From: Roseateles sp.
GTDB lineage: Bacteria > Pseudomonadota > Gammaproteobacteria > Burkholderiales > Burkholderiaceae
Length of the DNA stretch: 54,865 nucleotides
Direction of reading: 5' to 3'
Assembly (NCBI GenBank): GCA_019232985.1
Contig: JAFAMW010000031.1
Location: 1 to 54,865 of the forward strand
Below, piece by piece: positions 1 through 54,865 of the stretch (position 1 is the stretch's first letter; each line of letters begins with the position of its first letter). The notes beneath the pieces were generated by a model. That model was not told the DNA's origin and ran no database searches. It saw only the letters and a list, made by a program, of their open reading frames with translations. The position numbers and the translations under genes are program-made.

Positions 1-746
1 GACGTGCCCGCCCGCGGCTTGTACTCGCAGCCGACGAAGCCCGCATAGCCGACGCTGTCGAGGTAACTGAACAGTTCCCCGTACTCGTCGTCCATCGGCT
101 CATGCCGGCGCGGCACGCCGGCCACCTGCACATGCGCCAGCACGCCGGTCTCGAAAGCGCGCCGCACATGCGCAAGCACATCGCCCTCGACGATCTGGCA
201 GTGGTAGGCGTCGAGCTGCAGGCGCAGCGCGGGCGAGCCGACCTCGTCGATCAGCGCGAGCGCTTCGTCCTGTCGGTTGAGGAAATAGCCCGGCATGTCG
301 CGCGGGTTGATGGGTTCGATGGTCAGCGTGATGCCGCGGCCCTCGGCCTGCGGCGCGGCCCAGTGCAGATTCGCCAGGCACGCGCTGCGTGCGGCGGCGC
401 GGTCACCGTTCCAGGGCAGGACGCCCGACATCACGTGGACGCGCGGGCAGCCGATCGCTGCGGCGTAGTCGAGCGCCAGCAGCAGGCTGGCGCGGAAGTC
501 GCTCTCGCGCCCGGCGAGTGCCGCGAGGCCGCGTTCGCCGGCGGCCCAGTCGCCGGCCGGCGCGTTGATCAGCGCGCAGCTGATGCCGGCGTAGTCGAGC
601 CAGCGCCCGAACTGCGCGGCATGGGCCTGCGCATAGGGGAACAGCATCTCGACGGCCGCGAAGCCGTCGGCCGCCGCGGCCTCGAAGCGCTTCTCGAGCG
701 CGTGCTCCTGGTAGAGCCAGCTCAGGTTGGCGGCGAGGCGCGGCAT
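1..746 (-). CDS. hyi: Hydroxypyruvate isomerase, C-terminus cut by window edge
   Basis: TIM-barrel isomerase that interconverts hydroxypyruvate and tartronate semialdehyde in glyoxylate/glycerate metabolism. The reading frame is open from an ATG at 746 to the left edge (248 complete codons), so roughly the last 10-20 residues of a usual ~258-residue protein are missing. Family signatures visible in translation are EPINPRDMPGYFL, LQLDAYHCQ and, near the end, the VAGVPRRHEP and GCEYKP blocks also seen in E. coli Hyi. It starts 10 nt after the gpmA stop on the same strand, so the two are probably co-transcribed. A related otnI-type sugar isomerase cannot be excluded. Confidence 0.85.
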   Translation of the reverse strand, partial: MPRLAANLSWLYQEHALEKRFEAAAADGFAAVEMLFPYAQAHAAQFGRWLDYAGISCALINAPAGDWAAGERGLAALAGRESDFRASLLLALDYAAAIGCPRVHVMSGVLPWNGDRAAARSACLANLHWAAPQAEGRGITLTIEPINPRDMPGYFLNRQDEALALIDEVGSPALRLQLDAYHCQIVEGDVLAHVRRAFETGVLAHVQVAGVPRRHEPMDDEYGELFSYLDSVGYAGFVGCEYKPRAGT

Positions 747-756
747 GCGGCTCCGA

Positions 757-1500
757 TCAGGCCTTGCCCTGGTTGGCGACGGCCGCCGCGGCCTTGGCGG
801 CGGCTTCCGCGTCGCCGAGGTAGTAGCTCTTGATCGGCTTGAGGTCGGCGTCGAGCTCGTACACGAGCGGGATGCCGTTGGGGATGTTCACGCCGACGAT
901 GTCGGCGTCGCCGATGCCGTCGAGGTACTTGACCAGCGCGCGGATGCTGTTGCCGTGCGCGGCGACGAGCACGCGCTTGCCGTGCTTGATGGCCGGCGCG
1001 ATCGAGTCGTTCCAGAACGGCAGCACGCGCGCGACCGTGTCCTTGAGGCACTCGGTCAGCGGCACTTCGCCGTTGGTGAGCCTGGCATAGCGCACATCGC
1101 GGCGCTCGCTGCGCGGGTCGGTCGGCTCGAGCGCCGGCGGCGGCGTGTCGTAGCTGCGGCGCCAGACGAGCACCTGCTCGTCGCCGTACTGCTTGGCCAT
1201 GTCGGCCTTGTTGAGACCCTGCAGCGCGCCGTAGTGGCGCTCGTTGAGGCGCCAGGTGTGCATGACCGGCAGCCAGGTGCGGTCCATCTGGTCGAGTGCG
1301 TGCCACAGCGTCCAGACGGCGCGCTTGAGCACGGAGGTGTAGGCGACGTCGAAGTCGTAGCCCGCCTCCTTGAGCAGGCGACCGGCCTGCTTGGCTTGTT
1401 CGACGCCGGTGGGGGTGAGCTCCACGTCGGTCCAGCCGGTGAAGCGGTTTTCGAGGTTCCAGGTCGATTCGCCGTGGCGGATCAGCACGAGCTTGTACAT
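757..1500 (-). CDS. gpmA: 2,3-bisphosphoglycerate-dependent phosphoglycerate mutase
   Basis: Glycolytic enzyme interconverting 3- and 2-phosphoglycerate, cytosolic. The 247-residue product opens with [12 protein letters not shown], which carries the phosphohistidine His9 in the RHG motif. It also has [22 protein letters not shown] and [11 protein letters not shown], all hallmarks of the cofactor-dependent enzyme. The open frame extends six codons upstream, but the family normally starts at MYKL, so that ATG is chosen. It diverges from the rhodanese-grxC-secB-gpsA run, and hyi follows it closely. Confidence 0.96.
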
Positions 1501-1622
1501 GGGGAGCAGTTCCGGCAAAAAAGGGGGAAGGGACGGCGGCGGATTTTAGGCCGGGGCGGGGTCTTGGCCGGGGCGCTTAAAATCCGCGGCTTTGTCAGCG
1601 TCGGCTGGTCCGATCCCATCAA

Positions 1623-2039
1623 GTGCTCATCAAGTTCCTGCTCGAAAACTGGTACCTCCTGGTGGCGGCCATCGTCTCCGGCGGCCTGCTGGCCTGGCCC
1701 GTGCTGCGTGGTGGCGCCGGCGGCGGTGGCGTCGCGCCGGCCGAGGCCGTGCAACTGATCAACCGCGAGAAGGCCGTGCTCATCGACGTCAGCGAGCCGG
1801 ACGAGTTCGCGGCCGGCCATGCCGTCGGCGCGCGCAACATCCCGCTGGCACAGATCGAGGACAGCAAGCAGCTGCCCAAGAACAAGGCCTTGCCTGTCGT
1901 GCTGGTTTGCGCGCGCGGCCAGCGCGCAGCGCGCGCTGCAGGCACATTGCGAAAGCTGGGTTACGAAAAGGCGCAGCCTCTCGCAGGCGGCCTGGCGGCC
2001 TGGCGCGAGGCGGGTCTGCCCGTCGAGAAGAGCGCCTGA
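1623..2039 (+). CDS. Membrane-anchored rhodanese-like protein
   Basis: A 138-residue single-domain rhodanese with an N-terminal membrane segment (about residues 7-29) and a glycine-rich linker. The domain shows LIDVSEPDEFAAGHAVGARNIP followed by the active-site loop with Cys96 (CARGQRA) and the closing GGLAAWREAGLPV. The catalytic cysteine is present, so sulfur transfer is plausible, but the substrate is unknown. The start is GTG with no strong Shine-Dalgarno. In Burkholderiales such a gene commonly precedes grxC and secB, as here. It starts 122 nt from gpmA on the opposite strand, so that gap must hold both promoters. Confidence 0.88.
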   Translation: MLIKFLLENWYLLVAAIVSGGLLAWPVLRGGAGGGGVAPAEAVQLINREKAVLIDVSEPDEFAAGHAVGARNIPLAQIEDSKQLPKNKALPVVLVCARGQRAARAAGTLRKLGYEKAQPLAGGLAAWREAGLPVEKSA

Positions 2040-2074
2040 GCGCTCTTCGGTATCTGCAAGCAAGAGGTTCCAGC

Positions 2075-2332
2075 ATGTCCGCCGTCAAGATGTACACCAC
2101 CCAGGTCTGCCCGTTCTGCATCCGCGCCAAGAGCCTGCTCAAGGCGCGCGGCGTCGAGCACATCGATGAAATCCGCGTGGACCTGGACCCGGCGGCACGC
2201 GTCGCGATGATGGAGCTCACCGGCCGGCGCACCGTGCCGCAGATCTTCATCGGCGAAACCCATGTCGGCGGCTGCGACGAGCTGATTGCGCTCGACCAGC
2301 GCGGCGAACTGCAGCCCCTGCTCGCCGCCTGA
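2075..2332 (+). CDS. grxC: Glutaredoxin 3
   Basis: Small (85-residue) thiol-disulfide oxidoreductase that reduces disulfides or glutathione mixed disulfides in the cytosol. The redox pair is Cys12-Pro-Phe-Cys15, a CPFC variant of the usual CPYC. The glutathione-binding TVPQIFI (cis-Pro) and GGCDEL motifs are both present. The start is the ATG 35 nt after the rhodanese stop; the longer open frame upstream overlaps the rhodanese gene and is rejected. It lies between the rhodanese and secB genes in a typical Burkholderiales order. Confidence 0.95.
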   Translation: MSAVKMYTTQVCPFCIRAKSLLKARGVEHIDEIRVDLDPAARVAMMELTGRRTVPQIFIGETHVGGCDELIALDQRGELQPLLAA

Positions 2333-2476
2333 ACCGGCGGCCCTGGAGGCGCCTGGCGCGTCTTCAAGGGGGTGAATGCCCCCACGCGGCCGTCATGAAC
2401 GCTGATTCATAATCGCCCTGCTGCGCCCGCGGCCCCTGGCTGACGGGCTTTTTCATTTCCGAAGGACGACTCCATC

Positions 2477-2950
2477 ATGGCCGACGAGACCAACAACGCC
2501 CCCGTGTTCCAGATCCAGCGCATGTACCTCAAGGATCTGTCGCTGGAGCAACCGAACTCGCCGCAGGTGCTGATCGAGCAATCGGCCCCGCAGGTCGACA
2601 TCAAGCTGGCCGTGTCGCAGGAGCTCGTGGTCGACGGCATCCACGAGATCTGCGTGACGGCCACCGTCACGACCAAGATCGGCGCCGACAAGACCCTGTT
2701 CCTGATCGAGGCCAAGCAGGCCGGCATCTTCGAGATCCGCAACGTCCCGCAGGACCAGCTCGAAGGCATCCTCGGCATCGTCTGCCCGCAGATGGTCTAC
2801 CCCTACCTGCGCGCCGTCATTTCCGATGTCTGCAACCGCGCCGGCTTCCCGCCCGTGGTGCTGACCGAAGTGAACTTCCAGGCCCTGTTCGACGCGCGCC
2901 AGGCACAGATGCAAGGCGCGCCTGCCGGCTCGGACGCCTTCATCAACTGA
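2477..2950 (+). CDS. secB: Protein-export chaperone SecB
   Basis: Homotetrameric cytosolic chaperone that keeps preproteins unfolded and delivers them to SecA. The 157-residue protein has the family's N-terminal [19 protein letters not shown] block, the middle [20 protein letters not shown] and C-terminal [25 protein letters not shown] and the NFQALF region. An AAGGAC-type ribosome site lies just upstream of the ATG. The 144-nt gap after grxC may hold its own promoter. gpsA follows after 13 nt. Confidence 0.97.
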
Positions 2951-2963
2951 GCTTGAAGCGCGC

Positions 2964-3983
2964 GTGAGGATCAGCGTCCTTGGCGCCGGTGCCTGGGGCA
3001 CGGCCCTCGCCATCCAGGCTGCACGCGTCGGCCACGAGGTGCTGCTGTGGGCGCGCGACGCCCAGGCCGCCGCGGCCATGGCGCAGAGCCGCCGCAACGA
3101 ACGCTACCTGCCTGAGGCCGAGCTGCCCGCGACGCTGGCGCTCGGCCACGAGCTTGCGGCGGCGATCGCCCACGGCACCGGTGACGACGGCCTGATCGTC
3201 GTCGCCACGCCGATGGCCGGGCTGCGCGGCATGCTCGCCGCCATGCCCGACGGCGCGCGCGTGCTGTGGCTGTGCAAGGGCTTCGAGGCCGGCACCGGCC
3301 TGCTCGGGCACGAGATCGCGCGCGAGGTGCAGCCGCGCATCGCGGCCGGCATCCTTTCGGGGCCGAGCTTCGCGCAGGAAGTCGCCGCCGGCCAGCCGAC
3401 GGCGCTCGTCGCGGCCAGCAGCGATGCAGCGCTCGCGCAAGCGGCCGTCGCCGCCTTTCATGCCGGCGCGCTGCGCGTCTACACGAGCGAAGACCCGGTC
3501 GGCGTCGAAGTGGGCGGCGCGGTCAAGAACGTCATGGCCATCGCCGTGGGCGCGGCCGACGGCCTTGCCGTGCACAGCCAGGAGGCCGTCAAGCCGGGCC
3601 TCAATGCCCGCGCCGCGCTGATCACGCGCGGCCTGGCCGAGATGATGCGGCTGGGCCTCGCGCTCGGCGCCAAGCCCGACACCTTCATGGGCCTCTCGGG
3701 CATGGGCGACCTCGTGCTCACGGCCACCGGCGACCTCTCGCGCAACCGGCGCGTGGGCCTGCTGCTGGCCGAAGGCCTGGCGCTGCCCGACATCCTCGAG
3801 CGCCTGGGCCACGTGGCCGAGGGCGTCTACAGCGCGCCGACGGTGCTCGCCCGCGCGCGCCGGCTCGGCGTCGAGATGCCCGTCACCGAGGCCGTCTGCG
3901 CCGTGCTCGACGGGCGCCTGAGCCCGGCCGAGGCCGTCGAGCTGCTGATGGGGCGCCAGGCGCGCGCCGAAGCGGAGCGCTAG
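2964..3983 (+). CDS. gpsA: Glycerol-3-phosphate dehydrogenase [NAD(P)+]
   Basis: Reduces dihydroxyacetone phosphate to sn-glycerol 3-phosphate for phospholipid synthesis. The 339-residue product begins with a Rossmann motif [11 protein letters not shown]. It carries [16 protein letters not shown], the catalytic-lysine block [15 protein letters not shown] and [14 protein letters not shown], all diagnostic of GpsA. The start is GTG at 2964, placing the Rossmann fold two residues in. Its stop marks the boundary where the conserved secB-gpsA-trmL order is interrupted by the xylan island. Confidence 0.96.
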
Positions 3984-4000
3984 GCGCCATCCAGGCGCCT
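3982..4000. terminator. Hairpin between convergent gpsA and GH43 genes
   Basis: Perfect 7-bp inverted repeat AGGCGCC-ATCCA-GGCGCCT that starts inside the gpsA stop codon and ends 6 nt before the stop codon of the opposite-strand GH43 gene. Its place between convergent genes suits a bidirectional terminator. No U-tract follows on either side, so Rho-independent function is uncertain. Confidence 0.4.
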
Positions 4001-4005
4001 GCCGC

Positions 4006-5610
4006 CTACTGCGGCTCGTAGTCGAAGTAGCCGAAGTCCGCGGGCCGCGCCGCGCCCGAGGTGTCGAAGGCCAGCATGCCGACGAAAGCACCCGTGAACG
4101 AGGCGTGCGGGCCGCGGCCACCCTCGTCCGACACCACGCTCGCGTCGAGCGGCGCGCCCGCGGCCTGCCAGCCTTCGCCGACGTCGTAGAGGAGCTGCAG
4201 CTCGGCGCCGCGCACTTCGGCGGCGAGGCCCACGGCACCTTGCGCCGGCAGATCGATCAGCGGCGCGAACACCATGCGGCAGTCCGGCCAGTCGCCGACG
4301 CAGGACATGATGCTGAGGACGCGTCCGCGACGCTCGTGCCAGCTCACCGCGGCGAAGTGGAACTTGTTGCGGTTGTAGTAGTGCGTGAGGCCGGCGGCCT
4401 GCTGATAGGTGATTGGGTCGAACTCGACGACCGTCTCGGCGCGGAAGCTGTGGTCCTCCTGCCGGCGCGCCACAAGGCTCTGCTCGAAATAGCTGCCCAC
4501 CGACTCACGGCCGAACAGTCGCAGCCCGCGCGGGCCGAGCGCGAAGAGGCGCTCGTGCTGCGGCGTGCGCAGCCACTGGAAGTCCAGCGGCAGCGTGCTG
4601 CAATGCGTGAAGTCGTGATGGACCTTGCCGCGCGGCAGCGGCTGCGCGTCGGTCGGCGCGGGCACTTCGACCTGCGGCACGACGCCGCCGCCGGCGATGT
4701 AGAGCCAGCCGTCATCGCGCCACTCGCAGCGCTGGATGGCGGTCTCGCGGCCGAGCGCCGAGAAGGGCTCGCCGCGCGGGCCCTTGAGCGGCCGGCCGCA
4801 CAGGTGCGTGTGATAGGTCAGGCCCTCGGGCGTCTCGACGATCTGCCCGTGCCCGGCACGCTGCAGCGGCGCTTCGGGCGCGTCCTTGGACGTGATCGGA
4901 TGCACGAGCGGATGCGGCTCGTACGGGCCCCAGACCGAGCGCGATCGCGCCATGTTCACGGCGTGCTCGTAGGAGGTGCCGCCTTCGGCCGTCGTCAGGT
5001 AGTACCAGCCCTGGCGCTTGAACAGGTGCGGTCCTTCGACGAGGCCGAGGCTGCTGCCGCGGTAGATGGTCTTGACCGGGCCGACGAGCTTGCGCTCCTT
5101 CGGGTCCCATTCCTGCAGCACGATGCCGTCGAAGGCCGGATGCGGGGCATTGCCGCCGGGTGCTTCGTCGCGGTGGTTCCAGACCATGTTGAGCAGCCAC
5201 TTGCGGCCGCCCTCGTCGTGGAACAACGACGGGTCGAAGCCCGAGGAATTGACGTACACCGGGTCGCTCCACGGGCCGTCGATGCTCGGCGAAGTAACGA
5301 TGTAGTTGTGCGCATCCTTGAAGTTGCCGTCGAAGCGCTTGACGTCCGTGTAGACGAGCCAGAACAGCCCGTCCGCATACGACAGGCAGGGCGCCCAGAC
5401 GCCACAGGAATCGGGGTTGCCGCGCATGTCGAGCTGTGCCGCGCGGTTCAGCGGCCGCGTGACGAGGCGCCAGTTGACGAGGTCGGTCGAATGGTGGATC
5501 TGCACGCCCGGATACCACTCGAAGGTGGAGGTGGCGATGTAGTAGTCGTTGCCGACGCGGCAGATGCTCGGGTCCGGGTTGAAGCCGGGGAGGATGGGGT
5601 TGTGGATCAT
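4006..5610 (-). CDS. Glycoside hydrolase family 43 beta-xylosidase, cytosolic
   Basis: Predicted exo-beta-1,4-xylosidase (possibly also arabinofuranosidase) that cleaves xylo-oligosaccharides. The five-bladed propeller domain occupies about residues 1-320 and a beta-sandwich C-terminal domain residues 325-534, the arrangement of Selenomonas-type xylosidases. Expected catalytic residues are Asp13 (NPDPS, base), Asp126 (GFDPS, pKa modulator) and Glu192 (VEGPH, acid). There is no signal peptide, so it should act in the cytosol. It lies 6 nt downstream of gudD in a leftward operon. It resembles the exported GH43 at 8419-10044, but that copy has a signal sequence. Confidence 0.92.
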   Translation of the reverse strand: MIHNPILPGFNPDPSICRVGNDYYIATSTFEWYPGVQIHHSTDLVNWRLVTRPLNRAAQLDMRGNPDSCGVWAPCLSYADGLFWLVYTDVKRFDGNFKDAHNYIVTSPSIDGPWSDPVYVNSSGFDPSLFHDEGGRKWLLNMVWNHRDEAPGGNAPHPAFDGIVLQEWDPKERKLVGPVKTIYRGSSLGLVEGPHLFKRQGWYYLTTAEGGTSYEHAVNMARSRSVWGPYEPHPLVHPITSKDAPEAPLQRAGHGQIVETPEGLTYHTHLCGRPLKGPRGEPFSALGRETAIQRCEWRDDGWLYIAGGGVVPQVEVPAPTDAQPLPRGKVHHDFTHCSTLPLDFQWLRTPQHERLFALGPRGLRLFGRESVGSYFEQSLVARRQEDHSFRAETVVEFDPITYQQAAGLTHYYNRNKFHFAAVSWHERRGRVLSIMSCVGDWPDCRMVFAPLIDLPAQGAVGLAAEVRGAELQLLYDVGEGWQAAGAPLDASVVSDEGGRGPHASFTGAFVGMLAFDTSGAARPADFGYFDYEPQ

Positions 5611-5616
5611 CGGAAT

Positions 5617-6993
5617 TCAGCGGCCGTAGGAAGGTTTCTTGGGGTCGTAGACGAAGTCTGGCACGAGGTAGCGCATCGCCATCGCATCGTCGCGCGCGGC
5701 GCCGCCGACCTGCTTGTAGAGCGCGTGCGCGGCCTCGATGCGATCGAGGTCCGGCTCGATGCCGAGGCCGGGCCTTTCCGGCACGGCGACGGCACCGTCG
5801 CGGATCTGCAGCGGATCGCGCGTCAGGCGCTCCTCGCCTTCCTGCCAGATCCAGTGCGTGTCGATCGCGGTGATGTGCCCGGGCGCCGCGGCGGCCACGT
5901 GCGTGAACATGGCCAGCGAGACATCGAAGTGGTTGTTCGAGTGCGAGCCCCAGGTCAGGCCCCAGTCGGCGCAGAGCTGGGCCAGGCGCACGCTGCCCTG
6001 CATGGTCCAGAAGTGCGGGTCGGCCAGCGGGATGTCGACGGCGTTCAGCAGGTGGCTATGGCCCATCTGGCGCCAGTCGGTGGCGACCATGTTGGTGGCC
6101 GTCGGGATGCCCGTGGCGCGGCGGAACTCGGCCATGATTTCGCGGCCTGAGTAACCGTTCTCGGGGCCGCAGGGGTCTTCGGCGTAGGCCAGCACGTCGC
6201 CGCGGCCCTTGCACAGCGCGATCGCCTCGGCCAGCGACCAGGCGCCGTTCGGGTCCAGCGTCACGCGCGAGTCCGGGAAGCGGCGCTTCACGGCGGTGAT
6301 GGCGGCGATCTCGTCTTCGCCGCACATCACGCCGCCCTTGAGCTTGAAGTCGCGGAAGCCGTAGCGCTCGGCCGCGGCGCTGGCCTGGTCGGCGATCGCC
6401 TCGGCCGTCATCGCCGCCTGGTGGCGCTGCTGGTGCCAGCCGCGGCCGTCGCCCGAGGATTCGAGATAAGGGAGGTCGGTGCGCGTGCGGTCGCCGATGT
6501 AGAAGAGGTAAGCGAGCATCGGCGCGGCGTCGCGCTGCTGGCCGGCGCCGAGCAGCTCGCAGACCGGCACGCCGAGGTGCTGGCCGAGCAGGTCCAAAAG
6601 CGCGGCCTCGACGGCGGTGATGACGTTGTCCAGGCGCAGGTTGATCTCGTGCGGCTGGCGCAGCACGGCGCGCTCGGCCTCGCTCGTGACCTGGTGCGCC
6701 GGCCCGGCGTGGCCGCCGACGATGCTGGCGCGGATGCGGTTCAGCGTGTGGTTCAGGCGCGCCACCTTGCTGCCGACGACCAGCGGCACGCTGCGTTCGA
6801 GCGCGCGCAGGATGCCGTCGCCGCCCGGCACTTCGCCAATGCCGGTGCGGCCCGCGCTGTCGGTCAGCAGCACGAGGTTGCGGATGAAGAAGGGGGCATG
6901 CGCTCCGCAGAGGTTGAGCAGCATGCTGTCGCGCCCTGCGACCGGTATCACGCGCATCGCGGTGATGACCGGGCTGTCTCCTGCCATGGCCAT
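5617..6993 (-). CDS. gudD: D-glucarate dehydratase (enolase superfamily)
   Basis: Dehydrates D-glucarate to 5-dehydro-4-deoxyglucarate, a cytosolic step of hexuronate/aldarate catabolism. The 458-residue protein closely follows E. coli Gud[17 protein letters not shown] near residue 24, the Lys-x-Lys base in FKLKGG (Lys217, Lys219), metal-ligand region LDPNGAW (Asp247), AEDPCG, and SHSNNHFD carrying the catalytic histidine region. AAGGAG at 6999-7004 sits 5 nt before the ATG. It heads the leftward operon and diverges from the SGNH gene. Its presence beside an alpha-glucuronidase suggests glucuronate released from xylan is oxidised to glucarate, but no uronate dehydrogenase is in this window. 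Confidence 0.94.
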
Positions 6994-7083
6994 GAAGGCT
7001 CCTTGTCTTTATGGGTTCAACTGCACTGGCCCTGGGAACAACCCCGAGGCGAGCGTTTGCGGTGCGCCGTAAGATGGCAAAAA

Positions 7084-7097
7084 AGATAGCGCTACCA
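7084..7097 (-). promoter_or_regulatory. LacI-family operator resembling the xyl-box
   Basis: Read on the minus strand the site is TGGTAGCGCTATCT, centred on the palindrome TAGCGCTA (7087-7094). As I recall it, the Xanthomonas XylR xyl-box is TGGTAGCGCTAACA, so the first 11 bases are identical. It lies in the only divergent intergenic region of the island, 21 nt before the SGNH start and 91 nt before the gudD start, where one repressor could control both operons. No LacI-type regulator gene is in the window, so it would have to act in trans. Confidence 0.65.
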
Positions 7098-7117
7098 TTT
7101 TGAAGTTTGGAGCATAC

Positions 7118-8422
7118 ATGGAGACACGTCAATACGGATTTGGGCGCCGTCGCCCTGCGCGGCTGCGTTTCGCGGGGCTGGCTCTCGCCGGTGCGTTAAT
7201 CGCACTGGGTGCGCAAGCGGCCCCGAACGCTGCGGCTTCGGCCGACGAACACTGGGTCAGCGCCTGGGGCAGCGCGCAGATGGTGCCCGATGGTGGCAAT
7301 GTCCTGCCCGATGCGCTCTGGCGCGACACCAGCCTGCGCCAGATCGTGCGCCTGTCGCTGCCGGCGCATGTGCTGCGCGTGCGCGTCAGCAATGTCTTCG
7401 GCACGACGCCGCTGATGCTCGACGCCGCCGCCGTGGGCCGGGCGCGCCAGCCGGGCTCGCCCGAGCTGCAGCTTGGGTCGGCCCGCGCGCTGCGCTTCGG
7501 CGGCGAGACCGCCGTGATGATCCCCGCCGGCGCCGAGTACCTCAGCGACCCGGTCGAGCTCGACGTGCCCACGGGCGGCGACCTCGCCGTCAGCATGCAT
7601 TTCCTCGGCGAGCCGGTGCGCCAGACCGGCCATCCGGGCTCGCGCGCCAAGACCTTCATCGTCAGCGGCAACCAGGTCCTGGGCGAGCAGTGGAAGGACC
7701 CGCAGGCCGTCGAGCGCTGGTACGACCTCGCCGACGTCGAGGTTCAGGCACCCCGCGCCACCGGCGCACTGGCCGCCATCGGCGACTCCATCACCGACGG
7801 CCACGGCGTGCCCACCGACAGCAACACGCGCTGGACCGACCTGCTCTACGAGCGCATGCAGCACGAGCACCTGCCGGCCATGGGCATCGTCAACACCGGC
7901 ATCGGCGGCGGCCGCCTGCTGCGCGACGGGCTCGGGCCGAATCTGATGTCGCGCCTCGAACGCGACGTGCTCACGCGTGCCGGCGCGACCCATGCCGTCG
8001 TGATGATCGGCGTGAACGACCTCGGCAACCTGCACCGCAATGGCGGCGAAGGCCCGGCCGAGCGCGCGCGCCTCGTGGCCGACCTGGAGCTCGGCCTGAA
8101 ACAGCTCGTCGAGCGCGCGCACGCCGAAGGCATCTGCGTGATCGGCGGCACGGTCACGCCCTACATGGGCAGCGACTACTACCGCCCCAACGCCGCCAAC
8201 GAGGCCGATCGCCAGCAGTTCAACGCCTGGATCCGCACGAGCGGCGGCTTCGACGCCGTGGCCGACTTCGACGCCGCCTTGCGCGACCCGGCCCATCCCG
8301 ACAGCCTGGCCAAGTGGGCCGACATCGGCGACGGCCTGCATCCGGGCACGGACGGCCGCAAGGCCATGGCCGAGGCCTTCCCGCTCGACGCGCTGCGCAG
8401 CTGCAAGTGGCACCGCCCGTGA
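7118..8422 (+). CDS. Exported SGNH/GDSL-family esterase
   Basis: Likely carbohydrate esterase removing acetyl groups from hemicellulose; the substrate is inferred from context. The 434-residue product has a signal peptide (hydrophobic residues ~18-33, cleavage near AQA-AP) and a beta-sandwich-like N-terminal region to about residue 210. The SGNH hydrolase domain follows, with Ser224 in GDSITDG, glycine block NTGIGGGR, Asn in GVND and the terminal Asp/His in DGLHPG. The ATG at 7118 is preferred over an upstream TTG because GGAG (7109-7112) lies 5 nt before it. Its stop overlaps the next start (GTGA), so the two are translationally coupled. Confidence 0.85.
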   Translation: METRQYGFGRRRPARLRFAGLALAGALIALGAQAAPNAAASADEHWVSAWGSAQMVPDGGNVLPDALWRDTSLRQIVRLSLPAHVLRVRVSNVFGTTPLMLDAAAVGRARQPGSPELQLGSARALRFGGETAVMIPAGAEYLSDPVELDVPTGGDLAVSMHFLGEPVRQTGHPGSRAKTFIVSGNQVLGEQWKDPQAVERWYDLADVEVQAPRATGALAAIGDSITDGHGVPTDSNTRWTDLLYERMQHEHLPAMGIVNTGIGGGRLLRDGLGPNLMSRLERDVLTRAGATHAVVMIGVNDLGNLHRNGGEGPAERARLVADLELGLKQLVERAHAEGICVIGGTVTPYMGSDYYRPNAANEADRQQFNAWIRTSGGFDAVADFDAALRDPAHPDSLAKWADIGDGLHPGTDGRKAMAEAFPLDALRSCKWHRP

Positions 8423-10044
8423 CGGCGCCCCGACTCCGGCGCCGCGCCGTCCTGCCGCTGCTGGCCGGCGCGGCATTCGCACCTCGCTTCCTTGCCGCGC
8501 AGACGGCCGGTGAAGCCGCGCAGCACTACGCCAACCCCGTGCTGCCGGGCTTCCATCCGGACCCGAGCATCTGCCGCGTCGGCGAGGACTACTACCTCGC
8601 CACCAGCAGCTTCGAGTACTTCCCCGGCGTGCCCATCCACCACAGCCGCGACCTCGTGCATTGGCGCCTCATCGGCCACGCGCTCACGCGCGAAAGCCAG
8701 CTGCCGCTGGCGGGCCAGGCCGCGAGCAAGGGCATCTTCGCGCCGACGCTGCGCTGGCATGCCGGCCGTTTCTACATGGTCACGACCAATATCGAAGGCG
8801 GCGGCAACTTCTACGTCACCGCCACCGATCCGGCCGGGCCGTGGAGCGAGCCGGTCTGGCTGCACGAGTCGACCTTCGGCATGGATCCCTCGCTGTGGTT
8901 CGACGACGACGGCCGCGTCTACTACACGCGCCACGGCGGCGGCCAGAACGGCGGCGTCTACCAGGCCGAGCTCGATCTCGCCACGGGCCGGCTCAAGGAC
9001 GAGGCGCGCCTGATCTGGCCGGGCACGGGCGGCATCTGGCCCGAAGGCCCGCACCTCTTCAAGCGCGAGGGCTGGTACTACCTGCTGATCTCCGAAGGCG
9101 GCACGAGCTGGGAGCACTCGCTGACGATGGCGCGCTCGCGCTCGCCCTGGGGGCCTTTCGAGCCGCATCCCGACAACCCCATCCTCACGCACCGCAATCG
9201 TCCGGACGAGCCGCTGCAGATGGTCGGCCACGCCGACCTCGTCCAGGCGGCGAACGGCCGCTGGTGGCTGGTGCTGCTGGGCACGCGGCCGGCGGCGCGC
9301 AACACGCCGCTGGGCCGCGAGACCCTGCTCGCCCCGGCCGAGTGGGACGAGCGCGGCTGGCTCGTCGTCAACCGGCACGAACCGATCCGGCGCGAGATGG
9401 CGGTCGACGGCCTGCCGCCGCCGCATCCCTGGCCGGCCGAGCCCGCGCGCGACGGCTTCGACGCCGCGACGCTGGGCCTGGAGTGGAATTTCCTGCGCTC
9501 ATCCGCCAAGGGCCTGTGGTCGCTGAGCGAGCGGCCCGGCTGGCTGCGGCTCAAGGGCACGGCGACGGGCCTGAACGACGCGGCGACGCCGGCCTTCGTC
9601 GGCCGCCGCCAGACCGCGCTGCGCCAGTGCGCGGTCACGCTGCTGGACTTCCATCCGCAGGCCGAAGGCCAGGAGGCCGGCCTGGTGCTGCGGCGCGACG
9701 AGGCGCACCACGTGCGGCTGCGCGTCGTGGGTAGCACGCGGCGCCGTGTCGAGCTGGTGCGCAGCGTCAAGGGCGAGGAGCGCGTGCTCGGTCGCGTCGA
9801 CCTGGCTGACGCCGCCGGTGCGTCCAGCCTTGCGCAACTGCAGATCCTGGCGTGGCCCGACCGCTACGAGTTCATGGCCGGCGCGCCGGGCCAGCCGCCC
9901 TGGGCGCTGGGCAGCGTGCCGATCGCCGACCTCTCGGTGCCCAATAGTTTCACCGGCACCTACTTCGGCCTTTACGCCAGCGGACCCGGCGCGATGCCGC
10001 CGGCCGATTTCGACTGGTTCGAGCTTGTGACGACGGAGTCCTGA
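8419..10044 (+). CDS. Exported glycoside hydrolase family 43 (xylosidase/arabinofuranosidase)
   Basis: 541-residue GH43 enzyme with the same two-domain layout as the protein at 4006-5610 (propeller ~36-345, beta-sandwich ~350-541). Expected catalytic residues are Asp48 (HPDPS), Asp156 (GMDPS) and Glu209 (PEGPH). The N-terminus (Arg-Arg-Arg, then VLPLLAGAAFAPRFLAAQ) looks like a Tat or Sec signal, so it acts in the periplasm or outside. The GTG start overlaps the SGNH stop, and this replaces a much longer shadow frame upstream. Substrate may be xylo-oligosaccharide or arabinose side chains; sequence alone does not decide. Confidence 0.88.
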   Translation: MTAPRLRRRAVLPLLAGAAFAPRFLAAQTAGEAAQHYANPVLPGFHPDPSICRVGEDYYLATSSFEYFPGVPIHHSRDLVHWRLIGHALTRESQLPLAGQAASKGIFAPTLRWHAGRFYMVTTNIEGGGNFYVTATDPAGPWSEPVWLHESTFGMDPSLWFDDDGRVYYTRHGGGQNGGVYQAELDLATGRLKDEARLIWPGTGGIWPEGPHLFKREGWYYLLISEGGTSWEHSLTMARSRSPWGPFEPHPDNPILTHRNRPDEPLQMVGHADLVQAANGRWWLVLLGTRPAARNTPLGRETLLAPAEWDERGWLVVNRHEPIRREMAVDGLPPPHPWPAEPARDGFDAATLGLEWNFLRSSAKGLWSLSERPGWLRLKGTATGLNDAATPAFVGRRQTALRQCAVTLLDFHPQAEGQEAGLVLRRDEAHHVRLRVVGSTRRRVELVRSVKGEERVLGRVDLADAAGASSLAQLQILAWPDRYEFMAGAPGQPPWALGSVPIADLSVPNSFTGTYFGLYASGPGAMPPADFDWFELVTTES

Positions 10045-10048
10045 CACC

Positions 10049-11740
10049 ATGAAGTACACGATGTCCGCGCGGCTGCGCGCGCTCGCGCTGGCTGCGCTAT
10101 TGCCCGCGCTATGGGCCGCCGTTGCGGCCTCAGCCGCCGAGCTGCCGCACCTGCGCCGCCAGGGCGACGCGACGCAGCTCATCGTCGACGGCCAGCCCTT
10201 CCTCGCACGCGGCGGCGAGCTCGGCAACTCCAGCGCCGAGCCCGGCTACCTGCACCCCTTCTGGCCCAAGCTGCGTGCGATGAACCTCAACACCGTCGTC
10301 ACGCCGGTGTACTGGAACCTGATCGAGCCGCAGGAAGGCCATTTCGACTTCGCCAGCATCGACGGCCTGCTCGCCGACGCGCGCGCCAACGACATGCACC
10401 TCGTGCTGCTGTGGTTCGGCAGCTGGAAGAACAGCATGTCCTGCTACGCGCCGGACTGGGTCAAGCGCGACACCACGCGCTTCCCGCGCGCCCGCGATGC
10501 GGCGGGCACGAGCGAGGAGATCCTCACGCCCTTCGCCGCCGTCAACCGCGACACCGACATCCGCGCCTTCGCCGGGCTGATGCGCCACTTGCGCGAAGTC
10601 GACGCGCAGCACACCGTCATCCTCGTGCAGGTCGAGAACGAGATCGGCATGATCCCGAGCGCACGCGACCACAGCCCTGCCGCCGAGCAGGCCTGGAACG
10701 CGCCCGTGCCCGCGGCGCTGATGGACTCGCTGCAGGCGCATGCCGACACGCTCGCGCCCGAGCTGCGCGCCGTCTGGGCCGCGGCCGGCCATCGCAAGGC
10801 GGGCACCTGGGCCGAAGTCTTCGGCGCCGGACCGGCGGCCGAAGAGATCTTCATGGCCTGGCACTTCGCGCGCTACACCGACGCCGTGGCCGCGGCCGGC
10901 AAGAAGGAGCTGGCGCTGCCCATGTACGCCAACGCTGCGCTGATCCGGCCGGGCTACCAGCCGGGCCAGTACCCGAGCGCCGGGCCGCTGCCGCACCTGA
11001 TCGATATCTGGCGCGCCGGTGCGCCGACGCTGGACTTCATCGCGCCGGACATCTACTTCCCGAACTTCATCCACTGGACGGACCTCTACACGCGCTCGGG
11101 CAACCCGCTGTTCATCCCCGAAGCGCTGCGCAGCATCGACGCGCCGGCCAATGCGCTCTACGCCTTCGGCGCGCGCAACGCGATCGGCTTCAGCCCCTTT
11201 GCGATCGAATCGGCCAACGAACCCGGCGCCGGCTACCTGGCCGGCGGCTTCGACCTGGTCCGCCAGCTCACGCCGCTGATCACCGCGCGCCAGGGCCTGG
11301 GCAAGACCATCGGCTTCCTGCAGGAAGCGATCGAGAACACGCAGCCGCAGCAGCAGCGCCTGGGCCACTGGATCTTCAATGCCAGCTTCGAGCGCAACGC
11401 GCCGCGCGAGCTCGCCGACGGGCTGGCCGTGGTCATCGGCACGGAGAACTCGGCGCTCGCCGGCGACCACCGCAGTGGCGCGGCGCCGGCCGGCGGCCTG
11501 GCCATCGAGCTGGGCGACGATGAATTCCTGATCGCCGGCATCGGCATCACCGTGACCTTCACCAACGCCGAGCCCGGCTGGCAGACCGGCCTGCTCAGCG
11601 TCGAGGAAGGCCGTTATGAGAACGGCCAGTGGCAGCACCTGCGCTGGCTGAACGGCGACCAGACACACCAGGGCCGCCACGTGCGCCTGGAGCCCGGCCG
11701 CTTCACGATCGAGCGCGTCAAGCTCTACCGCTACCGCTGA
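10049..11740 (+). CDS. Exported GH35-type beta-galactosidase with DUF5597-like C-terminus
   Basis: 563-residue secreted glycosidase. A signal peptide covers residues 1 to ~30 (ending AASAA). The TIM barrel shows FLARGGELGNSS and TPVYWNLIEPQEGHFDF, the acid/base Glu198 in VQVENEIG and the likely nucleophile Glu358 in LFIPEAL, as in GH35. The C-terminal ~180 residues form a separate beta domain of DUF5597 type. GH35 enzymes with this tail cleave beta-galactosyl side chains, for example in xyloglucan. In a xylan island the substrate could be a galactose-bearing side chain. It starts 4 nt after the GH43 stop, with GGAG at 10035-10038. Confidence 0.85.
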   Translation: MKYTMSARLRALALAALLPALWAAVAASAAELPHLRRQGDATQLIVDGQPFLARGGELGNSSAEPGYLHPFWPKLRAMNLNTVVTPVYWNLIEPQEGHFDFASIDGLLADARANDMHLVLLWFGSWKNSMSCYAPDWVKRDTTRFPRARDAAGTSEEILTPFAAVNRDTDIRAFAGLMRHLREVDAQHTVILVQVENEIGMIPSARDHSPAAEQAWNAPVPAALMDSLQAHADTLAPELRAVWAAAGHRKAGTWAEVFGAGPAAEEIFMAWHFARYTDAVAAAGKKELALPMYANAALIRPGYQPGQYPSAGPLPHLIDIWRAGAPTLDFIAPDIYFPNFIHWTDLYTRSGNPLFIPEALRSIDAPANALYAFGARNAIGFSPFAIESANEPGAGYLAGGFDLVRQLTPLITARQGLGKTIGFLQEAIENTQPQQQRLGHWIFNASFERNAPRELADGLAVVIGTENSALAGDHRSGAAPAGGLAIELGDDEFLIAGIGITVTFTNAEPGWQTGLLSVEEGRYENGQWQHLRWLNGDQTHQGRHVRLEPGRFTIERVKLYRYR

Positions 11741-11760
11741 GACCACCGAGGTTTGTTGTG

Positions 11761-14634
11761 ATGAAGTTCCGTCGTCCCGCCGCCTTGCTCGCGGCCCTGC
11801 TGGCGTGCCTGTTCGCCCTGCCGGCGCAGGCGCTGCCGACCCCGGTGTGGACGAGCGAGGCCGCGACGCCCGGCGCCGTCGCGCTGATCGACGCAGGCCA
11901 TGCCGCGCCGCTGCTCGTGGCCGACGAGGACTGGCCCGCAGTGCGCCGCGCGGCCGGCGACCTCCAGCAGGACTTTGCGCGCGTCGGCGGCCAGGCGCCC
12001 CAGCTCGCGGCCGCCGTGGCCGGCACGCAGGCCGGCGCCGTCATCATCGGCACGCTGGGCCACAGCGCCCTGGTCGACGCGCTGGCCGCGCAAGGCAAGC
12101 TCGACGTGGCCGCGGTGCGCGGGCGTTGGGAGGGCTTCGCGATGCAGGTCGTCGAGCAGCCGCTGCCCGGCGTGGCGCGCGCCCTCGTCATCGCCGGCAG
12201 CGACGCGCGCGGCACGATCTACGGCATCTACGAGCTCTCGCAGCAGATCGGTGTGTCGCCGTGGAACTGGTGGGCCGACGTGCCCGTCCAGCACCACGCG
12301 CGCCTGTTCGCGCCGGCCGGCCTGCACGTGAGCGACGCGCCGACCGTGCAGTACCGCGGCATCTTCCTCAACGACGAGCAGCCCGCGCTGAGCGGCTGGG
12401 TGCAGGAGCACTACGGCACGTACGACCACCGTTTCTACGCGCGCGTCTTCGAGCTGATCCTGCGCCTGCGCGGCAACTACCTGTGGCCGGCGATGTGGGG
12501 CGCGTCCTTCTTTGCCGACGACCCCGAGAACCGTGCGGCCGCCGAAGCCTACGGCGTCGTCATCGGCACCTCGCACCATGAACCCCTGATGCGCGCCCAC
12601 AACGAGTGGAACGCGCAGCGCATGGGCCCGTGGGACTACACGAAGAACGCCGAGGCGCTGCGCCAGTTCTGGGTCGGCGGCCTGGCGCAGTCGCGCGGCG
12701 CGGAGCGCGTCATCACCGTCGGCATGCGCGGCGACGGCGACGAGCCGATGTCCGCCAGCAACGACATCCCGCTGCTCGAACGCATCGTGGCCGACCAGCG
12801 CGCGCTCATCAAGAAAGAGCCCGACGCCGCCACCGCGCCGCAGGTCTGGGCGCTGTACAAGGAAGTGCAGAGTTATTACGAGCAGGGCATGCGCGTGCCC
12901 GGTGACGTGACCCTGCTCTGGAGCGACGACAACTTCGGCCACCTGCGCCGCCTGCCCACGCCCGAGGAGCGCAAGCGCCCGGGCGGCGCGGGCATTTATT
13001 ACCACCTCGACTACGTCGGCGGCCCGCGCAACTACAAGTGGCTCAACGTCACGCCGCTGCCCAAGATCTGGGAGCAGATGGAGCTGGCCGCGCAGACCGG
13101 CGCCACCAAGATGTGGATCGTCAACGTCGGCGACCTCAAGCCCATGGAAGTGCCGATCGAGTTCTTCCTGAGCCTGGCCTGGAACCCGGCCGCGATCCCG
13201 GCCGACGGCACCGGCGCGTGGCTCCAGCGCTGGGCCGAGCGCGACTTCGGCCCGGCCCACGCCGGCGAGATCGCCGACATGGTGGCGCGCTACGCCAAGT
13301 ACAACGCGCGGCGCAAGCCCGAGCTGCTGAGCCCGGACACCTACAGCCTGCTCGACTACCGCGAGGCCGAAACCGTGGCGCACGACTACGCCGCGCTCGC
13401 CGATCGCGCCCGCGCGCTGGGCGAGCAGCTGCCGCCCGAGCAGCGCGACGCCTTCTTCGAGCTGGTCGGCTACCCGGTCGAGGCCTGCGCCAATTTCAAC
13501 GAGCTCGAATACGCCGTCGCGCTGAACCGCTTCTACGCGCGCCAGGGCCGCGCGGAAGCCAACGTGCAGGCGGCGCGCGCGCGCCAGCGGTTTGCCGAAG
13601 ACGCGAAGCTCACGCGCCAGTACAACCGCGACACGGCCGGCGGCAAGTGGAACCATCAGATGGACCAGGTCCACTACGGCTACTTCATGTGGCAGGAGCC
13701 GCCGCTCAACGCCATGCCGGCGGTGACCGAGGTCCAACCTGTGGAGGGCGCCGACATGGCCGTGGCCGTCGAGGGCAGCGAGGCGACGAGCCGCTGGAGC
13801 CGCTTTGGCGGCGGCGCGCCCGGGCTGACGCTGCTGCCGCTCGAGGCGCTGGATGGCAAGCCAGGCCGCATCGAGGTCTTCAATCGCGGCACGGGCGACT
13901 TCAAGTTCACGGCCGAGACGAGTGCGCCGTGGCTCGACGTGTCGCCGGCGAGCGGCACGGTGAACAGCCAGCAGGCCATCAGCGTCCAGGCGCGCTGGGG
14001 CGAGGTGCCCGTCGATGCGCATGAAGCCACGGTCACCCTGCAGGGCGACGACGGCCGGCGCTTCGTCGTGCGCGTGCCCTTGCGGCGTCCGCCGATGCAG
14101 GGCGTTAGCGGCTTTGTGGAGACGGGCGGCGTGGTCGCCATCGAAGCCGAGCATTTCGACGCGGCCGTCGCGCCGCCGGGCAAGGCCTGGACGCGCATCC
14201 CGGACTTCGGCCGCACGCTCTCGGGCATGAGCGCCGGGCCGGTCGCGGCCGCGGCATCGCGCGCGCCGGACATGCACCTGGACTACCGCGTCAATCTGGC
14301 CAAGGCCGGCACGGTCAAGGTGCTGGCGACGCTGGCGCCGACGCAGAAGTTCCGGCCCGGCGCGGGCCTGCGCTTTGCCGTGTCCTTCGACGACGCGGCC
14401 CCTCAGATCGTCGACATGCATGCCGACGAATCGAACGCCTACTGGGACCGCAGCGTGATCGACGAGGCCGTGAGCTTCACGAGCACACATGTGCTGGCCG
14501 CGCCGGGCGCGCACACGCTGAAGTTCTGGGCGCTCGACCCGGGCATCGTCGTGACAAAGCTCGTGATCGATGCGGGTGGGCTCAAGCCGAGCTATCTCGG
14601 GCCGCCGGAGAGCCCGCGCGTTGCGGCGCGCTGA
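11761..14634 (+). CDS. Glycoside hydrolase family 115 xylan alpha-1,2-glucuronidase
   Basis: Removes (4-O-methyl)glucuronic acid from internal and terminal xylose units of glucuronoxylan. The 957-residue protein starts at the ATG after GAGG (11748-11751); a longer in-frame extension overlaps the GH35 gene and lacks a signal. Residues 1-24 form a Sec signal ending PAQA. Visible GH115 blocks include ISPWNWW-type GVSPWNWWADVPV, YRGIFLNDEQPALSGWVQE, LRLRGNYLWPAMWGASF and GTSHHEPLMRAHNEW, then VGMRGDGDEPM, WSDDNFGHLRRLP and IYYHLDYVGGPRNYKWLN. A C-terminal beta-sandwich domain follows from about residue 660. It is the signature enzyme that identifies the island as glucuronoxylan-directed. Confidence 0.94.
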   Translation: MKFRRPAALLAALLACLFALPAQALPTPVWTSEAATPGAVALIDAGHAAPLLVADEDWPAVRRAAGDLQQDFARVGGQAPQLAAAVAGTQAGAVIIGTLGHSALVDALAAQGKLDVAAVRGRWEGFAMQVVEQPLPGVARALVIAGSDARGTIYGIYELSQQIGVSPWNWWADVPVQHHARLFAPAGLHVSDAPTVQYRGIFLNDEQPALSGWVQEHYGTYDHRFYARVFELILRLRGNYLWPAMWGASFFADDPENRAAAEAYGVVIGTSHHEPLMRAHNEWNAQRMGPWDYTKNAEALRQFWVGGLAQSRGAERVITVGMRGDGDEPMSASNDIPLLERIVADQRALIKKEPDAATAPQVWALYKEVQSYYEQGMRVPGDVTLLWSDDNFGHLRRLPTPEERKRPGGAGIYYHLDYVGGPRNYKWLNVTPLPKIWEQMELAAQTGATKMWIVNVGDLKPMEVPIEFFLSLAWNPAAIPADGTGAWLQRWAERDFGPAHAGEIADMVARYAKYNARRKPELLSPDTYSLLDYREAETVAHDYAALADRARALGEQLPPEQRDAFFELVGYPVEACANFNELEYAVALNRFYARQGRAEANVQAARARQRFAEDAKLTRQYNRDTAGGKWNHQMDQVHYGYFMWQEPPLNAMPAVTEVQPVEGADMAVAVEGSEATSRWSRFGGGAPGLTLLPLEALDGKPGRIEVFNRGTGDFKFTAETSAPWLDVSPASGTVNSQQAISVQARWGEVPVDAHEATVTLQGDDGRRFVVRVPLRRPPMQGVSGFVETGGVVAIEAEHFDAAVAPPGKAWTRIPDFGRTLSGMSAGPVAAAASRAPDMHLDYRVNLAKAGTVKVLATLAPTQKFRPGAGLRFAVSFDDAAPQIVDMHADESNAYWDRSVIDEAVSFTSTHVLAAPGAHTLKFWALDPGIVVTKLVIDAGGLKPSYLGPPESPRVAAR

Positions 14635-14640
14635 CGGCGC

Positions 14641-15111
14641 CTAGACGGCGTCGGCGTAGCCGTTCTGCCGCCACGCCTCGAATACCGCCACCGCGACGCT
14701 GTTGCTGAGGTTGAGGCTGCGCTGGCCGGCGCGCATCGGCAGGCGCACGCGCCGCTCGACGGGGAAGCGCTCGCGCAGTTCGGGCGCGAGGCCGGCGGTC
14801 TCGGAGCCGAAGACGAGGAAGTCGCCGGGCCGCCACGCGACGTCGCCGAAGGGCCGGCTGCCGCGCGTCGTGAAGGCGAACAGGCGCGCCGGATCGGGCT
14901 GTGCGCTGGCGAGAAAAGCCTCCCAATCGGCATGGCGCTTGACCTCGGCGTACTCGTGATAGTCGAGGCCGGCGCGCTGGAGCAGGCGGTCTTCCATCGA
15001 GAAGCCGAGCGGCTCGATCAGGTGCAGGGTGCAACCCGTGTTCGCGGCGAGGCGGATCACGTTGCCGGTGTTCGGCGGGATCTCGGGTTGGACAAGGACG
15101 ATGTGGAACAT
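14641..15111 (-). CDS. trmL: tRNA (cytidine(34)-2'-O)-methyltransferase
   Basis: SPOUT-class methyltransferase that 2'-O-methylates the wobble base of tRNA-Leu isoacceptors. The 156-residue protein matches the family length and carries MFHIVLVQPEIPPNTGNVIRLAANT, the knot motifs FGSETAGLAPEL and LPMRAGQRSLNLSNSVAVAVFEAWRQ. The start is the ATG at 15111; the longer frame upstream runs antiparallel through neighbouring genes. The stop lies 6 nt from the GH115 stop, so the genes converge. In related genomes it normally follows gpsA. Confidence 0.95.
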   Translation of the reverse strand: MFHIVLVQPEIPPNTGNVIRLAANTGCTLHLIEPLGFSMEDRLLQRAGLDYHEYAEVKRHADWEAFLASAQPDPARLFAFTTRGSRPFGDVAWRPGDFLVFGSETAGLAPELRERFPVERRVRLPMRAGQRSLNLSNSVAVAVFEAWRQNGYADAV

Positions 15112-15233
15112 GCGCGCATTAGAACTTGTCCGCGGGAGGCTGCGCCCGCATCTGACCTGTCCAGATTGAGCGTTGCCGGGACACGGAGTAGGCGGCCTGC
15201 CCGCTCTGCTGCGATTCCCACTCTTTGCGCCGG

Positions 15234-15929
15234 CTATTCGGGCGTGCGGGCCACAACCCAGGCCTGCACCCGCGCCGCGCCGGCCTGCCGCAGCACGCGC
15301 GCGAGTTCCATCAGCGTGGTGCCGGTCGTCATGACATCGTCGACGAGCGCGATGTGGCGGCCGGCGATGCGGTCGAGATGGTGCGGCTCGACAGCGAAGG
15401 CGCCCTTGACGTTGCCGCGCCGGGCCGCCAGGTCGAGCGCGCTCTGCGGCGCTGTCTCGCGCACGCGCAGCAGCCAGCGCGAGGGTGCGCGCAGGCCGAG
15501 GCGGCGGCCGAGCACGCGCGCGAGCTCCAGGCTCTGGTTGTAGCCGCGCTCGCGCAGGCGGTCGCGCGACAGCGGCACGGCCAGCAGCACGTCGGGCAGC
15601 GGCGTGCGCGCGGCGCTGAGCGCCTGGTCGAGCCGGTCGGCCAGCGCGCCGCGCAATTCGAGCGCCTGCTCGAACTTGAAGCGACGCAGCAGGCCATCCC
15701 AGGGGAAGGCGTAGTCGAGCGCGGCGATGCAGCGGTCGAGCGGCGGGGGCGTGTGCAGGCAGGCGCCGCAGCGTGCCTCGACATGGCCCATCGCGCTGGC
15801 GGGCAGGGGCAGGGCGCAGGTCCAGCAGCGCGGCTGCGGGCGGGCGTAGCGCTGCAGGCAGTCGGCGCAGACGGCGCGCTCGGACCAGGCGCGGCAGACC
15901 GTGCACTGGCCGGGGCAGCGCAGGCGCAT
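15234..15929 (-). CDS. comF: ComF family amidophosphoribosyltransferase-like protein
   Basis: 231-residue ComF/GntX homologue linked in other bacteria to DNA uptake or use. The N-terminus holds four CxxC-type pairs suited to zinc binding (CTVC, CADC, CWTC, CGAC). The C-terminus has a phosphoribosyltransferase fold with the PRPP loop ALVDDVMTTGTTL, preceded by the family motif RGYNQSLELA. The ATG at 15929 is the first good start before the cysteine region, and the frame continues upstream without support. It diverges from bioC (88 nt apart). Confidence 0.88.
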   Translation of the reverse strand: MRLRCPGQCTVCRAWSERAVCADCLQRYARPQPRCWTCALPLPASAMGHVEARCGACLHTPPPLDRCIAALDYAFPWDGLLRRFKFEQALELRGALADRLDQALSAARTPLPDVLLAVPLSRDRLRERGYNQSLELARVLGRRLGLRAPSRWLLRVRETAPQSALDLAARRGNVKGAFAVEPHHLDRIAGRHIALVDDVMTTGTTLMELARVLRQAGAARVQAWVVARTPE

Positions 15930-16016
15930 GCGCGAGCCCAAGCCCCGTCGCGGCGCGGGTGTTTGCGGAGGGGTGGAATCGGCCGGGTCCACGCGGCCAA
16001 TATACTGCCGGCCCTC

Positions 16017-16931
16017 ATGGAAAACACCCAGGCCCGCGGTGCCGCGCCGAGCGCGCGTCCGCAATCCGTCGACGCCAACGCGCTTGCGCACCAGGCGCGC
16101 CGGCTCGCGCGCGCGGCCGAAGCACCCTGGCTGCATGCCGAGGTGGCGGCGCGCATGGCCGAGCGCCTGGAGGTCATCAAGATCCAGCCCGAGCGCGTGC
16201 TGCAGTGGGCTGCCTGGTTCGGCGCGAGCACGGCGAAGCTGGCCGAGGTCTATCCGCGCGCCGAGCTCGTCAACGTCGAACCGCTGCCGGACTTCGCGGC
16301 ACGCAGCGCCGAGCGCGACTGGCGCCAGCGCCTCTTGCTCAAGCGCGCGCCGCGCGTGCTTGCGCCGGCCGAGCTGGCCGCCGGGCAAGCGCAGCTCGTG
16401 TGGGCGAACATGATCCTGCATGCGGCGCCCGACGCGCGCGAGCTGATCGACCAGTGGCACGCTGCACTCGCGGTCGACGGCTTTGTGATGTTCTCGTGCC
16501 TCGGGCCGGACAGCTTCATCGAGCTGCGCCGCCTGTTCGATCGCCATCGCTGGCCGCGGCCCGCTCCCGAGTGGTGGGACATGCACGACCTCGGTGACCT
16601 GCTCGTCAAGGCCGGCTTCGCCGACCCGGTGATGGACCAGGAACGCGTCGTGCTGCGTTGGGGCTCGCCCGAGGCGCTGCTGCGCGACCTGCGCGCACTC
16701 GGCGGCAATCTCGCGCCCACGCGATTTGCCGGCCTGCGTGGCCGTGGCTGGCATGCGCAGCTGCTGGCGGCGCTCGAATCGCTGCGCGACGACGAAGGCC
16801 GCCTGGCGCTGACGCTCGAACTGGTGCAGGGTCACGCGTTCAAGCCGCAGCCGCGGCTGGCGGTCCAGGAGCGCACGGAAATCTCGCTCGATCGCATGCG
16901 CGAGATGGTCCGTTCCCCTCGCAAACCCTAG
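16017..16931 (+). CDS. bioC: Malonyl-[acyl-carrier] O-methyltransferase, BioC type
   Basis: Predicted SAM-dependent methyltransferase that methylates the malonyl carboxyl to prime pimeloyl synthesis for biotin. The 304-residue protein has an atypical motif I region (VLQWAAWFGAS), then LVNVEPLPDF, the LVWANMILHAAPDA motif of BioC-like proteins and FSCLGPDSFIELR. The degenerate glycine-rich SAM loop is a feature I associate with Burkholderiales BioC homologues in this comF-bioC-cox context, so the name is fairly secure but the activity is less so. The ATG at 16017 follows a TATACT-like hexamer (16000-16005). Confidence 0.75.
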   Translation: MENTQARGAAPSARPQSVDANALAHQARRLARAAEAPWLHAEVAARMAERLEVIKIQPERVLQWAAWFGASTAKLAEVYPRAELVNVEPLPDFAARSAERDWRQRLLLKRAPRVLAPAELAAGQAQLVWANMILHAAPDARELIDQWHAALAVDGFVMFSCLGPDSFIELRRLFDRHRWPRPAPEWWDMHDLGDLLVKAGFADPVMDQERVVLRWGSPEALLRDLRALGGNLAPTRFAGLRGRGWHAQLLAALESLRDDEGRLALTLELVQGHAFKPQPRLAVQERTEISLDRMREMVRSPRKP

Positions 16932-16938
16932 ACAAAAC

Positions 16939-16958
16939 GTCCCGGAGCCGCCCGGGAC
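16939..16958. other. Hairpin downstream of bioC, in the long cox leader
   Basis: Inverted repeat GTCCCGG-AGCCGC-CCGGGAC, 7-bp perfect stem, 8 nt after the bioC stop. It may end the bioC transcript, but no U-run follows. The rest of the 257-nt gap up to coxB (to 17188) contains no open frame or RNA gene I recognise and presumably carries the cox promoter and a long 5' leader. Confidence 0.3.
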
Positions 16959-17188
16959 CCTCGGGCTAGAATTCGCCGCCGATTGGAGGTCCGGGCTCAC
17001 CGGAGACAACAACGGGGCGCGCACGACGCGGCCCGCGAGTTGCGGACCGTTCGCGTCGTGGTGCCTCGCGCCGCGGCGCTCCAGCGTGGTAGTGATGCGA
17101 GGCAGGTGGCGAAGAATGCTGCAGCTTTTGAATCAGCGTTCGTAGTCGTCTGTGTGCGTGTTTGGCATAGGAAACAGAAGCGACAACC

Positions 17189-18385
17189 ATGATGATGAAC
17201 GCACGAGTGCATCGGGTCGGTGGCTGGACCAGCCGGCTGATCGCGCTGGCGACGCTGGCATTGGGTCTGGCGGCGTCCCCCGCCGCATGGGCCGTCAACG
17301 ACCTGCCCGGCGGGCCCGCCGTCAACCAGATCGACCTGACGCCCGCGGCCACGCACATTGCCGAGGATCTGCATTGGTTGCACAACTACATGCTGATCAT
17401 CTGCCTGGTGATCTTCGTCGCCGTGTTCGGCGTGATGTTCTATTCGATCTTCAAGCACCGCAAATCCAAGGGCGCGGTGCCGGCGACTTTCCATGAAAGC
17501 CTCGCCGTCGAGATCGCCTGGACCGTCGTCCCCTTCGTCATCGTGATCTTCATGGCGCTGCCGGCGACGCGCGTGGTGGTGGCGATGAAGGACACGACCA
17601 ACGCCGACATCACCGTCAAGGTCACCGGCTACCAGTGGAAGTGGGGCTACGACTACATCAACGGCGAAGGCGAGGGCATCGGCTTCGTCTCGACGCTGGA
17701 CACCGCCCAGCGCGACTTCTCCGACAGCGGCAAGCCGCCCACGGCCGACGACTACCTCTTCAAGGTCGACAACCCGCTCGTGGTGCCCGTCGGCAAGAAG
17801 ATCCGCGTCATCACCACGGCCGACGACGTGATCCACTCGTGGTCCGTGCCGGCCTTCGGCGTCAAGCAGGACGCGATCCCCGGCTTCGTCCGCGACGCCT
17901 GGTTCAAGGCCGAGCGCATTGGCATCTTCTACGGCCAGTGCTCGGAGCTCTGCGGCAAGGAGCACGCCTACATGCCCATCCAGGTCAAGGTCGTCTCGGC
18001 CGAGGACTACACCAAGTGGGTGGCCGACCAGAAGAAGGCCATCGCTGCCAAGGCCGACGACCCGAACAAGGTCTGGGCGCTGGACGCGCTGATGGCGCGC
18101 GGCGAGAAGGTCTACACGGGCAACTGCGCCGTCTGCCACAAGCCGGACGGCAAGGGCGCCGGCCCGGTCAAGCCGCTCGACGCCTCGGCCGTCGTGCTCT
18201 CCGACAACCATCTCGAGCAGATCACCACCGTGCTCAACGGCCGGCTCGACAAGGGCATGCCTTCGTGGAAGGCCGTGCTCAACGACACCGACCTCGCCGC
18301 CGTGATCACCTACACCAAGAACAGCTGGTCCAACCACACGGGCCAGATCGTGCAGCCCGCCGAAGTGCTGGCCGCTCGCAAGTGA
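17189..18385 (+). CDS. coxB: Cytochrome c oxidase subunit II with fused cytochrome c domain
   Basis: Accepts electrons from cytochrome c and passes them to subunit I of the aa3-type oxidase. The 398-residue precursor has a signal peptide (cleavage near AWA-V, residue 35) and two membrane helices (~66-88 and ~106-126). The periplasmic cupredoxin domain has CuA ligands His216, Cys251, Cys255 and His259 (CSELCGKEH). A C-terminal cytochrome c domain has heme motif CAVCH (Cys313, Cys316, His317) and a likely axial Met in KGMPSW. The fused domain is usual in Burkholderiales. It heads the cox operon; coxA follows after 50 nt. Confidence 0.97.
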   Translation: MMMNARVHRVGGWTSRLIALATLALGLAASPAAWAVNDLPGGPAVNQIDLTPAATHIAEDLHWLHNYMLIICLVIFVAVFGVMFYSIFKHRKSKGAVPATFHESLAVEIAWTVVPFVIVIFMALPATRVVVAMKDTTNADITVKVTGYQWKWGYDYINGEGEGIGFVSTLDTAQRDFSDSGKPPTADDYLFKVDNPLVVPVGKKIRVITTADDVIHSWSVPAFGVKQDAIPGFVRDAWFKAERIGIFYGQCSELCGKEHAYMPIQVKVVSAEDYTKWVADQKKAIAAKADDPNKVWALDALMARGEKVYTGNCAVCHKPDGKGAGPVKPLDASAVVLSDNHLEQITTVLNGRLDKGMPSWKAVLNDTDLAAVITYTKNSWSNHTGQIVQPAEVLAARK

Positions 18386-18435
18386 TTGCAGCGTGACCTC
18401 CTGACCGGTCCAACGACAAGTTCCAAGGAAACGAG

Positions 18436-20070
18436 ATGAGCGCAGTGCTTGATCCCCACGGCCACGCTGATGGCCACGCGCACGACGACCACCACGACCA
18501 CCATGCCCCGACCGGCTGGCGGCGCTGGGTCTTCGCCACCAACCACAAGGACATCGGGACGCTGTACCTGCTGTTCTCGTTCACGATGCTGATGGTCGGC
18601 GGCGTGCTGGCGCTGTGCATCCGCGCCGAACTGGCGCAGCCGGGGCTGCAGTTCTTCAACCCGGAGATGTTCAACCAGTTCACCACGATGCACGGGCTCA
18701 TCATGGTGTTCGGCGCGATCATGCCGGCCTTCGTGGGCTTCGCGAACTGGATGGTGCCGCTGCAGGTCGGCGCCTCCGACATGGCCTTTGCTCGGATGAA
18801 CAACTTCAGCTTCTGGCTGCTGATCCCCGCCGCCGCGATGCTCGTGGGCAGCTTCTTCACGCCCGGCGGCGCGCCCGCCGCGGGCTGGACGCTCTACGCG
18901 CCGCTGACGCTGCAGATGGGCCCGTCGATGGACATGAGCATCTTCGCCATGCACATCATGGGCGCGAGCTCGATCATGGGCTCGATCAACATCATCGTGA
19001 CCATCCTGAACATGCGCGCGCCTGGCATGACGCTGATGAAGATGCCGCTGTTCTGCTGGACCTGGCTCATCACGGCCTACCTGCTGATCGCCGTGATGCC
19101 GGTGCTCGCCGGCGCCATCACGATGACGCTGACGGACCGCCACTTCGGCACCAGCTTCTTCAACCCGGCCGGCGGCGGCGACCCGGTGCTCTACCAGCAC
19201 GTGTTCTGGTTCTTCGGCCACCCCGAGGTCTACATCATGATCCTGCCGGCGTTCGGGATCATCAGCGCGATCGTGCCGGCCTTCGCGCGCAAGCGCCTGT
19301 TCGGCTACGCGTCGATGGTCTACGCGACCGCGTCGATCGCGATCCTGTCGTTCATCGTCTGGGCCCACCACATGTTCGCGACCGGCATGCCGGTCACGGG
19401 CCAGCTGTTCTTCATGTACGCGACCATGCTGATCGCGGTGCCGACGGGCGTGAAGGTCTTCAACTGGCTCGCGACGATGTGGCGCGGCTCGATGACCTTC
19501 GAGACGCCGATGCTGTTCGCGGTCGGATTCATCTTCGTGTTCACGATGGGCGGCTTCACGGGCCTGATCCTCGCGATGGCGCCGGTCGACATCGAGCTCC
19601 AGGACACCTATTACGTCGTCGCGCATTTCCACTACGTGCTCGTCGCGGGCTCGCTGTACGCGCTGTTTGCGGGCTTCTACTACTGGAGCCCGAAGTGGAC
19701 CGGCGTGATGTACAACGAGACGCGCGGCAAGATCCACTTCTGGTGGTCGCTGATCGCGTTCAACGTGACCTTCTTCCCGATGCACTTCCTCGGCCTCGCG
19801 GGCATGCCGCGGCGCTACGCCGACTACCCGGCGCAGTTCGCCGACTTCAACCTGCTCGTGTCGATCGGCGCCTTCTTCTTCGGTTTCGCCCAGGTCTACT
19901 TCTTCCTGTTCGTCGTGCTGCCGGTGATGCGCGGCAAGGGCGCGAAGGCGCCGCAGCGCCCCTGGGAGGGCGCCGAGGGCCTCGAGTGGGAGGTGCCGTC
20001 GCCGGCGCCGTTCCACACCTTCGAGGAGCCGCCCAAGCTCAACGCCGACGCGACGCGGGTGGTCGGATGA
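18436..20070 (+). CDS. coxA: Cytochrome c oxidase subunit I
   Basis: Catalytic subunit of the heme-copper oxidase; reduces O2 and pumps protons in the inner membrane. The 544-residue protein has about 12 membrane helices and the expected blocks: [14 protein letters not shown] (heme a ligand region), [17 protein letters not shown] (CuB His and cross-linked Tyr), WAHHMF (CuB ligands) and [11 protein letters not shown] (heme ligands). Residues 8-23 contain eight histidines, an unusual cytosolic tail. Alanine codon choice shifts within the gene at about 19.2 kb (see findings). Its stop overlaps the next start (ATGA). Confidence 0.98.
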
Positions 20071-20186
20071 GCGCCGGCATGAACGCGCAGGCCAAGGCCA
20101 ATCTGCGCCTCGCGCTGATCCTCGCGACGCTCGCGCTCGCCTTCGGCCTCGGCTTCGTCGCCAAGGTCGTGCTGTTCGGGGCCTGA
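20067..20186 (+). CDS. Small single-helix cytochrome oxidase accessory protein
   Basis: A 39-residue protein too short for most ORF cut-offs: a short polar N-terminus ([14 protein letters not shown]) followed by one hydrophobic helix (~residues 13-37). The ATG overlaps the coxA stop and the ctaG start follows 4 nt after its stop, so it is translationally embedded in the oxidase operon. Small proteins of this type between coxA and ctaG recur in Burkholderiales and are annotated as oxidase small assembly proteins. Its function is not established; a role in oxidase assembly is inferred from position. Confidence 0.75.
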
Positions 20187-20190
20187 GCGG

Positions 20191-20829
20191 ATGTCTGAGC
20201 AGGACGCAGCCACGCCAGCGGCGCCGGAGCCCGGCGGGGCGGGCGCTGCCGCGACGACGACCAACCGGCACCTTGTCGCCAAGCTGCTCGGCATCGCCGT
20301 GCTGATGTTCGGCTTCGGCTACCTCGTGCTGCCCTGGGCCTACCGGGTCGCGTGCGAGGCGATCGGGCTCAACGTCGTCGCGCTGTCCGAGCAGGACGGC
20401 GACCGCGGCGCGGTGCTCGCGCGCAACAGCCGGGTCGACATGAGCCGCACCGTCGAGGTCGAGTTCGACGCGAACGCGAAGGGCGCGTGGAGCTTCCACC
20501 CCGAGGTCTCGCACCTGCGCGTGCACCCGGGCGAGGTCGCGACCGTGATGTACGAGTTCCGCAACGAGCAGCCGCGCACGATGTCGGCGCAGGCGATCGC
20601 GAGCTACGCGCCCATCCAAGCGAGCGCGCATTTCGTCAAGCTCGAGTGCTTCTGCTTCAACGAGTACACGCTCGCGCCCGGCGAGGCCAGGCGCTGGCCT
20701 GTGGTCTTCTACGTCGACGCCAAGCTGCCGCGCGAGGTCAAGACGATCACGCTGTCGTATACCTTCTTCGAGGTCGCCGGCAAGGACAAGGCCGTGGCGG
20801 TCGCGCCGGCCGGGGCGGGGCGCTCGTGA
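20191..20829 (+). CDS. ctaG: Cytochrome c oxidase assembly protein CtaG/Cox11
   Basis: Copper chaperone that delivers copper to the CuB site of subunit I. The 212-residue protein has a cytosolic N-terminus and one membrane helix (~residues 30-50). Its periplasmic immunoglobulin-like domain contains the copper-binding CFCF motif in KLECFCFNEYTL, together with HPGEVATVMYEFRNEQ and PVVFYVDAKLP, as expected for Cox11. Its stop overlaps the GTG of the DUF2970 gene. Confidence 0.96.
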   Translation: MSEQDAATPAAPEPGGAGAAATTTNRHLVAKLLGIAVLMFGFGYLVLPWAYRVACEAIGLNVVALSEQDGDRGAVLARNSRVDMSRTVEVEFDANAKGAWSFHPEVSHLRVHPGEVATVMYEFRNEQPRTMSAQAIASYAPIQASAHFVKLECFCFNEYTLAPGEARRWPVVFYVDAKLPREVKTITLSYTFFEVAGKDKAVAVAPAGAGRS

Positions 20830-21068
20830 CGCAGCCCGGCGACGACCTCGCCGAGGCCGCGCGCCGGCCGCTGTCGCTATGGCAGACGGCGCGCGCGGTG
20901 CTGTGGTCCTTCGTGGGCCTGCGCCGCGGCGCCGGCTACGAGGACGACGTGAAGCGGCTCAACCCGCTGCACGTGATCGTCGCGGGCGTGCTCGGCGCGG
21001 CGCTGTTCGTATTGCTGCTCGTGCTGCTCGTCCATTGGGTCGTCGGCAGCGGCGTGGCCAAGAGTTAG
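20826..21068 (+). CDS. DUF2970-type small membrane protein
   Basis: 80-residue protein with a polar N-terminal half (including SLWQTARAVLWSFVGLRRG, the DUF2970 core), a DDVKRLNPLHVI segment and one C-terminal helix (~residues 48-72). The start is GTG overlapping the ctaG stop. This family is commonly placed in Burkholderiales cox operons; its function is unknown and a role in oxidase assembly is inferred only from the operon. Confidence 0.82.
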   Translation: MTQPGDDLAEAARRPLSLWQTARAVLWSFVGLRRGAGYEDDVKRLNPLHVIVAGVLGAALFVLLLVLLVHWVVGSGVAKS

Positions 21069-21111
21069 TGGTTCCCAGAGATAGATAGCAACTGAGTTCG
21101 AGGAGACCAAG

Positions 21112-21996
21112 ATGTCGGCATCGACGACCCCGGGCAAGACGCCTTACTACTTTGTTCCCGCGCCCTCGCAGTACCCGGCGCTCGCGGCGCTGGGCCTGTT
21201 CTTCATGATCCTCGGCGCGGGCAACTGGGTCAACGGCGTCGACTGGGGCAAATGGTCGCTGCTCGGCGGCTTCCTCTGGCTCGCCTTCGTGCTCAAGTCA
21301 TGGTTCGGCACGGCGATCGGCGAGAGCGAGGGCGGCCTCTACGGCAAGCGCATCGACGCATCGTTCCGCTGGAGCATGGGCTGGTTCATCTTCTCGGAGG
21401 TGATGTTCTTCGGCGCGTTCTTCGGCGCGCTTTTCTGGTCGCGCGTGCACTCGGTGCCGAACCTCGGCAGCCTCGACAACCAGCTGCTGTGGCCCGACTT
21501 CAAGTCGCTGTGGCCGAGCCTGGGCCATGGCGTGACGGCCTCGCCGACGAACACCGTCGAGCCCTTCGGCACGATGGGCCCCTGGCCGATCCCGACGCTG
21601 AACACGGCGCTGCTGCTGAGCTCGGGCGTGACGCTGACGATCGCCCACCATGCGCTCGTCGCGGGACAGCGCGCGCGCACGATCGCGTTCATGTGGCTGA
21701 CGGTGCTGCTCGGCATCACCTTCCTCGGCTTCCAGGCCTTCGAGTACCACCACGCCTACACCGAGCTCAATCTCAAGCTCAGCTCGGGCATCTACGGCTC
21801 GACCTTCTTCATGCTGACCGGCTTTCACGGCTTCCACGTGTTCGTCGGCATGCTGATGCTGCTGTTCATCACGCTGCGCCTGATGAAGGGCCACTTCACG
21901 CCCGAGCGCCACTTCGGCTTCGAGGGCGCGGCCTGGTACTGGCACTTCGTCGACGTGGTCTGGCTCGGCCTCTACGTGGTGGTGTACTGGCTGTGA
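21112..21996 (+). CDS. ctaE: Cytochrome c oxidase subunit III
   Basis: 294-residue, seven-helix membrane subunit that stabilises subunit I and proton uptake. Family blocks include RWSMGWFIFSEVMFFGAFFGALFW, LLLSSGVTLTIAHHAL, FLGFQAFEYHHAY and TGFHGFHVFVGMLMLL, then GFEGAAWYWHFVDVVWLGLYVVVYW at the C-terminus. A GGAG-type ribosome site precedes the ATG. A strong hairpin follows the gene, so this is probably the end of the first cox transcript. Confidence 0.97.
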   Translation: MSASTTPGKTPYYFVPAPSQYPALAALGLFFMILGAGNWVNGVDWGKWSLLGGFLWLAFVLKSWFGTAIGESEGGLYGKRIDASFRWSMGWFIFSEVMFFGAFFGALFWSRVHSVPNLGSLDNQLLWPDFKSLWPSLGHGVTASPTNTVEPFGTMGPWPIPTLNTALLLSSGVTLTIAHHALVAGQRARTIAFMWLTVLLGITFLGFQAFEYHHAYTELNLKLSSGIYGSTFFMLTGFHGFHVFVGMLMLLFITLRLMKGHFTPERHFGFEGAAWYWHFVDVVWLGLYVVVYWL

Positions 21997-22007
21997 TGTG
22001 AGCCCCT

Positions 22008-22030
22008 CGCCCAGGCGCAAGGCCTGGGCG
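22008..22030. terminator. Strong hairpin between ctaE and the twin-membrane gene
   Basis: Perfect 9-bp inverted repeat CGCCCAGGC-GCAAG-GCCTGGGCG starting 12 nt after the ctaE stop and ending 18 nt before the stop of the leftward gene. The convergent setting and stem strength suggest a bidirectional terminator, although a U-tract is lacking. Confidence 0.55.
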
Positions 22031-22047
22031 GTCCCGGCGGCGTCGAG

Positions 22048-22254
22048 CTAGAGGCCCTTCGGCTGGATCCAGTCGAAGTGCCAGGCGAGCAGGATGAACA
22101 GGAACAGCCCGACCGAGACCGCGACGCGCAGCGCGAGCGCGCGCACCATGTTCGGCCCGCGCGTCTTCGCGTCGCCGTTGCGCAGCATGAACACGCCGGC
22201 CGCGACGAGCGCGCCGAGGATCGCGACAAAGGCGAGGGCGATGACGATCTGCAT
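22048..22254 (-). CDS. Twin-transmembrane protein (DUF2909 type)
   Basis: 68-residue protein with two hydrophobic helices (~residues 3-24 and ~42-62) joined by the short polar loop RNGDAKTRGPNMVRALALR, the layout of the DUF2909 family. It is the only leftward gene inside the cox block and diverges from the SURF1 gene 14 nt away. This gene is regularly found here in related genomes, so a link to oxidase assembly is likely, but no function is known. Confidence 0.82.
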   Translation of the reverse strand: MQIVIALAFVAILGALVAAGVFMLRNGDAKTRGPNMVRALALRVAVSVGLFLFILLAWHFDWIQPKGL

Positions 22255-22268
22255 GGTGGGCTTCGATT

Positions 22269-22973
22269 ATGGAGCGTGAGCGCCGGCGCCGCCTGATCGT
22301 TTTCGCGGCCGCGCTGGTCGGCACGCTGTTGACGGCGCGGCTCGGCGTCTGGCAGCTGCAGCGCGCGGCCGACAAGATCGCGAAGCAGCAGGCCGTTGAG
22401 ACGCAAGGCCGGCTGCCAGCCGTCGACGCCGCGGCGTTGGGGCCGGCGAGCGTGGACCGGCGCGTCGTGCTGCGCGGCCATTGGCTCGCCGCGCATACGG
22501 TGCTGCTCGACAACCGGCCGATGGGCGGCCGGCCGGGCTTTTACGTGCTCACGCCGCTGCAGCTCGAGGGCCGCGCCGACGCGGTCGTCGTCGAGCGCGG
22601 CTGGGTGCCGCGCAACCAGCTCGACCGCACGGCCGTGCCGCCGTTCGCGACGCCGACCGGGACCGTCGAGCTCGCGGGCCGCGTCGTCAAGGAGACTTCG
22701 CGGGTTTTCGAGCTCGCGCCGTCGCCGCCGGGTTCGATCCGGCAAAATCTCGACCATGCCGCGTTCGCGCGCGAGCTCGGTCTGCCGCTGCAGCCCGTCG
22801 CCGTGCTCGAGACCGACGCGGCCGCCGACGGGCTGCGGCGCGACTGGCCTGCGCCCGACCTGGGCCTGCAGATGCACTACGGCTACGCCGTCCAATGGTT
22901 CGCGCTGTCGGCGCTGATTCTGGGTCTTTATGTCTGGTTCCAACTCTTCAAGCCAAGCCGCCGAGCCCGTTGA
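22269..22973 (+). CDS. SURF1 family oxidase assembly protein
   Basis: 234-residue inner-membrane protein with helices at ~9-27 and ~207-226 flanking a periplasmic domain, the SURF1/Shy1 topology. It carries the diagnostic LGVWQLQRAADK, LLDNRPMGGRPGFYVLTPL and VVERGWVPRN blocks, then LQMHYGYAVQWFALSALIL. SURF1 proteins help insert heme a into subunit I. The last 44 nt overlap the next gene in another frame. Confidence 0.94.
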   Translation: MERERRRRLIVFAAALVGTLLTARLGVWQLQRAADKIAKQQAVETQGRLPAVDAAALGPASVDRRVVLRGHWLAAHTVLLDNRPMGGRPGFYVLTPLQLEGRADAVVVERGWVPRNQLDRTAVPPFATPTGTVELAGRVVKETSRVFELAPSPPGSIRQNLDHAAFARELGLPLQPVAVLETDAAADGLRRDWPAPDLGLQMHYGYAVQWFALSALILGLYVWFQLFKPSRRAR

Positions 22974-23595
22974 ACTGACGGTGCACAGCCTGCCGCGCGC
23001 GCTGCCGCGGCCGCGCGGGCGCTGGCAGCTCGCGCTCGTCGTCGCGGTCTGCGCGGCGCCGGTGCTCGCGTCCTACATCGCGTTCTACGGCCTCAGGCTC
23101 AGCGGCCGCGCCGAGGGCGAGCTCGTCGCCGCGCCGCCGCCGCTGCCCGCGCTCGCGTTGACCGACCTGCAGGGCCACGCCGTCGCGGCGACTTCGCTCA
23201 AGGGCCAGTGGCTGCTGACGGTCGTGCAGGGCGGCGCCTGCGACGCCGGCTGCGAGCGCCTGCTGTTCGCGCAACGCCAGCTGCGCACCATGCTCGGCCG
23301 CGACCGCGACCGCCTCGACAAGCTCTGGCTCGTGTCCGACGACGCGCCGCTGCGCCCCGAACTGCTCGCGGCCGTGAGCCAGGGCGTCGCGCCGACCATC
23401 CTGCGCGCGCCGCGCGCGGCGCTGCAGGCCTGGCTCGCGCCGGGCGGCGCCGACCTCGCGGGCTCGATCTACCTCGTCGACCCGCTCGGCCGCTACATGC
23501 TGCGCTGGCCCGCCGACATCGACCCGCTGCGGATCAAGAAGGACCTCGTGCGCCTGATGACGGCGAGCTCGGCCTGGGACCAGCCGGGCCGATGA
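22930..23595 (+). CDS. Membrane-anchored SCO/thioredoxin-like protein of the cox cluster
   Basis: 221-residue protein of unknown function with one helix (~32-54) and a periplasmic thioredoxin-like domain. The LTDLQGHAVAATSLKGQWLLTVVQGG stretch resembles the start of SCO domains and is followed by Cys104-Asp-Ala-Gly-Cys108. This is a CxxxC pair in the position where SCO proteins bind copper, but I see no SCO-type DHT histidine. It overlaps SURF1 by 44 nt and its own stop overlaps the ctaA start. The ATG at 22930 is preferred because it precedes the helix; an internal start would avoid the overlap but would shorten the cytosolic tail. Confidence 0.78.
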   Translation: MSGSNSSSQAAEPVELTVHSLPRALPRPRGRWQLALVVAVCAAPVLASYIAFYGLRLSGRAEGELVAAPPPLPALALTDLQGHAVAATSLKGQWLLTVVQGGACDAGCERLLFAQRQLRTMLGRDRDRLDKLWLVSDDAPLRPELLAAVSQGVAPTILRAPRAALQAWLAPGGADLAGSIYLVDPLGRYMLRWPADIDPLRIKKDLVRLMTASSAWDQPGR

Positions 23596-24737
23596 ACCCG
23601 ACCCCGGCCTCGTACGACCTGTCGCCGCTCGGCCAGGTCCTGCTGATCGGCGCGTTCGTCGCGACGCTGGGGCTGGCCTGGCTGTGGTCGCGCGGATTGC
23701 TGAAGCAGGGCGCGCGCGGCCGCGGCCACGACCGTCGCCGCCTGCTCGCCGCGCTGACCGTGCTCACGCTGTTCGTGACCTTCGACCTGATCGTGTTCGG
23801 CGCGTTCACGCGCCTGTCGGACTCTGGCCTCGGCTGTCCCGACTGGCCCGGCTGCTACGGCCAGGCGAGCCCGGTCGGCGCGCACGCGCAGATCGCCGAC
23901 GCCCAGGCCGCGATGCCGACCGGCCCGGTCACCCACGGCAAGGCCTGGGTCGAGATGGTCCACCGCTACCTCGCGACCGGCGTCGGCGGGCTGATCCTCG
24001 TGCTCGCGGGCCTGAGCCTCGCCTGGCGCCGCCACGGCATCGCGCCGTGGTGGGCGCTCGCGAGCCTCGTCGCGGTCTGCGTGCAGGGCGCGTTCGGCGC
24101 GCTGACGGTCACGATGAAGCTGTTCCCGGCCATCGTCACGACCCATCTCGCGCTGGGCCTGGGCCTGATGGTGCTGCTGGTCTGGCAGGCCGAGGCCCAC
24201 GCGCCGCAGCCGCTGCGGGCCGGCCCGGGGCTGCGCCGCGCGGCCGCGCTCGGGTTCGGCCTCGCCGTCGTCCAGGTCCTGCTCGGCGGCTGGGTCAGCA
24301 CGAACTACGCGGTGCTCGCGTGCAACGACTTCCCGGCCTGCCAGGTCGGCGCCTGGTGGCCCGAGGCCGACTTCGCCCATGGCTTCACGCTCTGGCGGCC
24401 GCTGGGCGGCGACGGCGCGGGCGGCCTGCTGAGCTTCGCCGGCCTGGTCGCGATCCACCTCGCGCATCGCTGTGGCGCGGCCGTCGTGACGCTCGCGCTG
24501 CTCGGCTTGAGCGCTGCGCTCGCGCGCGCCGGCGCGCGCGAATGGGCGCTGCGCCTGCTCGCCGTGCTCGCCTGGCAGCTCGCCAGCGGCGTCGCGACCG
24601 TGCTGCTCGCCTGGCCGCTCGCCGTCGCGCTCGCGCATACGGCGGGCGCGGCGATGCTCTTGATGCAGCTTGCGACGCTGCTCGCGCGGCTGCGCGCGGG
24701 CGCCGCTCCTTCTTCGTCCCCGAATTCGTTAACCTAG
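23592..24737 (+). CDS. ctaA: Heme A synthase
   Basis: Oxidises the C8 methyl of heme O to the formyl group of heme A. The 381-residue protein has about eight membrane helices in two four-helix halves. It contains the LTVLTLFVTFDLIVFGAFTRLSDSGLGCPDWPGCYG signature (cysteine pair in the first external loop), the heme-ligand EMVHRYLA and TTHLALGL histidines, and NDFPACQ in the second half. The ATG at 23592 overlaps the preceding stop; the longer upstream frame is a shadow. ctaB follows after 6 nt. Confidence 0.95.
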   Translation: MNPTPASYDLSPLGQVLLIGAFVATLGLAWLWSRGLLKQGARGRGHDRRRLLAALTVLTLFVTFDLIVFGAFTRLSDSGLGCPDWPGCYGQASPVGAHAQIADAQAAMPTGPVTHGKAWVEMVHRYLATGVGGLILVLAGLSLAWRRHGIAPWWALASLVAVCVQGAFGALTVTMKLFPAIVTTHLALGLGLMVLLVWQAEAHAPQPLRAGPGLRRAAALGFGLAVVQVLLGGWVSTNYAVLACNDFPACQVGAWWPEADFAHGFTLWRPLGGDGAGGLLSFAGLVAIHLAHRCGAAVVTLALLGLSAALARAGAREWALRLLAVLAWQLASGVATVLLAWPLAVALAHTAGAAMLLMQLATLLARLRAGAAPSSSPNSLT

Positions 24738-24743
24738 CGTCCC

Positions 24744-25634
24744 ATGTCTTCCCTGCCCCTGGTCACGATGCCGCGCTGGCGTCAGTTCTACCTGCTGACC
24801 AAGCCGCGCGTCGTGCAGCTGATCGTCTTCTGCGCCTTCATCGGCATGGCCCTGGCCGTGCCGGGCTGGCCCGCGCGCGAGCAATGGCCGCTGATCGTCG
24901 CGGCGACGGCAGGCATCTGGCTCGTCGCGGCCGCCGCGGCCGCGTTCAACTGCCTGGTCGAGCAGCATATCGACGCGCGCATGAAGCGCACCGCGTGGCG
25001 CCCGACCGCGAAGGGCGAGCTCGGCCGCGGCCAGACGCTCGCGTTCGCGGCCGTGCTGTGCGCGGCCGGCGCGGCGCTGCTGGGGTGCTGCGTGAACGCG
25101 CTGACGATGTGGCTGACGCTCGCAACCTTCGTCGGCTACGCGGTCGTCTACACGATGGTCCTCAAGCCGCTGACGCCGCAGAACATCGTGATCGGCGGCG
25201 CCTCGGGCGCGATGCCGCCCGTGCTCGGCTGGGCCGCGCTGCGCGGCGACGTCGGCTTCGAGGCCTGGCTGCTGTGCCTGATCATCTTCCTGTGGACGCC
25301 GCCGCATTTCTGGGCGCTCGCGCTGTACCGCCGCGACGACTACGCGCGCGCCGGCCTGCCGATGCTGCCGGTCACGCATGGCGAGGCGTACACGCGCCTG
25401 CAGATCCTGCTCTACACCTGGGCGCTGTTCGCGGCGACGCTGCTGCCCTTCCTGACCGGCATGAGCGGCTGGCTCTACCTGGCCGCGGCGCTCGTGCTCG
25501 GCCTGATGTTCTGCTGGCGCGCCTGGCAGCTCTGGCGCGCGTACTCCGACGCGCTCGCGCGCAAGACCTTCATGTTCTCGATCTGGCACCTGTCGCTGCT
25601 GTTCGCGGCGCTGCTCGTCGACCATTACCTTTGA
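24744..25634 (+). CDS. ctaB: Heme O synthase (protoheme IX farnesyltransferase)
   Basis: UbiA-family prenyltransferase adding a farnesyl group to protoheme IX. The 296-residue, multi-helix protein shows the prenyl-diphosphate motif [22 protein letters not shown], the [24 protein letters not shown] block and [26 protein letters not shown]. It directly precedes the SCO gene and feeds CtaA. Confidence 0.97.
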
Positions 25635-25649
25635 GATGAGAGCCGCCGT

Positions 25650-26267
25650 ATGAAGCTCGACAAGCAGGCCGTGATCGGCCTCGCCCTCGCCGCCGCCGCG
25701 CTGCTCGCCGGGCTCGCCCTGTTCGTCGTCAACCACGGCCGCGGCTCGGACGCGAACTTCCGCGGCGCCGACGTGACCGGCGCGGGCTGGGGCCGCGGCT
25801 TCAAGCTGGGGGACGTCGACGGCCGCGAGCGCACGCTCGACGAGTTCCGCGGCAAGGTCGTCGTGCTGTTCTTCGGCTACACCCAATGCCCGGACGTGTG
25901 CCCGACGACGATGCTCGAGCTCGCCCAGCTCAAGCAGGCGCTCGGCCCGGACGGCGCGCGCGTGCAGGGCGTGTTCGTGACGGTCGACCCCGAGCGCGAC
26001 ACGGCCGCGCTGCTCAAGGCCTATGTCGCGAACTTCGACCCGAGCTTCGCCGCGCTGCGCGGCAGCGCCGAGGACACGCGCCATCTCGCCGACGAGTTCA
26101 AGGTCTATTACGCGAAGGTGCCGGGCAGCCAGCCCGGCAGCTACACGATGGACCACACGGCCGCGAGCTTCATCTTCGACCCGCAGGGCCGCTTGCGCGT
26201 GTTCGAGAAGTTCGGCAAGGGCGAGGAGCTCGCGGCCGACGTCAGGACGCTGCTCGACGGCCACTGA
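25650..26267 (+). CDS. SCO1/SenC family copper chaperone
   Basis: Membrane-anchored thioredoxin-fold protein that helps assemble the CuA site of subunit II. The 205-residue protein has an N-terminal helix (~8-28), the copper/redox pair Cys80 and Cys84 (GYTQCPDVCPTTM) and His169 in TMDHTAASFIF, all three copper ligands of SCO proteins, plus VFVTVDPERDT. It is the last gene of the cox block; the B12 leader begins 23 nt downstream. Confidence 0.95.
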   Translation: MKLDKQAVIGLALAAAALLAGLALFVVNHGRGSDANFRGADVTGAGWGRGFKLGDVDGRERTLDEFRGKVVVLFFGYTQCPDVCPTTMLELAQLKQALGPDGARVQGVFVTVDPERDTAALLKAYVANFDPSFAALRGSAEDTRHLADEFKVYYAKVPGSQPGSYTMDHTAASFIFDPQGRLRVFEKFGKGEELAADVRTLLDGH

Positions 26268-26290
26268 GGCCGGCCCTTAGAATCCCCGCG

Positions 26291-26490
26291 TTGGTGCTCG
26301 CGGCGTGGTTCACGCGCCGCAGTTCAACGGGAATCAGGGAGGGCGCGTGCCACCGCGTCGCCCGTGCCTGAGCTGCCCCCGCAACGGTGTGTGGACGAAC
26401 CCCCGGGTTCAACTTTCCTCCCGGCCACTGGGCGCGTCGAACGCGCCTGGGAAGGCATGGCAAGTCGCTTCACGAGCCCGGATACCGGCC
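26291..26490 (+). ncRNA. Cobalamin riboswitch
   Basis: This leader fills most of the 310-nt gap between the SCO gene and cobO. It shows the expected ordered elements: TTGGTGCTCGCGG at the 5' end, ACGGGAATCAGGGA, the B12-box core GCCTGAGCTGCCCCCGCAAC (26376-26395), GCCACTGGG, GGGAAGGC and the closing GAGCCCGGATACCGGCC. The order matches the AdoCbl riboswitch consensus from memory. By family precedent, binding of adenosylcobalamin should reduce expression of the downstream corrinoid operon. The remaining ~85 nt to the cobO start probably hold the expression platform. Confidence 0.92.
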
Positions 26491-26577
26491 AACCAGGCGC
26501 CGCGCGTTCGCGCGCGGCACGAACGCCCACACGCCGTCGGGGAAGACGGCGCGGGCACTCGGCAGGATCGCAATCCC

Positions 26578-27147
26578 ATGGAAATCGAAACGCCGCCGGT
26601 CGACCGCGACACACCGAAGCCGCAGGGCGAGCGCCGCGGCCTCGTCATCGTGCATACCGGCAACGGCAAGGGCAAGAGCACGGCCGCGTTCGGCCTCGCG
26701 CTGCGCGCGCATGGCCGCGGCAAGACCGTCAAGGTCTACCAGTTCATGAAAGTGCCGTCGGCGCGCTTCGGCGAGCACCGGCTGTTCGACCAGCTCGGCA
26801 TCCCGATCGAGGGCCTCGGCGACGGCTTCAGCTGGAAGAGCCGCGACCTCGAGCATTCGGCCGAGCTCGCGCGCGAGGGCTGGACCCGCGCCGAGGCGAC
26901 GATCCGCGCGGGCGCGCATTTCATGGTCGTGCTCGACGAGATCACCTACCCGCTGCGCTACGGCTGGCTGCCGCTCGAGCCCGTGCTCGCCTGCCTGCGC
27001 GAGCGCCCGCCCCATGTGCACGTGGTGCTGACCGGCCGCGGCGCGCCGGCCGAGCTCGTCGAGCTCGCCGACACGGTGACCGAGATGACCATGATCAAGC
27101 ACCACTTCAAGGCCGGCGTGCCCGCGCAGCGCGGCATCGAGGACTGA
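26578..27147 (+). CDS. cobO: Corrinoid adenosyltransferase (CobA/CobO type)
   Basis: Transfers the adenosyl group of ATP to cob(I)alamin or cob(I)yrinic acid a,c-diamide. The 189-residue protein has a P-loop GNGKGKST near residue 28, the [13 protein letters not shown] block and a C-terminal [22 protein letters not shown] typical of the family. Upstream in-frame starts lie inside the riboswitch and are rejected in favour of the ATG at 26578. It is the first gene under the riboswitch and shares a base with the next start (TGATG). Confidence 0.95.
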
Positions 27148-27707
27148 TGGCCGCGCACCACCTGATCGTCGGCGGCCAGCGCAGCGGCAAGTCGCGCCAC
27201 GCGGAGGCGCTCGCGCTGGCCCACGCGCGCGGGCGCGCGGCACCCTGCGTGACAGTCGTCGCGACGGCGCTCGACGCAGACGCCGAGATGGCCGCGCGCA
27301 TCGCGCGGCACCGCGCCGACCGGCCCGCGGACTTCGCGACGCTCGAGGCGCCGCTCGCGCTGACCGAGGCGCTGCAGGCCGCCGCGGCGCCGGGCCACTT
27401 GCTGCTCGTCGACTGCCTGACCCTGTGGCTGACGAACTGGCTGATGCCGATGGACGGGGCGCCCGACCTCGCCGGCTGGGCGCGCGAGCGCGAGGCGCTG
27501 CTCGCGGCGTTGCCGCGGCTCGTGTCGCCGGTGCTCTTCGTCTCGAACGAGGTCGGCTGGGGCGTGTCGCCGCTGGGCCGCGAGGCGCGCTTCTATGTCG
27601 ACGAGCTCGGCCGCCTCAACCAGGCCGTCGCCGCGCGCTGCACGACACTCACGCTGATGGTCGCGGGCCAGCCCTGGAGCCGGCCGGTGGACGCCGCCAC
27701 GCCATGA
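27147..27707 (+). CDS. cobU: Adenosylcobinamide kinase / adenosylcobinamide-phosphate guanylyltransferase
   Basis: Bifunctional enzyme (CobU/CobP) that phosphorylates adenosylcobinamide and then adds GMP to make adenosylcobinamide-GDP. The 186-residue protein shows the P-loop GGQRSGKSRHAE (~residues 9-20), ARIARHRADRP carrying the guanylylated-histidine region, DCLTLWLTNWL and FVSNEVGWGVSP. It overlaps both neighbours, indicating tight translational coupling. Confidence 0.94.
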   Translation: MAAHHLIVGGQRSGKSRHAEALALAHARGRAAPCVTVVATALDADAEMAARIARHRADRPADFATLEAPLALTEALQAAAAPGHLLLVDCLTLWLTNWLMPMDGAPDLAGWAREREALLAALPRLVSPVLFVSNEVGWGVSPLGREARFYVDELGRLNQAVAARCTTLTLMVAGQPWSRPVDAATP

Positions 27708-28612
27708 ACAGAAGACCCATGCACAAGACATTTCTTCGCACCCTCGCCGGCGGCCTCGGCCTGCTGCTGCTCGCCGCAGGCGCGCGCGCCGTCGAGCTCA
27801 AGGACGACCTCGGCCGCGTCACGCCATGGCCGGCGCCGCCGCAGCGCATCGTCAGCCTCGTGCCCTCGCTGACCGAGACGGTCTGCGAGCTCGGCGCCTG
27901 CGCCAAGCTCGTCGGCGTCGACCGCTTTTCCAACTACCCGGCTTCGGTCGACGCGCTGCCCAAGCTCGGCGGCATGAACGACACCAACGTCGAGATGATC
28001 GCGGCGCTCAAGCCCGACGTCGTGCTCGTCGCGCCGTCGTCGCGCGTGGCCGAGCGCCTGCAGTCGCTCGGGCTCAAGGTCGTCGTGCTCGACAGCAAGG
28101 CCTACGCGGACGTCGAGCGCGTGATCGCCAAGCTCGGCGCGCTGCTCGCGGTGCCCGACGCCGCGCGCGTGTGGCGCCATATCGAGGCCGGCGTCGGCGC
28201 GGCCGCGCAAAGCCTGCCGCCTGCGGCGCGCGGCCAGCGCGTGTATTACGAGGTCGCGAGCGGCCCCTACGCGGCCGGCGAGAGCTCGTTCATGGGCGAG
28301 CTGCTGAGCCGGCTCGGCGCGCGCAACGTGATCCCGGCGAGCATGGGCCCGTTCCCCAAGATCAACCCCGAGTTCGTCGTGCGCGCGAACCCCGACGTGA
28401 TCATGATGGGCCAGCGCGACGCCGACGGCGTCGTCGACCGGCCCGGCTGGCAGGGCATCGCGGCCGTGCGCAAGCACCATGTCTGCATCTACACCCACGC
28501 CGAGGACGACGTGCTGGTCCGCCCGGGGCCGCGCCTCGCCGAGGCCGCGCAGATCATGGCGCGCTGCCTGCGCGAAATGGGCGGTGCGGGCGGCGGGGCC
28601 GCCAGGCCATGA
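27704..28612 (+). CDS. btuF: Periplasmic cobalamin/corrinoid-binding protein of an ABC importer
   Basis: 302-residue substrate-binding protein with a Sec signal (residues ~7-29, AGARA cleavage). It has a class III helical-backbone fold: RIVSLVPSLTETVCELGACAKLVGVDRFSNYPA, a central LKPDVVLV helix region and a C-terminal RPGPRLAEAAQIM. The start overlaps the cobU stop; an alternative ATG lies five codons in. It forms a complete BtuF-BtuC-BtuD set with the next two genes. Iron-siderophore binding is possible for this fold, but the riboswitch and neighbours make corrinoid the likely ligand. Confidence 0.88.
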   Translation: MNRRPMHKTFLRTLAGGLGLLLLAAGARAVELKDDLGRVTPWPAPPQRIVSLVPSLTETVCELGACAKLVGVDRFSNYPASVDALPKLGGMNDTNVEMIAALKPDVVLVAPSSRVAERLQSLGLKVVVLDSKAYADVERVIAKLGALLAVPDAARVWRHIEAGVGAAAQSLPPAARGQRVYYEVASGPYAAGESSFMGELLSRLGARNVIPASMGPFPKINPEFVVRANPDVIMMGQRDADGVVDRPGWQGIAAVRKHHVCIYTHAEDDVLVRPGPRLAEAAQIMARCLREMGGAGGGAARP

Positions 28613-29607
28613 CGCGCCGTCCCGGCGTCCTGCTGCTCGTGCTGCTCGCGCTCGGCGCGGCGCTGCTGGCGCTCGGCGCCGCGGTCGGCAGCGACGGCTT
28701 CTCCCTGGGCTGGTTCGGCCACGACGACGCGGGCCTCGCGCGCGAGATCGTCGTGCAGATCCGCCTGCCGCGCTCGCTCGGCGCGTGGACCTGCGGCGCG
28801 TTGCTCGGGCTCGCCGGCGCGGTCGCCCAGGGGCTGTTCCGCAACCCGCTCGCCGACCCCTATCTGCTCGGCAGCGCGGCCGGCGCGGGCCTCGGCGTCG
28901 CGACCTCGTTGACCCTGCTCGGCAGCTCGATCGCGACGGTCGGCTGGCTGCACCAGCTGGGCCTGGCCGGCGCGGCCTTCCTCGGCTGTCTGCTCGGCGT
29001 GCTGCTCACTTTGCTGCTGGCGCGCGGCACCGAGCAGTCGCTGCGCCTGCTGCTCGCCGGCGTCGTCGTCGGCGTCGTGCTGATGGCCGCGATGGACCTG
29101 CTCATGCTGATGAAGGCCGACATCATGCGCGAGATGCAGGCCTTCATGCTCGGCTCGACCGGCCTGCTCGGCTGGAGCCAATGCGCGCTGATGGCCGCCG
29201 CGCTCGTGCTGAGCCTGGGCCTCGCGCTCGCGGCCGCCCATGTGCTGGACGCGCTGACGCTCGGCGAGGCGACCGCGCGCTCGCTCGGCGTGCCGCTCGG
29301 CGCGATGCGCATCGTGCTGATCGCGGCGTTCGCCGTCGCGACCGGCGCGGCCGTCGCGATGGCCGGCATGATCGCCTTCGTCGGCCTCGTCGCACCGCAC
29401 CTCGTGCGCAACCTGTGCCCGACGACCCATGGCCGCCTGCTGCTGCTGTCGGCCGCGACCGGCGGGGTGCTGCTGCTCGCGGCCGACATCGTCGCGCGCT
29501 GGCTGCTCGCGCCGCAGGAGCTGCCGGTCGGCATCATCACGGCGCTGCTCGGCGGCGCCTACCTGCTGGTGCTGATGCACCGGCGCCAGGGCAGGGCGGC
29601 CGTATGA
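28609..29607 (+). CDS. btuC: Cobalamin ABC transporter permease
   Basis: 332-residue FecCD/BtuC-family permease with about ten membrane helices, beginning MTRRPGVLLLVLLALG. Family blocks are IRLPRSLGAWTCGALLGLAGAVAQGLFRNPLADPYLLG, the LTLGEATARSLGV cytoplasmic coupling helix for the ATPase and GLVAPHLVRNLCPTTHGRLL. Four-base overlaps on both sides link it to btuF and btuD. Confidence 0.93.
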   Translation: MTRRPGVLLLVLLALGAALLALGAAVGSDGFSLGWFGHDDAGLAREIVVQIRLPRSLGAWTCGALLGLAGAVAQGLFRNPLADPYLLGSAAGAGLGVATSLTLLGSSIATVGWLHQLGLAGAAFLGCLLGVLLTLLLARGTEQSLRLLLAGVVVGVVLMAAMDLLMLMKADIMREMQAFMLGSTGLLGWSQCALMAAALVLSLGLALAAAHVLDALTLGEATARSLGVPLGAMRIVLIAAFAVATGAAVAMAGMIAFVGLVAPHLVRNLCPTTHGRLLLLSAATGGVLLLAADIVARWLLAPQELPVGIITALLGGAYLLVLMHRRQGRAAV

Positions 29608-30380
29608 CGGCCCCGGCGCTGCACTGCGAGCGCGTCGGCGTGGCCCTGCAGGGCCACGCGGTGCTGCGCGACGTGAGCCTCGCGCTGCCGGCCGGCGAAT
29701 GGACCGCGATCGTCGGCCCGAACGGCGCGGGCAAGTCGACGCTGCTGCGCGCGCTCGGCGGGCTCGTGCCCGCGAGCGGCGCGGTCAGCCTGCTCGGCCG
29801 CCCGCTCGGCGACTGGCCGGCACGCGAGCGCGCGCGCGCGCTCGCGTGGCTGGGCCAGAACGAGGGCGGCGCCGACGACCTGCGCGTGTTCGACGTCGTG
29901 ATGCTCGGCCGGCTGCCGCACCAGGCCTGGCTCGCGCCGCCGAGCGCGGCCGATCGCGCGGCCGTCGAGGCCGCGATGCTGCAGACCCAGAGCTGGGACT
30001 GGCGCGAGCGGCGCCTCGCGACCCTGTCGGGCGGCGAGCGCCAGCGCGTGCTGCTCGCGCGCGCGCTCGCCGTGCAGGCGCCCGTGCTGATGCTCGACGA
30101 GCCGCTCGCCCACCTCGACCCGCCGCACCAGGCCGACTGGATCGCGGCCGTGCGCGGACTCGTCGGCGCGGGCCGCACGGTGATCACGGTGCTGCACGAG
30201 CTCAACGTCGCGCTGCTCGCCGACCGCCTGCTCGTGATGCAGGGCGGCGCGGTCCGCCACCATGGCGCCAGCAGCGACCCGGCCGTGCACGCAGCGCTGC
30301 AGCAGGTCTTCGACCATCGCCTGCACCTGGTCCAGCTCGAAGGCCGCTGGCTGTGCCTGCCCTGGGCGCCGGGGGGCTGA
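29604..30380 (+). CDS. btuD: Cobalamin ABC transporter ATP-binding protein
   Basis: 258-residue ABC ATPase that powers corrinoid import with BtuC. It has Walker A GPNGAGKST, a Q-loop (LGQNEG), the signature LSGGERQRV, Walker B LMLDEP followed by the D-loop HLDP, and the switch histidine in TVLHELN. The ATG overlaps the btuC stop, and cbiB follows after 11 nt. Confidence 0.94.
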   Translation: MTAPALHCERVGVALQGHAVLRDVSLALPAGEWTAIVGPNGAGKSTLLRALGGLVPASGAVSLLGRPLGDWPARERARALAWLGQNEGGADDLRVFDVVMLGRLPHQAWLAPPSAADRAAVEAAMLQTQSWDWRERRLATLSGGERQRVLLARALAVQAPVLMLDEPLAHLDPPHQADWIAAVRGLVGAGRTVITVLHELNVALLADRLLVMQGGAVRHHGASSDPAVHAALQQVFDHRLHLVQLEGRWLCLPWAPGG

Positions 30381-30391
30381 GCCGCGCTGCC

Positions 30392-31369
30392 ATGGACGCC
30401 ATGCCGTCGCTCCCGCCGCCGGTTGCCGCGCTGCTGCCGCTGGCCATGTTCGTTGCGCTCGCGCTCGACCTCGCGTTCGGCGAGCCGCCGGCCTGGGCGC
30501 ACCCGGTCGTCGCGATCGGGCGCTACCTTGCGCTATGCGGCCCGCGCCTGCTGCGGCTCGCGCCGCGGCCCGCGCTGGTCGGCGGTGCGCTGCTGTGGGC
30601 GTTTGGCGCGGCGGGCTGCGTGGCGCTCGCATGGGGCGTCGAGCGGGCGGTCTACGCCGGGCTGCAACCCTGGCATTCGTCGGCGCGACTGCTCGGCGCG
30701 GCGCTGCTGGTCGGCGTCTGCCTGAAGCCGCTGTTCGCGTGGCGCATGCTGCGCGACGAGGCGGCTGCGGTCGAGGCCGCGCTGGTCCGAGTGTCCGTCG
30801 ACGCCGCGCGCGCGCGCCTGGCCCGTCTGGTCAGCCGCGATACCGCGGCGCTCGACGCGCCGGCGATCCGCGAGGCCGCGATCGAGACCCTCGCCGAGAA
30901 CCTCAACGACTCGGTCGTCGCCCCGCTGTTCTGGTTCGCGCTGGCCGGCCTGCCGGGCGCCGCGCTGTACCGCTTCGCGAACACCGCCGACGCGATGTGG
31001 GGCTACCGCGGCCGCTGGGAATGGGCAGGCAAGTTCGCCGCGCGCGCCGACGACCTGCTGTCGTGGCTGCCCGCGCGGCTCACGGGTCTGGCGCTCATGG
31101 GCGCGTGCACGCTGCGGCCGCGCGACCTGCGGCGGCTCGCGGCCGAGGCCGCGCGCACGCCGTCGCCGAACAGCGGCTGGCCGATGGCCGCCGTCGCGCT
31201 GCGCCTCGGCGCGCGGCTGGGCAAGCCTGGCGTGTACCTGCTCAACGCCGCGGGGGCGCCGCCGCAGGCCGATTCGCTCGAGCGCGCGCAACGCCTCGCG
31301 CGCGCGGCGCTGTGGCGCGTCGTGCCGCTGCTGGCCGGGTTCGCGCTGCTCGCGAGGTGGCCGCGATGA
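30392..31369 (+). CDS. cbiB: Adenosylcobinamide-phosphate synthase (CobD/CbiB)
   Basis: Membrane enzyme that attaches (R)-1-amino-2-propanol or its phosphate to adenosylcobyric acid. The 325-residue protein has several helices and the family blocks LDLAFGEPPAWAHPVVAIGRYL, REAAIETLAENLNDSVVAPLFWF, NTADAMWGYRGRWEWAGKFAARADDLLSW and TPSPNSGWPMAA. A second ATG lies three codons in. It pairs functionally with cobC (aminopropanol phosphate supply), whose start overlaps its stop. Confidence 0.94.
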   Translation: MDAMPSLPPPVAALLPLAMFVALALDLAFGEPPAWAHPVVAIGRYLALCGPRLLRLAPRPALVGGALLWAFGAAGCVALAWGVERAVYAGLQPWHSSARLLGAALLVGVCLKPLFAWRMLRDEAAAVEAALVRVSVDAARARLARLVSRDTAALDAPAIREAAIETLAENLNDSVVAPLFWFALAGLPGAALYRFANTADAMWGYRGRWEWAGKFAARADDLLSWLPARLTGLALMGACTLRPRDLRRLAAEAARTPSPNSGWPMAAVALRLGARLGKPGVYLLNAAGAPPQADSLERAQRLARAALWRVVPLLAGFALLARWPR

Positions 31370-32430
31370 CGGGCACGCTGGCGGCCTCGTTGGCGGCGGC
31401 GTCCGCGCATGGCGGCCCCGACGGCGGCGCGCCGATCCGCTTTGATTTCTCGACCAACGCGAACCCCTACGGGCCGCCCGACGCGTTGTGGCAGGCGGTC
31501 GTGCAAGCGGACCGGCAGCGCTATCCGGACCCGGCCTACCGCGGGCTGCGCGAGCGGCTCGCCGCGGGCCACGCGGTCGCGCCCGCGCGGATCGAACCGG
31601 CGTCGGGCGGCGCCGAGGCGATCCGGCGGCTCACGCTCGCCGCGCAGCTGAGCGGGCTCGCCGAGGCCTGGGTGCCGCAGCCGGGCTTCGGCGACTACGC
31701 GGCGTCGGCCGCTGCGCTCGGCATGGCCGTGCACGGCTACGCGGCCGCGCACGCGCTGCGGCCCGAGCGGCCGGCGCTCGTGTGGGCCTGCGACCCGTGC
31801 AACCCGACCGGCGCGAGCCTGGGCGCGGTCGAGTGGCAGGCCGTCGCCGCGGCCGTCGAACGCAGCGGCAGCCTGCTCGCGGTCGACGCGGCCTACGACG
31901 CCCTGCGGCTCGACGGCGGCTCGCAATTGCCCGCGGGCCTGGCCGACCGGGCGTGGCGGCTGCAATGCCCGAACAAGGCGCTGGGCCTGACGGGCGTGCG
32001 CGCGGCCTACCTGATCGCGCCGGCGCACGGCGCGCATCCCGATCTCGCAGGCGCCGTCGCGCGACTCGCGCCGAGCTGGGTGCTGTCGGCCGAGGGACAG
32101 GCCCTGCTCCTGCACTGGCACGACGCGGCGACGCGCGCGCATCTCGAACACAGCCGCGCGCAGCTGCGCGGCGACCGCCAGGCGCTGCGCGACGCGATGC
32201 GGCGGCTCGGCTGGCCGTCGTGCGGTGGCAGCGCCACGCCGTTCTGGCTCGCGCAGGCGCCGGCCGGCGTCGACCTCGCAGCCCTGCACGCGAGGCTGCG
32301 CGCGCAGGGCATCAAACTGCGCGACGCGACGAGCTTCGGCCTGCCCGGCTGGGTCCGCGTGGCCGCGCAGCCGGCGCCGGCCGTCGCGGCGCTGCTGGCC
32401 GTATTGGAGACACAAGGAGGCATGCGATGA
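31366..32430 (+). CDS. cobC: Threonine-phosphate decarboxylase-like PLP enzyme
   Basis: Fold-type I aminotransferase relative that makes (R)-1-amino-2-propanol phosphate from threonine phosphate for the nucleotide loop. The 354-residue protein shows FDFSTNANPYGPP, ACDPCNPTGAS, AVDAAYDALR and the PLP lysine Lys204 in CPNKALGLTGVRAAY. The ATG overlaps the cbiB stop. Histidinol-phosphate aminotransferase is the main alternative by fold, but the neighbours favour the cobalamin role. Confidence 0.9.
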   Translation: MTGTLAASLAAASAHGGPDGGAPIRFDFSTNANPYGPPDALWQAVVQADRQRYPDPAYRGLRERLAAGHAVAPARIEPASGGAEAIRRLTLAAQLSGLAEAWVPQPGFGDYAASAAALGMAVHGYAAAHALRPERPALVWACDPCNPTGASLGAVEWQAVAAAVERSGSLLAVDAAYDALRLDGGSQLPAGLADRAWRLQCPNKALGLTGVRAAYLIAPAHGAHPDLAGAVARLAPSWVLSAEGQALLLHWHDAATRAHLEHSRAQLRGDRQALRDAMRRLGWPSCGGSATPFWLAQAPAGVDLAALHARLRAQGIKLRDATSFGLPGWVRVAAQPAPAVAALLAVLETQGGMR

Positions 32431-33923
32431 ACCGCGCGAAGGCCGTGATGGTGCTCGGGACCACGAGCGGCGCGGGCAAGAGCTGGCTCGCGACCGCGCT
32501 GTGCCGCTGGTACGCGCGCCAGGGCCTGCGCGTCGCGCCTTTCAAGGCGCAGAACATGAGCAACAACGCGCGCGTCGTGCCGGGCCTGGCGCCGGCCGGC
32601 GACGCGCGGCCGCGCCTCGGCGAGATCGGTTCGGCCCAGTATTTCCAGGCACTCGCCGCGCGCCGCACGCCCGAGGTCCGCATGAACCCGGTGCTGCTCA
32701 AGCCCGAGCGCGATACGGCCTCGCAGGTCGTCGTGCTCGGCGAGGTCGACGCGGCGCTGAGCCGCATGCCCTGGCGGGAGCGCAGCGAGCGGCTATGGCA
32801 GCGCGCGCGCCCGGCGCTGCACGAGCTGCTCGCCGAGAACGACGTCGTCGTGATCGAGGGCGCGGGCTCGCCGGCCGAGATCAATCTGCACGCGAGCGAC
32901 TACGTGAACATGCGCACCGCGCTCGAGGCGCAGGCGGCCTGCCTGCTCGTCGCCGACGTCGACCGCGGCGGCGCGTTCGCGCACCTGTACGGCACGCACC
33001 AGCTGCTCCCCGCGCACGAGCGCGCGCTGATCCGCGGCTTCGTGCTGAACCGCTTCCGCGGCGACGCGGCGCTGCTCGCGCCGGGCCCCGCGCAGCTGCA
33101 GGCGCTGACCGGCGTGCCGACGCTCGCGGTCCTGCCGATGTGGCGTGGCCATGGCCTGCCCGAGGAGGACGGCGTGTTCGACGACGCGCCGAGCGGCGGC
33201 GGGGGCGGCGAGGCGCTGCGCATCGCGATCGTCGCGTATCCGCGCCTGTCCAACCTCGACGAGTTCCAGCCGCTGCGCACGCTGCCCGGCGTGCGCGTGA
33301 ACTGGGCGCGCAGCGCGCGCGACGTCGACGGCGCCGACTGGATCGTGCTGCCGGGCTCGAAGGCCGTCGCGGCCGACCTCGCGTGGCTGCGCGGCCAGCG
33401 CATGGACCGCGCGATCGCCGCCCACGCCCAGGCCGGCCGCCCGGTGCTCGGCATCTGCGGCGGCCTGCAGATGCTCGGCGAGAGCCTCGTCGACCCGCAC
33501 GAGATCGACGGCAACGGCCCGGGCCTGGGCCTGCTGCCGCTGAGCACGCTGTTCGAGCGCGACAAGCGGCTTTGTCCGACCTCGGTCCGGCTCGCCGCCG
33601 CGCTCGACGCGCCCTGGGCCGCGCTCGCGGGCCTGCAGACAAAGGGCTACGAGATCCACCATGGCCGCACGGCCCAGCACCCGGCGCTGCCGCGCGCGGC
33701 CGAGGTCATGTGGGACGCCGCGGGCGTGCCGATCGGCTGGCAGCAGGGCAGCGTGCTCGGCTGCTATGTGCACGGCCTGTTCGAGCAGCCCGAGGTGCTG
33801 CGCGCGCTGTTCGGCGCCGCGGCGCCCGACCTCGAGAACGTGTTCGACGGCCTCGCGGACTTCCTCGACCGGCATGTCGCGCCGGGCGTGCTGATGGGGC
33901 TGCTAAACGACAACGCCGCCTGA
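32427..33923 (+). CDS. cobQ: Adenosylcobyric acid synthase (glutamine-hydrolysing)
   Basis: Amidates adenosylcobyrinic a,c-diamide at four carboxyls to give adenosylcobyric acid. The 498-residue protein has the synthetase nucleotide loop GTTSGAGKS (~11-19), AQNMSNNARV and VEGAGSPAEINL-type motifs. A class I amidotransferase half follows, with nucleophile Cys344 in LGICGGLQMLGE and a C-terminal YVHGLFE histidine. It is the last gene of the riboswitch operon. As a late de novo enzyme it implies the cell either makes the corrin ring or imports incompletely amidated precursors. Confidence 0.95.
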   Translation: MNRAKAVMVLGTTSGAGKSWLATALCRWYARQGLRVAPFKAQNMSNNARVVPGLAPAGDARPRLGEIGSAQYFQALAARRTPEVRMNPVLLKPERDTASQVVVLGEVDAALSRMPWRERSERLWQRARPALHELLAENDVVVIEGAGSPAEINLHASDYVNMRTALEAQAACLLVADVDRGGAFAHLYGTHQLLPAHERALIRGFVLNRFRGDAALLAPGPAQLQALTGVPTLAVLPMWRGHGLPEEDGVFDDAPSGGGGGEALRIAIVAYPRLSNLDEFQPLRTLPGVRVNWARSARDVDGADWIVLPGSKAVAADLAWLRGQRMDRAIAAHAQAGRPVLGICGGLQMLGESLVDPHEIDGNGPGLGLLPLSTLFERDKRLCPTSVRLAAALDAPWAALAGLQTKGYEIHHGRTAQHPALPRAAEVMWDAAGVPIGWQQGSVLGCYVHGLFEQPEVLRALFGAAAPDLENVFDGLADFLDRHVAPGVLMGLLNDNAA

Positions 33924-33934
33924 GCGGCGGCGTT
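33912..33934 (+). terminator. Terminator hairpin of the cobalamin operon
   Basis: Perfect 9-bp inverted repeat AACGCCGCC-TGAGC-GGCGGCGTT with one more T following the right arm. The cobQ stop codon lies in the loop, so the stem is formed by the last codons of the gene and the first bases after it. The location before the convergent rpoH supports termination; the U-run is very short. Confidence 0.7.
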
Positions 33935-33954
33935 TGCGGGCACGAGCGGCGGGT

Positions 33955-34878
33955 TCAGGCCGCCGTCAGGGCCTTCTTCATCTTCTTCATCGCCGCGACC
34001 TCGATCTGGCGGATGCGCTCGGCCGAGACGCCGTATTCGGCGGCGAGCTCGTGCAGCGTCATGCCGCCCGACGCGTCGTCGTTGACCTTGAGCCAGCGCT
34101 CCTCGACGATGCGGCGGCTGCGCGCATCGAGCACCTCGAGCGCGCGCTGGATGCCGTCGCCGGCCAGCGCGTCGCGGCTGCGCGTCTCGATCACGCGGGT
34201 CGGCTCCTGGGAATCGTCGGCGAGGTAGGCGATCGGCGTGAACGCCTCGCCGTCGTCGTCGCCCTGGGGCTCGAGCGCGACGTCACCGCCGGCCATGCGC
34301 GTCTCCATCTCGAGCACGTCCTCGCGCTTGACCTTGAGCGTCTCGGCGACCTGCTCGATCTGCGCCTCGGTCAGGCTCGCGCGGTGCGTCGCGTCGTCGG
34401 CCGCGTGCTGGCGCAGGCTGTGCTTGAGCGAGCGCAGGTTGAAGAACAGCTTGCGCTGGGCCTTGGTCGTCGCGACCTTGACCATGCGCCAGTTGCGCAG
34501 GATGTATTCGTGGATCTCGGCCTTGATCCAGTGCATCGCGTAGCTGACCAGGCGCACGCCCTGGTCGGGGTCGAAGCGCTTGACGGCCTTCATCAGGCCG
34601 ACATTGCCTTCCTGGATCAGGTCGCCCTGGGGCAGGCCGTAGCCGAGGTACTGGCGCGAGATCGACACGACCAGGCGCAGGTGCGAGAGCACCAGGCGGC
34701 CGGCGGCCTCGAGGTCGTCCTTGTCGCGCAGCGCCGCGGCGGCCGAGCGCTCTTCTTCGGCGCTCAACAGCGGGAGTCGGTTCACGGCCGAGATATACGC
34801 GTCCAGATTGCCGAGCGAGGGCAGCATCGCCCAGGGCGAACGCAGCGCGACGGCGGTGGAGGCAGTGCTCATCGTCAT
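33955..34878 (-). CDS. rpoH: RNA polymerase heat-shock sigma factor (sigma-32)
   Basis: Directs transcription of chaperone and protease genes. Region 2 has LVLSHLRLVVSISRQYLGYGLPQGDLIQEGNVGLMKAVKRFDP and SYAMHWIKAEIHEYILRNWRMVK. The RpoH-specific box QRKLFFNLR follows. Region 4 ends the protein with a helix-turn-helix (LHELAAEYGVSAERIRQIEVAAMKKMKKAL). The product is ~307 residues from the ATG at 34878; ATGs at 34887 and 34872 are equally possible. The longest frame start (34914) lies inside the CIRCE operator and is rejected. Transcription is likely repressed by HrcA through that site. Confidence 0.93.
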   Translation of the reverse strand: MTMSTASTAVALRSPWAMLPSLGNLDAYISAVNRLPLLSAEEERSAAAALRDKDDLEAAGRLVLSHLRLVVSISRQYLGYGLPQGDLIQEGNVGLMKAVKRFDPDQGVRLVSYAMHWIKAEIHEYILRNWRMVKVATTKAQRKLFFNLRSLKHSLRQHAADDATHRASLTEAQIEQVAETLKVKREDVLEMETRMAGGDVALEPQGDDDGEAFTPIAYLADDSQEPTRVIETRSRDALAGDGIQRALEVLDARSRRIVEERWLKVNDDASGGMTLHELAAEYGVSAERIRQIEVAAMKKMKKALTAA

Positions 34879-34907
34879 GGCTTTCATCGAAAACGACGGG
34901 AGCCATG

Positions 34908-34934
34908 TTAGCACTCAACGCAGAGGAGTGCTAA
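34908..34934. promoter_or_regulatory. CIRCE operator (HrcA binding site) upstream of rpoH
   Basis: The sequence is TTAGCACTC, nine bases, GAGTGCTAA: an exact 9-bp inverted repeat with the canonical N9 spacer, matching the CIRCE consensus with no mismatch. It sits 29 nt before the chosen rpoH start. CIRCE is bound by the repressor HrcA, which is inactivated on heat shock. No chaperonin gene lies nearby, so rpoH is the only plausible target. No convincing -35/-10 pair could be assigned around it. Confidence 0.95.
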
Positions 34935-34956
34935 AGCCCGACCTTTTCACGGGCTT
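34934..34956. terminator. Hairpin between cheW and rpoH
   Basis: Inverted repeat AAGCCCG-N9-CGGGCTT (7-bp stem) lying between the cheW stop (34997) and the CIRCE element. Read leftward it is followed by TTAG, so it may weakly terminate the cheW transcript before rpoH. It abuts CIRCE by one base, which could instead make it part of the rpoH leader or promoter. Confidence 0.4.
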
Positions 34957-34996
34957 CACGAACCGGCGCGGAAAAATCAGATAGTGCCTACTGACT

Positions 34997-35503
34997 TCAG
35001 CCCATCAGGCCGAATTCGGGGCTCGTGATCATGGCCTCGATGTCGAGCAGGATCAGCAGGCGCTCGGCGAGCTGGCCGAGGCCCGTGATGAAGCGTGCGT
35101 CGAGCGCGCCGCCGAGCTCGGGGGCCGGGCGGATCGATTCGGCGTCGAGCTCGAGCACGTCCGAGACCGAGTCGACGACGACGCCGACGACGCGGTGGCC
35201 GACGTTGAGCACGATCACGACCGTGAAGCCGTTGTACTCGGCCGGCTGGCCCAGGCGCAGGCGCAGGTCGACGATCGGCACGATCACGCCGCGCAGATTG
35301 ATCACGCCCTTGACGAACGGGGGCGCATGGGCGATGCGCGTCGGCGCCTCGTAGGAGCGGATCTCCTGGACGCGCAGGATGTCGAGGCCGTATTCCTCGG
35401 CGCTCACGCGGAAGGTCAGGAACTGGCGGCCGGCCGCGCGGGCCTGGACGGTCGCGAGGGCGGTCGAAGCGGCGGGGGCGGCGGCGGGGACGAGACTGCT
35501 CAT
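34997..35503 (-). CDS. cheW: Chemotaxis coupling protein CheW
   Basis: 168-residue adaptor that links chemoreceptors to CheA. After a low-complexity Ala-rich N-terminus (~residues 1-25) it has the CheW core: [53 protein letters not shown] and [14 protein letters not shown]. No receptor, CheA or CheY gene is in the window. It lies between the leftward hybrid kinase gene (104 nt upstream) and rpoH. Confidence 0.94.
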
Positions 35504-35606
35504 GGTGCGGAGGCGGGCGCGCGGCGGACGAGTTGGGACCAGGCCTGGATTCTGCCGGCGCCGCCGTGCCCGGCGGGCCCGGGACGGGCGCGCAGCGTGC
35601 GCGATC

Positions 35607-38750
<3,144 letters not shown>

Positions 38751-38801
38751 GGGCGGCGCGGGCGGCGGGTTGTCGGGGGCGCCGCCGATTGTGCCGCCGG
38801 T

Positions 38802-39893
<1,092 letters not shown>

Positions 39894-40003
39894 GATCGTG
39901 GTTTTCGTTAGCGGTTCGTTAGCTGCGCGCAACGACGGCCGCGCAAAACGCGCGATTTTAGCCGGCCCCGGGTTTGTCACTAAGGCCTGCCTACAATCGC
40001 GCC

Positions 40004-41116
40004 ATGCAAGCATCTCCCGAGGTCCTCGTTCGCGGCAGCGGTTGCGTCGCCCGCAGCCTCGCGCTCGCGCTGGGCGCGCAGGGCCTGCGCGTGGCCCTGC
40101 TCGACCTTGGCGCCGGCGCGCCGGCGCGCGCCGGCGGCACCGCCGACGTGCGCAGCTACGCGCTGAACGCCGGCTCGGTCGCGCTGCTGCGCGAGCTGCG
40201 CGTCTGGGAGGGCCTGCCGGCCGACGCCGTCACGCCGGTCTACGACATGGCCGTGCACGGCGACGCGGCCGGCGTGCTCGGCTTCTCGGCCTGGCAGCAA
40301 GGCGTCGCCGAGCTCGCGTTCATCGTCGACGCGGCCGCGCTCGAGGAGCAGCTCGCCCAGGCGCTGCGCTTTGCGCCGCATGTCCAGCTTGTCAGCAGCC
40401 CGCTCGCAGCGGCGCTGACGGCGATCTGCGAGGGCCGCGACGCGGCTGGCCGCGCCGAGCGCGGCGTGCGCTTCGAGCCGCGCGACTACGGCCAGCGCGC
40501 GATCGCCGCGCGCCTGCGCGCGGCCGCCCCGCACCAGGGCGTCGCCCGCCAGTGGTTCCGCGCGCCCGACGTGCTCGCGCTGCTGCCGGCGAGCCGGCCC
40601 GACGCCGGCGCGAGCTACAGCCTCGTGTGGTCGCTGCCCGCGGCGCGCGCCGACGAGCTGCTCGCGCTCGACGACGCGGCGTTCGAGGCGGCGCTCGCCG
40701 AGGCCACCGGCCTCGAGCTTGCGCTCGCGAGCCCGCGCATGAGCTGGCCGCTCCAGCTCGCCCGCGCCGAACCGCTGCTCGGGCCCGGCTGGGTGCTGCT
40801 CGGCGACGCCGCGCACACGGTCCATCCGCTCGCCGGCCAGGGCCTGAACCTGGGCCTTGCCGACGTGGCGTCCCTCGCGCGCGTGATCCGCGCGCGCGAA
40901 TCCTGGCGCAGCCTCGGCGACGAGCGCCTGCTGCGCCGCTACGCGCGCGAACGCCTCGCCGCGACCTGGGCGATGGGCGAGCTGACCGACGGTCTGCTGC
41001 GCCTGTTCGCCGCCGATTCGGCGCTCGCGCGCGAGGTCCGCAACCGCGGCCTGTCGCTGCTCGACGCCGCCGCCCCGCTCAAGCGCTGGCTGACCCGCCA
41101 GGCCATTGGAACCTGA
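40004..41116 (+). CDS. UbiH/Coq6-family FAD-dependent monooxygenase
   Basis: 370-residue flavoprotein, probably a ring hydroxylase of ubiquinone synthesis. It has an N-terminal dinucleotide fold whose glycine motif is [14 protein letters not shown], so the third glycine is replaced by alanine. The [17 protein letters not shown] block and the FAD-ribityl motif [34 protein letters not shown] are typical of UbiH/UbiF. Which ring position it hydroxylates cannot be told. The ATG at 40004 is chosen over an upstream non-ATG start ten codons earlier. The dsbC-like gene follows after 5 nt. Confidence 0.85.
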
Positions 41117-41121
41117 CCGAG

Positions 41122-41889
41122 ATGAAGTACACCCGCATCCTGATTCCCGCCCTGGCCCTGTTCATCGCGGCCTGCCAGCCCGCGGCCCAGGCGAACGAGG
41201 CGCAGATCCGCAAGAACCTCGGCGAGCGCCTCGTCGGCAGCCAGATCGACGAGGTCCGCCAGACGCCGATGCCGGGCCTGTGGGAGGTCCGCATCGGCAA
41301 CGAGGTGCGCTACACCGACGCGAACGGCAACTACCTGATCGAGGGCGACCTGATCGACGTGCGCGAGCGCCGCAACCTGACCGAGGAGCGCCTCGCCAAG
41401 CTCAGCGAGATCGACTTCTCGAGCCTGCCGCTGAAGGACGCGATGGTCTGGAAGCAGGGTAGCGGCAAGCGCCGCGTCGCCGTGTTCGCTGACCCGAACT
41501 GCCGCTATTGCCGCGCGTTCGAGCAGACCCTGCGTGCGACCAAGGACGTGACGGTCTACACCTTCCTGATCCCCATCCTCGGCGGCGACTCGCCCGAGAA
41601 GGCCCGCAACATCTGGTGCGCAAAGGACGCCGCGGCGACCTACAAGGACTGGATGCTCGGCGACAAGCTGCCGGCCAAGGTCGAGGCCAAGTGCGACGAC
41701 GCGGCGATCGGCCGCAACCTCGCGCTGTCGCGGCGCCTGCACGTGATGGGCACGCCGGGCGTGTTCTTCGAGGACGGCTCGCGCGCGCCGGGCGCCGTCG
41801 GCGCCGACGAGCTCGAGCGCCGCCTGCAGACCGCCGAGAAGGGCGGCGAGAAGACCTCCCCCGCCGACAAGCCGGCCGACAAGGGCTGA
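41122..41889 (+). CDS. dsbC: DsbC/DsbG-like thiol:disulfide interchange protein with possible lipobox
   Basis: 255-residue envelope protein predicted to isomerise disulfides. The N-terminal signal contains FIAAC, so Ile15-Ala-Ala-Cys18 could be a lipoprotein box; cleavage after AQA is the alternative. The dimerisation domain (~25-95) contains the DsbC-like VGSQIDEVRQTPMPGLWEV. The thioredoxin domain has the redox pair Cys127-Arg-Tyr-Cys130 in FADPNCRYCR, then the KAxNIWC-type segment ARNIWCAKD and cis-Pro loop VMGTPGVFFEDG. A tail rich in Lys/Asp/Ala follows. Confidence 0.9.
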   Translation: MKYTRILIPALALFIAACQPAAQANEAQIRKNLGERLVGSQIDEVRQTPMPGLWEVRIGNEVRYTDANGNYLIEGDLIDVRERRNLTEERLAKLSEIDFSSLPLKDAMVWKQGSGKRRVAVFADPNCRYCRAFEQTLRATKDVTVYTFLIPILGGDSPEKARNIWCAKDAAATYKDWMLGDKLPAKVEAKCDDAAIGRNLALSRRLHVMGTPGVFFEDGSRAPGAVGADELERRLQTAEKGGEKTSPADKPADKG

Positions 41890-41899
41890 CGAGCGCGCC

Positions 41900-42364
41900 A
41901 TGAACACCGCCGTTGCCACCGCCGCCGCGCCCGACGCGATCCACCCGCGCGCGCGCGGGCTCGCCGTCGCCGGCCTCGCGCCCTTTGTCCTGCTGACGCT
42001 GCTCGTCTGGCTCGTCGGCGACCGCAGCGACGAGGCGCACGCCTTCGTCTCGCGCGGCCTCGCGCTGTGGGCCGCGCTCGTCGTGAGCTTTCTCGGCGCG
42101 ATCCACTGGGGTCTCGCGATGCACGGCGCGGCCGACCCCGCGCCGCATTACGCGAGCGGCGTGCTGCTGCTCGTGCCGGCCTGGATCGGCGCGGTCATGC
42201 CGCCGTACTCGGGACTCGTCGTCGAGGGCGTGTGCCTGGTCGTCGCCTACCTGCTCGACCGCCGCCATTACCCGGCGCTCGGCGCCGCCGGCTGGCTGAA
42301 CCTGCGCTTCCGCCTGAGCGCGATCGCCGCGCTGTGCTGCTTCCTCGGCGCGGCCGGGTGCTGA
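41900..42364 (+). CDS. DUF3429-type membrane protein
   Basis: 154-residue protein of unknown function with four or five hydrophobic segments (about residues 21-40, 53-75, 84-103, 105-120 and 137-152). The block WAALVVSFLGAIHWGLAM is characteristic of DUF3429. It ends with cysteines (CC and a terminal GC). Spacing of 10 nt from dsbC and 7 nt to the M61 peptidase gene suggests one transcript. No enzyme motif is visible. Confidence 0.8.
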   Translation: MNTAVATAAAPDAIHPRARGLAVAGLAPFVLLTLLVWLVGDRSDEAHAFVSRGLALWAALVVSFLGAIHWGLAMHGAADPAPHYASGVLLLVPAWIGAVMPPYSGLVVEGVCLVVAYLLDRRHYPALGAAGWLNLRFRLSAIAALCCFLGAAGC

Positions 42365-42371
42365 ACAAGCC

Positions 42372-44114
42372 ATGAGCGAAACGCCGGCGGCGCTGGACTA
42401 CCGCGTCGACCTGAGCGACGCGCGCCGGCATCGCTACCGCGTGAGCCTGCGCGTCGCCGCGCCGCAGGCCGACCAGACCGTCAGCCTGCCGGTCTGGATC
42501 CCGGGCAGCTACCTCGTGCGCGAGTTCGCGCGCCACCTCGACGGACTCGCGGCGCGCCAGGACGGCGCGGCCTGCGCGGTCGAGGCGCTCGACAAGGCGA
42601 GCTGGCGGGTGCGTTGCGCGGCGGGCCGGCCGCTCGACTTGAGCTGGACGGTCTACGCCTTCGACACCTCGGTGCGCGCGGCCTGGCTCGACGCCGCGCG
42701 CGGCTTCTTCAACGGCACGAGCCTGTTCCTGCGCGTGCACGGCGCCGAGGCGCTGCCGCACCGCCTCGAGCTCGCCGGCCTGCCCGAGGGCTGGCAGGTC
42801 GCGACGGCGATGGCCGGCGCGGGCCTGCGCTTCGAGGCCGCCGACTACGACGAGTTCGTCGACCACCCGTTCGAGCTCGGGACGTTCTGGCGTGGCGAAT
42901 TCGACGCCGGCGGCGTGCCGCACCGCGTCGTCGTCGCGGGCGCGCCGCCGAGCTTCGACGGCGCGCGCCTGCTCGCCGACGTGCGGCGCCTGTGCGAGGC
43001 CGAGATTTCGTTCTGGGGCGGCGCGCCGTTCGCGGCCTACACCTTTTTGCTCAACACCGTGGCCGACGGCCATGGCGGGCTCGAGCACCGCGCCAGCACG
43101 GCCCTGCTCGCCGCGCGCGGCGACCTGCCGCGCCACGACCAGGCCGAGGCGAGCGACGCCTACGTGAACCTCCTGAGCCTGTTCGCCCACGAGTATTTCC
43201 ACGCCTGGAGCGTCAAGCGCCTGCGCCCGGCCGAGTTCGCGCGCTACGACTATGGCGGCGAGAACTACACGCGCCTGCTCTGGTTCTTCGAGGGCTTCAC
43301 GTCCTATTACGACGAGCGCTTCGTCCAGCGCTGCGGCCTGATCGACGCGCAGCGCTGGCTCAAGCTCGTCGGCGACAACCTCGGCCGCGTGCTCGCGACG
43401 CCGGGGCGCCACCGCCAGAGCGTCGCGCAGGCGAGCTTCGACGCCTGGGTGCGGCTCTACCGCCCCGACGAGAACTCGCCGAACAGCAGCGTCAGCTACT
43501 ACGCGAAGGGCGCGCTCGTCGGCCTCGCGCTCGACCTGCGCCTGCGCGAGGCCGGCGCGAGCCTCGACGCGCTGATGACCGGGCTGTGGCGCGCGAGCGG
43601 CGGCGGCCCGGTCGACGAGGCCATGATCCTCACGGCCGTGCGCGAGATCGGCGGGGCAGGCGGCGCGGCCGTCGCCACCGCGCTCGCCGACTGGGTGCAC
43701 GGCACGGCCGACCTGCCGCTCGCCGAGCTGTTCGCGCGCTTCGGCGTGCTCTACGAGGCGCTGGCGCCGACGCTCGCGCAGCGCCTCGGCCTGCGCGTTG
43801 CCGAGAGCGCGCTGACCGGCGTGCAGGTCAAGCAGGTGCTCGACGACTCGGCCGCCCAGGGCGCGGGCCTCGCGGCCGGCGACGAGCTGCTCGCCTGCCA
43901 TGGCTGGCGCCTGCGCCGGCTCGACGACGCGCTCGTCTCGCTCGCGCCCGGCGCGACGCGGCTGCGCCTGCTCGTCGGCCGCGACCAGCGCGTGCTCGAG
44001 CTCGACGTCGAGCTGCCGCCGGCCGAGGCGGGCGGCGGCGGCGTGCGCCTGCGCCTGGCCGAAAACGTCGACGCGGCCGTGCTGGCGCGCCGCCAGGCAT
44101 GGCTCGGGGTCTAA
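42372..44114 (+). CDS. M61 family aminopeptidase with PDZ domain
   Basis: 580-residue zinc peptidase of the glycyl aminopeptidase family. The N-terminal beta domain carries VWIPGSYLVREFARHL. The catalytic domain has zinc ligands His273 and His277 with catalytic Glu274 (AHEYFHAWSVKRLRP) and the third ligand Glu307 in FFEGFTSYYDE. A PDZ-like domain at ~470-560 includes GAGLAAGDELLACHG. No signal peptide is seen, so the protein appears cytosolic. The DUF3108 gene overlaps its last 16 nt. Confidence 0.92.
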   Translation: MSETPAALDYRVDLSDARRHRYRVSLRVAAPQADQTVSLPVWIPGSYLVREFARHLDGLAARQDGAACAVEALDKASWRVRCAAGRPLDLSWTVYAFDTSVRAAWLDAARGFFNGTSLFLRVHGAEALPHRLELAGLPEGWQVATAMAGAGLRFEAADYDEFVDHPFELGTFWRGEFDAGGVPHRVVVAGAPPSFDGARLLADVRRLCEAEISFWGGAPFAAYTFLLNTVADGHGGLEHRASTALLAARGDLPRHDQAEASDAYVNLLSLFAHEYFHAWSVKRLRPAEFARYDYGGENYTRLLWFFEGFTSYYDERFVQRCGLIDAQRWLKLVGDNLGRVLATPGRHRQSVAQASFDAWVRLYRPDENSPNSSVSYYAKGALVGLALDLRLREAGASLDALMTGLWRASGGGPVDEAMILTAVREIGGAGGAAVATALADWVHGTADLPLAELFARFGVLYEALAPTLAQRLGLRVAESALTGVQVKQVLDDSAAQGAGLAAGDELLACHGWRLRRLDDALVSLAPGATRLRLLVGRDQRVLELDVELPPAEAGGGGVRLRLAENVDAAVLARRQAWLGV

Positions 44115-45205
44115 CGCAGGGGGCCTTGCCGCGCCGGCCGCCGCTCGCCAGGCTGATCGCCGTCGCGCTGCTGCCCGGCGCCGTGCTGCTCGCCCATTGG
44201 GGCCTCGGCACGGCGGTCTGGCGCCTGCGGCAGGACTGGGCGGCCGAAGCGGCGCCGCCGCCGCGCATCCAGGTCGCGTTCGTGCGCGCGCTCAGGCCGA
44301 GCGCGCCGCCGCCGCCCGCGCGCCGGCTCGCGACGCTGGCCGGCGCGCCGGCCGCGCCCGCGCCCGTCGCCCCGACGCCGCTCGCGGCCGCGTCGCTGCC
44401 GGCGCTCGAGGCGCTGCGAGCACCCGAGCCGCCGCAGCTCGTCGCGGCCGAGCCCGGCGCCGCGAGCGCCGCCGACGCCGGCGAACCCGGCCCCGAATGG
44501 CCGCTGTCCACGCGCATCGACTACCGCCTGAGCGGCTATTACCGCGGCGAGATCACCGGCAGCGCGCGCGTCGAATGGCTGCGCGACGGCGCGCATTACC
44601 AGATGCACCTCGACTTCGTCGTCGGCCTCGAGAGCGCGCCGCTGATGTCGGTGCAGCTCGCGAGCGACGGCCGGCTCGGCCCCGACGGCATCGAACCGCG
44701 CCGCTACGACGAGACCAAGCGCCTGCTGTTCGCCGCGCCCTACCAGGCGACGCTGCACTTCGAGCCCGGCCGCGTCCAGCTCGCCGACGGGCATGTCGAG
44801 CCGGTGCTCGCCGGCGCCCAGGACGCCGCGAGCCAGTTCGTCCACCTGACCTGGCTATGCCTGACCGGGCGCCGCACGCTCGCGCCCGGCGTCGCGATCG
44901 ACGTGCCGCTGGTCCTGCCGCGGCGCGTCTACGCGTGGCGCTACGAGGTCGTCGGCGCGGAGCCGCTCGACACCCGCTACGGCCGCCTCGACACCTGGCA
45001 CCTGCGCCCCGCGCGCGGCGACGCGGCGATGCAGACCGGCGACCTCGTTGCCGAGGTCTGGCTCGCGCCGGCGCTGCAGTACCTGCCCGTGCGCATCCGG
45101 GTGCGCCAGAACGGCGGCAACTACGCGGACATGCTGATCAAGTCGGCGCCGCTGCAGGCGGCCGCGCCACAATCCACCACTACGACGACAAGGAGTCCGC
45201 CATGA
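44099..45205 (+). CDS. DUF3108 domain protein, membrane-anchored
   Basis: 368-residue protein with an N-terminal helix (~residues 19-37), an Ala/Pro-rich linker (to ~135) and a beta-rich DUF3108 domain (~140-360). The domain contains STRIDYRLSGYYRGEITGSARVEW and RYDETKRLLF. The fold suggests an envelope-side beta-sheet protein; function is unknown. The ATG at 44099 overlaps the M61 gene by 16 nt and its stop overlaps the enoyl-CoA hydratase start. The linker composition is consistent with spanning the periplasm (inference). Confidence 0.8.
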   Translation: MARGLTQGALPRRPPLARLIAVALLPGAVLLAHWGLGTAVWRLRQDWAAEAAPPPRIQVAFVRALRPSAPPPPARRLATLAGAPAAPAPVAPTPLAAASLPALEALRAPEPPQLVAAEPGAASAADAGEPGPEWPLSTRIDYRLSGYYRGEITGSARVEWLRDGAHYQMHLDFVVGLESAPLMSVQLASDGRLGPDGIEPRRYDETKRLLFAAPYQATLHFEPGRVQLADGHVEPVLAGAQDAASQFVHLTWLCLTGRRTLAPGVAIDVPLVLPRRVYAWRYEVVGAEPLDTRYGRLDTWHLRPARGDAAMQTGDLVAEVWLAPALQYLPVRIRVRQNGGNYADMLIKSAPLQAAAPQSTTTTTRSPP

Positions 45206-45984
45206 GCTTTGACTGCATCCTGACCGAGGTCCGCGGCGAGGGTCCGCGCAAGACCGCGCTGATCACGCTGAACCGGCCCAAGGCGCTCAACGCGCTGAAC
45301 GACCAGCTGATGGACGAGCTCGGCCAGGCCCTGCTCGGCTACGACGCCGACCCGGCGATCGGCTGCATCGTGCTGACCGGCTCCGAGCGCGCGTTCGCGG
45401 CCGGCGCCGACATCCCGACGCTCGCCCGGCACGACTTCGTGAGCGCCTACAAGAGCGGCCTGATCAGCCGCAACTGGGAGGCCATCCTGCAGGTCAAGAA
45501 GCCCGTGATCGCGGCGGTCGCGGGCTTCTGCCTCGGCGGCGGCTGCGAGCTCGCGATGATGTGCGACTTCATCATCGCGGCCGAGACGGCCAGGTTCGGC
45601 CAGCCCGAGATCAAGCTCGGCGTCGTCCCCGGCGCGGGCGGCTCGCAGCGCCTGCCGCGCAGCGTCGGCAAGAGCAAGGCGATGGACCTGCTGCTGACCG
45701 CGCGCTTCATGGACGCGGCCGAGGCCGAGCGCTGCGGCCAGGTCGCGCGCGTCGTGCCGGCCGACAAGCTGCTCGAGGAGGCGCTCGCCGCCGCCGAGAC
45801 GATCAACGGCTACGCGCCGGCGACCGTGCAGATGGTCAAGGAGCTCGTCAACCTGTCGCTGCAGCTGCCGCTGAAGGACTCGGTCGCGGTCGAGCGCCAC
45901 TACTTCCACGCGAGCTTCGGCACGCCGCAGCAGCGCGAGGGCATGGACGCGTTCCTGAACAAGCGCGCGCCGAACTTCGAGTAG
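45202..45984 (+). CDS. Enoyl-CoA hydratase
   Basis: 260-residue crotonase that hydrates enoyl-CoA in beta-oxidation. The sequence carries LNRPKALNALND, the oxyanion-hole segments AFAAGADI and AGFCLGGGCELAMMCD, and both catalytic glutamates (GGGCELAM and QPEIKLGVVPGAGGSQRLPR). The C-terminal HASFGTPQQREGMDAFLNKRAPNF is typical of the short-chain enzyme. The ATG overlaps the DUF3108 stop. Isomerase activity is possible but less likely. Confidence 0.94.
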   Translation: MSFDCILTEVRGEGPRKTALITLNRPKALNALNDQLMDELGQALLGYDADPAIGCIVLTGSERAFAAGADIPTLARHDFVSAYKSGLISRNWEAILQVKKPVIAAVAGFCLGGGCELAMMCDFIIAAETARFGQPEIKLGVVPGAGGSQRLPRSVGKSKAMDLLLTARFMDAAEAERCGQVARVVPADKLLEEALAAAETINGYAPATVQMVKELVNLSLQLPLKDSVAVERHYFHASFGTPQQREGMDAFLNKRAPNFE

Positions 45985-46051
45985 GTCGGCGGCCCCGACA
46001 TCCGGTTACATTGGGCCCCGACGGGGATCGAACCGCTAACGGAGATTTCGC

Positions 46052-46297
46052 ATGGAGCCGCTTCGCATCGTTCCGACCTTCTCGACCGAAGACGCGGCCT
46101 GGCTGCGCCGCAACAAGACCGAGGTGCCGCGCTTCTGGGCCGGCCACGGCGTGGCCCCGCAGACCGGCGACGCGTTGCGCATCGGCGGGCGCCAGTTCAT
46201 CGTCCAGGCGCGCATCTGGGAGCACGACGGCCAGGGCGCCGTGCTCAAGCTGTTCCTGTCGGACTCGCACGCGCAGAGCGACACGGTGTTCATGTAG
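46052..46297 (+). CDS. Small conserved-looking hypothetical protein
   Basis: 81 residues, no signal peptide or helix. It is rich in aromatic and charged residues (AWLRRNKTEVPRFWAGHG, RQFIVQARIWEHDG, KLFLSDSHAQSDTVF). A GGAG site lies 9 nt before the ATG, supporting translation. I do not recognise the family beyond a vague resemblance to short proteins of other Burkholderiales. It lies between the enoyl-CoA hydratase and the leftward TRAP operon. No function is assigned. Confidence 0.7.
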   Translation: MEPLRIVPTFSTEDAAWLRRNKTEVPRFWAGHGVAPQTGDALRIGGRQFIVQARIWEHDGQGAVLKLFLSDSHAQSDTVFM

Positions 46298-46327
46298 CCG
46301 GCGCGGGGCCGGGGCCGGGGCAGGGCC

Positions 46328-47656
46328 TCAGCCCATGAGCCAGGCCGGCAGGCCCAGGGCGAGCGCCGGGAACGCGCAGATCAGCAGCACGGCGAGGAAC
46401 AGCAGCAGCACGAAGGGCAGGACGCCGCGGACGATCTCGGCGAGGCCGATGTCGGGCGCGATGTTCTTGATCACGAACAGGTTCAGGCCGACCGGCGGGT
46501 GGATCAGGCCGGCCTCCATGACGATGTTCATGATCACGCCGAACCAGACGAGGTCGAAGCCCGCGGCCTTGAGCGGCGGCAGCACGATCGGCGCCGTCAT
46601 CAGGATGATCGAGACCGGCGGCAGGAAGAAGCCGAGCACGACGACGAGGCCCAGCACGGCGGCCATCAGCGCCCAGCGCGACAGCTGCAGGCCGACGATC
46701 CACTGCGCGGCCGACTGGCTGATCTGCAGGTAGCTCATCACGTACGAGAACAGCAGCGACATGCCGATGATGAACATCAGCATCGTCGACTCGCGCAGCG
46801 TCGCGCCGAGGATGGGCGCGAGCTCGCGCGGGCGCCAGACGCGGTAGATCGTCGCGATCAGCGCGAGCGCGAGCAGCGCGCCGAGGCCGGCCGTCTCGGA
46901 CGGCGTCGCGAAGCCGCCGTACAGCGCGGCCATCACGCCCGTGAGCAGCACGACGAAGGGCAGCACGCGCGGCAGCGTCGCGGCGCGCTCGCGCAGCGTG
47001 TAGCGCTCGGTCTCGAGCAGCGCCGACGGCGTGCCCGCGCGCTCGAACGCGGCGCGCGCGCGGCGCTGCTCGACGCGAAAGCGTGCCATCGCGTAGGCCG
47101 CGAACAGCCCGAGCAGCAAGGCGCCGGGCACGATGCCGGCGAGGAACAGCCGGCCCAGCGACTGCTCGGCCGCGACCGCGTAGAGGATCATCGTGATCGA
47201 CGGCGGCAGCAGGATGCCGAGCGTGCCGCCGGCCGCGATGACGCCGGCCGCGAAGCCCGGCGAGTAGCCGCGCCGGCGCATCTCGGGGATGCCGGCCGAG
47301 CCGATCGCCGAGCAGGTCGCGGGGCTCGATCCCGCCATCGCCGCGAACAGGCCGCAGGCGAACACGTTCGCGATGCCGAGGCCGCCGGGGACGCGGTGCA
47401 GCCACGCGTGCAGCGCCGCGTAGAGGTCCTGGCCCGCGCGCGAGCGCCCGATCGCCGCGCCCTTGAGGATGAACAGCGGGATCGACAGCAGCGTGATCGA
47501 CGCCATCTCCTCGTAGACGTTCTGGGTCACCGTGTCGAGGCTCGACGCGGGCATGAAGAAGTACATGAACACGAGCGCGACGCTGCCGAGCGCGTAGGCG
47601 ATCGGCAGGCCCGAGAACATGAACAGCAGCGTGACGGCGATGAACAGCAGGCTCAC
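46328..47656 (-). CDS. dctM: TRAP transporter large permease DctM
   Basis: 442-residue, ~12-helix membrane subunit of a secondary transporter for carboxylates. It contains FMFSGLPIAYALG, GGLGIANVFACGLFAAMAGSSPATCSAIGSAGIPEM, AGGTLGILLPPSITMILYAV and MNIVMEAGLIHPPVGLNLFVIKN, all DctM hallmarks. The start is GTG at 47656, overlapping the dctQ stop (GTGA). The longer frame upstream is a shadow of dctQ. Confidence 0.95.
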   Translation of the reverse strand: MSLLFIAVTLLFMFSGLPIAYALGSVALVFMYFFMPASSLDTVTQNVYEEMASITLLSIPLFILKGAAIGRSRAGQDLYAALHAWLHRVPGGLGIANVFACGLFAAMAGSSPATCSAIGSAGIPEMRRRGYSPGFAAGVIAAGGTLGILLPPSITMILYAVAAEQSLGRLFLAGIVPGALLLGLFAAYAMARFRVEQRRARAAFERAGTPSALLETERYTLRERAATLPRVLPFVVLLTGVMAALYGGFATPSETAGLGALLALALIATIYRVWRPRELAPILGATLRESTMLMFIIGMSLLFSYVMSYLQISQSAAQWIVGLQLSRWALMAAVLGLVVVLGFFLPPVSIILMTAPIVLPPLKAAGFDLVWFGVIMNIVMEAGLIHPPVGLNLFVIKNIAPDIGLAEIVRGVLPFVLLLFLAVLLICAFPALALGLPAWLMG

Positions 47657-48168
47657 CGGGACACCCTTCGCGCTTCGCGCCCCGCACAGCGCGCCGCGAA
47701 CTGCAGCGCGAGCTGCAGCGTGAGCAGCAGCATGCCGGCCGTCATCAGGCCGTAGGGGATCCACAGCGGCGGCGCCCAGGACGAGTCGGTCGTCTGGCCC
47801 TCGACCCAGGCCTCGTGCAGCAGGGTCGCCGACTTCCACGCGAAGAACGCGCAGAACGCGAGGCTCACGGCGTCGACGAGCCCCAGCCGCCAGCGGTTCA
47901 CGCGCGGCGGCAGCAGCGCGGCGACGGCCTCGATGCCGATATGGCCGCGCTCGGCCTGGACCCAGCCCGAGCACAGGAACACCGCGCCGACCAGGCAGAA
48001 CACCGCGGCCTCGTCCTGCCAGTCGGTCGACGCGTGCAGCACGTAGCGGGTGACGACGCTCGACGTGAGGATCAGCGCGGCTGCGAGCAGCGCGAGCATG
48101 CCGAGCCCGCGCATCGCGCGGTTCAGCAGGGCGACGCCGCGCTCGACCCGGTCCAGCAGCCCAGCCAT
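47653..48168 (-). CDS. dctQ: TRAP transporter small permease DctQ
   Basis: 171-residue, four-helix membrane subunit that pairs with DctM. It contains the DctQ core VVTRYVLHASTDWQDEAAVFCLVGAVFLCSGWVQAERGHIGIEAV, followed by further helices near ~95-115 and ~135-155. The ATG at 48168 overlaps the dctP stop by one base. Longer frames upstream overlap dctP and are rejected. Confidence 0.92.
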   Translation of the reverse strand: MAGLLDRVERGVALLNRAMRGLGMLALLAAALILTSSVVTRYVLHASTDWQDEAAVFCLVGAVFLCSGWVQAERGHIGIEAVAALLPPRVNRWRLGLVDAVSLAFCAFFAWKSATLLHEAWVEGQTTDSSWAPPLWIPYGLMTAGMLLLTLQLALQFAARCAGREARRVSR

Positions 48169-49187
48169 CAGAGCAGCTTCTGCGCGGCCTTGAGGAGGGC
48201 CGCGCAGGACTCGTTGCGCTCGGCGAAGTCCTTCCACGCCGTATTGCGCGCGATCGCCTGCCATTGCGCGAGCGAGGCCGCGTCGATGTCCTCGACCTGG
48301 GCGCCGGCCTTGGCGTAGATCTCGGCGACGCGCTGGTCGTCGGCCCGGGCCGCGTCGCGGCCGAAGGCCTCGAGCTCGGCGCCGACGCCCATCACGATGT
48401 CCTGCTGCGCCTTGGGCAGGCGCGCGAGCACGTCGCGCGAAATCAGCAGCGGCTCGAGCATGAACCAGTAGGTGCCCTTGCGGCCCGTCGTCAGGTACTT
48501 CGCGATCTCCTCGAGCTTGAACGAGATGAAGCTCGTCGACGAGGTCATCGCGGCGTCCATCGCGCCGGTCTGCATGGCCGCGTAGATGCCGTCGGACGGC
48601 AGGCTGATCACGGCCGCGCCGGCCTCCTTGAGCATCATGTCCATCTCGCGGCTGCCGCCGCGGACCTTGAGCCCCTTCGCGTCGGCCGGGCTCACGAGGC
48701 GGTGCGCGCGGCTCGCGACGCCGCCGGCCTGCCACAGCCAGCTCACGATCACGACGCCCTTGTCGGCAAGCACGCGGCTCATCAGGCGGCCGACCTCGGC
48801 ATTTTTCCAGGCCGCGCCGATCTCGTAGGTCGGCACGAGGCCCGGCATCAGGCCCGCGTTGGTCTCGCCGACCTCGCCGCCCGCGTAGGACAGGGGCACG
48901 AGGCTCAGGTCGAGCGCGCCCTTGCGCAGCGCGCCGAACTGGGCGTTGGTCTTCATCAGCGAAGACCCCGGGTAGACGACGGCCTTGAGCGCGCCGCCGC
49001 TGCGCTTGTCGCATTCGGCCGCGAAGCGCCGGCACAGGCGGTCGCGGAAGTCGCCCTCGGTCAGCGTGCCGCCCGGGAACTGGTGCGAGATCTTGAGCTC
49101 GGTCGGCTGGGCCTGGGCGAGCGGCGCGAGCGGAGCCAGCGTCAGCGCGCCGGCGCCGCGCACGAGCGTGCGACGTTTCAGGGTCAT
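48168..49187 (-). CDS. dctP: TRAP transporter solute-binding protein DctP, Tat-type signal
   Basis: 339-residue periplasmic receptor. The N-terminus KRRTLVRGAGALTLAPLAPLAQA has a twin arginine followed by a modest hydrophobic stretch, fitting a Tat signal. The mature part carries LKISHQFPGG, GSSLMKTNAQFGALRKGALDLSLVPLSYAGGEVGE and the family helix SLPSDGIYAAMQTGAMDAAMTSSTSF. A GAGGAG site precedes the chosen ATG; the frame extends 25 codons further up without support. The ligand is unknown. It is first in the dctPQM operon. Confidence 0.93.
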   Translation of the reverse strand: MTLKRRTLVRGAGALTLAPLAPLAQAQPTELKISHQFPGGTLTEGDFRDRLCRRFAAECDKRSGGALKAVVYPGSSLMKTNAQFGALRKGALDLSLVPLSYAGGEVGETNAGLMPGLVPTYEIGAAWKNAEVGRLMSRVLADKGVVIVSWLWQAGGVASRAHRLVSPADAKGLKVRGGSREMDMMLKEAGAAVISLPSDGIYAAMQTGAMDAAMTSSTSFISFKLEEIAKYLTTGRKGTYWFMLEPLLISRDVLARLPKAQQDIVMGVGAELEAFGRDAARADDQRVAEIYAKAGAQVEDIDAASLAQWQAIARNTAWKDFAERNESCAALLKAAQKLL

Positions 49188-49317
49188 GGCGGTCTCCTCG
49201 TCTTGTCGTTCGGGGCGCTGCGCTGACTGTGGCCAAGCCGGCCGCGCTATTGAATTGGTCATTACCCTTGGCGCCGCGGGGCGCGGATCGCCGGAGTCGT
49301 TTGCGGACGGTGACTTA

Positions 49318-49337
49318 ATGTAGTAATGTTCCTACAT
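49318..49337. promoter_or_regulatory. Candidate operator overlapping the antitoxin start
   Basis: Inverted repeat ATGTAG-N8-CTACAT (6-bp arms). The right arm includes the first two bases of the antitoxin ATG (49336). TTGCGG (49301-49306) and TAATGT (49324-49329), 17 nt apart, could be weak -35 and -10 elements, with the repeat spanning the -10. This suits autoregulation by the antitoxin complex, and would leave little or no 5' leader. The wider gap from dctP (49188 to 49335) shows nothing else. Confidence 0.45.
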
Positions 49338-49593
49338 GAGTGATTCGACGATTTCCGCGCGCGAGTTCAATCAGGACCTGGCCGGCGCCAAGAAGGCGGC
49401 CGAGCGCGGGCCGGTCGTCATCACCGACCGCGGCCGCCCCTCGCATGTGCTGATGAGCTACGCGCGCTACCTCGAGCTCGCGGGGCGCGGCGCCAACATC
49501 GTGAGTCTGCTCGCGATGCCGGAGGCGGCCGAGCTCGAGTTCGAGCCGGCGCCGCTGGCCGCGCCGTATCGCGCCGCGGCGCTCGACGACTGA
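49336..49593 (+). CDS. Phd/YefM-type antitoxin
   Basis: 85-residue type II antitoxin. The N-terminal SAREFNQDLAGAKKAAERGPVVITDRGRPSHVLMSYARYLEL is the DNA-binding Phd/YefM fold, and the C-terminal ~35 residues are probably the toxin-neutralising tail. It shares one base with the VapC start (TGATG). No Shine-Dalgarno precedes the ATG. It likely binds the inverted repeat over its own start. Confidence 0.9.
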   Translation: MSDSTISAREFNQDLAGAKKAAERGPVVITDRGRPSHVLMSYARYLELAGRGANIVSLLAMPEAAELEFEPAPLAAPYRAAALDD

Positions 49594-50015
49594 TGTTCCT
49601 GCTCGATACCAATGTCGTGTCCGAGCTGCGCAAGGCCGCGGCGGGGCGCGCCGACGCGCGCGTCGTCGCCTGGGCTGCAGCGCTGCCGATCGCGCAGCTC
49701 TATCTGTCGGCAATCACGGTGCTCGAGCTCGAACTCGGCATCCTGCAGCTGCAGCGGCGCGACCTCAAGCAGGCCGCCGTGCTGCGGACCTGGATGAACC
49801 GGCATGTGTTGCCCGCGTTCGATGGGCGCGTGCTCTCGGTCGACACGCGGGTCGCACTCCGCTGCGCGGCGCTGCACGTGCCAGATCGGCGCGCCGAACG
49901 CGACAGCCTGATCGCGGCGACGGCGCTCGTCCACGGGCTCACGGTCGCGACGCGCAATGTCGCGGACTTTGCCGGCACCGGCGTCGCGCTTGTCGACCCT
50001 TGGGCCGCGGGCTGA
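49593..50015 (+). CDS. vapC: PIN-domain toxin, VapC family
   Basis: 140-residue ribonuclease toxin. The acidic catalytic residues of PIN domains are present: Asp5 (LLDTNVVSEL), Glu45 or Glu47 (TVLELELG), Asp104 (ERDSLIAATA) and Asp125 (ATRNVADF). Targets of VapC toxins are usually tRNA or rRNA; the target here is unknown. It directly follows its antitoxin and converges with lysS. Confidence 0.93.
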   Translation: MFLLDTNVVSELRKAAAGRADARVVAWAAALPIAQLYLSAITVLELELGILQLQRRDLKQAAVLRTWMNRHVLPAFDGRVLSVDTRVALRCAALHVPDRRAERDSLIAATALVHGLTVATRNVADFAGTGVALVDPWAAG

Positions 50016-50024
50016 GCCGCGGCC
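50003..50024. terminator. Hairpin at the vapC stop, before convergent lysS
   Basis: Perfect 8-bp inverted repeat GGCCGCGG-GCTGAG-CCGCGGCC containing the vapC stop codon in its loop. It lies between two convergent genes and could act as a bidirectional terminator; no U-tract follows. Confidence 0.4.
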
Positions 50025-50040
50025 GGGCCGACACTCCGGC

Positions 50041-51552
50041 TTACTCTTGGCGGCGCAGCGCCGGGAACAGGATCACTTCGCGGATGCTCGGCGAGTCGGT
50101 GATCAGCATGATCAGGCGGTCGATGCCGATGCCGCAGCCGCCGGTCGGCGGCATGCCGTACTCGAGCGCGCGGATGAAGTCGGCGTCGAAGAACATCGCC
50201 TCGTCGTCGCCGGCCTCCTTGTTCGCGACCTGGGCCTGGAAGCGCGCGGCCTGGTCCTCGGCGTCGTTGAGCTCGGAGAAGCCGTTCGCGACCTCGCGGC
50301 CCGTGATGAACAGCTCGAAGCGCTCGGTGATCTTCGGGTCGGCGTCGGACGCGCGCGCGAGCGGCGAGACCTCGACCGGGTAGTCGATGATGAAGGTCGG
50401 GTCCCACAGCTGGGCCTCGACGACGGCCTCGAACAGGCCGAACTGCAGCTCGGCGAGGCTCCAATGCTTCTTCGCCTGCTCGCCGGCCGCCTCGATGCGT
50501 TCGCGCAGCACGGCCGCGTCGTCGGCCTGTTCGGGCGAGAGGCCCGCGAACTTGATCAGCGAGTCGCGCACCGACAGGCGCGCGAACGGCTGGTCGAGCG
50601 CGACCGGCTTGCCCGCGTAGGTGATCGCGGCCGTCCCCGCGGCGCAGCGCGCGGCGTGGCGCAGCACCTCTTCGGTGAAGTCCATGATGTCGTGATGCGT
50701 CCACCAGGCCGCATAGAACTCCATCATCGTGAACTCGGGGTTGTGGCGGACGCTGATGCCCTCGTTGCGGAAGTTGCGGTTGATCTCGAACACGCGCTCG
50801 AAGCCGCCGACGATCAGGCGCTTCAGGTAGAGCTCGGGCGCGATGCGCAGGAACATTTGCTGGTCGAGCGCGTTGTGGTGCGTGACGAAGGGACGCGCGT
50901 TCGCGCCGCCCGGGATCGGGTGCAGCATCGGCGTCTCGACCTCGAGGAAGCCATGCTCGACCATGTGGTTGCGGATCGAGGACACGGCCTTCGAGCGCGC
51001 GACGAAGCGCGCGCGCGCGGCCTCGTCGGTGATCAGGTCGACGTAGCGCTGGCGGTACTTCTGCTCCTGGTCCTGCATGCCGTGGAACTTGTCGGGCAGC
51101 GGGCGCAGGCTCTTGGTCAGCAGGCGCAGCGTCGTCACGCGCACCGACAGCTCGCCGGTCTTGGTGCGGAACAAAGTGCCCTCGGCGCCGACGATGTCGC
51201 CGAGGTCGAGGTGCTTGAACTCGTCGTAGCTCGCCTCGCCGACGCCGTCGCGGGTCACGAACAGCTGGATCCGGCCGGTCGCGTCCTGCAGCGTGCCGAA
51301 GCTCGCGCGGCCCATGATGCGCTTGAGCATCAAACGGCCCGCGACGCTGACCTTGACGCCCTGCGGCTCGAGCTCCTCGTTCGCGACATGGCCCCAGCGC
51401 TGCTGCAGCGCGAGCGCGCGGTGCGCGGGCTTGAAGTCGTTCGGGAAGGGCACGCTCGTGCGCGCGCGCAGCGCGGCGAGCTTCTCGCGGCGCTCGGTGA
51501 TGAGCTGGTTCTCGTCGGCGGCGGTCGCGGGCGTCGGCTGGGCGTCGGTCAT
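50041..51552 (-). CDS. lysS: Lysyl-tRNA synthetase (class II)
   Basis: Attaches lysine to tRNA-Lys. The 503-residue protein has the N-terminal OB-fold anticodon domain ([32 protein letters not shown]) and class II catalytic motifs: motif 1 FLEVETPML, motif 2 [23 protein letters not shown] and motif 3 [16 protein letters not shown]. The ATG at 51552 is the first good start. It diverges from the WbpB-type gene (102 nt). Confidence 0.98.
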
Positions 51553-51654
51553 GGGTGGCTTTCGGGCGAAGCCTTTGATTTTAAGCGGGGCTTTCGCGCC
51601 CGCAGCGGCCGATGCTGCGCCCCGTAGAATTCCGCGCTCAGCCTACAAGCCGCC

Positions 51655-52713
51655 ATGCCGCCCATCACCGACCGTCCCGTCCGCTTCGCCCTCGTCGGCT
51701 GCGGCCGCATCTCGCGCAACCATGTCGAGGCGCTCGCGCGCCACCAGGGCCGCGCCGCGCTCGTCGCCGTCTGCGACCGCGACCCGGCCGCGCTGGCCGC
51801 CGCCGTCGCCGCGACAGGCGCGGCGGGCTACGCCTCGCTCGACGCGCTGCTCGCCGGCGCCGACGCCGACGTCGTCGTGCTCGCGACGCCCTCGGGCCTG
51901 CACGCCCAGCAGGCCATGCAGGTCGCCGCGGCGGGCCGCCATGTGCTGACCGAAAAACCGATGGCGACCAAGTTCGACGAGGGCATGGCGATGGTGCGCG
52001 CCTGCCGCGACGCCGGCGTCAAGCTCTTCGTCGTCAAGCAGAACCGCCTGAACGCGACGGTCCAGCTCGTCAAGAACGCGATCGAGCAGGGCCGCTTCGG
52101 CCGCATCTTCATGAGCACGGTCAACGTGTTCTGGACGCGCCCGCAGAGCTATTACGACGCGGCGCCGTGGCGCGGCCGCTGGGACCTCGACGGCGGCGCG
52201 TTCATGAACCAGGCCAGCCATTACGTCGACCTGCTCGACTGGCTCGTCGGCCCGGTCGACAACGTCCACGCCTACACGGCCACGCTCGCGCGCGACATCG
52301 AGGCCGAGGACACCGGCGTGCTGAGCCTGCGCCTGCGCCACGGCGGCCTCGCGTCGATCAACGTGACGATGCTGACCTGGCCGCAGAACCTCGAGGGCTC
52401 GATCACCATCCTCGGCGAGAAGGGCACGGTCAAGATCGGCGGCACGGCCGTCAACAAGATCGAGCATTGGGCCTTCGCCGACACGCGCCCCGAGGACGAG
52501 GCCGTCAAGGCGAGCAATTACGAGCTCGGCGCGGGCGGCTCGGTCTACGGCTTCGGCCACCCGCTGTACTACGACAACGTGATCCGCACGCTGCGCGGCG
52601 AGGCCGACGCCGCCGTCGACGGCTACGAGGGCCTGCGCTCGCTCGAGATCCTCGTCGCGGCCTACCGCAGCGCGCGCGACGGCCAGCGCGTCGGCCTGCC
52701 GCTGGTGTTCTGA
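51655..52713 (+). CDS. wbpB: UDP-N-acetylglucosaminuronate 3-dehydrogenase-like (WbpB/WlbA)
   Basis: Gfo/Idh/MocA-family oxidoreductase predicted to oxidise C3 of UDP-GlcNAcA. The 352-residue protein has the NAD motif VGCGRIS (14-20), catalytic EKP (100-102), and the region [47 protein letters not shown] diagnostic of WlbA/WbpB. It begins the polysaccharide precursor cluster and is followed 2 nt later by WbpD. UDP-sugar substrate assignment follows from this trio of genes. Confidence 0.9.
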
Positions 52714-52715
52714 TC

Positions 52716-53288
52716 ATGGGCGCCTACTGGAAGCATGAGTCGGCGATCGTCGACGCCGGCGCCGAGCTCGGCGCCGGCACCAAGGTCTGGCATTTCGCCC
52801 ATGTCTGCGGCGGCGCCCGCGTCGGCCCCGGCTGCTCGCTGGGCCAGGGCGTGTTCGTCGGCAACGACGTCGTGATCGGCGCCGGCTGCAAGGTCCAGAA
52901 CAATGTCTCGGTCTACGACGCCGTGACGCTCGAGGACGAGGTGTTCTGCGGCCCGAGCATGGTCTTCACGAACGTCTACAACCCGCGCGCGGCCGTCGTG
53001 CGCAAGGACGAGTACCGCCGCACCGTCGTGCGCCGGGGCGCGACGCTCGGCGCGAACTGCACGATCGTCTGCGGCGTCGAGATCGGGCGTTACGCCTTCG
53101 TCGGCGCGGGCGCGGTCGTGCACAGGAACGTGCCCGACTTCGCGCTGATGGTCGGCGTGCCCGCGCGCCGCGTCGGCTGGATGAGCCGCCACGGCGAGCG
53201 GCTCGAATTCGTCGACGGCGTCGCGCAATGCCCGGCGACGGGCGAGCGCTACCGGCTCGTCGAAGCGAACCAAGTGGAACTGCTGTGA
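52716..53288 (+). CDS. wbpD: UDP-2-acetamido-3-amino-glucuronate N-acetyltransferase (WbpD/WlbB)
   Basis: 190-residue left-handed beta-helix acetyltransferase. Hexapeptide repeats fill ~10-135 (for example [26 protein letters not shown]), with the loop [40 protein letters not shown] typical of WbpD. The C-terminus has [18 protein letters not shown]. It acetylates the 3-amino group made by WbpE. Its ATG is 2 nt after the wbpB stop and its stop overlaps the wbpE start. Confidence 0.92.
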
Positions 53289-54370
53289 ACCTGCCCTTCA
53301 TCGACCTCAAGGCCCAGTACGCGGCGCTCAAGACCCGCATCGACGCGCGCATCCAGGCCGTGCTCGACCATGGCCAGTACATCATGGGCCCCGAGGTCAA
53401 GGAGCTCGAGGAGGCGCTCGCGCGCTACGTCGGCGTCGGCCATTGCGTGACGGTCGCGAGCGGCACCGAGGCGCTGCTGATCGCGCTGATGAGCCTCGAC
53501 CTCGCGCCCGGCGACGAGGTCATCACGACGCCGTTCACGTTCGCCGCCACGGCCGAGACCATCGTGCTCGCGGGCCTGAAGCCGGTGTTCGTTGACATCG
53601 AGCCCGACAGCTGCAATATCGACGCCGCGCAGATCGCCGCCGCGATCACGCCGCGGACCAAGGCCATCATGCCCGTGAGCCTGTACGGCCAGGTCGCCGA
53701 CATGGAGGCGATCAACGCGTTCGGCCTGCCCGTGATCGAGGACGCCGCGCAGTCCTTCGGCGCGACGTACCGCGGCAAGAAGAGCTGCGGCCTGTCGACC
53801 TGGGGCGCGACGAGCTTCTTCCCGAGCAAGCCGCTCGGCTGCTATGGCGACGGCGGCGCGCTGTTCACCGACGACGCGCGGCTCGCCCAGGCCGCGCGCG
53901 AGATCCGCGTGCACGGCCAGAGCGCGCGCTACACGCATACGCGGCTCGGCGTCGGCGGGCGCATGGACACGCTGCAATGCGCGGTCGTGCTCGCCAAGCT
54001 CGAGCGCTTCGAGTGGGAGATCGCGCAACGCCTGAAGATCGGCGCGCGCTACCAGGCGCTGCTCGCCGAGCTGCCGGTCGAGCGCCTCGCGGTGCGCGCC
54101 GACCGCGACTGCGTGTGGGCGCAGTTCACGCTGCAGCTCGCGGATTCGAATCAGCGCGACGCGGTCCAGAAGCGCCTGAACGCGGCCGGCATCCCGACCG
54201 CGATCCATTACCCGCGCCCGCTGCACCGCCAGCCGGCCTACGCGCAGGACGTCGCGATGCCGAACGCCGAGCGCGCGGCCGCGCGCGTGATCAGCCTGCC
54301 GATGAGCGCGGACCTCAGCGAGGCCCAGCAAGACGCGGTGATCGCTGCACTGCGCGAGGCCCTGACTTAA
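53285..54370 (+). CDS. wbpE: UDP-2-acetamido-3-keto-glucuronate aminotransferase (WbpE/WlbC)
   Basis: 361-residue DegT/DnrJ/EryC1-family PLP aminotransferase. Visible blocks are [73 protein letters not shown] and the PLP lysine Lys182 in [16 protein letters not shown]. The start is GTG at 53285, overlapping the wbpD stop; the open frame extends upstream into wbpD. It works between WbpB and WbpD to put the 3-amino group on the sugar. Confidence 0.92.
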
Positions 54371-54374
54371 TCCG

Positions 54375-54865
54375 ATGAAGCTTCTCCGCGCCACGCTGAC
54401 CCTGCTGGCCGGTGGCGCGCTGGCCCAGGCGCTGCCGCTGCTGCTCGGGCCCTGGATCACGCGCCTGTACACGCCGGCCGAGTTCGGCCAGTTCTCGTTC
54501 GCGTGGACGCTCGCGACGAATCTGGCCGTGGTCGGCTGCGCGCGCTTCGAGTTCGCGCTGCCGCTCGAGCGCGACGAGGCCGGCGCGGCGCTGCTGCTCG
54601 CGCTGTGCGCGCGCGTGCTCGCGGGCATGACGATCCTGGCCTGCGTGATCGGCGCGGCGCTGGTCGCGGTCCAGCGCCTCGCGCCGGCCGGCCTGCTGCC
54701 GCTGGCCGTGCTCAGCGGCGCCGCGGCCCAGGCGCTCACGCTGTGGGCGACGCGCGCCGAGGCGTTCCGCATGCTCGCGCTCGCGCGCGTCGTCCAATGG
54801 GGCGGGGCGGCCGTGCTGCAGGTCGTGGCCGGCCTGCTCGCGCTCGGCGCGGTCGGCCTGATGCT
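54375..54865 (+). CDS. Oligosaccharide flippase (Wzx/PST type), cut by the right edge
   Basis: The first 163 residues of a polytopic membrane protein. The N-terminal ALPLLLGPWITRLYTPAEFGQFSFAWTLATNLAVVGCARFEFALPLERDE is typical of MATE-like O-antigen or lipopolysaccharide flippases, followed by three or four further hydrophobic segments. It starts 4 nt after the wbpE stop. It probably moves the lipid-linked repeat unit that contains the WbpBDE sugar across the inner membrane. Confidence 0.85.
   Translation, partial: MKLLRATLTLLAGGALAQALPLLLGPWITRLYTPAEFGQFSFAWTLATNLAVVGCARFEFALPLERDEAGAALLLALCARVLAGMTILACVIGAALVAVQRLAPAGLLPLAVLSGAAAQALTLWATRAEAFRMLALARVVQWGGAAVLQVVAGLLALGAVGLM

Follow-up and report, generated by a model that had tools for sequence, protein, structure and literature searches.

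A predicted HrcA operator upstream of the sigma-32 gene rpoH in a Roseateles genome and its co-occurrence with hrcA across Burkholderiales

The textbook account of sigma-32 control derives from Escherichia coli. The E. coli rpoH gene is preceded by TGAACTT-N16-TCTGA, which we take to be the sigma-E-dependent promoter named rpoH P3. The same upstream region has no CIRCE element (the best candidate has 7 mismatches), and control searches gave no hrcA match. A 2003 study by Permina and Gelfand reportedly deals, by its title, with the same regulators and bacterial groups, and CIRCE at beta-proteobacterial rpoH may already be described there. In Geobacter sulfurreducens, CIRCE was predicted upstream of rpoH, at position -51, in 2004 (PMC545781); an rpoH gene preceded by CIRCE is therefore of an already known kind. 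This delta-proteobacterial case has the same consensus as the locus described here, TTAGCACTC-N9-GAGTGCTAA, with groESL as the constant other target; it is a prediction only, and the available portion of the report mentions no sigma-E or extended -10 overlay (PMC545781). It is also the one statement of CIRCE at rpoH among the matches listed from the open-licence literature, and the accessible text of PMC10490939 holds nothing on HrcA control of rpoH. SigE of Bordetella bronchiseptica transcribes the rpoH (fam) promoter region in vitro, in an account whose accessible part does not mention HrcA (PMC3490749). Unlike the Geobacter case, the gene analysed here is of the Burkholderiales type, and its pattern extends across order and class draws together with hrcA co-occurrence. 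Among the matches listed, as far as the accessible text of these sources goes, a sigma-E composite, a class-wide reach and a joint absence with hrcA are unreported. These aspects may tentatively be regarded as new, and the beta-proteobacterial case may be published.

The window (the whole stretch of DNA that was analysed, 54,865 bases) carries rpoH, encoding sigma-32, on the minus strand at 33955..34878 (TIGR02392, 387 bits; cut-off, 323.1). Its product is nearest to RpoH of Roseateles and Pelomonas, family Sphaerotilaceae. Upstream of the gene, at 34908..34934 (no strand assigned), lies a perfect 9-9-9 inverted repeat of the CIRCE consensus, a predicted HrcA site. This is the sole match in the window at up to three mismatches, and no dinucleotide shuffle of the window contained one (0/100). 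A chance match is ruled out by these shuffles together with the conservation of the site at 79/79 readable named loci. When GroES and partial GroEL sequences of relatives, chosen as probes by motif, were run by tblastn, no match in the window was better than an E value of 0.6. The initial annotation, which had described a perfect CIRCE upstream of rpoH and far from any chaperonin gene, thus stands on these points. Its gap of 29 nt between operator and start codon holds for the ATG at 34878, becoming 35 nt if translation begins at the ATG at 34872. The operator therefore lies 29 to 35 nt before a heat-shock gene, where the promoter itself is putative.

Two further in-frame ATG codons, at 34887 and 34872, are alternative starts of rpoH. 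The starts of the closest relatives (acgATG) align by eye with the second of these, and either 34878 or 34872 may be the start. The longest frame opens with a GTG at 34914-34912 (minus strand), inside the right arm of the operator. Rejection of this GTG by the initial annotation is sound as an argument from position, since the codon would fall within both the operator and a putative -10 element. In 161/208 site-bearing rows, however, no stop codon interrupts the frame as far back as the operator, and thus openness alone decides nothing about the start of rpoH.

The initial annotation had proposed comparing the site in relatives, and it proved to be widespread. The first comparison used the 80 top-ranking rpoH loci from named genomes (G001 included), a set biased to close kin, of which L050 was excluded for want of upstream DNA. 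All 79 readable loci had CIRCE before rpoH at up to three mismatches, and the element was perfect in 52. The second used 150 genomes sampled evenly from the order, of which 145 had RpoH over the cut-off; the five genomes without it and G160, whose rpoH is cut by a contig end, were left out. Of the resulting 144 rpoH loci, 30 taken as loci and 114 as stretches, one had too little upstream DNA, leaving 143; L050, L056 and L211 were excluded before the count. CIRCE (up to four mismatches) preceded rpoH in 129/143 of these loci, the best sites having 0, 1, 2, 3 or 4 mismatches in 54, 46, 22, 3 and 4 loci, respectively. The remaining 14 loci (5 to 9 mismatches) were read as having no site, and one of them, L224, with 5 mismatches, as having a decayed copy. 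From 85 genomes drawn across the class, of which 76 had RpoH over the cut-off, 70 rpoH genes were obtained after the six lowest-scoring places over the cut-off (G180, G187, G211, G220, G221 and G232) were left out; CIRCE was found before 51 of the 70. No RpoH protein from the class draw exceeded 65% identity to an order row, compared with a median of 85% and a minimum of 64% between nearest rows within the order, and only L337 and L345 had their nearest neighbour among the order rows rather than the class rows. Thus, nearly all, perhaps all, of the class-draw loci lie outside the order. Two genomes have two rpoH copies each: in G206, one copy has CIRCE (1 mismatch) and the other does not (8 mismatches; L311/L313), and in G072 (L208 and L216) both copies have it.

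Conservation of the site follows that of hrcA. Among the 80 named relatives, hrcA was found in 25/25 genomes tested, and in the order draw it was found over the cut-off in 131/150 genomes. By locus, the order draw gave 127 cases with both site and hrcA, 14 with neither, 2 with the site only (G077 and G169) and none with hrcA only; hrcA was therefore present at 127/129 loci with the site versus 0/14 without it (Fisher p 1.4e-17, with kinship ignored). The class draw gave 47 loci with both, 16 with neither, 4 with the site only and 3 with hrcA only. For these counts, the gene was scored as lacking in G110, one of the 14 order-draw cases with neither, where only a broken fragment of it remains. 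It was scored as present in G148, where it is split in two between separate contigs, and in G241, despite a match that fell below the cut-off. Pooling both draws (213 loci) gave 174 with both and 30 with neither, so that site and hrcA agreed in 204/213 loci. The nine discordant loci comprise 6/213 with the site but no detected hrcA and 3/213 with hrcA but no site, and these count against reading the element as an operator. As a measure that allows for kinship, independent pairs within the order alone gave 4 concordant, 0 opposite and 2 tied pairs (p 0.125). On the well-supported branches of the pooled FastTree tree, a mean of 6.6 of 9 pairs were concordant and none opposite (median p 0.016; range, 0.016 to 0.125). 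CIRCE is thus kept at orthologous rpoH genes and tends to be missing where hrcA is missing. Two class-draw genomes with hrcA and no CIRCE at rpoH, at L312 (G246, 6 mismatches) and L314 (G200, 8 mismatches), are either real exceptions or cases of different HrcA wiring. A published table, accessible in part, gives Laribacter and Chromobacterium as having HrcA and two Neisseria as lacking it (PMC3135505).

We scanned the 25 named genomes with the CIRCE pattern at up to three mismatches. This retrieved 55 CIRCE-like sites, one to three in each genome, against 8 for the reversed-pattern control. Their positions were 25 before rpoH, 25 before groES (in 24 genomes, with two in G005 and none in G012) and 5 before neither; thus, the HrcA regulon in these bacteria appears to be essentially groES and rpoH. 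The groESL CIRCE is the same operator in the same genomes as the rpoH CIRCE, and the two differ in their setting. By eye, the groES operator sits downstream of a promoter resembling the sigma-32 type (CTTGAA with CCTATAAT or similar). Unlike the rpoH operator, its right arm has no -10-like tail. The initial annotation had placed HrcA above sigma-32, and this placement is well supported by comparison, namely by order-wide conservation of the site, CIRCE at groES in 24/25 genomes, hrcA in 25/25 and joint absence. The possible second role of the right arm, as a -10 element, had gone unremarked, and the sigma-E promoters predicted over the operator in many relatives were beyond what the sequence alone could reveal.

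At the rpoH operator, a putative -10 element, TAACAT (34905..34910, minus strand), overlaps the right arm and is preceded by a TG at 34912-34913, giving a candidate extended -10, TGCTAACAT, at 34905-34913. A putative -35 element, TTAGCA (34929..34934, minus strand; 4/6 to TTGACA), overlaps the left arm at a spacing of 18 nt. The sequence at the putative -10, GTGCTAANAT, occurs nowhere else in the window. A promoter scan with a threshold of 9/12 found nothing at the site, where the -35/-10 pair matches 8/12, and a promoter in the window is suggested by conservation. TGCTAAnAT is present in 76/78 named rows and 89/129 order rows, and TTRGCA is present in 65/78 and 95/129, respectively. When operator positions are counted from 1 to 27 along the strand of rpoH, the tail after the right arm in the 129 order rows has A at position 29 in 82% and T at position 30 in 98%, compared with T at position 30 in 1/25 groES operators. 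Because this tail is kept at rpoH and nearly absent at groES, it is best read as part of a predicted extended -10 (TGCTAA-N-AT).

The right arm and tail are the best-conserved part of the site, and departures from the operator consensus fall mostly in the left arm (85 in the left arm versus 30 in the right for the order rows; 30 versus 1 for the named rows). This bias would be expected if the right arm doubles as a -10. The commonest order-row departures, at position 3, give TTGGCA or CTGGCA, of which TTGGCA is a better -35 at 18 nt. Such a pattern, with a right arm and tail held most firmly and a left arm tolerant of changes toward a better -35, might suggest that the site is kept as promoter DNA alone (an extended -10 in the right arm and a weak -35 in the left), its CIRCE symmetry having nothing to do with HrcA. 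We regard this as very unlikely, because a promoter has no need of a 9-9-9 palindrome, and intact hrcA is missing from the genomes of all 14 order-draw loci that lack the palindrome. One of these, L224, retains the promoter elements around a decayed palindrome. Taken together, these comparisons make it highly probable that the element is an HrcA operator lying on the rpoH promoter.

A second promoter is predicted over the same operator in many relatives. We scored sigma-E geometry as at least 5/7 matches to GGAACTT with TC..A 16 or 17 nt downstream, with shuffled upstream flanks as the control. This geometry lies over CIRCE in 82/129 order rows (shuffled mean, 2.4; largest, 7), in 26/78 named rows (0.9; largest, 5) and in 29/51 site-bearing class rows (0.8; largest, 4). 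Among rows with at least 6/7 matches, GGAACTT at -15, -13 or -11 is followed 16 nt on by TC at 8-9, 10-11 or 12-13, respectively (43/43, 13/13 and 20/20), and a fourth group with GGAACTT at -16 has TC at 17 nt (20/20). TC at 8-9 consists of constant left-arm bases, so that the informative base there is A at position 12 (41/43 and 17/20). The TCs at 10-11 and 12-13 fall in the free spacer and are therefore telling, the -11 group being mostly one clade. Like the site, its conservation and its link to hrcA, this geometry in relatives is a computed result, and it is the same as that before E. coli rpoH. It is absent from the 32 loci closest to the window (L001-L032). A search for GGAACTT-N16/17-TCnnA found none in the window, the best -35 there being 4/7, typical of shuffles. 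The window has CIRCE and no sigma-E promoter, and E. coli rpoH has the sigma-E geometry and no CIRCE.

The repeat could instead act in mRNA, as a 5' stem-loop. Under an overlying sigma-E promoter, the geometry would place the predicted start near the spacer or right arm, and the repeat would then be partly transcribed. In the window, however, transcription is predicted to begin downstream of the repeat, which would lie outside the mRNA unless there is read-through. That the repeat and hrcA are absent together points to the protein. We therefore consider an RNA role extremely improbable and retain the reading of the repeat as a DNA operator.

Genomes without hrcA differ in what is kept at rpoH. 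L224 (G059, without hrcA) retains GGAACTT-N16-TCATA and TGATAAAAT, between which lies a decayed CIRCE with 5 mismatches, and this locus is a natural experiment. Only L224 and L214 among the 14 site-less order loci have GGAACTT (at least 6/7), N16 and TCnnA, and the idea that the sigma-E promoter is kept wherever hrcA is lost was rejected on this count. A broader proposal is that ancestral rpoH control in beta- and gamma-proteobacteria was composite, with one HrcA operator over sigma-E and sigma-70 extended -10 promoters and the folding state gating both inputs, and that the E. coli wiring is derived. The low count among site-less loci (2/14) took this proposal down a small step, and we now hold it to be only marginally favored.

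The surroundings of the operator bear on how much transcription it could govern. A cheW-like gene on the same strand (34997..35503, minus; its sole family match, CheW NF007903, at 191.8 bits is below the cut-off of 260) ends 62 nt upstream. Between this gene and the operator, an inverted repeat, AAGCCCG...CGGGCTT (34934-34956, minus strand), resembles a weak terminator without a T-run; a scan for terminators lists none. A partial dyad, AGTCAGTAGGCACTATCT (34979..34996, minus strand), lies 44 nt upstream of the operator and matches a motif of several relatives at 13/16 positions. Dyads near AGTTAGTGnnCACTCTCT occur 44 to 70 nt before CIRCE in the window and in L002, L006, L007, L010, L013, L022 and L023. 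The only two other matches of at least 13/16 in the 80 named loci lie inside the rpoH match (L052 and L080). The partial dyad may be the site of a further regulator of rpoH. At the start of the predicted leader, a possible small hairpin, CGUCG-UUUU-CGAUG (34885..34898, minus strand), folds weakly (shuffle z, -0.5). Early-leader hairpins of differing sequence with z of -1.7 or lower were seen in 8 of the 38 rows folded (L001, L002, L003, L007, L008, L011, L018 and L068). With z at -0.5 in the window and a mean of -0.68 over the 38 rows (single-base shuffles), we do not claim the leader hairpin as a thermometer.

In E. coli, sigma-32 is controlled by translation and stability, and such control may dominate even if HrcA binds. 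HrcA might accordingly bind and matter little, with rpoH mRNA arising mostly by read-through or from another promoter. The nearby cheW-like gene and the leader hairpins of some Roseateles-type relatives are in keeping with this, as are the several transcription starts of rpoH in Cupriavidus metallidurans, described in the accessible part of PMC7563307. In nitrogen-starved Xylella, according to the accessible part of PMC3224663, rpoH rose twofold while groESL fell, hrcA having risen fourfold at 2 h. If Xylella rpoH has CIRCE, such opposite moves of rpoH and groESL run counter to the parallel response that two HrcA targets should show. Both arms of the operator are nevertheless conserved in the order draw and in the class draw, which argues for a fitness effect, and we judge a minor role for HrcA unlikely.

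We infer HrcA binding, repression and the inducing signal, under the favored reading of the element as an HrcA operator, along the following lines. The right arm of CIRCE would contain a sigma-70-type extended -10 and the left arm a weak -35. HrcA bound at the operator would keep RNA polymerase off the rpoH promoter. Repression would fall when unfolded protein draws GroEL from HrcA or when heat unfolds HrcA itself. HrcA of Bacillus depends on GroEL. For Campylobacter HrcA, intrinsic thermosensing has been described (PMC8533110, from the part accessible). Derepression would raise rpoH mRNA together with groESL, the other HrcA target in relatives, and the rise in sigma-32 would switch on the wider heat-shock regulon. 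Where the operator would also cover a sigma-E promoter, as in many of the beta- and gamma-proteobacteria examined, HrcA would gate the envelope-stress input to rpoH as well; the lineage of the window lacks this second promoter. Published transcript data, as given in the accessible part of PMC12617022, point both ways. In a heat-resistant Caballeronia, transcripts of RpoH and of GroEL were higher at 36 C than at 30 C; in the same comparison only ClpB rose in a heat-vulnerable one, and HrcA itself rose in the heat-resistant one, two observations that count against the reading.

If HrcA stands above rpoH in much of the class, HrcA repression and sigma-32 activation would be one cascade rather than alternatives, with groESL and sigma-32 both set by the availability of chaperonin. 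If the composite proposal is true, the cytoplasmic folding state, acting through HrcA, would gate both envelope-stress and housekeeping input to sigma-32. Among lineages without hrcA, some (E. coli, with what is presumably rpoH P3, and L224) would then keep a bare sigma-E promoter and others would lose it. The E. coli wiring, with rpoH free of a repressor, would be a derived exception, and the group to which the window belongs would represent a third state, with the operator kept and the sigma-E promoter lost. Lineages that lack both the site and hrcA serve as natural experiments.
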